This document shows, one piece after another, positions 1 to 64,000 of a stretch of DNA of 64,000 nt (position 1 is its first letter; each line of letters starts with the position of its first letter). The position numbers and the translations under genes are program-made. The DNA is taken from assembly GCA_009761415.1 (NCBI GenBank), contig QUOL01000012.1, positions 186,001 to 250,000 of the forward strand, written 5' to 3'. This DNA is from Sarcomyxa edulis (lineage: Eukaryota; Basidiomycota; Agaricomycetes; Agaricales; Mycenaceae). The notes beneath the pieces are model-generated. The model worked only from the letters and a program-made list of their open reading frames with translations. It made no database searches and was not told the origin of the DNA.

Positions 1-1713
1 GGAAACAGGAGGAGACGAGGGTGGCAGCTGCATATTGGTCCGCTTTGAAGGGGGTCTTGTCGACATAGGTATTGGAGGTGGAGGTGGAGGTGGAGGTGGA
101 GGTGGTTGAGACACTGACACTGAAGATCCGCCAACAGCTTCAGGTGGTTGTTGAACGGGACGAGACACCAAAGGTGCAGAAGGCGCTTGCGCCAGAGAAT
201 GTGGTTGCAACGTAGACGCCGAAGGCGCTTGTGCTAGAGATGATTGCGCCGTAGACGCTGAGGGCGCTTGCGCCAGTGGTTGAGACAGAGACACGAATAC
301 TGAAGCTGGCACAGGACGTGATGGAGAGGGAGCAGGAGGTGCAGGTGTTGGTGGAGCAGCAGACTCCAGCAGCGAAGAAATTGGACGGAATGGGGAAGAA
401 GCAGGCTGCTGCTTCAGTGCAAAAGGTGCAGGTGGTCGTGGAGTAGCAGACCCTGGCACAGAAAGTTGTCGAGACAAGGAAAGAGATGCGTCGTTCGATG
501 TTACATGCATGGGACGTGCTCGCAAAGCAGTTGATATGGAGTCTGACACCGCGCCAGCCTGTGGGGCAGAAGGAACAAACCTGGACATGGTTTGTTCGAA
601 TTCTGGACCTAAATCTTCTGAACAAGGGCCTTTATCCCTGTACGTTGCAACCGGGCGAGGCGTGATGTCCCTGTCCTCGTTGTTGCTTGTTTGCAACCTG
701 GCGATGGGAGAAAAGTAACGAGTATTGGGGGCGTTTTCTTTTGCCCGAGAGAGATGGAGGGGAGTCCGTTTAGTGAGTCCATCTACGAGGGTGGTAGGAC
801 GGTCACGAAACCGATCGTCCAGTGAACAACGGTGTGGGTCTGAAACTTGTTGAGAGGCTTGCGGTACGGACGTCGAGGGACGTTGGACGAAGGCGGATAT
901 TGACTTGTAGGTTGGTAGCTCGATGTACAATTCACTGTCAGACGTATTAGCTCCTGGCAAATATTAGAATCTAGATATACAGACTCACCTCTGCCGTGGG
1001 ACAGAGCTTTTCCCAGCCCTATCCATTGTGTTTGTACTAGACGGACCAGAGCTGTAAGATATTTTCTTAGGTCAGCATTGTGTCTTGAAGGTAGAAATAA
1101 GGTGTACGTGTTCGTTCACAGATACGAAGGACATAAGAGTCAACTTCGTACATGTGAACACTGAATGTCTTCGTGGACATGAGAGTCAACTCGAAGACAT
1201 TCACGTCTGCAGTGGACATGAGAGTCAACAATGCAGATGGCGAGAAGTGATATGATTGACTACATAGGCATCCTAGACTAACCTAGCCTCTCCATGGGAT
1301 GGCTTGTCTTTGCCTGAATTCACTACCTTCGCCTGCAATTTTTTTTTCATGGTGTCCTTTCCCTGATGCACAATGAGTCAGTAGTTCACATAACGAGTTT
1401 TTAATGAAGTACCTTCTGAGGAGGGCCAACCTTGCGCCCAGGTCTTGGGTTATCATGCAACGACTCGTCTTCATCGGCATTGGAAAAGGAGACAGAAGTG
1501 GCTTTGCGTTTCTGTAACGAGGCAAGTGAGTTAACAAAAAAGCAAGTAATTGAACCCAAACTTCACCTTGCCATGAGGAGCGGGTGTCGCAACGTCTTGG
1601 GGAGTAGAGGCTACATTGGTAGAGGATGCTGCATTGCTAGCAGCCGCGTTGGGAGGCTGACTCGCAAGCCTAGCACTAGAACAAGTTCGAAGTCCGGGAG
1701 CTGTTGGGGCCAT
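1..1713 (-). pseudogene. Left-arm copy of the Ser/Pro-rich gene, running off the window
   Basis: This is the mirror copy of the gene starting at 11521. The ATG lies at 1713-1711 and the exons follow the same pattern: 49 codons, then 33, then 12, then a long exon entering the Pro/Ser-rich region with a run of eight or more prolines near 75-105. I found no difference from the right copy. The 3' part, including the conserved C-terminal region, would lie to the left of position 1. It may be a complete gene or a truncated duplicate. I do not recognise the product. Confidence 0.55.
1114..1237. other. Array of three hairpins with a constant loop (left arm)
   Basis: Three stem-loops occupy 1114-1159, 1163-1202 and 1206-1237. 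Each encloses the loop GACATRAGAGTCAA. The stems differ completely in sequence but pair internally: about 14 of 16 positions in the first, 11 bp in the second, 6 bp in the third. The array lies in an intron-like gap of the minus-strand gene copy. The same hairpins occur at 11997-12120. Confidence 0.8.
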
Positions 1714-1858
1714 AGTAACGCAAGGGCAGCGATATCGTTATTGTTGACGACGTTGAGGATGCGCAAAACGCGCTGGAATGAGAGAACACAGTGCTGGTCT
1801 GCAATGCCACGTAAGCAATGCGTCTGATAACTCGTAGGGATGGGCTTTCAATGTTGAG

Positions 1859-1954
1859 CCCAGAGAAGACATAAGAGTCAATGCTCTAGGGAGCACAACG
1901 GACATAAGAGTCAATGTCGTGCTCCCCGAAGAGGACATAAGAGTCAACTCTTCG
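1859..1954. other. Second hairpin array with the same constant loop (left arm)
   Basis: Three adjoining stem-loops lie at 1859-1891, 1889-1926 and 1927-1954, each with loop GACATAAGAGTCAA. Stems are CCCAGAG/CTCTAGGG (one bulge), GGGAGCAC/GTGCTCCC and CGAAGAG/CTCTTCG. The array is about 145 bp upstream of the minus-strand ATG, in the gene leader. It mirrors 11280-11375. Confidence 0.8.
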
Positions 1955-2628
1955 TGCTCTGATTGAAGTAGAGACGAGAGGGGAGGAGGAAATGTGCTTA
2001 CCAGGAGGAATAAAACGAAAAAACACTAAGCGGAAGTACGGATAACGAGAGTGGAAAGAATATGAGAGAAGGTGTGGAAGAGTGATGAAGAGAGAGAGAG
2101 AGAAAGAGACTGTACGCGGGATAATGGAAGGGAAAAATTGTGTAAGCTATTTGGCGACGACCCCAACGAGTTCACGTGTTACGTGTAAACAGCCCCTATA
2201 CTATTGTATGTACTAGCACAAGAACATAACAATTAGAACATTGAACCACCTTTGAAGATAGAAAAGACTTACCATGTGAATCGACCGGCACAACCTGAAA
2301 ATCCAAAAAAATTGCAAAAATTGACGGTGCTTATAGCACGTCAATAGTCTATGTCCTGCTGTCTATGCTGGACAATTCCAATGAGAATCTGCAAGAGAAG
2401 TTGCAACCAAAGGCCAAAGGGACTCACCTTGTAGGTAAATAGAAATAACCATAGATCCCAATTAAATCTCGATGACTAACGGTGCGTGTTCTACGTTTAT
2501 GTGCCAACTTGTCAAAGAGAACGGTGAGGCGTTGAATGAAGAGACTTACCTCACGAGACAAAATATGTAGTATAGAAACATGTGCCTCCCAAAAAAGATA
2601 AAAAAAAAGACAAGAAAATGTCCGTATA

Positions 2629-4531
2629 CATCAGGAAACTGCACTTTTCCCTAGAGCACCCTGAGGGTAAGCCGGAGCTCCCCAGAGCTTCCCAGAGCTT
2701 CTCTGAGCTTCTCAGAGATCCCAGAGCTTCAGAGCACTCAGAGCGCCCTGGGGAGCTTTAGAGACAAGTTACCTTAGCCAGAGATCTTAAAGATGTCATG
2801 GGGTATCCTGGGGCTAATTCAGAGCAATCCTAGATAATCTCAGTGCTACTCTGGATAATCCCAGTGCTACCTCAGATAACCTCAGTGCCTGTCAGATCTA
2901 TTGAGTGTAGTTCAGAGCTTTTAGAAATATCACATTTTCTTGCATACAAGTCAAGTTTTATTCAATCAAACACATATATTCATAGTCTTCTATAACTACA
3001 AGAGAGATAAAAAAAGGGGAAATAGTAGGGAAAAGGGTGGAGATAGTATAGGGAGGTGACAAAAAGGTTGGGAGGTGGTGAAAAGAAGTAGGAGGTGAAA
3101 AAGAGCTGGGGGAGGGTGCAAAAGAGATGGGGGAGGGTGGAGAAAGGTAGAAAAAGGTACAAGGGGATGGATTTAAGGTAGGGGGAGGGACAAAGAGGTG
3201 GGAAAAGGTAAAAAGAGGTGGAGAAGGTGGAGAAAGGTGAAGGGAAGGTGGGGAGAGGTGGTAAGAGGTAAAAAGAGGTAGGGGAAGGTGGAGAAATGTA
3301 AAAGGGAGGTGGTGGGAGGTACAAAGAGGTGGGGGGAGGTAGAGGAAGGGGAAAAGAGGCAGAAAAAGATGGTGAAAGGTGAAAGGGAGGTGAGAGAGGT
3401 CAAAAAAGGTGTGGGGAGGTATGGGGAGGTAGAGGAAGGTGATAAGAGGTAGGGGAAGGTGATAAGAGGTAGGGGAAGGTGAAGAGGGAGGTATGAAGAG
3501 ATCTAAAGAGGTAGAAGCAGGTGGAAGATGGTACAAAGAGATGGGGAAGGTGAAGGAAGGTGAAGGAAATATAGGGAAGGCAAAAAGAGGTGGAGAATGG
3601 TAGAAAGAGGTAGAGGGTGATAGAGGGGGGTAGAGGGTGGTGAAAAAAGTGGTGAAAAGATGGTGATTGATATGCAAAAGATACAACATATCTTCTTTCC
3701 CTGTTCCTGGTTTCTTCCTTCCCATCTCTAAGCTCTCCATCCTCCAGGTTATTGGTAGGATCTAGAAGCAGAATATATGAGCAGAAAGGACACAAAAAGA
3801 AACATATCTACAGCAGCAAAAATGACAGCAAAATTGCCATGTCACCAATTGCTGTGCTCCAGCTTCTTCAAAGAGCGGATTAGTAAGCCAAGATGACCAG
3901 GAACACTGGTATTGAGGATGTAGATGATAGAGCAATTAGTGGAAAGAAGAGGGAGGAAGGTGGAAAGAGGAAGAGGAAGAAAGGAGGGAGGAAGAAGGGT
4001 GATGAGCTGGCAGCCAAGTTCGCTTTCAGAGTGACGTGACACCATCACATGTGCAATGTCACGTCACACAACGAGCGAATTTCTCTAAGTCCAAAATGTG
4101 TTTGTATAAGAGGCTATACCTCAGGTTGATAGGACGAAGATAGTCATGCACATACATGGTTTTGTAGACTATTTGTTAAGTTGTCAGTTTTTGAAGTCAT
4201 GTGCTGGTTAAGTGAAGGTTCCGAGTTCAATCCTTGCTGAATGCATTTATTTTCTTCGATGTCCTAGTCATCCGAAATCTGTTTTTTACTCTATTTTACA
4301 TCCTTTTTTAATGGTATGTCAGAGCATCCCAGGGTGTCTGAGGTACTCTGGGAAACTACTTATTCCTAGGGCATCTCAGAAAGCTCTCAGACAACTCTCA
4401 GAGCTTCTCAGAGCTTCTCAGAGTCTCTCAGAGCATTCAGAGCTCTTAAAATACCCTGAGATGCTCTGAGATGCTTTGGGAAGCTTTTGGTTCTCTCAGA
4501 GCATGTGAGAGACAAGTGACTTTTCCTGATG
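2629..4531 (+). mobile_element. Non-autonomous Plavaka-like element, family A (left arm)
   Basis: The element is 1903 bp. It begins CATCAGGAAA and ends TTTCCTGATG, with TA on both sides (2627-2628 and 4532-4533), giving a 2-bp target duplication. Both ends carry clustered CTCTGAG/CTCAGAG subterminal repeats. The middle (about 3000-3660) is a long purine-rich tract with AGGT every 8-12 nt. Downstream come an 11-bp-arm palindrome (GTGACGTGACA...TGTCACGTCAC, about 4031-4068) and a tRNA-like box pair near 4205-4233. It has no transposase. The proline-rich reading frames inside are by-products of the simple repeat. Confidence 0.85.
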
Positions 4532-4533
4532 TA

Positions 4534-4709
4534 TCCTTTCGATAGTTCCGCCTTGCGCCTCACATCTTTGTTCTGACTTCTCGTGTTTTTCTGGTGAGTT
4601 ACATCCCCGTCTTCGTCGTTACTCGAGTGCTGACCTGTCTCTTAGAACATCATATACTTGTCCTCGTAAGTCCGCAATCCACATCATCCGACATGCTGCA
4701 ACCAGACAA
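4534..4709. other. Short flank between the left arm and the Plavaka end
   Basis: This 176 bp single-copy stretch lies between the family A element and the Plavaka terminus. It contains splice-like signals (GGTGAGTTAC, then CTCTTAG, then GTAAGTCC), so it may be remnant exon/intron sequence. I cannot assign a product. Confidence 0.4.
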
Positions 4710-4952
4710 CAGCAGGAAAAATCCCTTTGGCTCAGCTTACCCTGAGACCTGAGACAGGATCCAAGATATCTCAAGGTATCTTAAAGCCACTCAGGGAGAT
4801 TCAGGTCAACCTGGGAACTCCTGGATAATAGTTGTAATTCGAAGTCACCTCAGAGCATCCCAAACTATCTTTGGATACCTTTGCCTAACTTGTCTGAGAG
4901 CAATAAATAGATAATGTATTTCATCTCTACCAAATAGTTTTATAGGTATATA

Positions 4953-4991
4953 CAGTGGCGAGCAAAAGTGTTGCACGCGTGTGACTGTCAC
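4953..4991. repeat. Tc1 terminal inverted repeat, left
   Basis: 39 bp, the exact reverse complement of 6491-6529. Expected binding and cleavage site of the element's own transposase. Confidence 0.95.
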
Positions 4992-5217
4992 ACAAGATCA
5001 TCATGCTTCCCTCGGACGATGGACTCTTTCACTGGTCAATAACCTTTTCCTTGAAGTACTGTATGTTGGGTATATAGAGTATATATAATCAAAATAAATT
5101 CTCAAATTTTTCCCAAGGAAATGATGTGAAGAAAAAATTCTTCAAAATTTGTGGGTGTAACCATTTTGGCCGAAGAGCTCCAGCATACGGAGGAGGTAGA
5201 AATAAAACTGACTAATA

Positions 5218-6234
5218 CTAATATTTTGTATATCTTCCATGAGCCCTCCTGAGTGCATCTACCCGGCGGGGCATAGAGGCATATAATCCCTGAATCGAGG
5301 CAACATCTAATTTTACCCATTCTTCCTTCAATGCCTCCCATAGCTCATCGAGATTCCGGGGCAAAGGATTACGGGCGCGAAGCTTATGCTCAAGGAAGTC
5401 CCATGTATGCTCGATGATGTTCATATCTGGGGAGGAAGGCGGCCACGGCAGGACTTCGATGTTGTGACTCTCAAACCAAGTAGTTGCGAGGCGTGATGTG
5501 TGCTTCGGGTCGTGGTCCTGCTGGAAGATGATGTCACCGGGGCTAGTCGAGATGTCGGAGAGGGATGCAAGGAGTGACGTGGATAGGATTTTGCAGTACT
5601 GTTTGCCGTTCATGTGCCCTACAACGCGGTGAAGCCTTCCCGTCCCATTCCAAGAAATACACCCCCAGACCATCAAGCTCCCACCACCATGTTTCACCAC
5701 CTTTTTGACATTCCTTGGGAGGAATTCTTCTCCAGGGCGCCTCCTACAATATTGTTTCCCATCCGACCCAAAAAGATTGAATTTAGACTCATCACTGAAT
5801 ATAACTTTCTGCCAGTCCTTTTCTGACCAGTCACCGAATTGTCTTGCCCATGCACTCCGCTTTCTGATGTGAGCCGCGGACAGAAAAGGCTTGCTACGAC
5901 GAAGACGACCATTCAATCCAACACTGCAAAGTGCCCTACGGACTGTCCATATACTAACATCCGGGAAAAGGATCCTTTTAACATCGCAAGCATCACTGGC
6001 CTGGCCACTTGTGACAGCTCTCGCAGCTTGACGAATGCAGTGTGGGGTTAGGAGTTTCGGGCGACCTGTTTTTGGTTTGGTAGCATAGTAAGCATGCGTG
6101 GTACGAATTTTCTTCCAATTCCGTGCGACGGTTGTACGGTGGATGCCGAGAGTTTGGCCAATTTCTGTAAATGTCTGTCCTCGATCGTGAAGAAGTTCAA
6201 TGGCCCGTTTTTTTGTGGGGGTGCAGAGTACCAT
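5218..6234 (-). CDS. Tc1/mariner DD34E transposase
   Basis: A cut-and-paste transposase of 338 aa, a typical length for Tc1. The frame opens upstream, but the first ATG in frame is at 6234, and the protein from there starts in the helix-turn-helix region (RAIELLHDRGQTFTEIGQ, then HRTTVARNWKKI). A GRPK motif follows the DNA-binding part. Catalytic residues are the Asp of VIFSDESKF, the Asp of FQQDHDPKHTS and the Glu of MNIIEHTW. There are 34 residues between the last two, hence DD34E. A GGGSLMVWGCISW segment is also typical of the family. I see no stop or frameshift. Expected to act in the nucleus on the 39-bp ends. An intron is not needed to explain the frame. Confidence 0.93.
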   Translation of the reverse strand: MVLCTPTKKRAIELLHDRGQTFTEIGQTLGIHRTTVARNWKKIRTTHAYYATKPKTGRPKLLTPHCIRQAARAVTSGQASDACDVKRILFPDVSIWTVRRALCSVGLNGRLRRSKPFLSAAHIRKRSAWARQFGDWSEKDWQKVIFSDESKFNLFGSDGKQYCRRRPGEEFLPRNVKKVVKHGGGSLMVWGCISWNGTGRLHRVVGHMNGKQYCKILSTSLLASLSDISTSPGDIIFQQDHDPKHTSRLATTWFESHNIEVLPWPPSSPDMNIIEHTWDFLEHKLRARNPLPRNLDELWEALKEEWVKLDVASIQGLYASMPRRVDALRRAHGRYTKY

Positions 6235-6490
6235 AGTATGAGAATTCACTGACAGAGTTTGGGTGGAAATGAAGGAATGAGCCCTTTCTTCGAGGCGCAA
6301 AGGTGTCGGAGTTTGAGTTTGTTTACACTAGCCAAACAGTGCCCATATACTTGGGCCCTTGATTCCTCACTCAATTTTGGCCATTTTCATTCGTTCTTTT
6401 AGATATACATAGTAGGGATATAGGGCTATCATATGAGCCCAATCATCCTCTGAAAGAGGAGAAATTTCGAGCCTGCCAAAAGCATCTTGC

Positions 6491-6529
6491 GTGACAGTCA
6501 CACGCGTGCAACACTTTTGCTCGCCACTG
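6491..6529. repeat. Tc1 terminal inverted repeat, right
   Basis: 39 bp, the exact reverse complement of 4953-4991, followed by the TA target duplicate at 6530-6531. Confidence 0.95.
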
Positions 6530-8702
6530 TAAGCTCTGCCAGTTATTGAGTATAAAAGAAGAAGATCTATCAAGTACATTATCTGTTGTCCAATTCTTAT
6601 CAGCTTTGCTACCAAAGTTAGGGAAGAGCATGCAACTTTGTCGGATGTGATGAAGTGGAATGATAGAGCCTGGTGGAGTACCATCAGGACGTAATTGTTT
6701 CCTGACACTATACATCAAATGATAAGGCTCAGCGGTGGACTTGAGAGCACTGTACCATTCAACATATGCCAGTGGTTCTTTGGGCCAAGCCACTGGTGAT
6801 GGAAAACCATCTAGTGTTTTAGGTAGAGTGAAGATGACGCGGACACGTCCAACACGGGTACCTTAAAGATAACTTGATTAGATGTGTTAACAGTACAGAA
6901 GACGGATGTGTACCTGCAATACCCGTTGACTCCGCGTCCTCCGTATGAAGTGCAATGACTGTATCAAATCTGCCAGATTCTCCTGAAGGGGACTCAGGAT
7001 TTGCCTTCACCACATCGCATTCCTCCTCTCCATCTTTGAGATTTACGGGATGAAATTTGAAAAGGTAGAAGACATCAAGACGGTCAAAAGGAAGAGGATA
7101 AATATGAGAACGACGTGTGCTTGTGAGATTGGGAAGGATTGAGTTGAGATATTCTTTGAGACGGTCTGAAAACCCTAGAGCATGATGAGTCTTTTCAATG
7201 GCAACAATTGATTTTGAAGGATGAGAAGGGTTTTTAGCAATGGATATTGAGTTTCCAGCAGAATTACGCGCTAGCGGTGGTTGTGGGGGTCGGCGCCTTT
7301 CTTCTAGCCAAGAGAGGTAATTTTCAAAGGACGCAACCTTCTCCTGTCTGGAAAGCCACATAATCATTTGAGGAAATTTGTCGCGTGAGTTGGAGGCCCT
7401 CCAGCCTTTCTTGGCAAAGTCTATATGAAGCCGCTCAAACATCTCTGTGTTGTAGTTGTCGGTTGTACCAAAGAATTGAATGGAACGGACGTAGTGGATG
7501 AGGGAATGAAATTTGGGTATGTTGAAGTCATCGCGTATGCGGATATCAATAAAGTATTGGCGATTGGTGTGAAATAATTTGAGAGCATCGGTCATGTAGC
7601 CCAAGGTGGTATTATCGTGGGTGGAGTACTGAGCTAGATAAATAAAGTCTAAGAGAGCGCGGGTTGCTGTGATAGCCTGACGGGGAAGAACGCCCACCAG
7701 ACAGCCTAGCAATATTTTGGCCATGTTCTTCCGCTCTAGGCAGGGGGGAGACAGCGTATGCGCTGGTCTAGCTCAGCTTCCGTCATCGCACGCTGGCACC
7801 ACTCAATCAGGTGCTTTATCACCCCCTGGTACAGTTGGTGAAGAACATCAGGCGTCACAGCCATATGAATGTCGGTGTAGGGAAAACCTTGCCAGAAGGG
7901 AGTATAGACGCTGCCGGAGACTTCGTTTTGCATGCAGGCTTTATGAAATTTAGCAGTGGATGTACTGGGACGTTTAGCTTCTTCTATGATGTGAATTGTC
8001 CATTCAGGGTTACGAGGAGCAGAGGGCTTGAGATCTTGGAGGTCGGCGGCACTGACTTGGCACTTGGGACATGTACCGTTCTTGGTACAGGTCACCAAAC
8101 ACTGCTCTGGAAAGTCGGCCACATAAGATGCAAGGATGGGATGCACCATACATACAGCACCGTCCCCCCCCGTCATCTCCACACCACTTCTCCCAGCTTC
8201 CTTCAAGGGCGCAAGAATGTGTCGCATGGATTCATGGAAAAGACGTTGGTAACGCGCGGTATGTTCTCGCTGAGATATTCCGTCATCAGAGATTTTGTCG
8301 ACCGAGAGGTATCCCAGCAGGATGCAGGCGCGTTTAGAGGGTTTGCGACGGATGGATTTGGGTAAGTTTCCTAGAGTGAGATAGATGGGATATGCCGCTT
8401 TACTTCCAGAAAACTGAGTGAGTTGCGTCTTGTCTGTAGCGATGATGATAGGAGCCAAGGCATGGCCCTCTGGGAGCATGTCCTAGAGAACGTACATTAG
8501 TATTACACTTGGGTATAATGAAGCATACGTACCTGGACAGCATGCCACCATTTTCCTGTCCACATCTCTGTATATATCTTATTCTGCCTCCCGGAGTCTG
8601 AGAAGATCTTTCTTGGGGCATAGACGATGTGCTCCGCATGACAAGGGTCACCCCAAAGGCTCTTGATTACAGCAAGTGCGTTTCGGTATCGTATAACGTG
8701 TA

Positions 8703-10605
8703 CATCAGGAAAAGTCACTTGTCTCTCACATGCTCTGAGAGAACCAAAAGCTTCCCAAAGCATCTCAGAGCATCTCAGGGTATTTTAAGAGCTCTGAATG
8801 CTCTGAGAGACTCTGAGAAGCTCTGAGAAGCTCTGAGAGTTGTCTGAGAGCTTTCTGAGATGCCCTAGGAATAAGTAGTTTCCCAGAGTACCTCAGACAC
8901 CCTGGGATGCTCTGACATACCATTAAAAAAGGATGTAAAATAGAGTAAAAAACAGATTTCGGATGACTAGGACATCGAAGAAAATAAATGCATTCAGCAA
9001 GGATTGAACTCGGAACCTTCACTTAACCAGCACATGACTTCAAAAACTGACAACTTAACAAATAGTCTACAAAACCATGTATGTGCATGACTATCTTCGT
9101 CCTATCAACCTGAGGTATAGCCTCTTATACAAACACATTTTGGACTTAGAGAAATTCGCTCGTTGTGTGACGTGACATTGCACATGTGATGGTGTCACGT
9201 CACTCTGAAAGCGAACTTGGCTGCCAGCTCATCACCCTTCTTCCTCCCTCCTTTCTTCCTCTTCCTCTTTCCACCTTCCTCCCTCTTCTTTCCACTAATT
9301 GCTCTATCATCTACATCCTCAATACCAGTGTTCCTGGTCATCTTGGCTTACTAATCCGCTCTTTGAAGAAGCTGGAGCACAGCAATTGGTGACATGGCAA
9401 TTTTGCTGTCATTTTTGCTGCTGTAGATATGTTTCTTTTTGTGTCCTTTCTGCTCATATATTCTGCTTCTAGATCCTACCAATAACCTGGAGGATGGAGA
9501 GCTTAGAGATGGGAAGGAAGAAACCAGGAACAGGGAAAGAAGATATGTTGTATCTTTTGCATATCAATCACCATCTTTTCACCACTTTTTTCACCACCCT
9601 CTACCCCCCTCTATCACCCTCTACCTCTTTCTACCATTCTCCACCTCTTTTTGCCTTCCCTATATTTCCTTCACCTTCCTTCACCTTCCCCATCTCTTTG
9701 TACCATCTTCCACCTGCTTCTACCTCTTTAGATCTCTTCATACCTCCCTCTTCACCTTCCCCTACCTCTTATCACCTTCCCCTACCTCTTATCACCTTCC
9801 TCTACCTCCCCATACCTCCCCACACCTTTTTTGACCTCTCTCACCTCCCTTTCACCTTTCACCATCTTTTTCTGCCTCTTTTCCCCTTCCTCTACCTCCC
9901 CCCACCTCTTTGTACCTCCCACCACCTCCCTTTTACATTTCTCCACCTTCCCCTACCTCTTTTTACCTCTTACCACCTCTCCCCACCTTCCCTTCACCTT
10001 TCTCCACCTTCTCCACCTCTTTTTACCTTTTCCCACCTCTTTGTCCCTCCCCCTACCTTAAATCCATCCCCTTGTACCTTTTTCTACCTTTCTCCACCCT
10101 CCCCCATCTCTTTTGCACCCTCCCCCAGCTCTTTTTCACCTCCTACTTCTTTTCACCACCTCCCAACCTTTTTGTCACCTCCCTATACTATCTCCACCCT
10201 TTTCCCTACTATTTCCCCTTTTTTTATCTCTCTTGTAGTTATAGAAGACTATGAATATATGTGTTTGATTGAATAAAACTTGACTTGTATGCAAGAAAAT
10301 GTGATATTTCTAAAAGCTCTGAACTACACTCAATAGATCTGACAGGCACTGAGGTTATCTGAGGTAGCACTGGGATTATCCAGAGTAGCACTGAGATTAT
10401 CTAGGATTGCTCTGAATTAGCCCCAGGATACCCCATGACATCTTTAAGATCTCTGGCTAAGGTAACTTGTCTCTAAAGCTCCCCAGGGCGCTCTGAGTGC
10501 TCTGAAGCTCTGGGATCTCTGAGAAGCTCAGAGAAGCTCTGGGAAGCTCTGGGGAGCTCCGGCTTACCCTCAGGGTGCTCTAGGGAAAAGTGCAGTTTCC
10601 TGATG
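8703..10605 (-). mobile_element. Non-autonomous Plavaka-like element, family A (right arm)
   Basis: Exact reverse complement of 2629-4531: TIR CATCAGGAAA, TA at 8701-8702 and 10606-10607. The pyrimidine-rich strand of the central tract (about 9575-10235) is on plus here. The inner flank is Plavaka coding sequence and the outer flank is the leader of the gene at 11521. The two flanks have no evident common origin. Confidence 0.85.
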
Positions 10606-11279
10606 TATACGGACATTTTCTTGTCTTTTTTTTTATCTTTTTTGGGAGGCACATGTTTCTATACTACATATTTTGTCTCGTGAGGTAAGTCTCTTCATTC
10701 AACGCCTCACCGTTCTCTTTGACAAGTTGGCACATAAACGTAGAACACGCACCGTTAGTCATCGAGATTTAATTGGGATCTATGGTTATTTCTATTTACC
10801 TACAAGGTGAGTCCCTTTGGCCTTTGGTTGCAACTTCTCTTGCAGATTCTCATTGGAATTGTCCAGCATAGACAGCAGGACATAGACTATTGACGTGCTA
10901 TAAGCACCGTCAATTTTTGCAATTTTTTTGGATTTTCAGGTTGTGCCGGTCGATTCACATGGTAAGTCTTTTCTATCTTCAAAGGTGGTTCAATGTTCTA
11001 ATTGTTATGTTCTTGTGCTAGTACATACAATAGTATAGGGGCTGTTTACACGTAACACGTGAACTCGTTGGGGTCGTCGCCAAATAGCTTACACAATTTT
11101 TCCCTTCCATTATCCCGCGTACAGTCTCTTTCTCTCTCTCTCTCTTCATCACTCTTCCACACCTTCTCTCATATTCTTTCCACTCTCGTTATCCGTACTT
11201 CCGCTTAGTGTTTTTTCGTTTTATTCCTCCTGGTAAGCACATTTCCTCCTCCCCTCTCGTCTCTACTTCAATCAGAGCA
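10606..11279 (+). promoter_or_regulatory. Leader region with several splice-like micro-exons
   Basis: Sequence between element A and the first hairpin array, upstream of the ATG at 11521. It contains consecutive donor/acceptor-like signals: GAGGTAAGTC near 10682, AAGGTGAGTC near 10805, TTTTCAG/GTTGTGCC near 10939, CATGGTAAGTC near 10960 and CTGGTAAGCAC near 11230. An E-box-type CACGTG lies near 11056. A (CT)n tract occurs near 11125-11145. This suggests a multiply spliced 5' leader, but no protein was recognised. Confidence 0.35.
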
Positions 11280-11375
11280 CGAAGAGTTGACTCTTATGTC
11301 CTCTTCGGGGAGCACGACATTGACTCTTATGTCCGTTGTGCTCCCTAGAGCATTGACTCTTATGTCTTCTCTGGG
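11280..11375 (+). other. Constant-loop hairpin array, leader (right arm)
   Basis: Three stem-loops, each with loop TTGACTCTTATGTC on the sense strand of the downstream gene: CGAAGAG/CTCTTCG, GGGAGCAC/GTGCTCCC and CCCTAGAG/CTCTGGG. The stems differ between units but pair within each unit. The array ends about 145 bp before the ATG at 11521. Confidence 0.8.
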
Positions 11376-11520
11376 CTCAACATTGAAAGCCCATCCCTAC
11401 GAGTTATCAGACGCATTGCTTACGTGGCATTGCAGACCAGCACTGTGTTCTCTCATTCCAGCGCGTTTTGCGCATCCTCAACGTCGTCAACAATAACGAT
11501 ATCGCTGCCCTTGCGTTACT

Positions 11521-14500
11521 ATGGCCCCAACAGCTCCCGGACTTCGAACTTGTTCTAGTGCTAGGCTTGCGAGTCAGCCTCCCAACGCGGCTGCTAGCAA
11601 TGCAGCATCCTCTACCAATGTAGCCTCTACTCCCCAAGACGTTGCGACACCCGCTCCTCATGGCAAGGTGAAGTTTGGGTTCAATTACTTGCTTTTTTGT
11701 TAACTCACTTGCCTCGTTACAGAAACGCAAAGCCACTTCTGTCTCCTTTTCCAATGCCGATGAAGACGAGTCGTTGCATGATAACCCAAGACCTGGGCGC
11801 AAGGTTGGCCCTCCTCAGAAGGTACTTCATTAAAAACTCGTTATGTGAACTACTGACTCATTGTGCATCAGGGAAAGGACACCATGAAAAAAAAATTGCA
11901 GGCGAAGGTAGTGAATTCAGGCAAAGACAAGCCATCCCATGGAGAGGCTAGGTTAGTCTAGGATGCCTATGTAGTCAATCATATCACTTCTCGCCATCTG
12001 CATTGTTGACTCTCATGTCCACTGCAGACGTGAATGTCTTCGAGTTGACTCTCATGTCCACGAAGACATTCAGTGTTCACATGTACGAAGTTGACTCTTA
12101 TGTCCTTCGTATCTGTGAACGAACACGTACACCTTATTTCTACCTTCAAGACACAATGCTGACCTAAGAAAATATCTTACAGCTCTGGTCCGTCTAGTAC
12201 AAACACAATGGATAGGGCTGGGAAAAGCTCTGTCCCACGGCAGAGGTGAGTCTGTATATCTAGATTCTAATATTTGCCAGGAGCTAATACGTCTGACAGT
12301 GAATTGTACATCGAGCTACCAACCTACAAGTCAATATCCGCCTTCGTCCAACGTCCCTCGACGTCCGTACCGCAAGCCTCTCAACAAGTTTCAGACCCAC
12401 ACCGTTGTTCACTGGACGATCGGTTTCGTGACCGTCCTACCACCCTCGTAGATGGACTCACTAAACGGACTCCCCTCCATCTCTCTCGGGCAAAAGAAAA
12501 CGCCCCCAATACTCGTTACTTTTCTCCCATCGCCAGGTTGCAAACAAGCAACAACGAGGACAGGGACATCACGCCTCGCCCGGTTGCAACGTACAGGGAT
12601 AAAGGCCCTTGTTCAGAAGATTTAGGTCCAGAATTCGAACAAACCATGTCCAGGTTTGTTCCTTCTGCCCCACAGGCTGGCGCGGTGTCAGACTCCATAT
12701 CAACTGCTTTGCGAGCACGTCCCATGCATGTAACATCGAACGACGCATCTCTTTCCTTGTCTCGACAACTTTCTGTGCCAGGGTCTGCTACTCCACGACC
12801 ACCTGCACCTTTTGCACTGAAGCAGCAGCCTGCTTCTTCCCCATTCCGTCCAATTTCTTCGCTGCTGGAGTCTGCTGCTCCACCAACACCTGCACCTCCT
12901 GCTCCCTCTCCATCACGTCCTGTGCCAGCTTCAGTATTCGTGTCTCTGTCTCAACCACTGGCGCAAGCGCCCTCAGCGTCTACGGCGCAATCATCTCTAG
13001 CACAAGCGCCTTCGGCGTCTACGTTGCAACCACATTCTCTGGCGCAAGCGCCTTCTGCACCTTTGGTGTCTCGTCCCGTTCAACAACCACCTGAAGCTGT
13101 TGGCGGATCTTCAGTGTCAGTGTCTCAACCACCTCCACCTCCACCTCCACCTCCACCTCCAATACCTATGTCGACAAGACCCCCTTCAAAGCGGACCAAT
13201 ATGCAGCTGCCACCCTCGTCTCCTCCTGTTTCCGAGGCTTCGGATGAGTCTCCAGACAACAACATCACTCGGTCTCCGCCCACGTCTCCTGTACGGCCTC
13301 CTGAAGACGAGGATGAGGGTTTACCTTTCACTGAAAGTGACGACGAGCATCCGACCAATTTCCCGTATCTACATTCAGACGGAACCTCAACCTATCATTA
13401 CGCTTACAACAATGTCTATGGGTTCACCTATGAGGCAAAGGGTTTGGTTTGCGGTGTCGTGACTCCTGAGGACAAGGAGAGTATGTCAAGGATAACTGTT
13501 AAAAATCTGTCTACCCGTAAATTCGTAGAAGTCCCCGCGGGGTGGTTGGCTACAGACATCGTTCAGAAGTATAATCTTACTGACGAAGATATTCTCGGTC
13601 GTCTTAAGGAATTGAGGGGTGGTAAGGACTCGGATAAGACTTCTGATCCAGAAGACATCGAGGAGGATAGCAATGATGATCAGGCCCCTCCACCGCGAAA
13701 AAAATCCATTCAGGAGAGAACGGGTATGGCGAACGAAGATATGTCTATCTTCGAGTCTTCGCCATCAGGTTCCGACTACAGTGAGACTCGCAAAGCTCAT
13801 CGTGCTAAGCGCAGACGACTTGTGTCTTGCGAGTCGTCAGAGGATGACAGCGACGAGTCGTCGTTAGAGGATGAAGACGAGGAGCCTTCTGCGCCTGCTG
13901 GTAAGAAGGGGGGTGGCAAGAGTTCGAAGGGCAAAGAGAAGGCCAAGGTGGCGAGCGGAGGAGATGACAAGGATGATGACGAGAAGAAGACAAAGAAGCT
14001 GGCTGCACGGCGCAAGGGCAAGAAACACGGTACCTACTCGACGGCCGAGTTGGAGGAGATAAATATGTTTGGCGAGGAGATCAACGGTTGTATCGAAGCT
14101 TTTGCTGCTTCGATGGGACGATCCACTCACAGCATCCTCATTAAAGCCGGGCTCAAAGTCGTCAACGCAAGAGCAGACAACCTCGCCAATCTTTACAAGC
14201 AGGTCTACGCTTTAGACCACAAGAAGCCAAAGAACGGTATGTCCTCATTTCTCATCTTGCTGTTGTGTACTGACCGAGTTCAATTCACAGTCCCATTTAC
14301 GGAATGGAACGCCGTTGTCAAGGATGCTTATCGCGCATGGTTGGGTCCCATCACAAAGGCCGATACCGAGGCCCGGGAAGAAAAACGTCAAGAGCTCAAG
14401 TCTCGTCTGTTCGTTGCCGGCAATTCCTCCTCCGACACAGTGCAATCTCCTGCATCTCGCATGAAGACAGCGGCAATGCAATTTTCTCAACTCGTAAGTT

Positions 14501-14581
14501 GGTCCAAAACTTAGGTCTACTTTATTGCATGTATCTAACATTTCTTCAGGCCAAAGCGTACTTGCAATTTGAAGATATCAA
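11521..14581 (+). CDS. Unknown Ser/Pro-rich, acidic protein gene cut by element C
   Basis: ATG at 11521 with small in-phase exons 11521-11667, 11723-11821 and 11872-11907. A long exon runs from about 12281 to 14235, then 14291-14490, then the start of another exon at 14549. The protein begins Ala/Ser-rich with KRKATSVS-type basic stretches. Its middle is Pro/Ser-rich with nine prolines near 13131-13160. A folded-looking segment lies at 13330-13610 (PTNFPYLHSDGTSTYHYAY...VKNLSTRKFVEVPAGWL). Acidic/Ser and Lys-rich tracts occupy 13620-14030. A helical C-terminal segment (TYSTAELEEINMFGEEING...SMGRSTHSILIKAGL, then FTEWNAVVKDAYRAWL) resembles C-terminal domains of large uncharacterised Agaricomycete families. 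The last visible exon is interrupted at 14581 by element C and I cannot find its continuation after 17377. Confidence 0.6.
11997..12120 (+). other. Constant-loop hairpin array, intron (right arm)
   Basis: Three more stem-loops with loop TTGACTCTYATGTC: TCTGCA/TGCAGA, GAATGTCTTCG/CGAAGACATTC (11 bp) and a 16-position stem GTTCACA..TACGAAG with two mismatches. They lie between the small exons ending near 11940 and the next exon near 12182, so they would be in an intron of about 240 nt, longer than the other introns. Confidence 0.8.
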
Positions 14582-17377
14582 CATCAGGAAAACCACTTTG
14601 TCTATATAGTTTGGGTCATATCTATGGAAGACTCCTGTAGACTACTGGGTACTACAGGTCTTATATAGATCACAGTGTGTTCACCTGACACAAAGGAATA
14701 TCTATAAGTGTCTACTGGATACTACATAGGTTGTGTGAAATCTATAAGAGCTTTTCAAAGTAGACTGTAAACCTTTCAGAGACTCTGAGAGGCTATCTAA
14801 ATCTACAGAGCAACCAGTAGATAAATAAGCTATATTGAGATGAGTAACTAGTATATAGTCTAATCCACATATATACTACTCTATCATTGACAAAGAATAC
14901 CCAAAGAAGTAAAGAAACCAGAAGAAAACATGAATTGAAAGTTACGGTACTTTTCTGAGATACAAAAACAACGGTATCACTACAACCACCAGTCTAAATC
15001 CTTCAATCTAGGGATTACTGTGAAGCTGAAGGTGAGGGGAATCTTCATCTGGAGAGATATCAAAGGTCTGAGCAGCGGTGGTAGGTAACAAAGTTGAAAA
15101 AGGTCCAAACATTGAAATTGACAATGGCAACATGTGGTGATGGTAAAAGTGGGATATGGGAAATGGGAAGGAAGGATGAAATAATGGGAGTAAGATAAAA
15201 AAGAATTGGAGCAAGGAATAGTGTGGATAGCTTACGTTCATCTGATCAATCCCCAAAACCTGCAAAATTTCTGAAATCTCTGTTCCTCCACAACCACTGG
15301 TCCAAATCCTTCAACCCAGATATCAACAGAAAGGTAGAGATGAGGGGAAACTGCACCTGAAGAGATATTGAGGGTATGAGCAACAGTGATAGAGAATAAG
15401 TCAAAAAAATGTCAAAACCTCGAAATTGATGAGGAGGATGTCTGGTGATGGTGATGGTGGAATCTGGGGCATGCAAGAGATGGGGGGAATGGTGGGAGTA
15501 GGATAGAAAAGGAATGGAGCATGGGGACATACCAGATCGTCCACAATCATCCAATCTACCCCAAACTCCAAAAACATCGAAAATTCCATATCTCCACAAC
15601 CACAGGACCAAATCCCTTGATCCAGCACTCTACTAGGAGCCCTAAGCGAGTAGAATGTAATGGTAAAGAGACTGGAAGGCCCCAATCAACGATGCCTGGA
15701 AAGGCAAAACTCCGAAATTTGAGGATTGGTGATGCTGATGATGTGGCATCCATATCTCTACAATGAAGGGCTTAAAAACATCGTTCTAAAGGCCCCCAAG
15801 GAGGTCTGATATAGTACTATCCACAGCAAAAAAGACCCAGAGGATCTGAGCAAAAGTGGTGGTGAACCAGGGGGTGGTGGTGATGGGGTGGGTGATGGTG
15901 GAAGTATGGGGCCACCAGTGATCCTATGGTGGAAAGGGAGGTATCCGTAGAAAGGGATGGAAGAGGAGATCAAGATGGTGGAGGAGATGAAAGGGAACAT
16001 ACCATAGATCCAGTGAAACCATCTCATTTGGCCTCTGATGCCAAAAAACACGAAATTGCTCATATCTCCACCACCACTGGGCCAAATTCTTAGACCCAGA
16101 TATCCACAGGAAGCTACAAGTGAGGAGGACCTGCTGAAAGTTACAGCTAAGCGATAGGTCAGAAAACGAACGAGATCAGATAAGGAAACTTCGAAATTGA
16201 GGAGGAGAACATCCCCAATCAGGCTTCCAATGAAGTAGGAATGAAGGGGACCTGAAGAAGAGAGAATAGAAAGGTCTAGGAACCTGGAAAAGAGGATATA
16301 AGTGTGGGGTTAGTGTTCTAGAAGAAAGCATTGGGCACATACCGTCTTCTCCAGAGTGAGTGCTTCCAGTGAAGCAGAGTTGCCAGAAGAACAAGAAGGA
16401 GACTTTTGATGCACCAGATAAACCCAAGATCCAGAAAGTAAAGAGAAGAGAGCAGCAGCAATGAGTGGTGGAGAACGTTTTAACAAGAGCAAGTGGGACT
16501 TAGCAGTAAATTCAGGCCATGTCCCAATTGGGCCTCAACGAGTCCAATGCTTGTGGAGTCCCTATATGGCAACTCTCTCTTCTTTCCTCCACCATGTACA
16601 ACTTCTCATCTCATTTCTCTTTCCCTGAAGCTCTTTCCTATATTGTGTGAGTGGTATCTCATTCAGAACTACCTAACCAGCTAATATCTAGCAGAACATA
16701 TATGTAAATGTTGGACATAGGGATGGATGGATGCCACGTCAGTACGGTGCACAGTATGGATGTACTTTCAGCTCTCCCTTTCTTTTTCACTGATTTTTTC
16801 CCTCTTTTTACAGGCTGTTTTTCTTCCTAGCTGAGTACGTTCATTTTCAAGGTTCTAATCCACATTCACACATTATTTCAGGATATTAGTATGATTTGCA
16901 TATCCAACGCCGGTGGTTCATAAGGTACGTCTCACTCAGTTCCTCATATTATTAATATGTATTCACTGGCTTCACTTCATTATAGAAGATGTCCTTTGGA
17001 CTGGGAGCAGGAACCTTTGATCCCATAGCGTACACTTGTATTATCAGTTTATTTTAATATTATATTTGTTTTGCCGCACTTTGAAAATCTTGATCTAAGT
17101 TGTGTTTATCTATGGTAGAACTCCCTCAGATATACATATCTACTGGTGTCTGCATAGATTGAGTGACATCTACCTGAAGTTGGCATAGATTGAGTGTCGT
17201 CTATCAGGATCTACCAGGATCTACATAGATTGAGTGACATCTACAGCTACTCCTGTAGAAGACAAGGGGGGTATACACGTTCTATATAGATCAGCCAAGT
17301 TCTACCAGGTCTACTGGCACTATGACCTCTATATGGTTCTATGTAGACCCAGGGAGAATTTTTGGGTTTTCCTGATG
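14582..17377. mobile_element. Plavaka-like element, family C
   Basis: The element is 2796 bp. It begins CATCAGGAAAACC and ends GGTTTTCCTGATG, a 13-bp terminal inverted repeat. Its subterminal regions use a different motif from families A, B and D: TATAGAT/ATCTATA and CTACAGGT-type repeats cluster at 14600-14850 and 17100-17350. The flanks are AA before and CA after; CA also occurs one base further left, so the target duplication is unclear. It interrupts the gene ending at 14581. It holds an internal repeat array but no recognisable transposase. Confidence 0.7.
14970..16110 (-). repeat. Diverged ~300-bp repeats inside element C
   Basis: The phrase CCACAACCACTGGTCCAAAT and variants recur near 14978, 15290, 15597 and 16067, at about 310, 310 and 470 bp spacing. 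Each is followed by a CCAGATATCMACAG-like block. On the minus strand each unit is followed by a donor-like signal (GTAAGC near 15234, GTATGT near 15533, 16004 and 16340). This looks like a minus-strand repeated exon/intron array, but no conserved protein emerges. Confidence 0.45.
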
Positions 17378-17531
17378 CAGCCTTCTCTGTATTATCAGCT
17401 TCTCAGGGTTGGCTGATTATTGTGCTTGACCAGATACTCCAGCCTCCTCTGTAACATCAGCTTCTCAGAGTTGTCTGACTATCATGCTTGACCAGATACT
17501 CCAGCCTCCTCTGTAACATCAGCTTCAACAA
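17378..17531 (+). repeat. 64-bp tandem repeat, about 2.4 copies
   Basis: Units start at 17378, 17442 and 17506 (partial). Each contains CCAGCCTCCTCTGTAACATC followed by AGCTTCTCAGAGTT and a CTTGACCAGATACT end. The first unit begins immediately after the terminal repeat of element C. Confidence 0.75.
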
Positions 17532-18377
17532 TTGTTAAGGTATTACAGTCTTTTCTGTATCATCACCTTTAGTATCTATTCTCTGCTTGATCAAGCTTCA
17601 GCTGTTCATATCATACAAGTTTGGAATAGTATGCCATGCCAATTTTCGGATTTTGAAATTTGAGAAAAATTCAATTGCCAATATGATGAGTCTATACTAT
17701 GAGATGCAATCTAGGATACATTTGATGACTGTGCATAAAGATTAGACACCTACAGCTGCTGTAAAGCTAGCCAATATATATATTTGCAATGAGACCCCAG
17801 ATACCCTGTGACGGTATGGGAACAGCTTTCAGATCTCATCTCCGATGTGGTCTCTGGTCATCAGAAACCTAGGACCAACCCAACGACCAGAGCCTGGATG
17901 ACCCACCAATGCCCACTACCGACCAGCTCCCGGGAATGACTGTATGACCATGGTCACACATTACTATTAGTAGGGTTGTTTTGGTTGATCGAACGTTACT
18001 AGTAGAAGGGGTTTAGGGTAAGCCAGAGCACAAGTGCGAATCTATCTGTAGGTACTTGTGATTTGATCCGTGAGAAACTCACAGGTGTGAGTAGTGTTTA
18101 TTAACTCGACCTGTGGGTCAACTACCTGCACGGATCTGGGTATCAAATTTGAAGACATTTCACAGGTACTTGCTCAAGTAGATCTGTGGGTATTACCATA
18201 TATGGCATATTTGTCAACTTTTTAGCTTCAAAACTCGAATACCCACAGGTAGCAGGTACCTGTTGGCAAATACCTGGCAGCTCTGGGTATTGGTTTTGAA
18301 AATGCAACTACCCACAGGTCAAGTACCCAAACCTGCGGATCATGATCCATGCCCAGCCTTAGTTTAGGGGGTGACTG
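17532..18377. repeat. Intergenic repeats, no gene seen
   Basis: A block from about 17808 to 17959 starts TGTGAC and ends GTCACA, which could be a small terminal-inverted-repeat element or a solo LTR. From about 18040 to 18350 the motif ACCTGTGGGTA and its reverse complement TACCCACAGGT recur at least five times with variants, ending in a GATCATGATC palindrome near 18335. This cluster cuts into the 5' side of the following gene fragment. Confidence 0.4.
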
Positions 18378-18380
18378 AAG

Positions 18381-18946
18381 TGGCCAAACCTGGCTACGCG
18401 TGATATTCCTGAAGGTATGTTATTTGTTCACGTTTATATTTCTTTTGGCATGGATCACCCTTTTTTTATTAGGGCCTGGATTCACCATCCAATTCGACGG
18501 AGAAGAATATTTTTACAAGACCACCGAACGGGCTCCTCCCGAAGCCCTCGCTGCATGTGGTTACTGCGCGTAAGTTCCTCACTTTGTTCTATCATATATG
18601 TTCTCCAAATGACCTGTTCAGGCCTATCCATATCGATACATCACTGTGCGGATGGTCCTTATCATGGACTGTTGCAAGAGATGAAGGGGTGAAGGGCGAT
18701 GGTGGGTCCAGTTACGTTGATGTTGGCCTCAGGACCGTTGTGCTTGCAGCACCAGCAACAATGATAGGATTACGGCCTCAGTATCCCCACGGGACGTCCT
18801 ATCATATGGGATCTACCAATTACAGTTTTGCTATTCCCTTCACAAAAAGGCTTGTAGAGGGGTACCGCACAATGTTGGCACAGGGACCAAAGGTGTTGGC
18901 TTTTGCTCCGAAGAAAGCAGAGGAAGATGGGGAGGACTCTAGTTAA
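18381..18946 (+). pseudogene. 5'-truncated gene with an oxygenase-like HxD...H pattern
   Basis: Three exons splice in phase: 18381-18414, 18473-18569 and 18622-18946. The last exon starts APIHIDTSLCGW, giving an HxD motif. About 50 residues later comes YPHGTSYHMG, giving a second His. In between lies GGSSYVDVGLRTVVLAAP. This arrangement fits the double-stranded beta-helix of 2-oxoglutarate/Fe(II) dioxygenases. TET/JBP-type members of that fold are expanded with transposons in Agaricomycetes, but I cannot assign a subfamily. There is an in-frame stop just before 18381 and no upstream domain, so the N-terminus is lost. The C-terminus ends in an acidic tail. Function is inferred from motif spacing only. 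Confidence 0.45.
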
Positions 18947-19059
18947 TTTTACACTTATCCTGGGCTGTTATGTTATGCATAATATCCATTCAGTGACCAA
19001 CGAGTGATTGGCCCGTACAGAAATTTGCATACATGAACAATATTTTTGGTCGAAGCTCC

Positions 19060-19290
19060 TTATTTTTGGGGTGCACCGATTTTTTTTTGGTGGCACCAAT
19101 TTTTTTTGGTGGCACCAGTTTTTCGTGTGGCACCAGTTTTTTTTGATAGCACCGATGTTTTCGGATCAGCAAAATAATTTTGTCAAATTTGATCTATTCG
19201 TCCGAATTCGGGTTTTTCTGACAAGATGATGGTTTTTTTGTGCAAATTCGACCTTTTCGTGCCAAAAACAGTTTTTTTAATTTTGTCCAA
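19060..19290 (+). repeat. GGTGGCACC/T-run repeat block, left of the mitochondrial insert
   Basis: GTGCACCGATTTTTTTTTGG, GGTGGCACCAATTTTTTTTG and similar units repeat about five times at roughly 20-nt spacing, followed by TTCG-containing T-rich sequence. The inverted counterpart is at 22600-22700. Confidence 0.6.
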
Positions 19291-19399
19291 TGCGGTCCCT
19301 CATAGACCAATTAATGGTTAAGACAAAGAAAAAAGACAAAAAAAAAAAAAAAAAAAAAAGAAAGAAAACAAAAAACTAAGAAAGATTTAACTATATTAC

Positions 19400-20031
19400 A
19401 TCCAGCGAATGTAAATAAATAAGGTCAGAAAAAAAGAAAAAAATAGAAAAAAAAGAAAAAATAAGCGCATGTCGTACTAACAATTATGTTATCGTAATAA
19501 ATATTTATTCATTACATCAGTAACTCACGCTACTGTTTAGACTATGTCATCACTAGACCTATTCTAGTGCCAGATTTTATTTGCAGGCTTATTATTAGTG
19601 ATATATTCACCTGCTAGTCGTTGAACCTTCATAAATTAAGATTTAATTTAATTAAAGTACCTAGCTTTTCCTTTTTCTTTGGGTTTAAAACATTTTTTCT
19701 TTTTTTTTACCCGGCTAAATGAATTAAAAATTATTATCACTCTTTATGCTTGGCTGCAAATTGTCTTTCATTATTACTAACTTAGAGATTCTTGCAATTT
19801 ATCCAGTTTTACTTGGGCTCTTAATAGAAATAATACCCGCCTTCCACGACTCCATAGGTAGGGTTGGGTTGAAATATAAAAATAATTGTTATTAATGTTA
19901 CAAAAAATTCTGTCATCTATGGCGCTGTAGTTATAAGCCAATTCTGTATAACATAGAAGAATGAATTTTTTCCAACACATTTATTTAACATTACAATATT
20001 CTTTTCTACCAGTGGGACTATTTTTTCTAAC
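19400..20031 (-). other. Partial mitochondrial group I intron (rnl, near L2584-L2586)
   Basis: On the minus strand this follows the rnl exon that ends in GTTGGGTTT. Group I core signatures are visible: GACAATTTGCAGCCAAG near 19750, TTCAACGACTAG near 19610 and GACATAGTCTAAAC near 19540. No endonuclease frame was recognised and the 3' exon is not found. The exact insertion site rests on alignment by eye to the E. coli 23S numbering. Confidence 0.7.
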
Positions 20032-20117
20032 AAACCCAACTCACGTACCTTTTTAATCGGCAAACAGCCGAACCCTTCCGAGGCTTTACTCCCAGAGGAC
20101 AAGATGAGTCGACATCG
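20032..20117 (-). pseudogene. rnl: Mitochondrial LSU rRNA fragment (domain V, after L2500)
   Basis: The minus strand reads CGATGTCGACTCATC, then AAGGGTTCGGCTGTTTGCC and GGTACGTGAGTTGGGTTT. This follows the bacterial peptidyl-transferase region CGATGTCGGCTCATC...GGTACGCGAGCTGGGTTT. It ends about where the U2584-U2586 position falls. Confidence 0.9.
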
Positions 20118-21664
20118 CATTTTTGATTAGTTTGTTAAACAGAAACTAATATATTGAATCTTTCGATTAAATTTAGATCATATTTTCATCCAATATTAAG
20201 AGTACAATTAATATATATTATATGGATGTTAACGTATGGTCGTTGAGGTTTGATTTAGTTTACTGCCTAATAATAAAAAAAATATTTTTTATAAAGGCTA
20301 GTAACTAAATCATTTTCCTGCTTATTGCCTAATTTTAAAAAACTTTGACTAAATTAGATTAGTGCTTTTAAGGGATAAAGGGGTTCAAGCATATAGTTAT
20401 ATTTCTAAGTTAATATCTCTATTAAAATTCCCCGATGTCATTTTTATCGTCTAATATTATGTTATTATCTTTGCCTGAGCAATTTTATAAGCCTCTACCT
20501 AAGAGTGCTCAGTTTATTAATATACAAATTTTACCTAGGCAGTTATGAATTTTTTATGAATCAAAAATATCAAAATCACTTATAGCATCAGAATCACTAA
20601 CAAAATCAGAAGTGTCTTGTTTAAATTAGATACTAGAATTGATTTTATAGAGCATTGAATCGTGCATATGTGGAATTAAACTTGGTTTTATACTGTCTAA
20701 AGAATCTTTATTAATGTAAATTCTTTCATAAATTGATTCATTTGAACCTTTTTTTTTGTTTTTTTATGAATAGTAGTTATTACATTAAAATTTTTTCTCA
20801 AAGCTTCTCTAAGAATATTTACTTTCTCTGAGTTAAAACTATCTGTACATAAAGTTACACCACCTTTTTTTACTTGCTGACCATCATCCATGATCCAAAT
20901 AGCTAAACTTTCTGGAGTCAAATGTTAAGTAATATTAAGAGGGACTTTTTTTTTACCAGAATCGTCTAAAAACAAATCAGCCTCAGTATTGATGTTTAAA
21001 ACATGAGACTAAAGGTTTAATTTCTTCAAGTGATTCAGTTCTAAAATACAAAGATGAATTTTTAATATTATATCTTGGATCAGTTCTAGTGTATTTTTTA
21101 CAGAATCACTCGTTAATGGTAAACCTTGTTCTTTAACAATGCTAAATAAGTGATTTAAATAATCAGATTTTTTTGCCGATTGTTCAAAGGAAATAAAAGC
21201 TTTATTTAAACCTGTTCTACCTATATGAGCATCTCCAAGTAATGCCCCAATAAACAAATCTCTCAATGGTTTTTTCATTACTTTTATTTGAATAATATAT
21301 GATAGCGTCTAACAATTAGGATTTTTTCTATCAGAAAATAGAAGTATGCAAATATAAATATCCTAATCTCTAGGAAGGTAGTTTTTAATTCTGACAAAGT
21401 AAGAAAGATTATACCTAATTACACCTAATCTTGTTATTCTTATCTTAATAAACAATTTATATTCACATTTAAAAATATAAAAAAAAAACCTTCTTAAAGG
21501 CCGACTAAAAAATTCTTGTTATATTTGTTTATTTAACCTACACTATCTGTTAAACATGATATATATAAATACCGCTTACTAGCAGCAAAAATTTAGAGTT
21601 CATAGAAAAAAAAACAATGAACTGTAATAGACTTTTATTTTAAATAAATGAAGACATTTTATTA
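20118..21664 (-). other. Mitochondrial group I intron at rnl L2500
   Basis: 1547 bp between two rRNA segments that join as ..GGCACCT|CGATG.., which is the known L2500 insertion position. It carries a LAGLIDADG endonuclease in pieces. Intron class is inferred from position and endonuclease type. Confidence 0.75.
20697..21278 (-). pseudogene. LAGLIDADG homing endonuclease, broken (L2500 intron)
   Basis: An N-terminal frame starts with ATG at 21278 and contains LFIGALLGDAHIGR, the first LAGLIDADG-type helix, followed by ISFEQSAKKSDYLNHLF. A separate frame at 20936-20697 contains LTPESLAIWIMDDGQ, the second motif, and CTDSFNSEKVNILREAL. The two are separated by a frame change and an in-frame TAA just before LTPESL (near 20932). 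Intron-encoded endonucleases of this type cut the intron-less rRNA gene; this nuclear copy cannot be expressed. Confidence 0.85.
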
Positions 21665-21715
21665 AGGTGCCAAACAGCCGAGACAATGTGTACTCTCATC
21701 AGCTATCAGCCTGTT
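21665..21715 (-). pseudogene. rnl: Mitochondrial LSU rRNA fragment (L2449 to L2500)
   Basis: 51 nt, on the minus strand AACAGGCTGATAGCTGATGA..TGTTTGGCACCT. It matches the bacterial segment between positions 2449 and 2500, with introns directly on both sides. Confidence 0.9.
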
Positions 21716-22365
21716 CCAAAAAAAAAATGTTACCATAAAAGCTCTTTATCCTTTATTTCCATTCTTTACAGAATGGTTCAGACTATGTCATCATATCATA
21801 AATAAAAATAATGGCAGACTGGCTAAGCCAGTGCTGCAAGCTAAAGAGGTTAAAAATTTTATTTTACATATTAAGTAGTTTATACCGCATTGATGGTATA
21901 ATATAAGGGCTAACTAAATCATAGAATATAGGAAATGATTCTTCAGTTATTACAATAACTTTTTTACCTTTATTTAATTGTATTTTACATTTAAGATTAA
22001 ATTTGTCTATTAATTCTAAACACATCATATTGACCTCAGCTTCTGTAAAACTTTGAGTATTTAATACTATGCTTTTGTTCATACGTGAAAGAGGTTTTTT
22101 ATCATAATCTAATTTGCCACCATCATCCATTAATCAAAAGGCCAGTTCTCTTGCAGTTAAGTGATCTGTTATTAAAAATTTACTTATTCCCTTTACGTTA
22201 TTTATTATAAATTACTTAGCAAGAGGATTAAAAGCTTCATGGCTAATGGTTTGAAAACCTAAATTGACCACTAGGTTTCCTTTAGGACTTGTTCTAGATT
22301 TTTTGTGAGGAAGAGATATTACCCACTCATCAAATAAATCATAAATATGATCAACATTATGACGG
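21716..22365 (-). pseudogene. 3' part of a group I intron at rnl L2449 with LAGLIDADG remnant
   Basis: The endonuclease frame on the minus strand shows DHIYDLFDEWV, then NLGFQTISHEAFNPLAK followed by TAA, then LTARELAF-TGA-LMDDGG (second LAGLIDADG motif with TGA as Trp) and LNTQSFTEAEVNMMCLELI, ending at 21864. GACATAGTCTGAACC (near 21775-21790) is a group I core element. The 5' part of the intron is missing at the nuclear junction near 22365. Confidence 0.85.
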
Positions 22366-22599
22366 TCACCACTGGACAAATCCAACTTTCTCAAAAAGGC
22401 GTGAAAATAGCCCAAACGGGCAAGAATTCGTGTCAAAAGCGGCAACAAATGGTCCGGATGGAATGAGACCTACACCACATCCAAACTTTTAACAACCGAA
22501 AATAAAACCTAGAAACTCGCAAAAATTTCGACCATCGAAAATAAGTCTCGCAGCTTTGTTTCCTAGAGGTCGAGTTTTTTCTTGTCCCAAACGAGAAAA

Positions 22600-22700
22600 A
22601 AACCTGAACTGCAAGAAAAAACTCGGTGCCACAAAAAAAATTCGGTGCCACAAAAAAAAACGGTGCCACAAAAAAAACCCACGCCACAAAAAAATAAAAT
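22600..22700 (-). repeat. GGTGCCAC/A-run repeat block, right of the mitochondrial insert
   Basis: Four units of CGGTGCCACAAAAAAA-type sequence at about 20-nt spacing. They are an inverted version of 19060-19290, so the mitochondrial DNA is bracketed by inverted copies of the same simple repeat. Confidence 0.6.
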
Positions 22701-23990
22701 CAAAAATCAAAAATTACTCGGCACCTTCCGAAACTTCCGAGAGAGAGGGGATATATGTGCCATTCTCAACCCATCCAGACGATGCAGAAGCCCACTCACC
22801 AGACAAGTTGCTGGAGCTCAAGTCGCGATCCGAGCCTTCAGCGACCGACCATGTAGACCTACTGGAACACGAGAGACCCGAATCCGACCCCGATGCAGAA
22901 CACCTTGCCTCTGATGTTGTGCCTTCGATGTCCGATGTTGTCAAACCCGAGCCCGCTGAGGAGCATCTGGAATACTCGGCTGACTACCACAATAATGCTG
23001 TTGAGACTAATGCGGGGACGAGCTCGTGGATGCGGAAGTCTTTCACGAAACTGAAACCACGGATGTCTATGCCAATGCCGACGCGGATTCTGTTCGCTTC
23101 GAGAAGCTGCAGGTGAGGTGTTCCACATTTGTTCCTGGATGGGCAGTCCCTCCGAGGGTACTACTCGTCGCTAACGACGTCGTTAGTAGGAAACTCGACA
23201 GCAAATTCTTTCAAGTTTCTGGATGTACTATCGACGTCTCCTATCATGTCAATGACGAGCAACTCGAAACCCAATGAGATCCTGACTTACTATTCCTCTG
23301 GTATGTTGGTCTACCAATCTGAGTGTGCGATGGATGCTCATTTGCCATAGGCATGAACGACATTGTCCCCAAGCCATGTACAAAAGACTCGGAGGCTCTT
23401 CTCGACATGCTCAAGGTATTTATATCGTCAATCAGAATATATATATATTCACTCTTTGACACAGTGTAATTCCCTAGACACATCCTACGCACCTCAAGGT
23501 CATCCAGCAAATGGCCAAAGTTCCTCGTTCCGTCGGCATCCCAAAACTCAACGACCACTCTCCATGTTCGGCTTTCTCGACCCCTCCGTTGTTTTACGGA
23601 GCTGCTATCTTGTTTCTGCCTTCCTTGGTGGACAAGCTCAAAGCCTTCTCGGGACCGGTTTACCTATAGCAGCACACCCCACTGGAGAGACTGATGAATG
23701 GGAGAATTTATATGTAATGATGTAAGTGATCTTGGTGGTATACACATTGGGCCAACGAGATTTCTGACACATGCTTGTCATCGGATTCTGCAGATTGTCT
23801 CCTCGTCATCGATGCAGCCTTGCTACCATGATTGTGATTTCGCTTCTGCAGTGTCAGAATTCCTCGTGGCCGTGCCATTGGACCACTCTCATGAGCTCCC
23901 CCTCTTGTTGCGATCATACCTTATCTGCTCATCTCACCCTTTCTCGGCTCATACTCGACCCCATTGAATATATAAATTTACTGCCTCGTT
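22700..23990 (+). pseudogene. Decayed multi-exon gene, product not recognised
   Basis: An acidic open stretch (22733-23110; SDVVPSMSDVVKPEPAEEHL) is followed by short frames separated by donor-like signals. From 23353 to 23700 the combined frames read like a folded domain (VGIPKLNDHSPCSAFSTPPL in one frame), followed by stops and frame changes near 23670-23720. Downstream pieces include LLVIDAALL and RIPRGRAIGPL. It ends at element B. I do not know the family. Confidence 0.35.
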
Positions 23991-23993
23991 GTC

Positions 23994-25997
23994 CATCAGG
24001 AAAAACTGGTTTGCTCTCAGGTCATCTTAGGGTGCTTTAAGTCATCCTAGGACATCCAGGGCGCCAGGTCACCTAGGTTAACCTGAGCAGGCCCTGGGTC
24101 ACTTCAAATAAAATCTTAAACCCAGGGACTACCTGGGATAACCTAGGACAACCTGGGAAGTATGTAGGTTTGTTTAAATTCAGACATATTGATCATTCAA
24201 ATTCTTAAGACTTAAGACAAGCATACAACAAAAATATATATATTGATATCTGTCTACTACATTGGTATCTATTTATTATCTACTTAAAGTGATGGGAGCA
24301 AGAAAAAAAATGTTCAGAGAGGTGAAACGAGCAGAAGAAGGTGGAAGACGCTCTAGAAAGGTAAAGAAGAGTCTAGAAAGGTGGAAGAAGCAAAGATAAG
24401 GTAAGGAAAAGGTCCAGGAAGGTAGAGAAAGGTGGGGGAAGCAAAAATGAGGTAGAGAAAGGTGAAAGAAGCAAAAGCGAGATAGAAGAAGAAAAAAAAG
24501 CAGGGGGAAGGGCTAGGGAGCTGGGAAAACTCAAGGAAAGGTAGGGGAAGCAAAGGAAAGATATGAGAATCAAATAAGAGGTGGAGAAAAGGTCCAGGGA
24601 GGTGGAAGAAGCAAAAGAAAGGTGGGAAAACCAAAAAAGAGGTAGAGAAAAGGTTTAGGGCGGTGGAGGAAGGTCCAGGACGATCAGGAAGGGTCTAGGA
24701 GGGTGAACAAAGCAAAGGAGAGGTGGGGGAAGGTCCAGGAAGGTGGAGGAAGGTCCAGGAAGGTGGAGGAAGGTCCAGGGAGGTGGGGGAAGGTTCAGGG
24801 ATATAGGGAAAGGTTCAGAGAGATGAAAAAAGGTCCAGGGAGATGGGGAAAGGTCCAAGGGGGTGGAGAAATGTGGGGAAAGCAAATGAAGGGTCTAGGG
24901 AGGGTAAAGAAGAGTCTAGGGAGGTGGTAGAAGGTTCTGAAAGATAAGAAAGAATAGGAAAAGCATAGAAAATGTTCAGGGAGGGTGAAGAAAGGTTCAG
25001 AGAGGTGGAGAAAGCAAAAAAGAGGTGAGAAAAGATTGGAAACAGTGGAGAGAACAAAACAGAGGTAGGGAATGGTCCAGGAAAGTAGGAAAAAGTCTAG
25101 AGAGTGGGAGTAGATGTCAATGGAGCGTAGTGGAGCAGAAACCTCACCTTGATCCCTTTTCCATTCCATGACCAATCTTTCCTTTCCATGTTCCCCATCC
25201 TTACAGTTGGTGAAAAAATCTCCAATGAGCGGTGTTACAAAAGAGAGAGGAGGAAAACAAAGAGGGAGGGAGGAGGAAAGGTGGTGTGCTGGCAGTTGCT
25301 GGCAGCGCTCTCATGATGTGACCTGTCACATCACACTGAAAGCGGATTTCTCTAAGTCTAAAAGTTGTTGCTGTTGCTGTCTCTGGCCTCTAGTGATTGT
25401 ACAATAGATCTTTTGCATATATATCTATGACATCTAGATATATGGGACCTCATTTATACTTCTATAAGCAGTGCTTTGAGTTGTGTCCATTTATGGTAAG
25501 TTGTCAGTCACTGACAACTTACCATATTGGGCGGTCTTTAAGGTAAGACTCCTGCATCTTCAAAGATGCAGGAAGGAAGCTAAAAAAGCTTTAGATTTGT
25601 GGACTAGGAGCTTAATGGTTCAGGTATCACATCATTATTGATTTCACTGACATATGAGTGCTGAAATTAAGAGTTCAGTTCTTGATGAGATGAATGCTTG
25701 GGAATTGTTTTATATGTGCTTTGTCAGTGTATCAGCAGAAAAGTATTTGATGAGATATCAGAATGTTTGCAATAAGTTTGATCACTAAGTTTTTCAAACT
25801 AACCTAGGCTGACCTGGGATCATAAAATTTATGTCAACTGTCTTAAAATAACCTGACATGACCTGAGATAATAAATTATTATTCCCACTGACCTGATATG
25901 ACCTGACATGACCTGAGACAACTTATTATAACTTATGACATTCAGACCCAGGTCTCAGATCCTAGGGTGTCTCAACTCAAACCTGTTTTTCCTGATG
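23994..25997 (+). mobile_element. Non-autonomous Plavaka-like element, family B, copy 1
   Basis: 2004 bp, CATCAGGAAAAACTGG...CCTGTTTTTCCTGATG, with target duplication TC (23992-23993 and 25998-25999). Subterminal motifs are CCTAGG/ACCTGG/ACCTGAG, unlike family A. The purine-rich AGGT tract lies at 24300-25120. A TGATGTGACCTGTCACATCACA palindrome near 25315 precedes GCGGATTTCTCTAAGTC, also present in families A and D. Confidence 0.85.
25492..25526. repeat. Perfect 35-nt palindrome in element B
   Basis: A 17-nt arm TATGGTAAGTTGTCAGT, one central C, then the exact complement. In copy 2 the corresponding site (near 34199-34227) has lost the middle but keeps a 12-bp stem, so pairing persists. Confidence 0.85.
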
Positions 25998-26292
25998 TCG
26001 TCTCCTACCTTCTACATGCCGAACGACAATGCATTGTGTGATATTCACCTACACAAACTCTATCTGGACTCTGAGAGGGATGCTCAAAACCATATTGCTC
26101 TACCTGTACCCTCGTGTACATCACTACATGGGTATCTTCTCGTACTGTTTGCACTCCTCGAGGCTTGATATCACACACATCCTGCCACACTGAGTAGGCT
26201 TGGACCCCAACTCAATCGCTCCCCTAGGTAATACACAGTTTTGTGCATTTCATTGACTATCCGAGTCTGGTCGCTTATCTCTTCCCCTCTCA
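25998..26292. other. Remnant between two elements
   Basis: 295 bp between elements B and A, with no open frame of note and no recognised domain. It is probably the remainder of the locus into which both elements inserted. Confidence 0.4.
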
Positions 26293-28036
26293 CATCAGGA
26301 AAAGTCACTTGTCTCTCACATGCTCTGAGAGAACCAAAAGCTTCCCAAAGCATCTCAGAGCATCTCAGGGTATTTTAAGAGCTCTGAATGCTCTGAGAGA
26401 CTCTGAGAAGCTCTGAGAAGCTCTGAAAGTTGTCTGAGAGCTTTCTGAGATGCCCTAGGAATAAGTAGTTTCCCAGAGTACCTCAGACACCCTGGGATGC
26501 TCTGACATACCATTAAAAAAGGATGTAAAATAGAGTAAAAAACAGATTTCGGATGACTAGGACATCGAAGAAAATAAATGCATTCAGCAAGGATTGAACT
26601 CGGAACCTTCACTTAACCAGCACATGACTTCAAAAACTGACAACTTAACAAATAGTCTACAAAACCATGTATGTGCATGACTATCTTCGTCCTATCAACC
26701 TGAGGTATAGCCTCTTATACAAACACATTGTGGACTGGGAGAAATTCGCTCGTTGTGTGACGTGACATTGCACATGTGATGGTGTCACGTCACTCTGAAA
26801 GCGAACTTGGCTGCCAGCTCATCACCCTTCTTCCTCCCTCCTTTCTTCCTCTTCCTCTTTCCACCTTCCTCCCTCTTTTTTCCACTAATTGCTCTATCAT
26901 CTACATCCTCAATACCAGTGTTCCTGGTCATCTTGGCTTACTAATCCGCTCTTTAAAGAAGCTGGAGCACAGCAATTGGTGACATGGCAATTTTGCTGTC
27001 ATTTTTGCTGCTGTAGATATGTTTCTTTTTGTGTCCTTTCTGCTGATATATTCTGCTTCTAGATCCTACCAATAACCTGGAGGATGGAGAGCTTAGAGAT
27101 GGGAAGGAAGAAACCAGGAACAGGGAAAGAAGATATGTTGTATCTTTTGCATATCTATCACCATCTTTTCACCACTTTTTTCACCACCCTCTACCCCCCT
27201 CTATCACCCTCTACCTCTTTCTACCATTCTCCACCTCTTTTTGCCTTCCCCTATATTGCCTTCACCTTCTTTCACCTTCCCCATCTCTCTGGACCATCTT
27301 CCACCTGCTTCTACCTCTTTAGATCTCTTCATACCTGCCTCTTCACCTTCCTCTACCTCTTATCACCTTTTACCACCTCTCCCCACCACTTTGTATGTCC
27401 CCCCATCTTCCCTTCACCTTTCTCCACCTTTCCTCACCTCTTTTTACCTATCCCCACCTCTTTATCCCTCCCCCTACCTTAAATCCATCCCCTTGTACCT
27501 TTTTCTACCTTTCTCCACCCTCCCCCATCTCTTTTGCACCCTCCCCCAGCTCTTTTTCACCTCCTACTTCTTTTCACCACCTCCCAACCTTTTTGTCACC
27601 TCCCTATACTATCTCCACCCTTTTCCCTACTATTTCCTCTTTTTTTCTATCTCTCTTGTAGTTATAATGTATTAGAAGACTATGAATATATGTGTTTGAT
27701 TGAATAAAACTTGACTTGTATGCAAGAAAATGTGATATTTCTAAAAGCTCTGAACTACACTCAATAGATCTGACAGGCACTGAGGTTATCTGAGGTAGCA
27801 CTGGGATTATCCAGAGTAGCACTGAGATTATCTAGGATTGCTCTGAATTAGCCCCAGGATACCCCATGACATCTTTAAGATCTCTGGCTAAGGTAACTTG
27901 TCTCTAAAGCTCCCCAGGGCGCTCTGAGTGCTCTGAAGCTCTGGGATCTCTGAGAAGCTCAGAGAAGCTCTGGGAAGCTCTGGGGAGCTCCGGCTTACCC
28001 TCAGGGTGCTCTAGGGAAAAGTGCAGTTTCCTGATG
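26293..28036 (-). mobile_element. Non-autonomous Plavaka-like element, family A, copy 3
   Basis: 1744 bp, same ends as 8703-10605, with target duplication CA (26291-26292 and 28037-28038). It differs from the arm copies by scattered substitutions and a shorter pyrimidine-rich tract (about 160 bp less). Confidence 0.85.
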
Positions 28037-28852
28037 CAATCAGCTCTTGATTGATATCACAACTGCATATCGCTCCAAGAAGCCCTCGGGGCTATCAGTA
28101 GCATATAAGTGTTGAATCCTTTGCGATACAACAGCTAACACGACGTCAGTTTCGCCTAGTTCATTGGATGCTGCCTCATCTTTTGTGGATACTGGTCTCA
28201 AAGATGCCTCGTCCACCACCACTATCTCGGTTGCTACTCGCAACAACCCATCTGTACCCACCGGTCCTGTCGATATATCTGTCATTACTCGCTCGGTCAA
28301 TACCTCTATTGCTCCTAGCTTGGACGACACATCTTCTGTGACCTCTACTCCTACTACCAAACTCTCTTCCAGTTAGTGCTCCTATCGACATTCTTTTCCA
28401 TGCTTAAACCTTTCCTCTGCAGTAGGTGATGCGACCCAAGAGGGGGAATCTCAGGCTTCGACCCATTCGGAACATATCTGGGGGTACGTCGTATGTTTGA
28501 CTCTGTTCTTGGAATATTATTCAAGCACTCTACAATCATGTAGTCATTCGGTGTCCAACCAGCGAATTGAGCGGTTGTGGGCCAAATTTAGTTCAAATTA
28601 GCCTCCGTAGCGTGCGATCATTGTAAGTCATTTATTCTTCAACAATCGCATCTGGTTGAAAACAATTCACAGAGACAGTTCGGAGATTCTATGTGTTCCG
28701 ACTCATATGCCATATACTTCCAGTATCCTTGTATTTATTGTATTTTAGTACTAAGATTCTGAGCAATGCAGATCTCAGCTTAGTAAGCCATAAGCAGTGC
28801 AGCATCGTCCTGCGATCGGATACCCTCCTGTTGTCCTCTTCCAATCCTCTTC
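28037..28852 (+). other. Ser/Thr-rich exon fragment and spacer
   Basis: 28125-28376 is open on plus and reads Ser/Thr-rich (DAASSFVDTGLKDASSTTTI), ending LSSS-stop. A splice-like acceptor lies near 28420. Its 5' side is removed by element A. It may be the tail of the locus disrupted at 25998-26292. No family recognised. 28400-28850 holds no clear gene. Confidence 0.3.
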
Positions 28853-30653
28853 ATGGATGTCGTAGATCAACCTCTTCCTCTTCGGAGTATTCTCGATGCT
28901 TTTGAATATCTTCAGAACGATGTTCATGTAGCTTTGCATACATAACTTGGGGATGTAGCACAATTGGACCATTAGATTCGCAGTTGCAACAGCCTCCAGA
29001 ATCATATTTTACAGGTGTGTTCACAGAGTCTCATTATCGTTACCTTGCAATCTGAGCCTTTTGTAGCATACTGCAATTATCCCTATACCCGATAGACAGT
29101 CCATGGATGCAAGACTGAACGAAATGATAGTCAATCTTCAACTGGCAAAGCATCGCTCAGCAGACATCCCCGATGCTGCCCCCCCATTTTAACAACACTT
29201 ACACGTACAGGACACCCTGGCCGACCTCGTATTGATATCAATCCCGATATACTTGCGACTGCGATAACACTCCGTGGGCCTACCGAGTTAGCAACAGTGT
29301 TCGGTGTATCGGCTCGAACTGTCCGTCGTCGTGCACTGGAAGCAGGCTTTGTTCAACCTGGGCAACCTGTCTATGCTGATTTTGAAAACGACGATGGAAC
29401 TATCACTCGAATCTACACGTCCTCCACTGCTGCTCAGTCAGAACTTACCGACTCGCAACTCGACCAAATCATGCTCAAACTTCTCAACTCGTTCCCGGAC
29501 TTTGGTCGTCGCATGATCGATGGACATTTACGGTATCTTGGGCACCACGTTCCACGGAGCCGTATTCAGGCATCTTACTGTAGGGTCAATGGGCCCCCGG
29601 TCGCGGCGTTTGGAGTACGTCGCATCAAACGGCGTGTTTACCATGTACAAGGGTACAATTCGTTGTGCCACCACGACGGTCAACATGGTAACTAATCGTC
29701 CTATCTATCCACCGCATGTTGCTGATTGATTGGTAGGTTTAATCCGTTGGAAAATTGTCGTCCATGGTTTCATCGATGGATATTCCCGATTCATCACAGG
29801 GATCCTGGCATCGAACAATAACAGTTCGGAGACTGTTTTCAAAGTATTCTCGGATCTTGTCGCTGTACATGGCCTCCCTAGCCGAGTACGTGGTGACCAT
29901 GGAGGGGAGAATGTTCTGGTGGCACAGTACATGGAACGAACGAGAGGAATGGGAAGAGGATCGTATATTTGGGGCAGGTTTGCTTCTAATATTCTTTCCC
30001 TGCTTGTACATGTGTCTGATATATTGCACAGGAGTGTTCACAACATCCGTATTGAGCGACTCTGGTATGATTATACTGCAGGAGTTGGAGGGAAATGGTA
30101 CAATCTTCTTACCGATCTTGAACTCGACTATGGCCTCAATCACGACATTTCTTCACATATCTGGCTACTTCATTTTCTTTTTCTCGATCTGCTCAACCAA
30201 GACATCGCTGCCTGGGCTCATACCTGGAACCATCATAAAATGACGATACGTGGCCTCCCCCGTGGCCATGCACGGAAAAGCCCCTTTGATCAGCGATTTT
30301 TCAGTATCGTTGAGCAAGGCGCCCGTGGATTCACAGACGTCCCTGATCTCTCTCTTGACGAGCAGCAAATTCACAAATACGGTATCGATTGGCAAGCCCA
30401 CGAACGACCCCACATTCTCGATCACCACAACCAAGCTAATCCTGTTGATCCACTGGCACATAGTCCATTCATCGCTCAAGAACCTGCACAATACAGCATT
30501 GTTGATGTAGATGCACCTGGTTGCCCTTTTAGTCCAGAGCAAATCGAAGAATTGTGTTTGGCATTGGATGGAGTACATCCAACAGGAACTATAGACTATT
30601 ATTATTCCCTATGGACTGTTGGTTTCGCTGCAGCTACTTGTTTGACTTTGTAG
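28853..30653 (+). pseudogene. Integrase-core (rve-type) protein gene of mushroom genomes, decaying
   Basis: A DDE-fold integrase-like protein belonging to a family present in many copies in Agaricomycetes. From about 29205 the frame reads TGHPGRPRIDINPD, an HTH-like ELATVFGVSARTVRRRALEAG, RRMIDGHLRYLGHHVPR and HHDGQHG. After an intron (near 29689-29735) the catalytic core follows: [10 protein letters not shown] (Asp), [13 protein letters not shown] (Asp) and, after a second intron (about 29978-30047), HNIRIERLW (Glu). Both introns restore the conserved frame. The C-terminal region is open to 30653. The N-terminal exon at 28853 (MDVVDQPLPLRSILDAFEYL) has in-frame TAA and TAG, and a C run near 29183-29189 shifts the frame. 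The core could still be translated, but the full protein could not. Confidence 0.75.
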
Positions 30654-30748
30654 AGATTACCAGTACGACCCATATATAAAATCATCGGCAATATTTCTAT
30701 ATAAGTGGATGATCGGTCAAGAAAACAAGATAAGGGGGTCACGGAGCA

Positions 30749-32609
30749 TTAGTGAGTCGACCGCGGATGGTTGAGATCCCAAAGCCTGTCGGACTCGGCT
30801 TCTTCTGCCAGCTCTATGCGACGCTCCATGGCCCTTTTAAATGCAATCGTGTCAGCAATGTCCAAATCTCCATCGCTATCATTGTTTCCAGTCTCATCGG
30901 AAGGAAACATCGCAACCCCATACATGGCACTCGCCCTCATGATTTCTGCAGCTTCTACCATGCAATTCTCCCCTTCCAGATTCATATCCTGTACGATCAG
31001 TCTACAAGCCACTTCCGGGATGACGACTTTGCGAATAAAGTCTTTGTAAGTGAGAGGATGAATCGATATGGGGTCGACCAAGTCGCTCGGGAAAAGATCG
31101 TGGATTATTTGATAAATCAGTGAGAATCCAATTTCCCCAAAACTAATGATTGTCATCGTCAGGCTCATTGGAAGATAGGAATTAATAGGGAAAAAAACTC
31201 ACTAGCCAGGTTGGGTTTTGTCGAAGTTCGATATTTCGGCTCGTAGCCCGATGGCTCGTCGAAAGCCTTTCCTCTTGATGAGCTTCTTCAGTTCCATCCA
31301 AAAGATGGACTTTCCTCGAGGTCCAAATGCATCAGAGTTGTCTATCATGATGTCAGCACATGCCTCTTGTACTTGATCGACAGCCTCTTGTACCTTTTTT
31401 TCCTCGTTCATCTGTGGGACTTTCCTCGGTCTTTTCTTGCACTATTTCACCTTCCTCAATCTCTTTGCCTTCATGTCCCCCCTCCTTGCCTTCGTCAATC
31501 TCTTCATCAGACGAAAGCACCTCAGGACCTGGATCGTCGATGAAACTCCTCAGTTCCCCTTCCATATCGTAAATTCTCGTCTCTAACATCTTCCAATCGA
31601 TTTCTTTTGGCCATCCTCTTCTTTCACCTTCAGGAAATATTTCCAGCTCAGTTTGATGTCGTTGGCACACAGCTATAAACTTGGCTGAGGGTGCCTTTCG
31701 GCCTAGTGGATTAGTCGGTCGTGGATCTCGAACAGATTGTGTGGAAGCGAATTCCAGGAGCTTAAGAAGAGTGGAAGTAGGTGCGATGGGAAGGGGGTTA
31801 TCACAGTAAGGGCAAAGGTCCTTGGGATCTCCCTTCGGGAGTAAAATCGATTCTGCGATAGCACCTCAGGTTAGTCGGCTTTCCAATGTGGTATAAGAAA
31901 ACAATAGCCACCCCAATCGTCATTGTCATTGGCATCAGCATCACTGTCATCATCTTTGTTGCCTTCTGTCATCCCACCAGGACTCCTTCCCTTGTCTTCG
32001 TCCTCGTCCTCATCATCTCCCTCCCAAGTCTCTGGCTCAAAGTCGTAAGATTGTGGACCTATAATTCTACAGGAAATGAATATGTAATATGCTGACAGCA
32101 TCAGAACAGACCAAAACTCACTCTTCGTAATCAAACCTATCGTCACTTTGCAGAGGCGACAAGATGGGCATGGCACCCAGCTCAAGGCTAACACCAATCT
32201 TGAGATAATGGAGCATGGATGTTGATGCAGGTGTACATACCACAGGGTGATTTTGACGACCTCGGGATCCATAAGTACGAGTGGGACGAGGTCTCGATGG
32301 TGGTGATTGCAGAGGTATAGGTGACAAAGTTGAAGGGTTGGGTCTATTCATTCTGTCATGGCCACAGAATTGTAATTGCATCAGACTGTCTAGAGAGTGG
32401 CGTGGTGCTAGAGCACTGAAGACAGAGTTGTCGCCATCAATATTGGTGTTGTTTTGTTGGCTCCTCGAGGAATGGTCGTCACCAATGGGATCAGGGGTAA
32501 GTAATGCTGGCTGAGAGCTCAGCTCAATAAGATCTCTGAGATTGCGGACATAGTCTTCCATTGACGCAGGATTGACCTGCAGAAATTGCGAAAGTTCAGC
32601 ACTCAGCAT
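30749..32609 (-). CDS. Rtc4-domain protein
   Basis: Several exons on the minus strand, with GT..AG introns. The frame is open to 32666, but the first ATG is at 32609 (MLSAELSQFLQVN). The N-terminal half is Ser/Pro-rich, followed by an acidic stretch (near 31930-32050). The domain begins near 31850: GDPKDLCPYCDNPLPIAPTS (CxxC), then AKFIAVCQRHQTELEIFPEG, GWPKEIDWKMLETRI, an acidic insertion, and at 31100-30880 YKDFIRKVVIPEVACRLIVQDM and MRASAMYGVAMFPSDE. This order is that of the Rtc4 domain, named after yeast 'restriction of telomere capping 4', whose biochemical role is unclear. Agaricomycetes have many copies. A (G/D/S)-rich acidic tail ends at 30749, converging with the integrase gene 95 bp away. 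Element B copy 2 lies 92 bp upstream of the ATG. Confidence 0.8.
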
Positions 32610-32700
32610 CGAACCAGAGGTGGCCAAAGCTTTAGCCACACAGACCACAATAAACGACACTGCCACACCTCAGACTTTGTGCCGAGAATCGACTCAGATG

Positions 32701-34694
32701 CATCAGGAAAAACTGGTTTGCTCTCAGGTCATCTTAGGGTGCTTTGAGTCATTCTAGGACATCCAGGGCGCCAGGTCACCTAGGTTAACCTGAGCAGGCC
32801 CTGGGTCACTTCAAATAAAATCTTAGACCCAGGGACTACCTGGGATGACCTAGGACAACCTGGGAAGTATGTAGGTTTGTTTAAATTCAGACATATTGAT
32901 CGTTCAAATTCTTAAGACTTAAGACAAGCATGCAACAAAGATATATATATTGATATCTGTCTACTACATTGGTATCTATTCATTATTCACTTAAAGTGAT
33001 GGGAGCAAGAAAAAAAAAGTTCAGAGAGGTGAAAAGAGCAGAAGAAGGTGGAAGACACTCTAGAAAGGTAGAGAAGAGTCTAGGAAGGTGGAAGAAGCAA
33101 AGATAAGGTAAGGAAAAGGTCCAGGAAGGTAGAGAAAGGTGGGGGAAGCAAAAATGAGGTGGAGAAAGGTGAGGGAAGCAAAAGGGAGATAGAGGAAGAA
33201 AAAAAATCAGGGGAAGGGCTGGGGAGCTGGGAAAACTCAAGGAAAGGTAGGGGAAGCAAGGAGAAGATGTGAGAATCAAATAAGAGGTGGAGAAAAGGTC
33301 CAGGGAGGTGGGAAAAGTTTCAGGGAGGTGGAGGAAGCAAAAGAAAGGTGGGACAACCAAAGAAGAGGTAGACGAAAGGTTTAGGGAGGTGGGGAAAGGT
33401 CCTGGGACCTCAGGAAGGGTCTAGGAGGGTGGAAAAAGCAAAGGAGAGGTGGAGGAAGGTCCAGGGAGGTGGGGGAAGGTTCAGGGATATAGGGAAAGGT
33501 TCAGAGAGATGGAAAAAGGTCCAGGGAGATGGGGAAAGGTCCAAGGGGTGGAGAAAGCAAAGGAAAGGTGGGAAAAGGTCTAGAAATGTCGGGGAAGCAA
33601 ATGAAGTGTCTAGGGAGGGTAAAGAAGGGTCTAGGGAGGTAGTTGAAGGTCCTGAAAGATGAGAAAGAATAGGAAAAGCAAAGGAAATGTCCAAGGGTGA
33701 AGAAAGGTTCAGAGAGGTGGAGAAAGCAAAAAAGAGGTGAAAAAAGATTGGAAACAGTGGAGAGAACAAGACAGAGGTAGGGAATGGTCCAGGAAAGTAG
33801 AAAAAAGTCTAGAGAGTAGGAGCAGATGTCAATGGAGCGTAGTGAAGCAGAAACCTCACCTTGATTCCTTTTCCATGACCAATCTTTCCTGTCCATGTTC
33901 CCCATCCCTACAGTTGCTAAAAAAATCTCCAATGAGCGGTGTTACAAAAGAGAGAGGAGGAAAACAAAGAGGGAGGGAGGAGGAAAGGTGGTGTGCTGGC
34001 AGTTGCTGGCAGCGCTCTCATGATGTGACCTGTCACATCACACTGAAAGCGGATTTCTCTAAGTCTAAAAGTTGTTGCTGTTGCTGTCTCTGGCCTCTAG
34101 TGATTGTACAATAGATCTTTTGCATATATATCTATGACATCTAGATATATGGGACCTCATTTATACTTCTATAAGCAGTGCTTTGAGTTGTGTCCATTTA
34201 TGGTAAGTTGTCAGTCAACTTACCATATTAGGTGGTTTTCAAGGTAAGACTCTTGCATCTTCAAAGATGCAGGAAGCGAAAAAGCTTTAGAAGTGTGGAC
34301 CAGGAGCTTAATGGTTCAGGTATCAAATCATTATTGATTTCACTGACATATGAGTGCTGAAATTAAGAGTTCAGTTCCTAATGAGATGAATGCTTGAGAA
34401 TTGTTTTATATGTGCTTTGTCAGTGTATCAGCAGAAAAGTATTTGATGAGATATCAGAATGTTTGCAATAAGTTTGATCACTAAGTTTTTCAAACTAACC
34501 TAGGCTGACCTAGGCTGACCTGGGATCATAAGGTTTATGTCAACTGTCTTAAAATAACCTAACATGACCTGAGATGATAGATTATTATTCCCACTGACCA
34601 TGACATGACCTGAGACAACTTATGATAACTTATGACATTCAGACCCAGGTCTCAGATCCTAGGGTGTCTCAACTCAAACCTGTTTTTCCTGATG
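32701..34694 (+). mobile_element. Non-autonomous Plavaka-like element, family B, copy 2
   Basis: 1994 bp, same termini as copy 1, target duplication TG (32699-32700 and 34695-34696). Overall very similar to 23994-25997 with small indels in the AGGT tract. It separates two divergent genes and ends 19 bp before the F-box ATG, so it must now supply most of both promoters. Confidence 0.85.
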
Positions 34695-34713
34695 TGTCCA
34701 GCAAACCGTACCA

Positions 34714-36711
34714 ATGTTACTTGACTTTCCAGACGATATCACCCTATATGTTCTTGCTCATCTGCCCATCACATCCCTGAGGGCTTTTTCTCTCGTCTCT
34801 CATAGTTTTAATCACTTTGTCAAATCGAACGACTCTACTATCTTCCACCAGGCAGCGATCCTACATGGATTTGTTTCTGGTGCAGGAGTTTCACTGCAAA
34901 AAGCTCTTTGTGAGCCTTCCAACCAGTTCCTGGCAGAGACCGATGGATGGAAGTCACTCTGTAAGTTTAGTCGGTTCTGCTCCAGGTCAGACTTCTTGAA
35001 AATGCATCCAGGTCGGAAACGAATCCAAATCAAACAAGGATGGACAGCCCAAGGCCTGTCTGCCTACCATGCATTTGCGAGTGCAGGTAATTCTGTACAG
35101 AAGTTCAGAATCGACAAACTCGAGGGATATATATTCTCAACAACCAACGAGAATGCTCTTGTCGTTTCGGACTTGCATCAGAACAAGCTTCTTTGGTCGC
35201 TCCCAAAAGTATGTTTAGAGCTATTGCTCCTGTCATCTTGTCTGACTGGCCCTTCTAGCGACATATTTCTACCTTCATAGAGTGTGCATACGACCAGCAT
35301 TTTCTAGTTTTATTACAACCACTCTCCTTCATCGAAATATGGCACGAACAGGTTGATGCAAAGTCTATCGTTCCACATCAGCATTCTCCCAGCCTTATAC
35401 AGCTTCAATCCTATGCACAATCTTGTGCAATTCATGGTTCTGTGGGACCTGGATATTTCATTCCTCATGCATCACTTCCATTCCAAGACGACACTTGTCT
35501 CATGCAATTTATCTATCCCCTCCTTCTTGTCGCCAATTCTTCCGAAATTGTTTTGTGGAACGTCCCAACTACCACACTGCTGACTACCAGGTTCCAGACT
35601 GGCAGTCTCATTGATGATGAGAACATGGGGCTTATTCGTGGGGTGGACATGAGCGAGTCCTATGTCGTTGTCTGTGGCATGAGACAAATTCGTGTGTTTT
35701 CTTTCGCTGGAGGTTCACCTCTGTACCATTCGTCTGCCACCATATACCCTGAGCTGCAGACCAAGCCAGTATTCCACCCTGGCTATCGGTTCGATGTATG
35801 TGCTGAATTTGCACTTCAACAAAATTTTATCGCAGTGAAGGACTCCAGCAAGGTTCGATGGCCCGATCTTGAATCTACTGTGTGTTTTCAGCAAGGTGTG
35901 CATTTCTATCATCTTGTTTTGCTTAACGAATACCTACTGAATACCCATGATGGCCAGTGCTCATCGGGGTACACAATGAGGCGACAATCCTTATTGCTGC
36001 TCTGACTGCCACCGAACGACATGCTTCTCGCTACTCCTTTGTGATGCTAACAACGTTGGACGACATCGCAAATCCTGCACTCGAGAAATCAATCGTCCAA
36101 TACCTCGAGTTTGATTCTCGTATATTGTATATGACTTATGACGATGGCAAGATTGCTATAACGACAGTAGGTATTCTTGTGTGTCTACATACTGCCCCAA
36201 CTCACATGATATTGCGAAATCAGGGCACCGGTATAATAATCATCCCTCTTAAATCTGGTATCTACCTCGATACACATCTTGTGCCGACTGTTCAGCTCAC
36301 CAACATGTTTCCACTGTCTTCATCGCATAACTCTGGGGAATACATTGGGATGCCTGATATTTCATATCCACACATTCTGGGCAGTTTTTTCGATTTTCAG
36401 TATGCAGACAGAGCTTGCGACTCCAAGCATCTTCAATTCGTCGGCAATGCTTTATTCTTCGATTGGAGTCCTCTTCTCCCTATCATAAGTGGCCCATCTC
36501 AGGTAGAGGACATCAATTCTACTCCGAGCGAGGAGGTGGATCCAGGTAATCTTTGGCACTACTTTCACCGAGAATCGTTTGATTTATTCGCAATTCTTCT
36601 CTAGATCTCTTGTCGGTTTATGGCTCGGATGATGGGTGGGACGATGATCCTCCTACTCGTGAGCCATCTTTTTATCCCAAGTCTGAACGACACTCATTGT
36701 GGCGACACTGA
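34714..36711 (+). CDS. F-box protein with propeller-like C-terminal region
   Basis: ATG at 34714. The N-terminus is an F-box (LLDFPDDITLYVLAHLPITS, then LRAFSLVSHSFNHFV), which normally recruits Skp1 in an SCF ubiquitin ligase. The rest resembles the WD-like beta-propeller region of a large Agaricomycete F-box family: IFSTTNENALVVSDL, LLVANSSEIVLWNVP, VVVCGMRQIRVFSFAGG. Exons join in phase: 34714-35208, 35259-~35891, ~35957-~36165, then through DINSTPSEEVDP to a last exon from about 36602 coding LLSVYGSDDGWDDDP and ending at 36711. No breaks found. The true start could lie upstream: removing element B leaves the frame open into 326xx. Confidence 0.75.
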
Positions 36712-37700
36712 CAGGCTCAAATAGCCAGATCCTTGCATGTGTCCGAGTTGTGATATCTTGATCGTTTAGATGTCTCGTTTGGCATCCTACATAATCATGG
36801 ACACTGTAGCTATAGAAATACTCTTCAGTTACAGGGCAACAGTGTCGTCCTACTTTCTTGTAACCACTCTTGTCGATGTACCACCGATGATTGACCTTTG
36901 CACGGCTGTCACATCATTGTCACACTTGTTCGCATCTTGTCTTCCTCCCCCTTCTCCACCGCCATTCCCATTTTTTTCGACCATCCCCTTTTCTAATTCC
37001 TGGCCTAATTGCTCTATTATTAAATAATCAGTCTCTTGTACCCAACAGCAAGACCAATTTCTGTCACTTCGAAACCCAGTTCATTCATTATTTGTCGACC
37101 ATCCACTCGACTCATCTGTTGTACAATTACCGAGACCAGAGGCTTCTCGACTTCACCCTGCTCGGCCAACCTTCCTTGAAAGGTCCTCATTGTACACCCA
37201 TCACTTTCCCCAGCTTTTCGGTTTCACAATCTGTCTCACTCTTGTTGTAACAACAAAACATCAAGAACCTCACTCGTTTGCCCTTACTCAGCCCTGGATC
37301 TGTATTTGGGTATTGGAAGATGTGCAACTGCATCGGTGTAGCTTGTAATTTTTATGTAGAAGACCCAAATTCCCCGGTCAGCTGTATCTTATTTTGTTTC
37401 GTGACCTCGTTCTCACATGTTTTTTTTAGAGTACCTGTTACTGTGGTTGTTCGTTAATTGACCATACACCACCCCCACCACCCCCACCACCAATCACTTT
37501 TCCACCTCGTGGTGGGTTTCCCCCAAGACAATGCCTTAGATTTCTCTCGTCAGGACCTGTGAGTGTATCACAGTTACTTCGCAACAGAACTACCACTTAA
37601 CAAGTTATACAGATAATTCAATTTCGTCAGCAGTGCCAAACTTGTGGGGCAGACTATTGTGGTCATATCGTGTTAACCCAGTGAGTTTTGAGTTAGCAAG
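36712..37700. other. Intergenic region without a clear gene
   Basis: Pyrimidine-rich stretches (36940-37010), a (CCACCC)n run near 37468-37490, and splice-like signals near 37560-37615 that may belong to the leader of the next gene. Only short frames. Confidence 0.4.
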
Positions 37701-37724
37701 CAAGACATATCAACGATACTGATA

Positions 37725-38378
37725 TTGCAAAAAAGACCTGCACCTGTTTCGAATTCTCAGTCTTCCCAATCTTCTGTCGCTTCGCACCCTCAAGTTCCTG
37801 TCGCTTCGCATTCTCAAGTTCCTGTCGCTTCGCATTCTCAAGTTCCTGTCGCCTCGCATTCTCAAGTTCCTGTCGCCTCGCATTCTCAATCTCCTGGTGC
37901 CTCACATTCTCAATCTTCTGTTGCCTCCGAGGTGCACTCTCTAGCTCCTGTCGCTTTGCATTCCCGAGCTCCTGTAGGACTTCCTCCTCCAACCTTTCCT
38001 CCTTCAAGTCAGGTCGTCTATAACCCAAGTCCGACAACTTATCAAGCTTATCGGCAGGCTACAATGCCTCCTCCTACCCATGCTCTGCCCCAGTATGGGT
38101 TTCCCACTTACTCGGCACCATCACCCTTTCCCACGACTCAGCATGCTTCTTCATCTTCGGGATCTTCCCATGCCTTGCAGCCTTACGGGGTTCCGTTGGG
38201 TGGACGTCCCACCACCACTGGTATGACGATGACTCGTCTCAACAAGAAATCCTCAGGAAAACGAAAAACGACAAGATTTGGTGAAATCGCTCCTGATGTA
38301 GTCGCCGTCGATGTTTTATTGTATCCCAAAGATGTCAGTCATTTTTTCCCAATCTCAAATATCTGCTATGTTTCCTGA
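37725..38378 (+). pseudogene. Pro/Ser/Gln-rich protein exon cut by element D
   Basis: An open frame without its own ATG start. It codes PVASHSQV octapeptide repeats, then a Pro/Tyr-rich segment (YNPSPTTYQAYRQ, LPQYGFPTYSAPSPFP) and a basic end (MTRLNKKSSGKRKTTRFGEI). It then meets element D at 38391. Low-complexity N-termini of this kind occur in several transposon-linked mushroom gene families, but none can be named. Confidence 0.4.
37773..37926 (+). repeat. 24-bp tandem repeat, about six units
   Basis: Unit CCTGTCGCTTCGCATTCTCA plus AGTT, encoding PVASHSQV. The first and last units are diverged. Confidence 0.9.
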
Positions 38379-38390
38379 CGATAAGTCGTT

Positions 38391-40261
38391 CATCAGGAAA
38401 ATGCTCTTTTCCCTAGGGTACCCTCAAGGTAAGTCAGACTATCTCAGGGTTTCTCAGACTATCTCAGGGAACTCAGGGCTCCAGGGTACCTCGGGGGCCC
38501 TAGGGACAAGTTACCTGAGCCAAACCTTGCCAGGGTGGCCTGGAGCATCTCAGGGTATCTCAGAGCTACTTCAGGGTATCTCAAAGCTACTTCAGAGCAG
38601 CCCCAAAGTAACCTAGAGTCTTTCAGATCTATGGAGAGCAACTTAGAATCATCATATCCCTTACATGCAATTCAAGTTTTGTTCAAATAAAATATATATT
38701 AAGTTCTCAATACATCATAACTATGTAATACAGTAGATAATAAAGAACAGAAGAAGAGGGGGGAGGGGTATAATTCAGTGAGGACAGGTGGAGAAAGATG
38801 AGAAAAAAGTGGGGGGAGAAAGGGGTAAGGGGAGGAGGGGGAAGGTAGGGAGAGGTAAATAGAGGCAGGGGAAGGCAGGGGAAAGGCAGGGGAAAGGCAG
38901 GGGAAAGGCAGGGGAAAGGCAGGGGAAAGGCAGGGAAAGGCAGGGGAAAGGCAGGGAGAGGTGAAGAAAGGTGGAGGAAGGTGCAAATAAGGTGGGGGGA
39001 GGTGGGAGAAGGTAGGGAGAGGTAAAAAAAGCTGGGGGAAGGTGACAAGAGGTGAGAGAAGGTGACAAGGGGTGGAGAAAGGTGATAAAAGGTAGGGGAA
39101 GATAGGGAGAGGGGAAGAAAGGTGGGAAGAGGTGGGGGAAGGTGCAAATAAGGTAAGCAGAGGTGGGGGAAGGTGAACAGAGGTGAGGGAAGGTGTAAAA
39201 AGGTAGGGGAGGGTGGGAGAAGGTAGGGAGAGGTAGGGGGAAGTAAAGAAAGGTGGGAGAAGGTGCAAACAAGGTGGGGGAGATGGGAAAAAGGTCAAGG
39301 AAGGTGAAAAAAGGTGGGGGGAAGGTAAGCAAAGGTGAGAAAAGGTAGGGAGAGATAGGGAGAGGTAAAGAGAGATGAAGGAAGGTAGGGAGAGGTGAAA
39401 AGATATGGCAAAAAGATGCAAATAGAAAGAAAAAGATGCAACATATTTTTCTTCCCTGTGTCCTTCCTTTGCCATCTCTGAGCTCTGCATCTTCTAGGTT
39501 ATTGGTAGTGTCTAGAAGAAGGATATATCAGCAGAAAGGATACAGAAAGAACCATACCAATAGCAGCAAAAATGACAGCAAGATTGCCATGTCACCAATT
39601 GCTGTGCTCCAGCTTCTTCAAAGAGCGGATTAGTAAGCCAAGATAGCTAGGAACACTGGTCTTGAGGGTGTAGATGATAAGGGATTAAGCAAAAAAAAGA
39701 GGGAGGAAGGAAGGAGGAGGGAGGGAGGAAGAAAGGTGATGAGCTGGCAGCCAAAGTTCGCTTTTGGTGTGACGTGACGACATCACATGTGCAATGTCAC
39801 GTCACACAAAGAGCGAATTTCTCTTAAGTCCAAAAGGTGTGTTGTGTCCACAGGCCCGCTCCAGGGACATATGCGTATCATGGAGCCGAATATTTAGAGG
39901 TCTGTGGACTAATGGTTAAGTGCTTGTTTCGTTGATGTCTCGTGACTTTCTCGCAAGGTTATGAGTTCGATTCTCGGTGGATTCATTTATTTTCTCTATT
40001 GTTTCAGTTACTTGCAATGTGTTTTTGCCATGTTTCACAAGCATTTTCAATGGTCTGTGAGAGCATGTCAGGCTGTCTGAGAGAACCCCAGGGAACCATC
40101 CATTTCCAGGGTATTTCAAAAAGCTTTCAAACAACCCTCAGAGCATTCGAAGCTACCAAGACACCCTGACATACCCTGAAATACCCTGAAATACTCTGGG
40201 ATGCCTTGAGATGCTCTCATGTGTCTCAGAGCATCTGAGGGAAAAGGGGTTTTTCCAGATG
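38391..40261 (+). mobile_element. Non-autonomous Plavaka-like element, family D
   Basis: 1871 bp, starts CATCAGGAAAATGCTC and ends TTTTTCCAGATG. Flanking dinucleotides are TT and TA, so no clean target duplication. The AGGT purine-rich tract lies at 38755-39420, with AAAGGCAGGGG repeats at 38872-38955. A block at 39570-39680 is nearly identical to family A. A TGACGTGAC...GTCACGTCA palindrome lies at about 39768-39806, followed by the tRNA-like module. Subterminal repeats are CTCAGGGTATCTCAG-like. Confidence 0.8.
39900..39990 (+). other. tRNA-like module in element D
   Basis: AATGGTTAAGTGC (39911-39923) resembles a Pol III A box and GAGTTCGATTCTC (39963-39975) a B box, about 40 nt apart as in a tRNA gene. 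The T-arm can form a short stem, but the acceptor ends do not pair, so it is not a functional tRNA. Family A keeps shorter versions (4205-4233). Confidence 0.45.
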
Positions 40262-41306
40262 TATAGCAAAGCATATTGCGTAAGTAATACATACCATCCG
40301 GTGCGGTACATCAAAATCAAGTTCACTATAGTCGAGTGAACAACTTGATTGCAACCAAAGACAGATCTCCAGAATGCAGAGTACCAGCCGCCGCCAAACC
40401 TGTAAATATCTTCTACTAAATGTGACAACAGGGCATGGCAGATGTATGTGAGCCGTGCAATCAGCTGCGGGGCAGCAACACTAGGGTTATGTGGAGACAT
40501 GTCACTGGATGTGGGCCAGGTTATATTATCAATCGTCTCTCCAGAGAGAGTTTGTTCATACACAGAAGGAACAGTAGTGGGGTATGCAATTGCCATGCCC
40601 CGCCCCGTACGATATGTATCTCCGTTGAGAAGTTTATCTTGTACAAGAGGTATATCCCTTTCGGGCATGTTAGCCTTTATAACCGACAAGTACGGGATGG
40701 CGTTAATAGCATATTCAATGATGGGACACTGTAATAGCAGATAACTGGTTGCAGCATGTATGTCTCCGCAGAGCAATTCACGTCTCTCAATCAGATGCAG
40801 ACACATGTCCAGATATGGAGGGGGACAAACTAAGGCGGCGAACTGGGCAACCGATACGTGATTGGCTGTATGACTGAGAATGAATACAAAAGAGCATACG
40901 GGATGGCACAAGCAGGGTACTGACCATAAAAGTCTCCAACTCCACAAGAACTGGTAGCCGCGATAGCATACATCCCAGGACATGTCCAATCTGGATTACC
41001 TATAAAAATCACAAATATCATCGAACATCGGACGGAAGTACGCACCATATAGAGTTTGGCTGCTGGCACCAACATCAAATGAAGGTAACAATGCAGGACA
41101 TTCAGGAGCTGGCAGATGGCCTCTAGATTGACCTGGTACACCAGCAAGGTTAACAAAATCATCCAATAGTACCATACAATGGTATTGTGATGGCCAATGC
41201 ACTCACCATGGATGCTATCGCTCGTAGTCCACCTGGGATTACCAGGAAATATTGCCAGAGAAAGTACAACAATAGCGCGTATCACCACAGGCAAGATACA
41301 CCGCAT
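40262..41306 (-). pseudogene. Predicted secreted or membrane protein, 3' end cut by element D
   Basis: ATG at 41306 starts a likely signal peptide (MRCILPVVIRAIVVLSLAIF). Small phase-1 exons follow, two of which begin with a GNP-W pattern (GNPRWTTSDSIHG and GNPDWTCPGMYAIAATSSCG). A long exon follows (about 40868-40262: VAQFAALVCPPPYLDMCLHL, PLVQDKLLNGDTYRTGRGMA, YRFGGGWYSAFWRSVFG). The splice sites I used keep the frame open. The frame runs into element D at 40261, so the end is lost. It is divergent from the gene at 41492, with 185 bp between the ATGs. No family recognised. Confidence 0.5.
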
Positions 41307-41491
41307 AACAAGAATGCAAAGATGACGATTGTTATCGACGAACAATCGATGAATGATGGCAGAGGCATTATATTATATTATTTAATACGGAGTGTCCAGC
41401 AAAATATACGCAAATATTATTCTATTATTTTCGCTATTTTGGACATAGAGATTATAATCTCGAACTCCCGCAAACCCGACCACCACATCGA

Positions 41492-42277
41492 ATGGAGAAG
41501 AATATAGGAACCAACAAGGACAACCACACATTAGGAGAGGCCATTGTGATCGTCGGTCGGGACAGTAAACTGCCCGCCATGTACTTACCGACAGAGCCCC
41601 ATCCTCTATGGACCGGCAAAGGCAATGCGTACATCTACACCACCTTCGTGAAGGCAGATCCGACTGCAACAGAGCCAATCAAGGTCGAGAAGTCCGACGG
41701 AAAAACGACCATACCCCAGGGTAAGGTCAGTCTCTCTGTCATACAGTGTATGCCTCAGCTCACAGAATCAAGGATTTCTGATGCTGCATCCCGGAGACGC
41801 CGTGTTCTACCGCAATACAAGTGGGTCTGGTAGACCTGAAGACGACGTACTGAAATGCGACGTCAATAGCATACACGATATAATGTGAGTGCATTGTACC
41901 GTTCAACTTGAATAGACTTGGTACTGACCTTCGTTCCTCAGAGACGGGTTGTACGGACCCAAACCAGGAACGAGAATAAGAGAGCACCCCAACATTCCGC
42001 TCATCCGCACGTACAACATGATCTCGGAGCTTACAGGCCTAGGTACGTTCAAGTTTTCTCGGACCGTCTGGATCATTTCTGATATCGTTCGACAGATGCC
42101 TTGAGAGTAGAACAGGCTCTCAGCGGATACGCACGGACACGCGGCAGTTTTCAAGACACGGACGACACACACTCAACTGAAATGTCCACCAGGATATACA
42201 AGATTGGAAGTTCATTCACAAATCCCACCCGCGAGCACGACGACACAAAAACTAGTGTAGACCAGACGGACCTATAG
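41492..42277 (+). CDS. Hypothetical protein, three or more exons
   Basis: ATG at 41492. The first exon codes EKNIGTNKDNHTLGEAIVIV and YLPTEPHPLWTGKGNAYIYT. After an intron near 41720-41780 the frame continues LMLHPGDAVFYRNTSGSGRP and KCDVNSIHDI. An intron at about 41885-41940 leads to DGLYGPKPGTRIREHPNIPL. An intron at about 42033-42092 leads to a polar C-terminus ending at 42277. The splice sites are canonical and frame-preserving, so the gene looks intact. I do not recognise the family. Shared promoter with the divergent gene at 41306. Confidence 0.55.
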
Positions 42278-42962
42278 GACAGGGATACGGAAGTTCACGG
42301 CATTTTTTGCGTAGGGATTCTTACGCATGTATTGGTGTCGTCAACCCCCTCCATCCTTCTCCTGCCATTTAATCACTAGAATGAAATCATATTTATTGTG
42401 CGCGAGCTACCAACAACCGATATAACTACTAAGTCCACTGTGATCTACTTGAAGGCTAACAGGCGCAAGTCTCGTGTAGAGTCGAACAGGCATAACGTTT
42501 GGGCGGAGTGGGCTGAAAACCGTAGTTGGTAGACAAATAGGCTATGAGTGTTCGTAAGTCGAAGGATACAATCTGAGAACCACAAGAAAGCACATACCTG
42601 TCGATGGAATATGGCGATGAGTACAGCAGCGGCAAGTCGGGATGCAACGTCGATACCCAGAGGACAGAACATCAACATATAAGGGGGTGGACCGAAACAA
42701 CCGAACGGAATGGGCCAGGGGATAAGACGCTTCGATACAGCACCGAAGGCGGGTTAGCGTTTCGTGAGTGGATGAAGAGGCCGCTTTCGGGGAGGAACCG
42801 TCAAGTAGCGGGTACTTGGTGTCTTTCAGTGTCCGGTCATTCGAAAAGTAAGTGGTTTGTGGTAATACCACCAGTGTCTCTGTAGTTAGCTATGTCTGGG
42901 GAGTCGCATAAGAGTAGGTTGTTGTATAGTTGTCGATTCCTTGGCTGGGGATGCTGGCATCC
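42278..42962. other. Intergenic, nothing recognised
   Basis: Overlapping short frames on both strands, with no motif and no consistent splicing pattern. Confidence 0.4.
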
Positions 42963-45564
42963 TCACAGCGTGTTGATAGGGATAAATGGTGGCGCGACAT
43001 GGGGGTAGGTTCCAGAGGTATGTAGATCAGACGGAGTGACGGTGACACGACTGCTAGATGAGATATCGCCGAGGGGAACCAAAGGTGAAGTATTGGTGGC
43101 GGTGATCACCGGACCTGAGGAAGAGGTTGAAAAATTGATGGTGAACGTTTGCGTAGGAGACGGAGGAGATGGAGGAAGGGGGGGAGATGTTGGTGCTGGC
43201 ATTTCCGACGCAGGTGGCAGCACGGTCGAGGCGCTGGCTAAATACGAAGAAGTCAGTCTCGAGACCTCACAAAGAAAAGCGAAACCCACCAAATCTCTTA
43301 CGCCGCTTCGATGAACCAGCAACTAACTCTATCATGCTTTTCATCTCAACAATCTCACCTTTCAGTCGACCTATCATCACAGCACTCTGATCACGCTCAC
43401 GCTGCATCTGTAAAGCATGTTCTACCATCGCACCTCTGAAAGTGGCAGCAACTTGTTCGGGGAGGTTTTGAAGAGCCAAACGAGCTTCTGCTTGTGCATT
43501 TGAGATAACCGCGACGGAATTCTCAGCAAATATACGGAATTCGTCCGAATTGAACGGTGCAAACTTAAATATAGCGGCGTGTTGGTTTTCGCAGAATAAT
43601 AGGGCGGCGTCTTGGATAATGACCTGGCGAAGCCAGCAAAGAAGGTCCAAAAATTGTCGGAGAGCGATATCTGTACATTTGGGGTTGAGTTTCTGTCGTT
43701 CTGCAAGCGCGTGCTGCTCTGCTTCAACGAAAGGAAATATCTCCGCCAGCATATGAGGGGGAGGAGCTTGAACAGACAGGTAAGCATCGGTAATGGCTTG
43801 CATGGAAAGAAAGACTCACCGAGGCAATCACGAGGTAGACTATGTAGTTCAGGTTTACGAGCGTTGAATGTCGCAGCACCAAGAAGTGCGTCAAGGGGGA
43901 ACGCGCGGTCATAGCACGCACGGAACGATCCACTATCGTTCCATCCTCCAAGAGCTTTGGTGCCGGTGACACTCGCTCCGTGGGAACGGCTCGTTTGAGC
44001 AGCAAATGGCCGACCTGCATGTGTAACTTTGCTGATAGAGACTCCGTTGGCTTCGTGGATTTTAGTGACTCGTTCGCGATGCGCTGTCGAATATTTCGGT
44101 GAGTAAAATTAGCTTGGTGGGAGGGCACAAGGAACTTACTGTCGTAGCTCATCTGAGAAGTGACTGTCTTGGTTGAGAATACATAGTTGCTGTACCACGC
44201 ACGATAGCCCCATTCTCCGTAATTGGGAGTAGTGAAATCAGGGGCAAATGCGGGTGTCTCGATGCACAGAATATGAAAGTATGCAAAAAAAAGGAATCCG
44301 ATCGCTCCAACAGGACATAAATTCACATCACGATGGCGCAGAGCCCCATGCTCGTCAGTCCGACCAGTCTGATTGTGCTTTGCGTTGTTGGCCAAGGCTG
44401 CGAGTACCTGTCATTGATGCTGAGTCAGAATATTTCGGATGAAATTGGGAACACAGCCGTACAGGGACTTCATGACCAAGTTTGATATCGTCGATAGGGA
44501 CAGAGGCACGAAATAGGTCTGACCAGAGAAGAATCCGTGAACTCTCTCCTCGAAAGGCAGTCGTGGTTGAGAAAAGCAACATCGCACGATCGCGAAGTCC
44601 TACGAAGATATTACGATGTCCTGTAAAGGTGTTGAGACACCACTTGGAGCAGCGTATAAGCTCCTCTGGAGTGTACGTATCTTCGAGAACAGCAAGGGAA
44701 AAAAATCAGCAAAATGAAGCAGGCAGATGTGTGTCACATGAACCTGACATACCCGAAGATGTGCCCACGGCCTTCAATGCTTGTGCCTTCTCAATTCGTT
44801 TAGGCTCGTTGTGCTTCGTAGCGGACTCAAAGACGGTGATGCGATTATCGGATCGAAGGGGTACTTGGGCATCAGGAATGTGTCTGAAGAGATGCTGGTT
44901 ATTGAAGCGGTGGCTTTCGAGAGCGGAAATTGTTTGTTTGAAGTGTTCTTTCCCGAGCGATGACCCGGCTACCGTCTCTCCCGTGCTCCCACGCTTTTTC
45001 TACACCAAAAAAAAATTGATTATCGAGGATGAAACCGTGAAAAGAGCCGTTGGACGGTACCTTTTCGCGAGAGAACTCGTGGTTCAGATAAAGAACTACT
45101 TTGGCCGCTGTGAGAGGATGGGCAGGAATAGGTGTCCAGCCCGGGTGAATTGCAAGAGTGTTTGTCTGATATCCAAGCCAGAACTTCTCGTAGTTCCGAA
45201 GGTGACGAGAATAAATTGATTGTGTTTGTTTATCGCTTCGCTCGGTGGCTACCATCTCAAGCCGAATCCGGTGCGATTCAGCATCGAGACCCTCGAGTGA
45301 GTGCTGGAGGCCCAAGTCGAAGTGTTCGGGAAGCGAAACGGGGGCGAACGACACGGAACCTCCGGGATCTGACGGGTACGAGATGGAGGAGGTGATGGAA
45401 GCTGCTCCGTCCTCGACAAGGCTGGGTGTGGGCATGGAAAATAGGCCTGGCGAGTTGAGCGCCTCGCGTGCCTGCTTCGCGTCTTGTCTCTGTCGTTTCT
45501 GCGTTACAGGCGTTGTCGGTGTCCACGGTACAACACAAAGGGGCTTGTGGGATGCCGCAAACAT
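42963..45564 (-). CDS. Crypton/Ndc10-like tyrosine recombinase
   Basis: Seven or so exons, about 760 aa, ATG at 45564. Order: a Ser/Pro-rich N-terminus; a DNA-binding part (IYSRHLRNYEKFWLGYQ, PLTAAKVVLYLNHEFSREK, then TISALESHRFNNQHLFRHIP); TYTPEELIRCSKWCL; and FSTTTAFRGESSRILLWSDL, carrying the first catalytic Arg. The core continues with NAKHNQTGRTDEHGALRHRD and, at 44080-43820, VTHAGRPFAAQTSRSHGA (HxxR), then LGGWNDSGSFRACYDRAFP. From the HxxR Arg to the Trp there are 22 residues and from Trp to Tyr nine, the canonical tyrosine-recombinase spacing. The C-terminus has a coiled-coil-like segment (43500-43310) and a Pro/Ser tail ending at 42963. Introns at about 45060-45000, 44752-44690, 44462-44414 and later restore the family sequence exactly. 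No break seen. It resembles Ndc10/CBF3 domain 2 proteins and fungal Cryptons. It could be an active transposon gene or a domesticated copy. Confidence 0.8.
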
Positions 45565-45618
45565 AGATAGCAACTGTGGACAGTGATCAGTTAAATTGAG
45601 AGAGTAAATCGGAGGCAA

Positions 45619-47030
45619 GACACTTACATATAGCCTTGAGCTGGATTTGAAGTTGAATTGATGGGCAAAGAGTGCGTAGGACCTGCAAGGGTGGAATTTT
45701 GTGGGTCAAGGTTCGTCTAGAGGGTGCATTTGAGTGACATACTTGTCAAAAAGAGACTAGAAAGATAGTTTCGGGGCGAGCCAATAGCAGGAAGAGTAAA
45801 AAGAAACAGTAAGCGCTGGTCGAAGCAGCTCCTCGTGAATGAGCAAGACGATGATTCAGATGGGGTGATTATTTAGCACTTTATAAGGAGCTGAGACTAG
45901 CAGCGGCGCGAGCGAGACACTTGAGCGATATGCATACACGTAAAGAGGCGGACAACACGCACCACAAAAAACAGCCTGAAACACAGGGAAAAGAGCGGGA
46001 ACTTGAATAAATATTGTACTGAATGAGTCAGGTGTCGCCTCCTTAGGATACGGAGAGTGGAGACAGCAGCAGGGCAGGGCTAGCAGCTTGTACGCGAAAG
46101 TCGATCGATGCAGAAGAGGCCCGAGATTTCGAGAGAGATTTTTCGTTCGGTCAGAGATCTTCAGAGGCTCTGGGGCTGCTCAGTTTGACTTAAGTCGATT
46201 AAAAGATTGCTTTAGAGTAGATTAAAGAGGTGAAGCTAGTATAGAGACAAGGAAGGAAGAGTTATCGTCGTTATCGTCGAGGGCTTGAGCGACGAGAGGA
46301 CCCTCCTTCCCGCGTTCTGTTGCCCGCCTTCCCCAAAATAGGCTCGTGCCGGATCGCCGGCTTCCCGATCGGGCAGGCGCTTCGGCCTTGGCTCGCGGCT
46401 AGCCGGCGTCTCGGCCCCGTTTGTATGGGCGCCTCCCTGGCGGCTGGGTATCTGGCTGGTGACGCTTCTTCCCTCACGCGGAGGTCCCCTGCGAGGTCCC
46501 CAGCGCGGCCGGGTACCCTGGCATACACTCAAGATATATGAGTGGCAAACATACCAATGATGCCGTGATACCATCAAAAATCCAACACTTGACTCTGAGA
46601 CTCACAGGCTGAGAAAGGGAGACCAGCTGTGACCTTTCGGCGGAAGAAGAAAGCTTGAAAGTAACCAGTGACGGCGCGAGAGAGCATACAAGATAAAGCC
46701 CCGAGTGTTCTAAGTGAGCAAGTCGACGAGAAAACTGTGCACATGTCCCCTCGATGACTTGTTCACCCAGAACAGTCACGGTATCTTCATGACATGAATT
46801 CTCATGTCAAGGTGCGCAATTTGCGCGCGAACGATGGACCTCGGTTGGCGGAATCGATGGACAACGGTGACGACGGAGACGACGTAGATGAAGGCGGACA
46901 AAAGGCGGCGGAAGCGTCGAAGTTCAACATCAGCCAAACTGTTGACAAATAACATTGGACAGCCACCACGTCGAAAAATCATCTAAGTCCAGCACTCGGT
47001 GGAAATAACACAAAATACGGGTGAATATAC
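45619..47030. other. Upstream region of the recombinase gene with a GC-rich block
   Basis: No gene supported. 46290-46530 is clearly GC-richer than its surroundings (CCGGATCGCCGGCTTCCC, CGCGGCCGGGTACCC). Its frames are open in several phases without a known domain. It could be a mobile insert or a captured fragment. Confidence 0.4.
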
Positions 47031-47157
47031 AGGGTGAAAAACCCCCAGCTTTCACCCTCCAGTTTGTGGCTAATTTAGGTGTTTTTTTTTCACCCTTCAT
47101 CTGCCCGGTTACCGGGTGAACGGACAAATTCACCCTTCGCCGTTGGAATTTCACCCT
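47031..47157. repeat. Small TTCACCC-repeat element (MITE-like)
   Basis: 127 bp, starting AGGGTGAAA and ending TTTCACCCT. Further TTCACCC or GGGTGAA copies lie inside near 47060, 47092, 47114 and 47130. There is no clear target duplication. Confidence 0.5.
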
Positions 47158-47159
47158 CT

Positions 47160-47745
47160 CTGAGGCGCACAGTGCTCAGCCTGAGGAACAAGGCTCTCGG
47201 CAAACGATGCTGAGGAAATTGAAGATTTGGAGAGACCTACAGTGCCGCCCGACCACAATGACCACAACTCTGGAGATGAGCCTCCAGTATCGGATGCTGA
47301 ACGGACAAAAAAGAGGAATCCGCGAAACAAAGTTTTGCGTATGTTTCTGTCACTCGATTTTGACGCGTACACACACAGTGCTTATATAGTAATTATTTCA
47401 CTAGCGAAATACTGCAGTAAAACTCCAGACAACGTTCCGGATCACGCAGTCTCATCCGATGATGAACTGGTTGCCGGCGTAACTCTGGTCAAGCTGAGAG
47501 GTAAGCTGTGATCCCTTCCTACCTATGAGTCTGTGTTGGGAGTCTTGCTTCTTAGTCAAACCTATTGAAATCGCCTCGGATGATGATTCCGAGAGCTCTG
47601 AGAAGACGCCTCCGAAGACGACCAAGCGTATGTATATCTCAGCCTGCTGCCTTGATAGTGCCTGTAACTGACATCTCTCTATTCAGGGAAGACCAAGAAA
47701 AGAATTATCGTTTCTTCCGACGACGATTCTATGACTGATCAGTAT
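47160..47745 (+). pseudogene. Acidic Ser/Asp-rich gene fragment
   Basis: Short exons with canonical introns: 47190-47330 (EEIEDLERPTVPPDHNDHNS), 47420-47501 (DHAVSSDDELVAGVTLVKL), about 47556-47628 (IEIASDDDSESSEKTPPKTT) and 47688-47745 (KTKKRIIVSSDDDSMTD). Nothing continues after 47745, where a repeat begins. It resembles the disordered N-terminal parts of transposon-linked gene families. Confidence 0.45.
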
Positions 47746-48238
47746 GGACAAAAATCCGGTTCATACCAGTATGTAACGATCTGTACAATTCTACATTAGC
47801 ACAGACCGACCTGCAACGATGTATACCGATGCATTCGGGTGCAAGTGGAATGCAAACTCATTCATCATGGTTCATAATAATCCAGTGCATTTTGTGAGTC
47901 AAGTCTGATGGTTTGATATGCACCGGTATGCACCGGTGCAAACCCTAATGCACCAGGCGCCACTCGGGTGACTCGGAAGTTCCAACCAATGCATCTGCAT
48001 ACATCTAAACCTGAATGCATTACAATACACTCCTCCTTTTTCACCTCCAAACTCTGGGAAATGTCCATTCTTTTTTACCTCAAGTTTTGTCTAAATTGGG
48101 TGTTATCAATATCATGTGACCCAGACGCGTCAAGACACAACCGACATATCCATCTCCAACCTGGACTTTTGTTACTTATCCCAACACCTTGTAACTATAC
48201 AATATCCTCAATAAATCATATATTTCAGTCATTAGTAC
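47746..48238. repeat. Repeat with ATGCACCGGTGCA motifs
   Basis: ATGCACCGGTATGCACCGGTGC near 47920-47942 is palindromic. GATGCATTCGGG and AATGCATCTGCATACATC variants lie around it (47820-48020). It cuts off the preceding gene fragment. No coding signal. Confidence 0.45.
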
Positions 48239-49371
48239 TCAGTCTGAGTCGATAGGGCTGGGATGTAAAGAAAAGCAAGAGTCATAATCTAGGTGACCGA
48301 AGAAATCAAAATACTCCTTCTCCGACCCTCCCCCAATGTTCCTAATGTCAAACAGGCCAGCTTGAGATGCCCCCGTGTCGTCGTCATCATCTGAGTCCCC
48401 TATGCTGATGCCATCATCATCCATGTCTCCCATGCAGATCTCGTCGTCATACGCATCCCCCCAATCTCTTCTCTTCCATTCTCTCTTCTCTGTTCGATCC
48501 CACCTATACCTTGCAGCACCGCTCCATCCTGCATTCTCTCCTGGAAGACAGATATTCTGTTCCCCTGCTAGCTCACCTTCGTCGATGTAACAACCTGTAA
48601 TTCGAACACACCTGAGCCTATGATCCATGCTCAACATCTCCGTCAACTGTCTGATCACCGACGTCTCTGCAATCTCATCGTTTAAGGGCCAGATTGGATA
48701 CAGGGGAGTTCGGGTAATAGGGGTCTGGATGGGGAAGAACAAGTTTAAACCTGAACCCCAGGTTTTCGAAGAAAAGAATGGAGGTGGCTGGTGAGTTATG
48801 TAGAGATCGTTTAGCGTAGGACATAAATCTGGTGATCTCTGTTTCCTTGTTAGATCTCATCTATAGCTTGTGTAATTAAACCATATATACTCACCTCAAG
48901 CTCCTCTTCTTCCACAGGAATCAAGACTAGTTGATGCAAGGACGGGGGAAATATTATGTGATGTTCAACAAACCGATGGAACAACTCCACATCTGAGTGA
49001 CGATAGACCATCTGGAAACTCTCCAATTGGTGCATATCAGGGAGACACCCAACAATCAGAGACCATATGGGATCGTGGAGACCGATTGAGTTAAGGGAGA
49101 AGGAAAATTGTATAACTTGCACATGCATCGTTAGTCTTCTGGGGGTTACTTGATCTGATGTGCGGTACGAGACTACGCTTTTCAGAAACCTGATTGCACG
49201 ACGTTTTGTTTGTAGATTGACATGGTGATATAGATATGGCAGGATGATGGAATGGTAATGGCTGTTGACAGAGAGAAGTCCCAAGACCTCGTCGTTGGTG
49301 ATATCTTCATCTTCAAGTACCCATGATAATATGATGCTTGTGACCTCGGAGTGGCTACTGCCACACATCAT
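48239..49371 (-). CDS. F-box/LRR-like family protein, possibly frameshifted
   Basis: ATG at 49371. The first exon begins HSEVTSIILSWVLEDEDI and DEVLGLLSVNSHYHSIILPY, an F-box-like start as seen in many Agaricomycete 'F-box domain' genes, followed by CLPDMHQLESFQMVYRHSD (LRR-like). An intron at about 48893-48860 joins to RSNKETEITRFMSYAKRSLH. The frame then ends at LALKR-stop, while the neighbouring frame continues LYPIWPLNDEIAETSVIRQL and a long acidic tail to 48239. A 1-nt indel or an unrecognised short intron near 48730-48760 would connect them. Confidence 0.5.
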
Positions 49372-49928
49372 AGCCTGACATACACCTGGCAGTCATGGTA
49401 GTTGAGAGCGTTCAGCAGAGGAACTCATGTCTCTGACTCACCTGATGCGCTTGTCTGAGACTCACCCAGAACTTCCTCTTCTATTTCCTCCTCATCCTCA
49501 TCCTCATGATCTGATCCTCCATCCAGTGGTGTAGAGCCCAATAGAGGGTAATCTGAAGGTGGTTGCATGATGATGGACAGAGATAAGCCAAGCAGCTTTC
49601 CAAGAGCCAAAGCTGTGTTCGTCGATTCTCATAATGGGTGCATAAACCTGCAATATATTCATATCTATCTGATAGGAACCTCTAGCGTCGCCTTCACTTA
49701 ATCACTCTCATCAGAGTCTATATCCCTCATAGCCTCTGGCCTATTGCAGATTTTCAAGTGCTTCATGTCGAAACATGAGCCTCATGCACCCATAGTCTGA
49801 CTGAATACAACATACCTCAACCAACTCTGCAAGCTCAGATGGAAGTAGATTTTCACTTTTTCGGAGGCAAAGGAATGCGGGGGCGGGGGTTAGGCGTTCA
49901 ATTTGTAGGGAACTGGCCCGTGAGAATT
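49372..49928. other. Region with a small acidic minus-strand frame
   Basis: 49610-49440 minus codes GSDHEDEDEEEIEEEVLGES, possibly an exon of an upstream gene. The remainder shows nothing recognisable. Confidence 0.3.
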
Positions 49929-49951
49929 AAAGTTCGAGCAGGTCGAACTTT
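49929..49951. promoter_or_regulatory. AAAGTTCGA palindrome, copy 1
   Basis: AAAGTTCGA-GCAGG-TCGAACTTT: perfect 9-bp arms. A near-identical 25-nt palindrome lies at 55958-55982, upstream of the RGG gene. It could be a factor-binding site or part of a small repeat. Confidence 0.5.
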
Positions 49952-50204
49952 CAAAGAGCTCTCGCGCGATGTGCTCTCCACCAAACCCCCTGTGCTTGAC
50001 AACTGTGCTGAATATTGTGCAAGGTGCGCAGTCATTGTCTTGTTTCATTCTGTTTCCTCCACTTACTCAGTGATTATTTGGCAGAACTACAGCACAAAGG
50101 AAACAGAGACGGAAAACGCAAGGCCTTCGATCAAGCCACTCCGATGTGCGTAGACGTCGTCCTATGCTTAACCCAACCGCGTCTCCTCCGCCCCTTACCC
50201 GTCC

Positions 50205-51620
50205 TTGACGACGATCAACGCACCCCTCGATTTCATGTTGGCTCCCTACCCTTACCTCTACGACCCTCCAAGAATCGATGACGTATACGAGGAAGACGCA
50301 ACCAGTCACCAATCTCATTCTAGATCAACCTCACCGATGGACTTAGCCAGTCCATCGCCAGGTCCTTCATCCCTCCCTCACCTCGTACCCGCTTCTCCTG
50401 ATCCTGCTTCTAATGTCGCAGGAGAATGGCCAGCGTCAGAATCCCGTTCCGTCTCTCCCCCGCCTGTCCATCAGTCGGCCATGCCAAGTTTGTCTCAGAT
50501 TGAGTCTGAGTCCGGAAACGAGTCCGGAAATGACAAGGAGAATGAGCCTGAGACTAGTGCGGCTCCGAATGCAAATGCGAATGAGGACCGTAACGACAGC
50601 CAGGTCTCCATAGACGTTGAATCGAACCCGGGGAGTTCACCTCTTGTCGTGATGCCTGCTACTCCAACTACACCAGCGATTATCGCAGACCCGCCGCTTG
50701 ATCGCGCCGACGCCGCGCCTCCTGCTGCACAAGCACCATCAGTGGATGCATCTCTGGTCCCAGATGGTGGCGATAGCGCAGGAATATCGGAGATGAAGTC
50801 GACACTTCAGAATCTACAGGTACGTAGAAACCCATTCATCTCTGCTCATTCTCGCTGATTGTTGGCGATATAGTCCGAAGTTGGCTTTACCCTCTCCAAT
50901 CATCTCATTGTCTAGAATCCTTCCTAAGTTCAAACTGTGACCCAGAAAGCTCGCAGAAATCATGTTTGAAGACGATATACAGTATATTGGCACAAGACCT
51001 GCACGCGCTGTCTCTAATCACCCCTTTCAAGGCCCACAGCGAGTGACGGGTGAGGTCGCACAGTACCGGGATATTCACCCAAAGGCAGCTCAGAAATTGA
51101 TTTATCATCTTGTTGTGTAGGTATCATACTACATGTCGAGAAATCGGGTGCAGAAGCTGCTCGTCATCTGGTCTTTCGCAAGGCAAACACCAACGTGGTG
51201 CACATAGGCCGTAGGTCCGCCGATTCTGACTCAGATTTTCCCCGAGGCGACAACGAGTTATCGGGAGGAGCTATGTTTCGTTGTGCAGTCGTCAGTCGTA
51301 AGCATGCAAAGATCGCATTCTCAGATAGTGGTCCTGTAAGCGCTGAGCTTATTTGTGCTGTCCCTCCCTAACCTTCAATTCTCAGGTATATCTCATCGAT
51401 CTGAATTCTCACCACGGTACACATGTTCGTAAGCCAGAAGAAACCGTATCCAGAATGTTGAAGCCAGAATCTCTAGTACCGTCCTTGCCGATGGGGACAT
51501 CATCACCTTTGGCAAGTCCGTGGAGAAGCGCAACGATTTCGTTCATCCAGTCGTCGCCAGAGTTGAGCTGTTGCTAGTCTCTTATAAACAGACACCAACC
51601 ATTCGTACATTCTGTTGCTT
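50205..51620 (+). pseudogene. FHA-domain protein gene, frameshifted
   Basis: The first exon (about 50205-50820) codes a Ser/Pro-rich N-terminus (PLDFMLAPYPYLYDPPRIDD). The FHA domain is at 51124-51575: VVHIGRRS, GGAMFRCAVVSRKHAKIAFS and VYLIDLNSHHGTHVRK, with the phosphothreonine-binding residues (GR, SRxH, NxxG) present. An intron at about 51339-51386 is in phase. Near 51470-51480 the frame changes before ADGDIITFGKSVEKRNDF, so the domain is broken by an indel. About 300 bp between first exon and domain (50821-51120) is longer than other introns and may contain an insert. FHA domains bind phosphothreonine in signalling proteins; this copy is probably not functional. Confidence 0.7.
50221..50440 (+). 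repeat. About 215-bp direct duplication, copy 1
   Basis: Starts CACCCCTCGATTTCATGTTG. It matches 52095-52310 at roughly nine bases in ten, including coding frame. Confidence 0.85.
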
Positions 51621-51823
51621 GGATCTTCGTCCGATCACCCTCACACTAGCACTGGCTTTAAACCACTGCACCTTGTTCACGCCAACAACTTATCCTCCGC
51701 TAATAAAACACCCTCCAGTGGCCGCTACGGCGTTTATGTTATCCCTGACTCTCGAGGATCTACTCCCTCACATGCCGATCGCGATTCTGGTATTGAAGAA
51801 ATAGCTGCTCCGGCTTCCAACGG

Positions 51824-51891
51824 TTCCAGTTCCAGTTCCAGTTCCAGTTCCAGTTCCAGTTCCAGTTCCAGTTCCAGTGTTAGTTCCAGTG
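51824..51891 (+). repeat. TCCAGT hexanucleotide microsatellite (poly-Ser)
   Basis: About eleven TCCAGT units encoding a run of serines within the frame 51615-53435. Confidence 0.95.
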
Positions 51892-52094
51892 CCAGCGCTC
51901 CATCCGAAAATCAAACTGGGATCTGTTCTCTCAACTTCCTCAGACGAATATTCGAAGTCCCAACTTCGCCTTCGTCGCTCAGAGACCGCGTATCACCACC
52001 ACCACCACAACACCCCGATTTCCAACAGTCTCATGATCCATCCCCCGGATTCTTCTCGCAGCCTGTTCATCCTTACCTTCCTCCCATTAATGCA

Positions 52095-52310
52095 CCCCTC
52101 GATTTCATGTTGGCTCCCTACCCTTACCTCTACGACCCTCCAAGAATCGACGACGTATACAAAGAAGACGCAATCAGTCATCAATCTCATTCTAGATCAA
52201 CCTCACCGATGGACTTAGCCAGTCCATCGCCGGGCCCATCATCCCTTCCTCAACTTGTACCCGCTTCTCCTGATACTGCTTCCAATGTCCCAGGAGAATT
52301 GCCGGTTTGT
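52095..52310 (+). repeat. About 215-bp direct duplication, copy 2
   Basis: Matches 50221-50440. Here the segment sits between the FHA tail and the TBC gene and stays in the long frame. Confidence 0.85.
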
Positions 52311-54245
52311 CGCACCACCAACGCCTGGGGTCACTCCATCCACTACCAACGATTTATGGACGCTCCAGCCTTGCAGGTCCTCGTGCCGCCTTCGCTTGAC
52401 AGTGCAAAGAGATACAGCACTTCTTCCAGTTCATCACCGTCATCAACAACCAACAGCGCTCGTACAACCGTATCGACAATCCCCGATTCTACATTTTCTG
52501 GTTATACAGAACAGGACCGCTGTTCGACCGATACTACGTTTTCAGCCATATACTCCATGTACGGTGATGAAGAGGAAGCAGCCTTGGGTGCGAATGGCAT
52601 GATTCCGAAAGTCAGACTGACGCTAGTAGACACCAACGGATATGCAGATAGCGATCTGGCTTATTGCTCATCGGAACCTTCCCAGCCTACACTAAAGTCA
52701 AAGGCCCCACCTACACGCACGATAGACCTCACGAAGGCTGCGGCTGCAACTCAAAATGGTTATGCCCGCGGCTCTGCTCGACCTGCATCGAGCTACCCAC
52801 CTTCATCCTCATTACGCGCTAGTACCTCTTTAGAGGGACATGAACGACCAGCATCGACAGGTCATAGCTCTCGAAGCAACGTTTCCCCGTCTGAAACTCC
52901 TTATGCACCCCGAAGTCTTCCAATTACACCTCCACGAAGTCGGCCTTCATCACAGAGGGTCACATCTGACGAATCTATTCACAGTCTTCCCCCATCACCC
53001 GCACCCCACGCCAATGCGAGACCCCCAATACCGGACCCCGTACCGACACCCACTTCGCTAGCGACACCATTAGAGCATCTATCACCTCCAAGAACCCCGA
53101 GAACTCCGCAGTCATTGCCATTGAAGCACAAGAACGTATATGATTCAGACGCACAACCTAGTAAAACGTCACTCGTGCCGTCAGAAGGGGAGGATATGGA
53201 CGCGTTTCACGTCCGGAATACATACGCCCAACTCGACATGTCGGGTGTGAAGGGAGATGGTTATGAGGAGGGTGTAGAGCGAACACGGGCGCGGGTAGGG
53301 ACGAGTAGAGCGAGTCAGTTGAATGCTGACGAGGCGTTGGGCGATGGGAGTGAGAAGACACAAGAACTCAACCCAAAGGAGATTCAGACACTAGCTAGTT
53401 TAGACCGGTATGTCTCATTCCTATCTAACTTGTGACCATATATTGATATATATTCTTAGCTACGGTTTCTTCACCGTACCATCGCATGACCGACTCGTCC
53501 TCCTTGAAGCCGCACTACTTCTCAAACCGTTATCCCCCGTCACTGCTGGCTCCTCTTCAGCCCCATCACAAGCGAAATCCCTAAGCGCCCTCCCTCCACC
53601 GTCCAAACCTATCAAAGAAATGGACACGAATGCTAGTCCCTCACACGCGGGACCAAAGGTGCGAACATTGAAACATGGCGTATCAAGCCTTCGAAGGAAT
53701 CCAAACTTCGAGAACGTGCATATAAAGGAATCCCAGATCGGTGGAGAGCTGCCGCATGGGATCTTCTGATGAGTCGGTTTTCGAGGACAGGTAAAGCGGA
53801 GATATAGCGAGGAATATAGAGATGCGATGGATAAACCGTCGAGTTATGATATCCAGATTGATTTGGATGTACCACGGACTATTTCTGGACATATTATGTT
53901 TCGGACGCGATATGGTGCTGGGTGCATGGCAGTCTTTTTCCCTTGGGGTTAATCTACTAAAATCTCGGAACAGACAAAGATCTTTATTCCACGTCCTTCA
54001 CTGTTTCTCACTCCGATGTGAGACGTGTGGCTACGTACAAGGCATGGGCCCCATAGCCGCTACCCTCTTATGCTACTTCGAGCCCGAACACGTCTATGCC
54101 TCCCTCGTGCGTCTCCACGACGCCTACTCCATGCACTCCATCTTCAGCCCGGGCTTCCCCGGACTCCTTGAAGCCATCTACATCCAAGAACGGATCACCG
54201 AACAGATGATGCCGGATGTATATGCTGCGTTCAAGAAACACATAA

Positions 54246-55075
54246 CGTTTCGGAATCCAGTGCTAAGAGCGGTAAGTTTTTGCTCGATAACTCCATATCT
54301 GTAAGGCTGATGGTACGTTCTCTTGTCCAGCTTATATTGAAGGAGTACGATCAGTCCTCGATCCCAATCCCATGCCACCTGGTTTGTATCAGTATGGCGT
54401 CGTCGTATCGACTCCACAGCGAGAGATGAAGATCACCGCCCCCACCAAAGATAGGCATGACATATGGCTGAATGTGCGTATGATCTTGAGACCTTATTTA
54501 ACGCTGATAACCTGATACACAAAATTTATTGTAGGCTCTCAAGTATTTGCTCTCTCGACCTCCTGGAATGAATATCGCGTCTCCAGCAAATGCGACGGTA
54601 ACACCTCACAGTCCGGGATCTACATATAGGAGAATTCACCGATGACGAGCATCGCTTGCCAATGTTCGATACCCACAAATCCGACAACGGCGAGTTCGAC
54701 GCTACAGGGATTGAGATCCTGACCGGTGTCGTTGACGCAGCTGTTCTTGGGTAGGCTTCTTCTCAATAGACTTTTATCTTCTACTAATGCTTGTCTGGAT
54801 AGACCGACACGACTGGCAGCATCATGCTTATTACCGATGGCCGAACAACTGGTGAAACAATTGTCCGACTCTCTTGACCACGTTTTGAGCGTTCTATGGC
54901 ATTGCCTTGGCGACATGAGAGACGATTGTAGCTCTAGTGTTGGAGCTGTCAGGGATCTGCTAGGTTGGAATAGTTTGACGAGTCTCTGGAATTTGGGAAC
55001 GAGTCGCTTTCAGACGCATACGATAGCATAGTGTCCACGAGCGAGGCTGATGCAAAGGTAGTGGGTACGTCTTGA
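54246..55075 (+). pseudogene. Num1/Mcp5-type PH domain fragment
   Basis: Exons read NPVLRA, then (from about 54332) YIEGVRSVLDPNPMPPGLYQ, GVVVSTPQREMKITAPTKDR and HDIWLN. An intron at about 54474-54534 leads to ALKYLLSRPPGMNIASPANA. This is the second half of the PH domain found in fungal cortical dynein anchors of the Num1/Mcp5 type, which bind membrane phosphoinositides. The first half of the domain is missing. Downstream pieces (RLPMFDTHKSDNGEFD; ESLEFGNESLSDAYDS) look like its C-terminal tail. Same strand as the TBC fragment, with no spacer. Confidence 0.65.
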
Positions 55076-55560
55076 TGCTCTTGATTCTCCGATTGATGCT
55101 AACCTTTTGCATATCTAGTCTACGCGGTCGATGGATGATGAGATCGCAAGTGGAGGAGGGTGATATGTGTTCTCAAGAGGACTTCAAGCCGTACAACTCA
55201 TTCAAGAGTGTTCTTCAACAACGGGAACTCGCCGTTCACAAGGTAATCAATACACCTCCCTCGTCGCACTTTCTCGTATCGTATACTCACCCAATCTTCA
55301 TGGTATCATCTTCATCTACGACGACTATCTTCACCGTCACTCAGCATTCCTACCACTACGACTACCCCTCGAAATCCCTCCATCAAGTATCCCTAGGCCA
55401 ATTCTCTGCCGTTGCCCTCGCCTCTCCAACTGACGAACTAAGCCCAGAATTCTCACCACCACCCGAATCTTCACCCGTCCACCCACCCACAACCATCATA
55501 AGTCCCTCAGATCTCCCCGCCCAGCTCTACGCAAACCCCAAACTCTACGCTCTCCTCTGA
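55076..55560 (+). other. Open exon-like stretch, no known product
   Basis: Donor/acceptor-like signals near 55064 and 55120 and a frame to 55560 that is Ser/Pro-rich at its end. A frame DFKPYNSFKSVLQQRELAVH is the most protein-like part. Not recognised; it may be a further fragment of the joined block. Confidence 0.3.
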
Positions 55561-56120
55561 ACCTCGGGAACGACACGACGACTACTATGGCGTCGGCGTC
55601 GGCTGCTCCGAGTGTGGAGAGCACGACAATGAATTGGAATGGAGGATGACGGGGTGATGGGTGATGGGGACGCCGTTGAACGACGGTTGGGGTAGGCGAA
55701 AGCAGAGGAGCTGGATGGTACAGGTGAAGGTGTTCGAGATGCCGATGTACATGTAGAAGATAGTGGTACTTGACGCGTGTAGGTGCGGACGTGACTACAG
55801 TATGAACCAATGGCAGTCAAAATGGTGATCTAAAGTGTGGAGAATTGTACATACCTTGTCATAAAGACTATGATACGGGGCTTGAAGGTGATTTGACGGG
55901 TCTTTCTGGCAGCGAATTCCACGTAACCCAATTGTAACCCTGCACGAACAATTCACGAAAAGTTCGAGCAGCTCGAACTTTTATTCCCACGCTTCCCTCC
56001 ACATCCCCTGCTCTTTTACCACTGCGGACGCGTACTTTGCCTCCGTGTTACCTGTTGTCTGTCCTTTCAATATTATGTTGAGGTGTTGTGCTGATTTTAT
56101 GATTGATTACAGGTGCTTTA
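55561..56120. promoter_or_regulatory. Upstream region of the RGG gene
   Basis: No gene supported. It holds the palindrome at 55958-55982 and an intron-like end (TTACAG at 56107-56112) just before the ATG. Confidence 0.4.
55958..55982. promoter_or_regulatory. AAAGTTCGA palindrome, copy 2
   Basis: AAAAGTTCGAGC-A-GCTCGAACTTTT, a perfect 12-bp inverted repeat around one base. It differs from copy 1 (49929-49951) at only one central position. Confidence 0.6.
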
Positions 56121-57206
56121 ATGAGTCAGTCTGCTCTAAGTGACATCATCCCGGGGCACATATTGGATCTTATTAGGAATGAGCTTTCCGAGCATCTAGC
56201 GCGTCAAGATTCTCCGGGTCTTGCTTTTTTGCAACGCCTTCTACCTCCGGCACCCTCATCCGCTTTCCTTGACCACGCATCATCTTTGGAGACCTCCTCG
56301 GGAATAGATATCCTCACCCGTGCTCTATCCCCTTTGTCTGCGCTCTCGTCACCTCTCTTGTCACCTCTCTCGTCACCTCTCTCGTCACCGTCAAAATATA
56401 GTGCAGATCTCCCGGCACCGGTGTACACACTGGAAATAGGGTCTGATGATGCCAACGATGTCTTCGAATCGATCATCACACCTGGTTCATGCGGTGAGTT
56501 GACTTGCCAAGGCTGCTTGGATCGTTATGGGTTAGACGTTCTCCGCATACGAGGTGGAGCTCGGGGTAGGGGTAGGGGTGTAGGACGTGGGCGTGGAGTA
56601 GGAAGAGGGGCCGGAAGGGGTCGGGGTGGTCGGGGTGGTCGGGGTGGTCGAGGTGGTCGGGGTGGTCGAGGAGCTGGCAGGGGAGGGGCAGCAGGTGCAG
56701 GAGCTCAAGTCGGTATAGACGACTGCGAGAATCGGAATGCGAGGCGCCGTCGTGACCGTGCTCGCGCCCGTCAATTACAAGCTGTACGTCAAAGCCAAAC
56801 CAATGGTCAGGCTGCCGCTGCCGCAACGACTCGGACTCAAGGCACAGCTGCAACACAACCAGAGTCACAAGCAGGGTCTGGGGCTGCAGCTGGTGGATCA
56901 AGAGATGCAGATGAGAGGATGCTAAGTGGACCAGGTGGTGGGGCGGGTGGTGAGACTCTAATAGACTCGGCGCCATCCCGTACAGATAAAACTATTGATG
57001 TCGTCGATTTCTTTGGCCCAGTATTCTCGAGACTCGACACATCGGTGTATCTAAGAATATCAGGAACTGTCAACTATGCCCGACTACCAGCGGGCAGCGG
57101 CCAATCTAACCGCCAAAAAACATGTACGTCTAAGAAATCGCATCGGCCCATTCTACAGACTATATTGCAGGTCCCTGCCATTGACGAAATGAGTAGAAAT
57201 GAGTAG
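56121..57206 (+). CDS. RGG-box protein, probably nucleic-acid binding
   Basis: ATG at 56121 just after an acceptor-like TTACAG. The N-terminus is leucine-rich (SDIIPGHILDLIRNELSEHL), then a Ser/Pro/Leu repeat (SPLSSPLSS), then CGELTCQGCLDRYGLDVLRI. A long Arg/Gly tract (56556-56700; GRGRGGRGGRGG) follows, then RRRRDRARARQLQAVR and a Gln/Ala-rich tail. Arg/Gly boxes bind RNA or DNA and are often arginine-methylated. The overall architecture is not one I know; similar short proteins occur in transposon-rich mushroom regions. The frame is open and ends at 57206, though the last 40 codons may contain an intron. Confidence 0.5.
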   Translation: MSQSALSDIIPGHILDLIRNELSEHLARQDSPGLAFLQRLLPPAPSSAFLDHASSLETSSGIDILTRALSPLSALSSPLLSPLSSPLSSPSKYSADLPAPVYTLEIGSDDANDVFESIITPGSCGELTCQGCLDRYGLDVLRIRGGARGRGRGVGRGRGVGRGAGRGRGGRGGRGGRGGRGGRGAGRGGAAGAGAQVGIDDCENRNARRRRDRARARQLQAVRQSQTNGQAAAAATTRTQGTAATQPESQAGSGAAAGGSRDADERMLSGPGGGAGGETLIDSAPSRTDKTIDVVDFFGPVFSRLDTSVYLRISGTVNYARLPAGSGQSNRQKTCTSKKSHRPILQTILQVPAIDEMSRNE

Positions 57207-57491
57207 ATCGTCAGAGCTATCCCTTTTTCTGTCGACCAATCCTCGCGACAATCTAAGTTTCGTTGAACCTCCCAGATGCAGATTTCGGGTTTTTGAAGTC
57301 CCCAATATCATGGATGCAGGGATGCACGTCATCTGAGCTCAATAAGACCTGTTTCCTGAATAGATGCCCAGTGACTCGAAAACCATGCAGACATGTGTTC
57401 TATCTATTTCTTTGAACTGAGACAAAAAATCCAGCATTGAAGCATATTTAAATCCTGCAGCAGAGACAAGAAAGGAAGAATGGAAAAGAAA
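57207..57491. other. Short intergenic stretch between convergent genes
   Basis: No coding or repeat signal seen. Confidence 0.4.
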
Positions 57492-59028
57492 TCAAGATCT
57501 TTTGGGCCTAATATAAATGTTAGCTTGTGTAAGAGACTTTAATAAAGACCAATACCTCTTTGATATGACATAGGTGTCTCCACCTGCACTTCTCTTGCGC
57601 GACGCCTCACCAGATGCCCTAGAAAGCACAATGCTGTCAAGTTTGCAAACAGAAAGGATAATAATTGCTTACCTTCTCTGCAAAGCCTTAGAAACCTTGC
57701 ATCTAGGAACTAGAGCACAGTCTCTCATCTGCTCCAACACCCATGCAACATCTATCACCAACTCCTCCCAGCCTCTTTCAACCCCAACAGAATACCTCCA
57801 CCAATTGAGCACCATGAGAATCAACATGACTCCACAAGATCCACCTGTGTTTAAGGATCCCCAGTCCGTGATGTCCTCCAGTAGATCAAAAGGAAGGCGA
57901 TGAGGGGGTTGAACCTCCTGCCACCATGCTTTGCATTGATCTGGAAATTGCCCACTAATGGGCATTTCAGTCCAGGGCCTGCCATGTTTCATCCAGGTGC
58001 CAACTTCCGGGGGACGAGATGAAATGGGAAGCTTTGACATGGACTGGTAGGATTTGGTCAATAGATAAAGATAAAAATGCAAGATGAGCATACCTTGAAC
58101 CCTGGCAATTTTCGCACTTTCTCTAATGCAACCCAAGCTTCCACACATCTTGCCCAACCTGGCCCCCAATCTTTGGTTGCAGTGAAAAACTTGAAAGCTG
58201 CTTTCACCCCAGGAGACCATCCAGATTGATCAATGCTGTCCCTGAGAGTACAGATGGCAGATGAAGCCGCATTCGAGGGACTCTGAGAATGCCCTGCGCC
58301 CGTGGAAGCTCCTGGGGCGTTGTTGGCATTAGAGAAAGGGCCGCCGTTTGTGTTCCCTTGTGAGGATGTCGATGTTGAGGAGGTCGATGATGAGGAGGTC
58401 GAGGATGAGGAGGTCGAGGATGAGGAGGTCGATGATGAGGAGGTCGATGATGAGGAGGTCGATGATGAGGAGGTCGAGGAGGTCGAGGAGGTCGAGGAAT
58501 TTTGTTCACCATTGGAGCTCGTTGACTGCGAACCATCCTCTGGATTGGCTAAATCAACCGCGTCAATGTCCTTGTCAGTAGAAGAAAAAGAAGTTTGAAA
58601 ATTACAACGCACCAAAGGAATTAGGAAAGAAAGAAGAGACTGCCTCTGTGAACCCAATGTAGTCAAAGTCCTTGAGCCAAGTCTGAGAAATACTTGTGCG
58701 GGAATGTACACTAAAATCTTTATGTTAGCCAAAGAAAAATCTTGACGGGCATATCAAACTTACTTATTGACTCCAACCTTTCCCCCCTCACTTTTGATGG
58801 GCTCCACAAGTGTCAAGACCGCGTGACGTCCGAATCTTTCAGCAATGGCGTCGACAAGATGAACGAGAACCTCTTCAGCTGGTTGAGGATCTCTACAAAG
58901 AACAAACAGTAAGCCCCCCAAAAAGCAGGAAATATAGAAAACCAAACCAACTTGGTATCATCCTCAAGCTTAAGGGTGCCGTGAGCTAAGGAGTTGAGAA
59001 AGAAGGCAGCAATTTTCTCGCGCGCCAT
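57492..59028 (-). CDS. Uncharacterised basidiomycete family protein with Ser/Thr linker
   Basis: ATG at 59028 (MAREKIAAFFLNSLAHGTLK). An intron at about 58952-58910 leads to PAEEVLVHLVDAIAERFGRH; further exons follow with an intron near 58760-58710. A (TSSSS)n linker lies at 58500-58366. The conserved part follows: SGWSPGVKAAFKFFTATKDW, then after an intron (about 58095-58045) SRPPEVGTWMKHGRPWTEMP, QCKAWWQEVQPPHRL and CGVMLILMVLNWW. An intron at 57670-57620 precedes a basic tail. This resembles a family amplified in Agaricomycete genomes, with W-rich segments and no known function. The splice sites checked are in phase. The hAT element begins 94 bp upstream of the ATG. Confidence 0.55.
58366..58498. 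repeat. 15-bp minisatellite in the Ser/Thr linker
   Basis: Unit GATGAGGAGGTCGAT, about eight copies, with a few shortened units at the right end. On minus it encodes TSSSS repeats. Confidence 0.9.
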
Positions 59029-59121
59029 GAGAAGTCGCGAAGTCGGTGCTTGGGAGAGGACGTCTGATCGACTGGGAACGAGGACTATGTTCGCGAACCG
59101 TTCGCCGAACGTGTGGCTGTG

Positions 59122-61049
59122 TAGTGTTGCCGCCGAGGCGAGTTTTCCTCGAGGTAGACTCGACTCGACTCGTGCATACAGGTAACTCGAAGTGTCGAGT
59201 CGAGTTGTCACTCGCGAGTTACCGAGTTAGGTACCTAATATAGAAGGAATGATGTCACCCTCTCTTATCGCGATGCCATCGTGAATTGACGCGATGTCGA
59301 GTTCAGTGTTCAGCGCGACTATCCTCCTCCTAGTCCTCTATACTACTGAGAGAGGCCTCGTTACAATCCAGGTAGCTATGCAATGCCTCATAGAACACCT
59401 GGACCCACCGCTTAGATACCCATTCTGGAAATCGGACCATATTTTCCCAATATTTCGCAAGATAAATAGCTCGATGACCCATATGCTGGGGGCCAGTGCT
59501 ATGACTTCGGGCAATGACTTATCATACCTCTTATTCAATGAGAACTCTGCATCTTTTCAACAACAGCTATCCACTCATACGGGCTCACAGATCCAATCCA
59601 GTTCACAGCCTGCTCCGAGTCTGCCACCACAATCTCAGTCCGCGCCACATCCGACTCCTTCGTACTAAAGTTCTCAGGATGGCTCTCTTCAGCCTCTTCA
59701 GAAAAATCATTATTCGTCACAAATCAACTGGCATGGTACTCTGATGCCTGGATATTCTCCTGCCGCGGCTCTTCCTCCGAATCATGTCTATCATACCCAG
59801 TATCCATCGGGTCTCGTTGTACCTCAATACTATGCGACTCACCCTCAGATTGCTGAGAATTTCGTTCTCCAGAACACCACAGCTGCCGTTGTCAACCACA
59901 ACCAAGGTCCCGGAACGACTACTGCAACGGGTTCCGGCCGGGGTGGCAAACGGAAAGCACCTGCGAGAAGTCGCCCGCAAAAACGCCAGCGGATCGAAAT
60001 ACCTGCGGGAGCTCCACAAACTGCGTTTATCTGTGGTGTAGGACCCTCCGCTTCTACAACGGACAGTTCCGAGTCTTCGAGTTCGTCGTCGGCACCGCCG
60101 CTGCCTCCCGAACCTCACATTCCTACAGTTGCACCTACGGAAGCTTATTCGTCCCTCAAAAGACGAACGATCTTGTCGACAGGTGCTACTGATGTCTGGT
60201 ATTTCATCCGCGCCCTCGATTCTGACCAGAAACTCAAACTCGGGGCCAACATCGCCAGCCGTAGAACCTGAACCCTCCCAAGAGCTTTCGAATGAAGAAT
60301 CGATTACTCGGGAGGCTCTTGAACGTGTAAACGACTGTAAGGAAGCAGAGATAGAACTTCGTAGGTACGAGGAAGACGGTTTGTTGACCCATTGTGCTCG
60401 TACAACCGATTTGGTCAGTTTCTGGGAGGTGAGTGAGATTTTGCCGTTACTTATCGAGGATTCAAGCTGAAATATGCTTCTATAGTTGAACGAGAGAATC
60501 TACCCACTTCTGTTTTCCGTCGCGATGGATATACTACCGGTGCAAGCTTCTGCCGTCCCTTGCGAGAGAATCTTCTCCTCTAGCAAGGAGACATGTACTC
60601 TTCGCCGTAATCGCCTTTCGCCGGGCCTTCTAGAAGCTTCCCAGATCCTCAAGTTTGCCTACAAACAAGACCGGCTTGATTTCACTGCAGATTTTCTTGC
60701 GAAAGAAGAGGACTACAGCATCGAGGGGGAGGTCACAGAACGGGCGGTGCGAGAACTGATTGCATCAGGAGACATCAAGGAACTCGAGCAATTATTCAAG
60801 AACGCAGATGCATTGGTACGGGGAACTAATTAGTATAGTACAATTAATAATAACTAGGCAGTGTCGAGTCCAAAGTCTCGATACGCGTCGTTGACGCGTT
60901 GAGCACCTGAGCGATCTGATTGGCTGGCCAGTCGGTCCGGCCAGTTCCCACACCTCTCGATCGGCGACTCGACTCGAGAAAACTCGACATTTCGAGTTAC
61001 ACACGAGTTATCCACTCGACTCACCTCGACTCGACTCGCGGCAACACTA
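59122..61049 (+). mobile_element. hAT element with internal deletion
   Basis: 1928 bp. Left end TAGTGTTGCCGCCGAGGCGA, right end (complement) TAGTGTTGCCGCGAGTCGAG, giving 11-12 bp of terminal repeat followed by CGAGTCGAGT-rich subterminal repeats on both sides. Left flank is TGGCTGTG (59114-59121). The same 8-mer occurs 4 bp after the right end (61054-61061). The transposase inside has lost its catalytic core. Confidence 0.8.
59744..60838 (+). pseudogene. hAT transposase lacking its catalytic core
   Basis: 59744-60240 is a low-complexity N-terminus ending in GATDVWYFIRALDSDQKLKL, which in fungal hAT transposases precedes the BED-type zinc finger. Instead of the zinc finger and RNase-H-like core the sequence jumps near 60250-60265 to the C-terminus: TREALERVNDCKEAEIELRR, then after an intron (about 60429-60485) the dimerisation region LNERIYPLLFSVAMDILPVQ, ASAVPCERIFSSSKETC and LLEASQILKFAYKQ, ending at 60838 or just before. 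A product could dimerise but not cut DNA. Confidence 0.8.
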
Positions 61050-61061
61050 AGCCTGGCTGTG

Positions 61062-61377
61062 TTAGTGTTGCCGTCGAGGCGAGTTAAGCTCGACTCAGTA
61101 GTGTTTAGTCAAAGGCATGGTTATTTTGGCACTGCTTATCAAAGACAAATGCCGGTCACTGACAAGTATTTATTTCGGGTGGACATCCAGCGCTATCAAG
61201 ATGACAGCAGAAGACCCAATTATGGGTGTCGGTGTCTTCTGATTTGTGAAAGGCGTACCAAGCGTTCCGTGACGAGCCGAAATTATTGATAAGGATCCCA
61301 ATGTTCAGAGGGTATCCGTATTGATTGCGATTATAAGTATTGTCGTTGATGAGTATGTCTGAATATCGTTTGGAATA
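61062..61377. other. Second hAT left end and remnant sequence
   Basis: TTAGTGTTGCCGTCGAGGCG at 61063-61082 repeats the left end of the hAT element, again preceded by TGGCTGTG, and soon diverges. The rest, up to the next element, has no recognised gene. Confidence 0.5.
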
Positions 61378-62039
61378 ATAGAGAGTTTGCGAAAGCCACC
61401 GGTGGCTTATGTAAGCCACCCATGGCTGGTTTTCGCTTGCGATTTTCAATGGCTTTTGAATGGCTTTACCCTCTTTCGTAGTCCTATTCCTCTTCATCGA
61501 ACGAATACCTCAATTCCATTTCATCTCTAATCCATCACGAACCAAGCATAGATCATCTTCCAGGTCCATACTTCCCCATCGGAAGGCTACCGTTCTGACC
61601 TGACACTGCGAAACAAGATGGTTTTCCTGGACAATAGCTGGATCTACTATGATGGCGAAGGACAGTTTCCTCACCACCTTCTGAATTATTACGATTACCC
61701 AGTGTTCTCCCATCTATGCTGTTGATGTTTTCCCCGTCCTTCGTCCTCAAATCACTCTGTACTGCTGTCTAGTCTATGTCCTTCAGTACGTATCAAATAT
61801 ATCATGGGTATGTTTCTGGATGCGTGAAATCTATGTGTGAGGTCCATATTTTGGAGTCTGAGGTGATGAGCATCACTCGAAGTTACGAGTGAATTGACGA
61901 GACTGCGTTGAGTCTACTCGAACGTCCCTCGGGCGACGCTCGGGGATCTCGATTACTCGATTAGGCTATTCAGCGGAGCCATCCGGCGGCTTTTCGCAAC
62001 AACCAAAAGCCACCCAATGGCTTACCGCAAACTCTCTAT
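61378..62039. mobile_element. MITE with TA target site
   Basis: 662 bp, ATAGAGAGTTTGCG...CGCAAACTCTCTAT, flanked by TA on both sides (61376-61377 and 62040-62041). Inner ends carry AAGCCACC/GGTGGCTT repeats. It has no coding capacity for a transposase. Tc1/mariner-like by target site. Confidence 0.75.
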
Positions 62040-62082
62040 TAATGCTGATGGCCGAACACAGAAAAACTTCAGCTGTGACTAG

Positions 62083-63225
62083 TTGACTGATAGTGCAGCT
62101 GCTGTTATTTCGCACTTCAAGTATTGCCATGAGAAGCGAGATCGAGACCGACGAGAGGCCCTGAACAGAGTGTGGCAAAGACGAAGGCTAGCTGAGACAA
62201 ACTTGGCGCCGAACGCACGAGAACGTATCCCGTACTTTGTGGCCGAACGGGGCCTTAATTTACATACTAACCACCAAACCCTAAACCTCCTCGAAGTTCT
62301 GCAATGTATGAGACCTCCTTTGTCACCAATCTCCCGTCTGCAGATGCCTCTGCATCAACCCCCGCTTCTGCTGGTTCGATATCTGTCCCACCTGCCAATT
62401 CCCCGAGATGTATCATAACGCGGCAAAAACGTACCATTCTACAATTGACTGAAGAACTTTTCGCGACCCAGAAAGTTGTGGACACACTTCAAGTAGAGCT
62501 TAGAGGGACTAATGCAGACGTAGGAGACCTGAGGAACGAGATTCTCACCATCAAGAGACAATTCTTGAAGGCTAAGGATGTGCTGGTCAATAAAGTATCT
62601 AATTTGGAACAAAGGTGCGTATGCTTTTAGTGAAAAACGAAAGCATCCTGACCGTGTAATAGATGGTCCCCAGATTCTACGGCATGCACAACATCATCTG
62701 GTGCTGACTCCAGAACCTCAGTCATTCCGGATGCTACTGCTACTGCAACTGTCACAGGTAAGCTCAAATTGAGCTCAAACGTCTCTCGTGTCCTTAACAT
62801 CCTGAAAAATCTTGCTTTGTTCATCAGAACACCTGCCTGTCCGGCGCGGAAGGCCCCTTCGTCGCGAAGGTGCCATGATTATACATGGGCCTCCTTACAT
62901 TGCTGAAAAATACTCGCCCCAGCCTGCTTCTACACCATCCATTCCACAAGTGCCTACACCCACCCCGACTCCTCCAGTCCCAAATAAGCCGTGTCAGCCA
63001 TTAAAGACCGCTAGAAAGCGAGTCAGAGCTTCGGATGACGAGTCTGTGGTTGTGTCTTTTTCCTCCGACACGTCCACTAATCCCAGCAAGAAAACACGGG
63101 CCGAAGGCAGAAAGGAGAAGCCAAAAATGGCTGCTACTATATGGTCCGGGAGATTGCGAATTCGCCGTTCACCATCTACGAGCAATAGTAGGTCTAGATC
63201 TGATTCTGGTTCTTTTATTGTCTGA
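62083..63225 (+). CDS. Coiled-coil and AT-hook-like protein, partial
   Basis: Exons: to about 62305 (SHFKYCHEKRDRDRREALNR), 62345-62614 with a coiled-coil stretch (ILQLTEELFATQKVVDTLQV, LRNEILTIKRQFLKAKDVLV), about 62664-62758, and 62829-63225 (RRGRPLRREGAMIIHGPPYI; basic Ser-rich end). RRGRPLRR contains the RGRP core of AT-hooks, which bind the minor groove of AT-rich DNA. Introns are canonical. The 5' side may be cut by the MITE at 62041. Product not recognised; possibly a chromatin-associated or transposon-borne protein. Confidence 0.45.
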
Positions 63226-64000
63226 CAGGAAATGAGCCCTGCTGAGTCTTGTGGACTGGCACTGTGTATATACCCCATCTAAGATCCTATTACCACTTTT
63301 TCTCTTCATTCGAAATTTCTGGGAGGGCGAGGGAGGGTCCGAGAGCTGAGAGGGAGGGTCCGAGAGCTGATGTTCTTCATCTATTCCAGTACTTTACGAA
63401 AGTTTAATAAGACCTCATTGAATGGTACTAGACAATGAATCATTTGGATAGTAAGTAAAGCACTAGAGAGTAAACTGTCATCCCCTTCAGTGGTTAAACA
63501 AGTTCCATAATCTTGCTTCCGCATACTTCGATCCAGGAAGCAAAATCTGAAGGAACAAGTTCATGCTAGTATACGTCTTGTGTAGTTGAAGCGATAGAGC
63601 GAGGAATGAGCGGAGAAGGACTGGGAAGGACTGGAACTTGGACTAGGGATGCTTGAGACCGCCACTGCCGAATTGCACGCCCTGCCTGAGTACTAGTGTA
63701 AACCCGCATGAAGACTTCAGTGTCGCAGCGTCTGTCTCGATGCTTCGAGCCCTCTTCTATATCGCTACCGAGTGCTACTCTCCGTTCCATCCAGTTGCAC
63801 CAGTCCCTGAAGCCTAACACTGAGATAGCAGGCAGTTTGGAGGTGGATGCACGGGCTGTGGGGGGAATCAAGTAGGGGATGTGTTGTTGGTACAGGCTCT
63901 GTATACTGATAGCGGGTACGGGTAGTGAGATTACGCAATCATATATGATGCTTTGTACTCACCTTCTCCACTGAAGACACTCTGTTTCGGCAACAACGAC
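63226..64000. other. Terminal stretch, no gene assigned
   Basis: A 30-bp direct repeat (GAGGGAGGGTCCGAGAGCTG) occurs twice at about 63325-63375. A minus frame at 63871-63566 lacks recognisable motifs and could be an exon of a gene beyond the window. Confidence 0.35.

Follow-up and report, generated by a model that had tools for sequence, protein, structure and literature searches.

The window, i.e. the whole stretch of 64,000 nt from contig QUOL01000012.1 of Sarcomyxa edulis that was analysed here, opens with a large inverted duplication (window 1-16502), the arms of which are about 7.8 kb long, are separated by a spacer of 4.2 kb and differ at one position where they extend past the window edge (Table 1). 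The arms contain only the gene B half of a KDZ transposon, twice, and the window fragment is without gene A and the KDZ domain. Judged from its sequence, the window contains a rearranged, palindromic fragment of such an element, and the palindrome is either a true rearrangement or an assembly artefact. Six copies of a 14-nt loop begin at positions 11287, 11320, 11353, 12006, 12045 and 12091 of the + strand, in agreement with the preliminary description of this DNA, and the - strand carries a mirror set of six loops at 1130-1947. Window 1-4533 is 100% complementary to 8701-13233, so that the two sets have to be counted as one datum. Both arrays, of three loops each, fold better than 200 of 200 shuffled sequences (z -5.6 and -5.4). 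Array 1, the leader triplet of the preliminary description, is probably intronic as well, because it follows a 5' splice site. This 5' site passes the strict test, the branch point fails it and is not canonical, and on inspection of the sequence the intron would end at 11435 or 11461.

Table 1. Features of the palindromic part of the window (window positions).
Feature	Position	Strand	Basis or remark
Inverted duplication, right arm	8701..16502	.	left arm = window 1-4533 plus 3.3 kb left of the window
Spacer between the two arms	4534..8700	.	frames: Plavaka transposase 7736-8482 (-), Tc1-like DDE_3 5218-6327 (-)
Probable 5'-leader intron of gene B with array 1	11233..11461	+	5' site GTAAGC at 11233
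Array 1, closing stem, CAAT..GAGC with GCTC..ATTG, 10 pairs	11269..11386	+	minimum-energy fold; ends approximate
Array 1, hairpin 1, tip TTGACTCTTATGTC at 11287-11300	11277..11310	+	folding of the whole array 1; loop search; itself an input of model R1
Array 1, hairpin 2, tip 11320-11333	11310..11343	+	folding; 39.1 bits with R1, of which it is also an input
Array 1, hairpin 3, tip 11353-11366	11343..11376	+	loop search and folding
Gene B of the KDZ element, ATG at 11521	11521..14514	+	last long open frame 12271-14514, 747 aa
Coding-part intron of gene B with array 2: GTTAGT 11952, CTGAC 12159, CAG to 12182	11952..12182	+	passes both splice tests
Array 2, hairpin 1, tip TTGACTCTCATGTC at 12006-12019	11996..12029	+	loop search, folding, model match
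Array 2, hairpin 2, tip 12045-12058	12035..12068	+	loop search, folding, model match
Array 2, hairpin 3, tip 12091-12104, extended stem GTTCACATGTACGAAG/CTTCGTATCTGTGAAC	12075..12120	+	loop search, folding, model match
Mirror copy of the array 1 intron, tips 1868, 1901, 1934	1773..2001	-	left palindrome arm
Mirror copy of the array 2 intron, tips 1130, 1176, 1215	1052..1282	-	left palindrome arm

We take the arrays together with genes A and B as parts of one KDZ (Kyakuja-Dileera-Zisupton) DNA transposon family, in which A and B are divergently transcribed accessory genes. Gene A has nine matches in the genome, all nine with arrays upstream on the same strand, and 12 relatives including proteins of Melanogaster and Paxillus; it matches no Pfam family above the cut-off, and its structure model gave no informative match in the fold comparison. 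Gene B, the gene of the window, has 16 genome matches, mostly in the gene A loci, and its 747-aa frame is without a Pfam match. The domain scan recognised no RNA-binding domain in either gene. A full KDZ domain (PF18758) lies 3.1-3.4 kb beyond the end of the gene A match in 8 of the 9 copies, with E-values of 7.8e-65 and 7.6e-63 in the two copies scanned (contigs C40 and C27), and more than 30 other KDZ places in the genome have no gene A match nearby. Inverted ends of at least 468 bp with 99-100% identity (C21:115501-115968 with 127894-128361; C40:703085 with 721045-721512) delimit an element of at least 18.4 kb on C40 (703085-721512) and a shortened copy of at least 12.9 kb on C21. The copies C21:115501-128361 and C40:703085-721512 are 94-99% identical, apart from about 5.5 kb including the gene B arrays which C21 is without, and this near-identity points to recent mobility or duplication. 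The Sarcomyxa element shares the KDZ transposase domain and the large size with Kyakuja and KDZ1 (PMC12730594, PMC12810828). Its inverted ends resemble those of KDZ1 of Cryptococcus (about 11 kb, inverted ends of 241 bp), unlike Kyakuja of Laccaria, which is described without inverted ends. The word 'hairpin' is absent from both papers, and their available portions describe no genes A and B with array-bearing introns.

Genome-wide, the exact loop TTGACTCTYATGTC occurs 30 times in 35.6 Mb (40 contigs), and the reversed pattern does not occur at all. These copies are confined to contigs C4 and C16, and all 30 belong to groups of three with spacings of 32-46 nt. The sister loop TTGACTCTNCTGTC and its variants add further copies to this set. 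The degenerate pattern TTGACTCTNBTGTC has 104 matches vs 2 for its control; among the 100 matches listed, 95 are array members and 5 are isolated, and four array members situated past the last listed match are consistent with the remaining four. For TTGACTCCNNYGTC we found 45 matches vs 15 in the control, 32 of them array members and 13 isolated, the latter about as many as chance gives. Most of the matches to these two patterns belong to further arrays, on C12, C21, C27, C28, C34 and C40. Altogether, 60 arrays were counted over 12 loci of this one genome assembly, namely 52 triplets, 5 doublets and 3 singles. A generic hairpin scan of the sequence analysed yielded no second family with a shared loop; its reversed-sequence control is uninformative, because reversal keeps hairpins.

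A few loops stand apart. Of the three isolated loops whose flanks were inspected, the one on C39 has pairing flanks, and those on C13 and C18 do not. The C39 case is a lone hairpin outside any array (L047:4983-5016, - strand; C39:534193), which scores 27 bits with model R1 and is either a chance occurrence or a relic. Furthermore, a single hairpin with the deviant tip TCGCCTCTTATGTC occupies the same intron position in three copies (L038:5234-5247, - strand; L044:5209, - strand; L046:6598, + strand) and is perhaps a decaying array.

The 162 loops of the 12 loci, which were chosen because they bear arrays and in which loops were picked by the loop sequence alone, gave 88 distinct flank pairs with a mean of 7.32 of the 8 inner positions paired. 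When the right flanks were re-dealt among the copies 2000 times, the mean dropped to 4.63 (sd 0.15, maximum 5.18). Reduction of the 88 pairs to 56 diverse hairpins, by leaving out those within 2 mismatches of one already taken, revealed 201 cells changed on both sides of a kept pair vs 67.5 after shuffling, and the covariation score of 0.663 contrasts with 0.205 for shuffled partners and at most 0.235 for partners slid by 1-3 columns. The preliminary description had claimed selection on a structure with a fixed tip, and these values bear it out: the copies are not mostly without pairing flanks, and they pair far better than shuffled ones.

Tip positions 1-7 and 12-14 could not vary in the 162-loop and 56-hairpin sets, because the loops had been chosen by them, and the invariance of the three GAC/GUC pairs among the 56 hairpins likewise concerns bases that were part of the choice. 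The looser test is a search that allowed up to 3 loop mismatches and demanded at least 7 of 8 flank pairs; it found 159 hairpins, of which 154 carry exactly TTGACTCYNNYGTC and all 159 agree at tip positions 3, 5, 6 and 13. At the RNA level the tip consensus is UUGACUCYNNYGUC, and it is unchanged between lineages whose gene A proteins share 51% identity. In the folds, the conserved 14 nt comprise the GAC/GUC stem, a hexaloop and, as a rule, a UU bulge. The 14 nt are thus shared as described before, but the loop is not open throughout, given that GAC can pair with GTC; similarly, the stems do pair with themselves, with some mismatches, but they are not all unrelated, as stem families exist outside the window. 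The stems are free to change as long as pairing holds, while the tip stays fixed. Moreover, G.U mismatches outnumber A.C mismatches in the stems (33 vs 14 distinct contexts, one-sided p 0.004), which compares with 131 vs 120 for shuffled partners.

With regard to the genes, the arrays lie on the sense strand, mostly within short introns, the majority of which belong to the 5' leaders of genes A and B. Two strict splice-signal tests (5' site; branch point plus 3' site) were applied to the 44 distinct arrays that remained once the 3 groups with a single hairpin and all duplicates of an included array had been removed from the 60. On the sense strand, 33 of the 44 passed both tests, compared to 2% of randomly chosen places within these loci and none of the 44 on the opposite strand. 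Eleven arrays fail at least one test, two of them (C16, 66200 and 66550) both, and some of the eleven show a GTAAT 5' site on inspection. The 5' site is situated at a median of 68 nt ahead of the first tip, and the branch point at a median of 57 nt past the last one. In 9 of the 60 arrays the last tip is followed, 88-154 nt further on, by the start codon of gene B, and in 5 by the conserved start of gene A; in the C34 copy, ATA replaces the gene A ATG. The modules closest to the coding sequence therefore fall into the 5' leader, and so do the ones situated further upstream. Exceptions are array 2 of the window and its copies, which are inside the coding part of gene B. Two triplets at C16:66200-66637 (L032:4200-4637, + strand), between genes A and B, have short stems of unrelated sequence (e.g. 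CAGC/GCTG), are without strict splice signals and are possibly exonic leader arrays. Of the three readings offered in the preliminary description, an RNA element of the pre-mRNA fits best, whereas a cruciform bound by a transposase and a self-multiplying small palindrome are less likely. The cruciform is disfavoured by the one-strand splice context and by the inverted end L040:1-468, which contains no such loops; the palindrome is less likely because the copies travel inside a whole transposon. An action as RNA rather than DNA, for which the gene orientation, the one-strand splice context and the excess of G.U over A.C speak, is likely, though not proven.

The three hairpins can form a common fold. 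Single-sequence folding of 30 diverse triplets (arrays without three hairpins or with up to 8 mismatches from another were left out) formed every one of the 90 tips and, in 27 of the 30, a closing stem, which is absent from the folds of two C16 arrays and of window array 2. The alignment comprised 27 of these triplets, as window array 2 and the leader triplets of C16 (66200, 66550) were too unlike the others, and 25 of its 40 consensus pairs showed compensatory changes. The closing stem of most families reads TGGT..ATCCAA/TTGGAT.ACCA; in the two C16 gene A arrays, which are situated in introns, it has a different sequence and keeps its pairing. Because this other sequence still pairs, the closing stem, the three arms and the single tip are kept while stem sequences change. 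According to these computations, three hairpins and usually a closing stem can form a four-way junction, resembling a cloverleaf, that presents the same tip on each arm. The fold stability reached z -4.0 to -10.9 across the arrays folded. The fold energies are the same on both strands (mean -58.3 for sense and -58.0 for antisense; the sense strand is lower in 14 of 30) and therefore favour neither RNA over DNA nor one strand. The preliminary description did not mention that the hairpins come in threes, that a stem usually closes the array, that GAC can pair with GTC inside the tip or that a KDZ transposon carries the arrays. Leaving function aside, we are highly confident of this anatomy of the module, i.e. 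its structure, carrier and position.

Structured RNA in nuclear introns is seldom so clear from one genome, with a fixed tip, changing stems and the usual number of three. A fixed tip on free stems, usually in threes, leads us to infer protein recognition of the tip at several sites, and the position in leader introns suggests the splicing of genes A and B as the controlled step. Hence, we tentatively favour, at a level that falls a little short of probable for the reading as a whole, a transposon-borne intronic RNA module, the tips of which bind one protein and thereby control the splicing of the accessory genes. As a multivalent site, the three tips would bind a single RNA-binding protein, either encoded by the element or a conserved host factor, which would act while the leader introns are still in the pre-mRNA. 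Binding could help or block the splicing of these introns and so set the amount of gene A and gene B products; with an element-encoded protein, a self-limiting loop would result. In favour of this function we count the triplets (52 of 60), the covariation, the sense-strand introns (33 of 44), the fixed tip (154 of 159) and the linkage to KDZ, and against it the equal strand energies, the 11 of 44 failures in the splice tests, the location of array 2 within coding sequence, the absence of a recognised RNA-binding domain from genes A and B and the origin of all observations from a single genome. If true, a fungal DNA transposon would possess a built-in layer of RNA control. A more specific version, in which the element's own protein binds the tips cooperatively and holds back gene A and B splicing according to copy number, is doubtful, albeit worth serious consideration; it would mean that copy number is controlled at the level of the pre-mRNA, through a fold without counterpart among the RNA families searched.

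Other explanations account for part of the data. The fold may act as a splicing scaffold that brings the branch point effectively closer to the 5' site and thereby allows efficient splicing of long leader introns; the tips would then be unbound and fixed for folding or stability. The regular median spacings of 68 and 57 nt given above and the very stable folds agree with such a role, but a scaffold needs pairing only, neither one and the same tip in 154 of 159 hairpins nor three arms, and the closing stem is missing from the folds of two C16 arrays and window array 2, which makes this explanation unlikely. Intron-hosted RNAs can occur as arrays in tandem introns. The three-armed part could accordingly outlive splicing in the form of a small non-coding RNA and titrate a host factor, e.g. 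a silencing or RNA-decay protein; its compact, closed structure and the many near-identical modules per element in tandem introns (e.g. units every 302 bp on C34 and C40) would be in line with this, but no Rfam entry matches at gathering score and the restriction of the arrays to genes A and B would be left unexplained, and we consider it distinctly unlikely. Very unlikely appears a DNA-level element, i.e. single-stranded hairpins or cruciforms to which a transposon protein would bind in the course of replication or transposition: the carrier is a DNA transposon, both strands fold equally well and arrays in mirror orientation stand on either side of the middle region that separates genes A and B, but splice signals occur on one strand only, G.U exceeds A.C and the one inverted end examined (L040:1-468) is free of such loops. 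Finally, a coding repeat (TTG ACT CTN CTG TC = LTLLS, with position 9 as a degenerate codon position) can practically be dismissed: position 9 is any base and the spacing between tips is divisible by three in 85 of 109 cases, but the other 24 break the frame, the third codon positions 3 and 6 are identical in all 159 loosely found hairpins, the frame meets a stop close to the array in 19 of 30 triplets, splice signals enclose most arrays, and coding does not explain the pairing of the stems.

For the protein-bound intronic module that we favour, precedents can be named among known systems, though no relative. A known RNA family is improbable, with no Rfam 15 match at gathering score: the array loci L032, L037, L044 and L045 gave no matches, and window 1-17000 gave eight weak ones, none at gathering score and none over an array. 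Literature searches for a comparable RNA element returned nothing alike, in accordance with the earlier statement that no named element resembles this one. The nearest worked example is MAT2A, whose hairpins hp1-hp6 share one tip sequence on different stems and are read by METTL16; according to the available part of the source, exchange of the hp1 and hp6 stems changed methylation little, and the occupancy of hp1 governs the splicing of a nearby intron (PMC7927073). The likeness consists in a set of hairpins with one shared tip near an intron and with exchangeable stems, which for the arrays is suggested by the covariation. However, the METTL16 tip is UACAGAGAA, and the array tip UUGACUCYNNYGUC is not of this type; moreover, the MAT2A hairpins, as far as the accessible text describes them, reside in the 3' UTR of a vertebrate gene and are neither grouped in threes nor intronic nor transposon-borne (PMC7927073). 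The nearest transposon example is the intron IVS3 of the P element, where the RNA-binding proteins PSI and hrp48 hold back splicing, i.e. here, too, the expression of a DNA transposon is set by RNA-binding proteins at one of its introns. In contrast to the arrays, the portion of the source at hand describes a linear silencer in the exon upstream of one transposase-gene intron, no hairpin arrays, and known host proteins (PMC7776569). Tip, fold and position thus differ, and neither system is a relative. In yeast SUS1 pre-mRNA, intron structure bears on splicing and intron retention, which is similar with respect to a structure within an intron, a fungal host and an effect on splicing; in the excerpt available, it concerns one gene, without a repeated tip and without a transposon (PMC4691836).

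For the study of such a module, one organism already offers 56 diverse hairpin variants, naturally occurring arrays of three, two or one hairpin, and two apparent recombinants, the stems of which are poorer. The latter are the hairpins L039:3892-3925 (- strand) and L041:5739-5772 (+ strand), each of which combines the left stem of one arm with the right stem of the next. From their sequences they look like deletions through the shared tip, i.e. recombinants between neighbouring hairpins. The L041 hybrid pairs poorly, and together these two hairpins display the effect of tip recombination on the fold.
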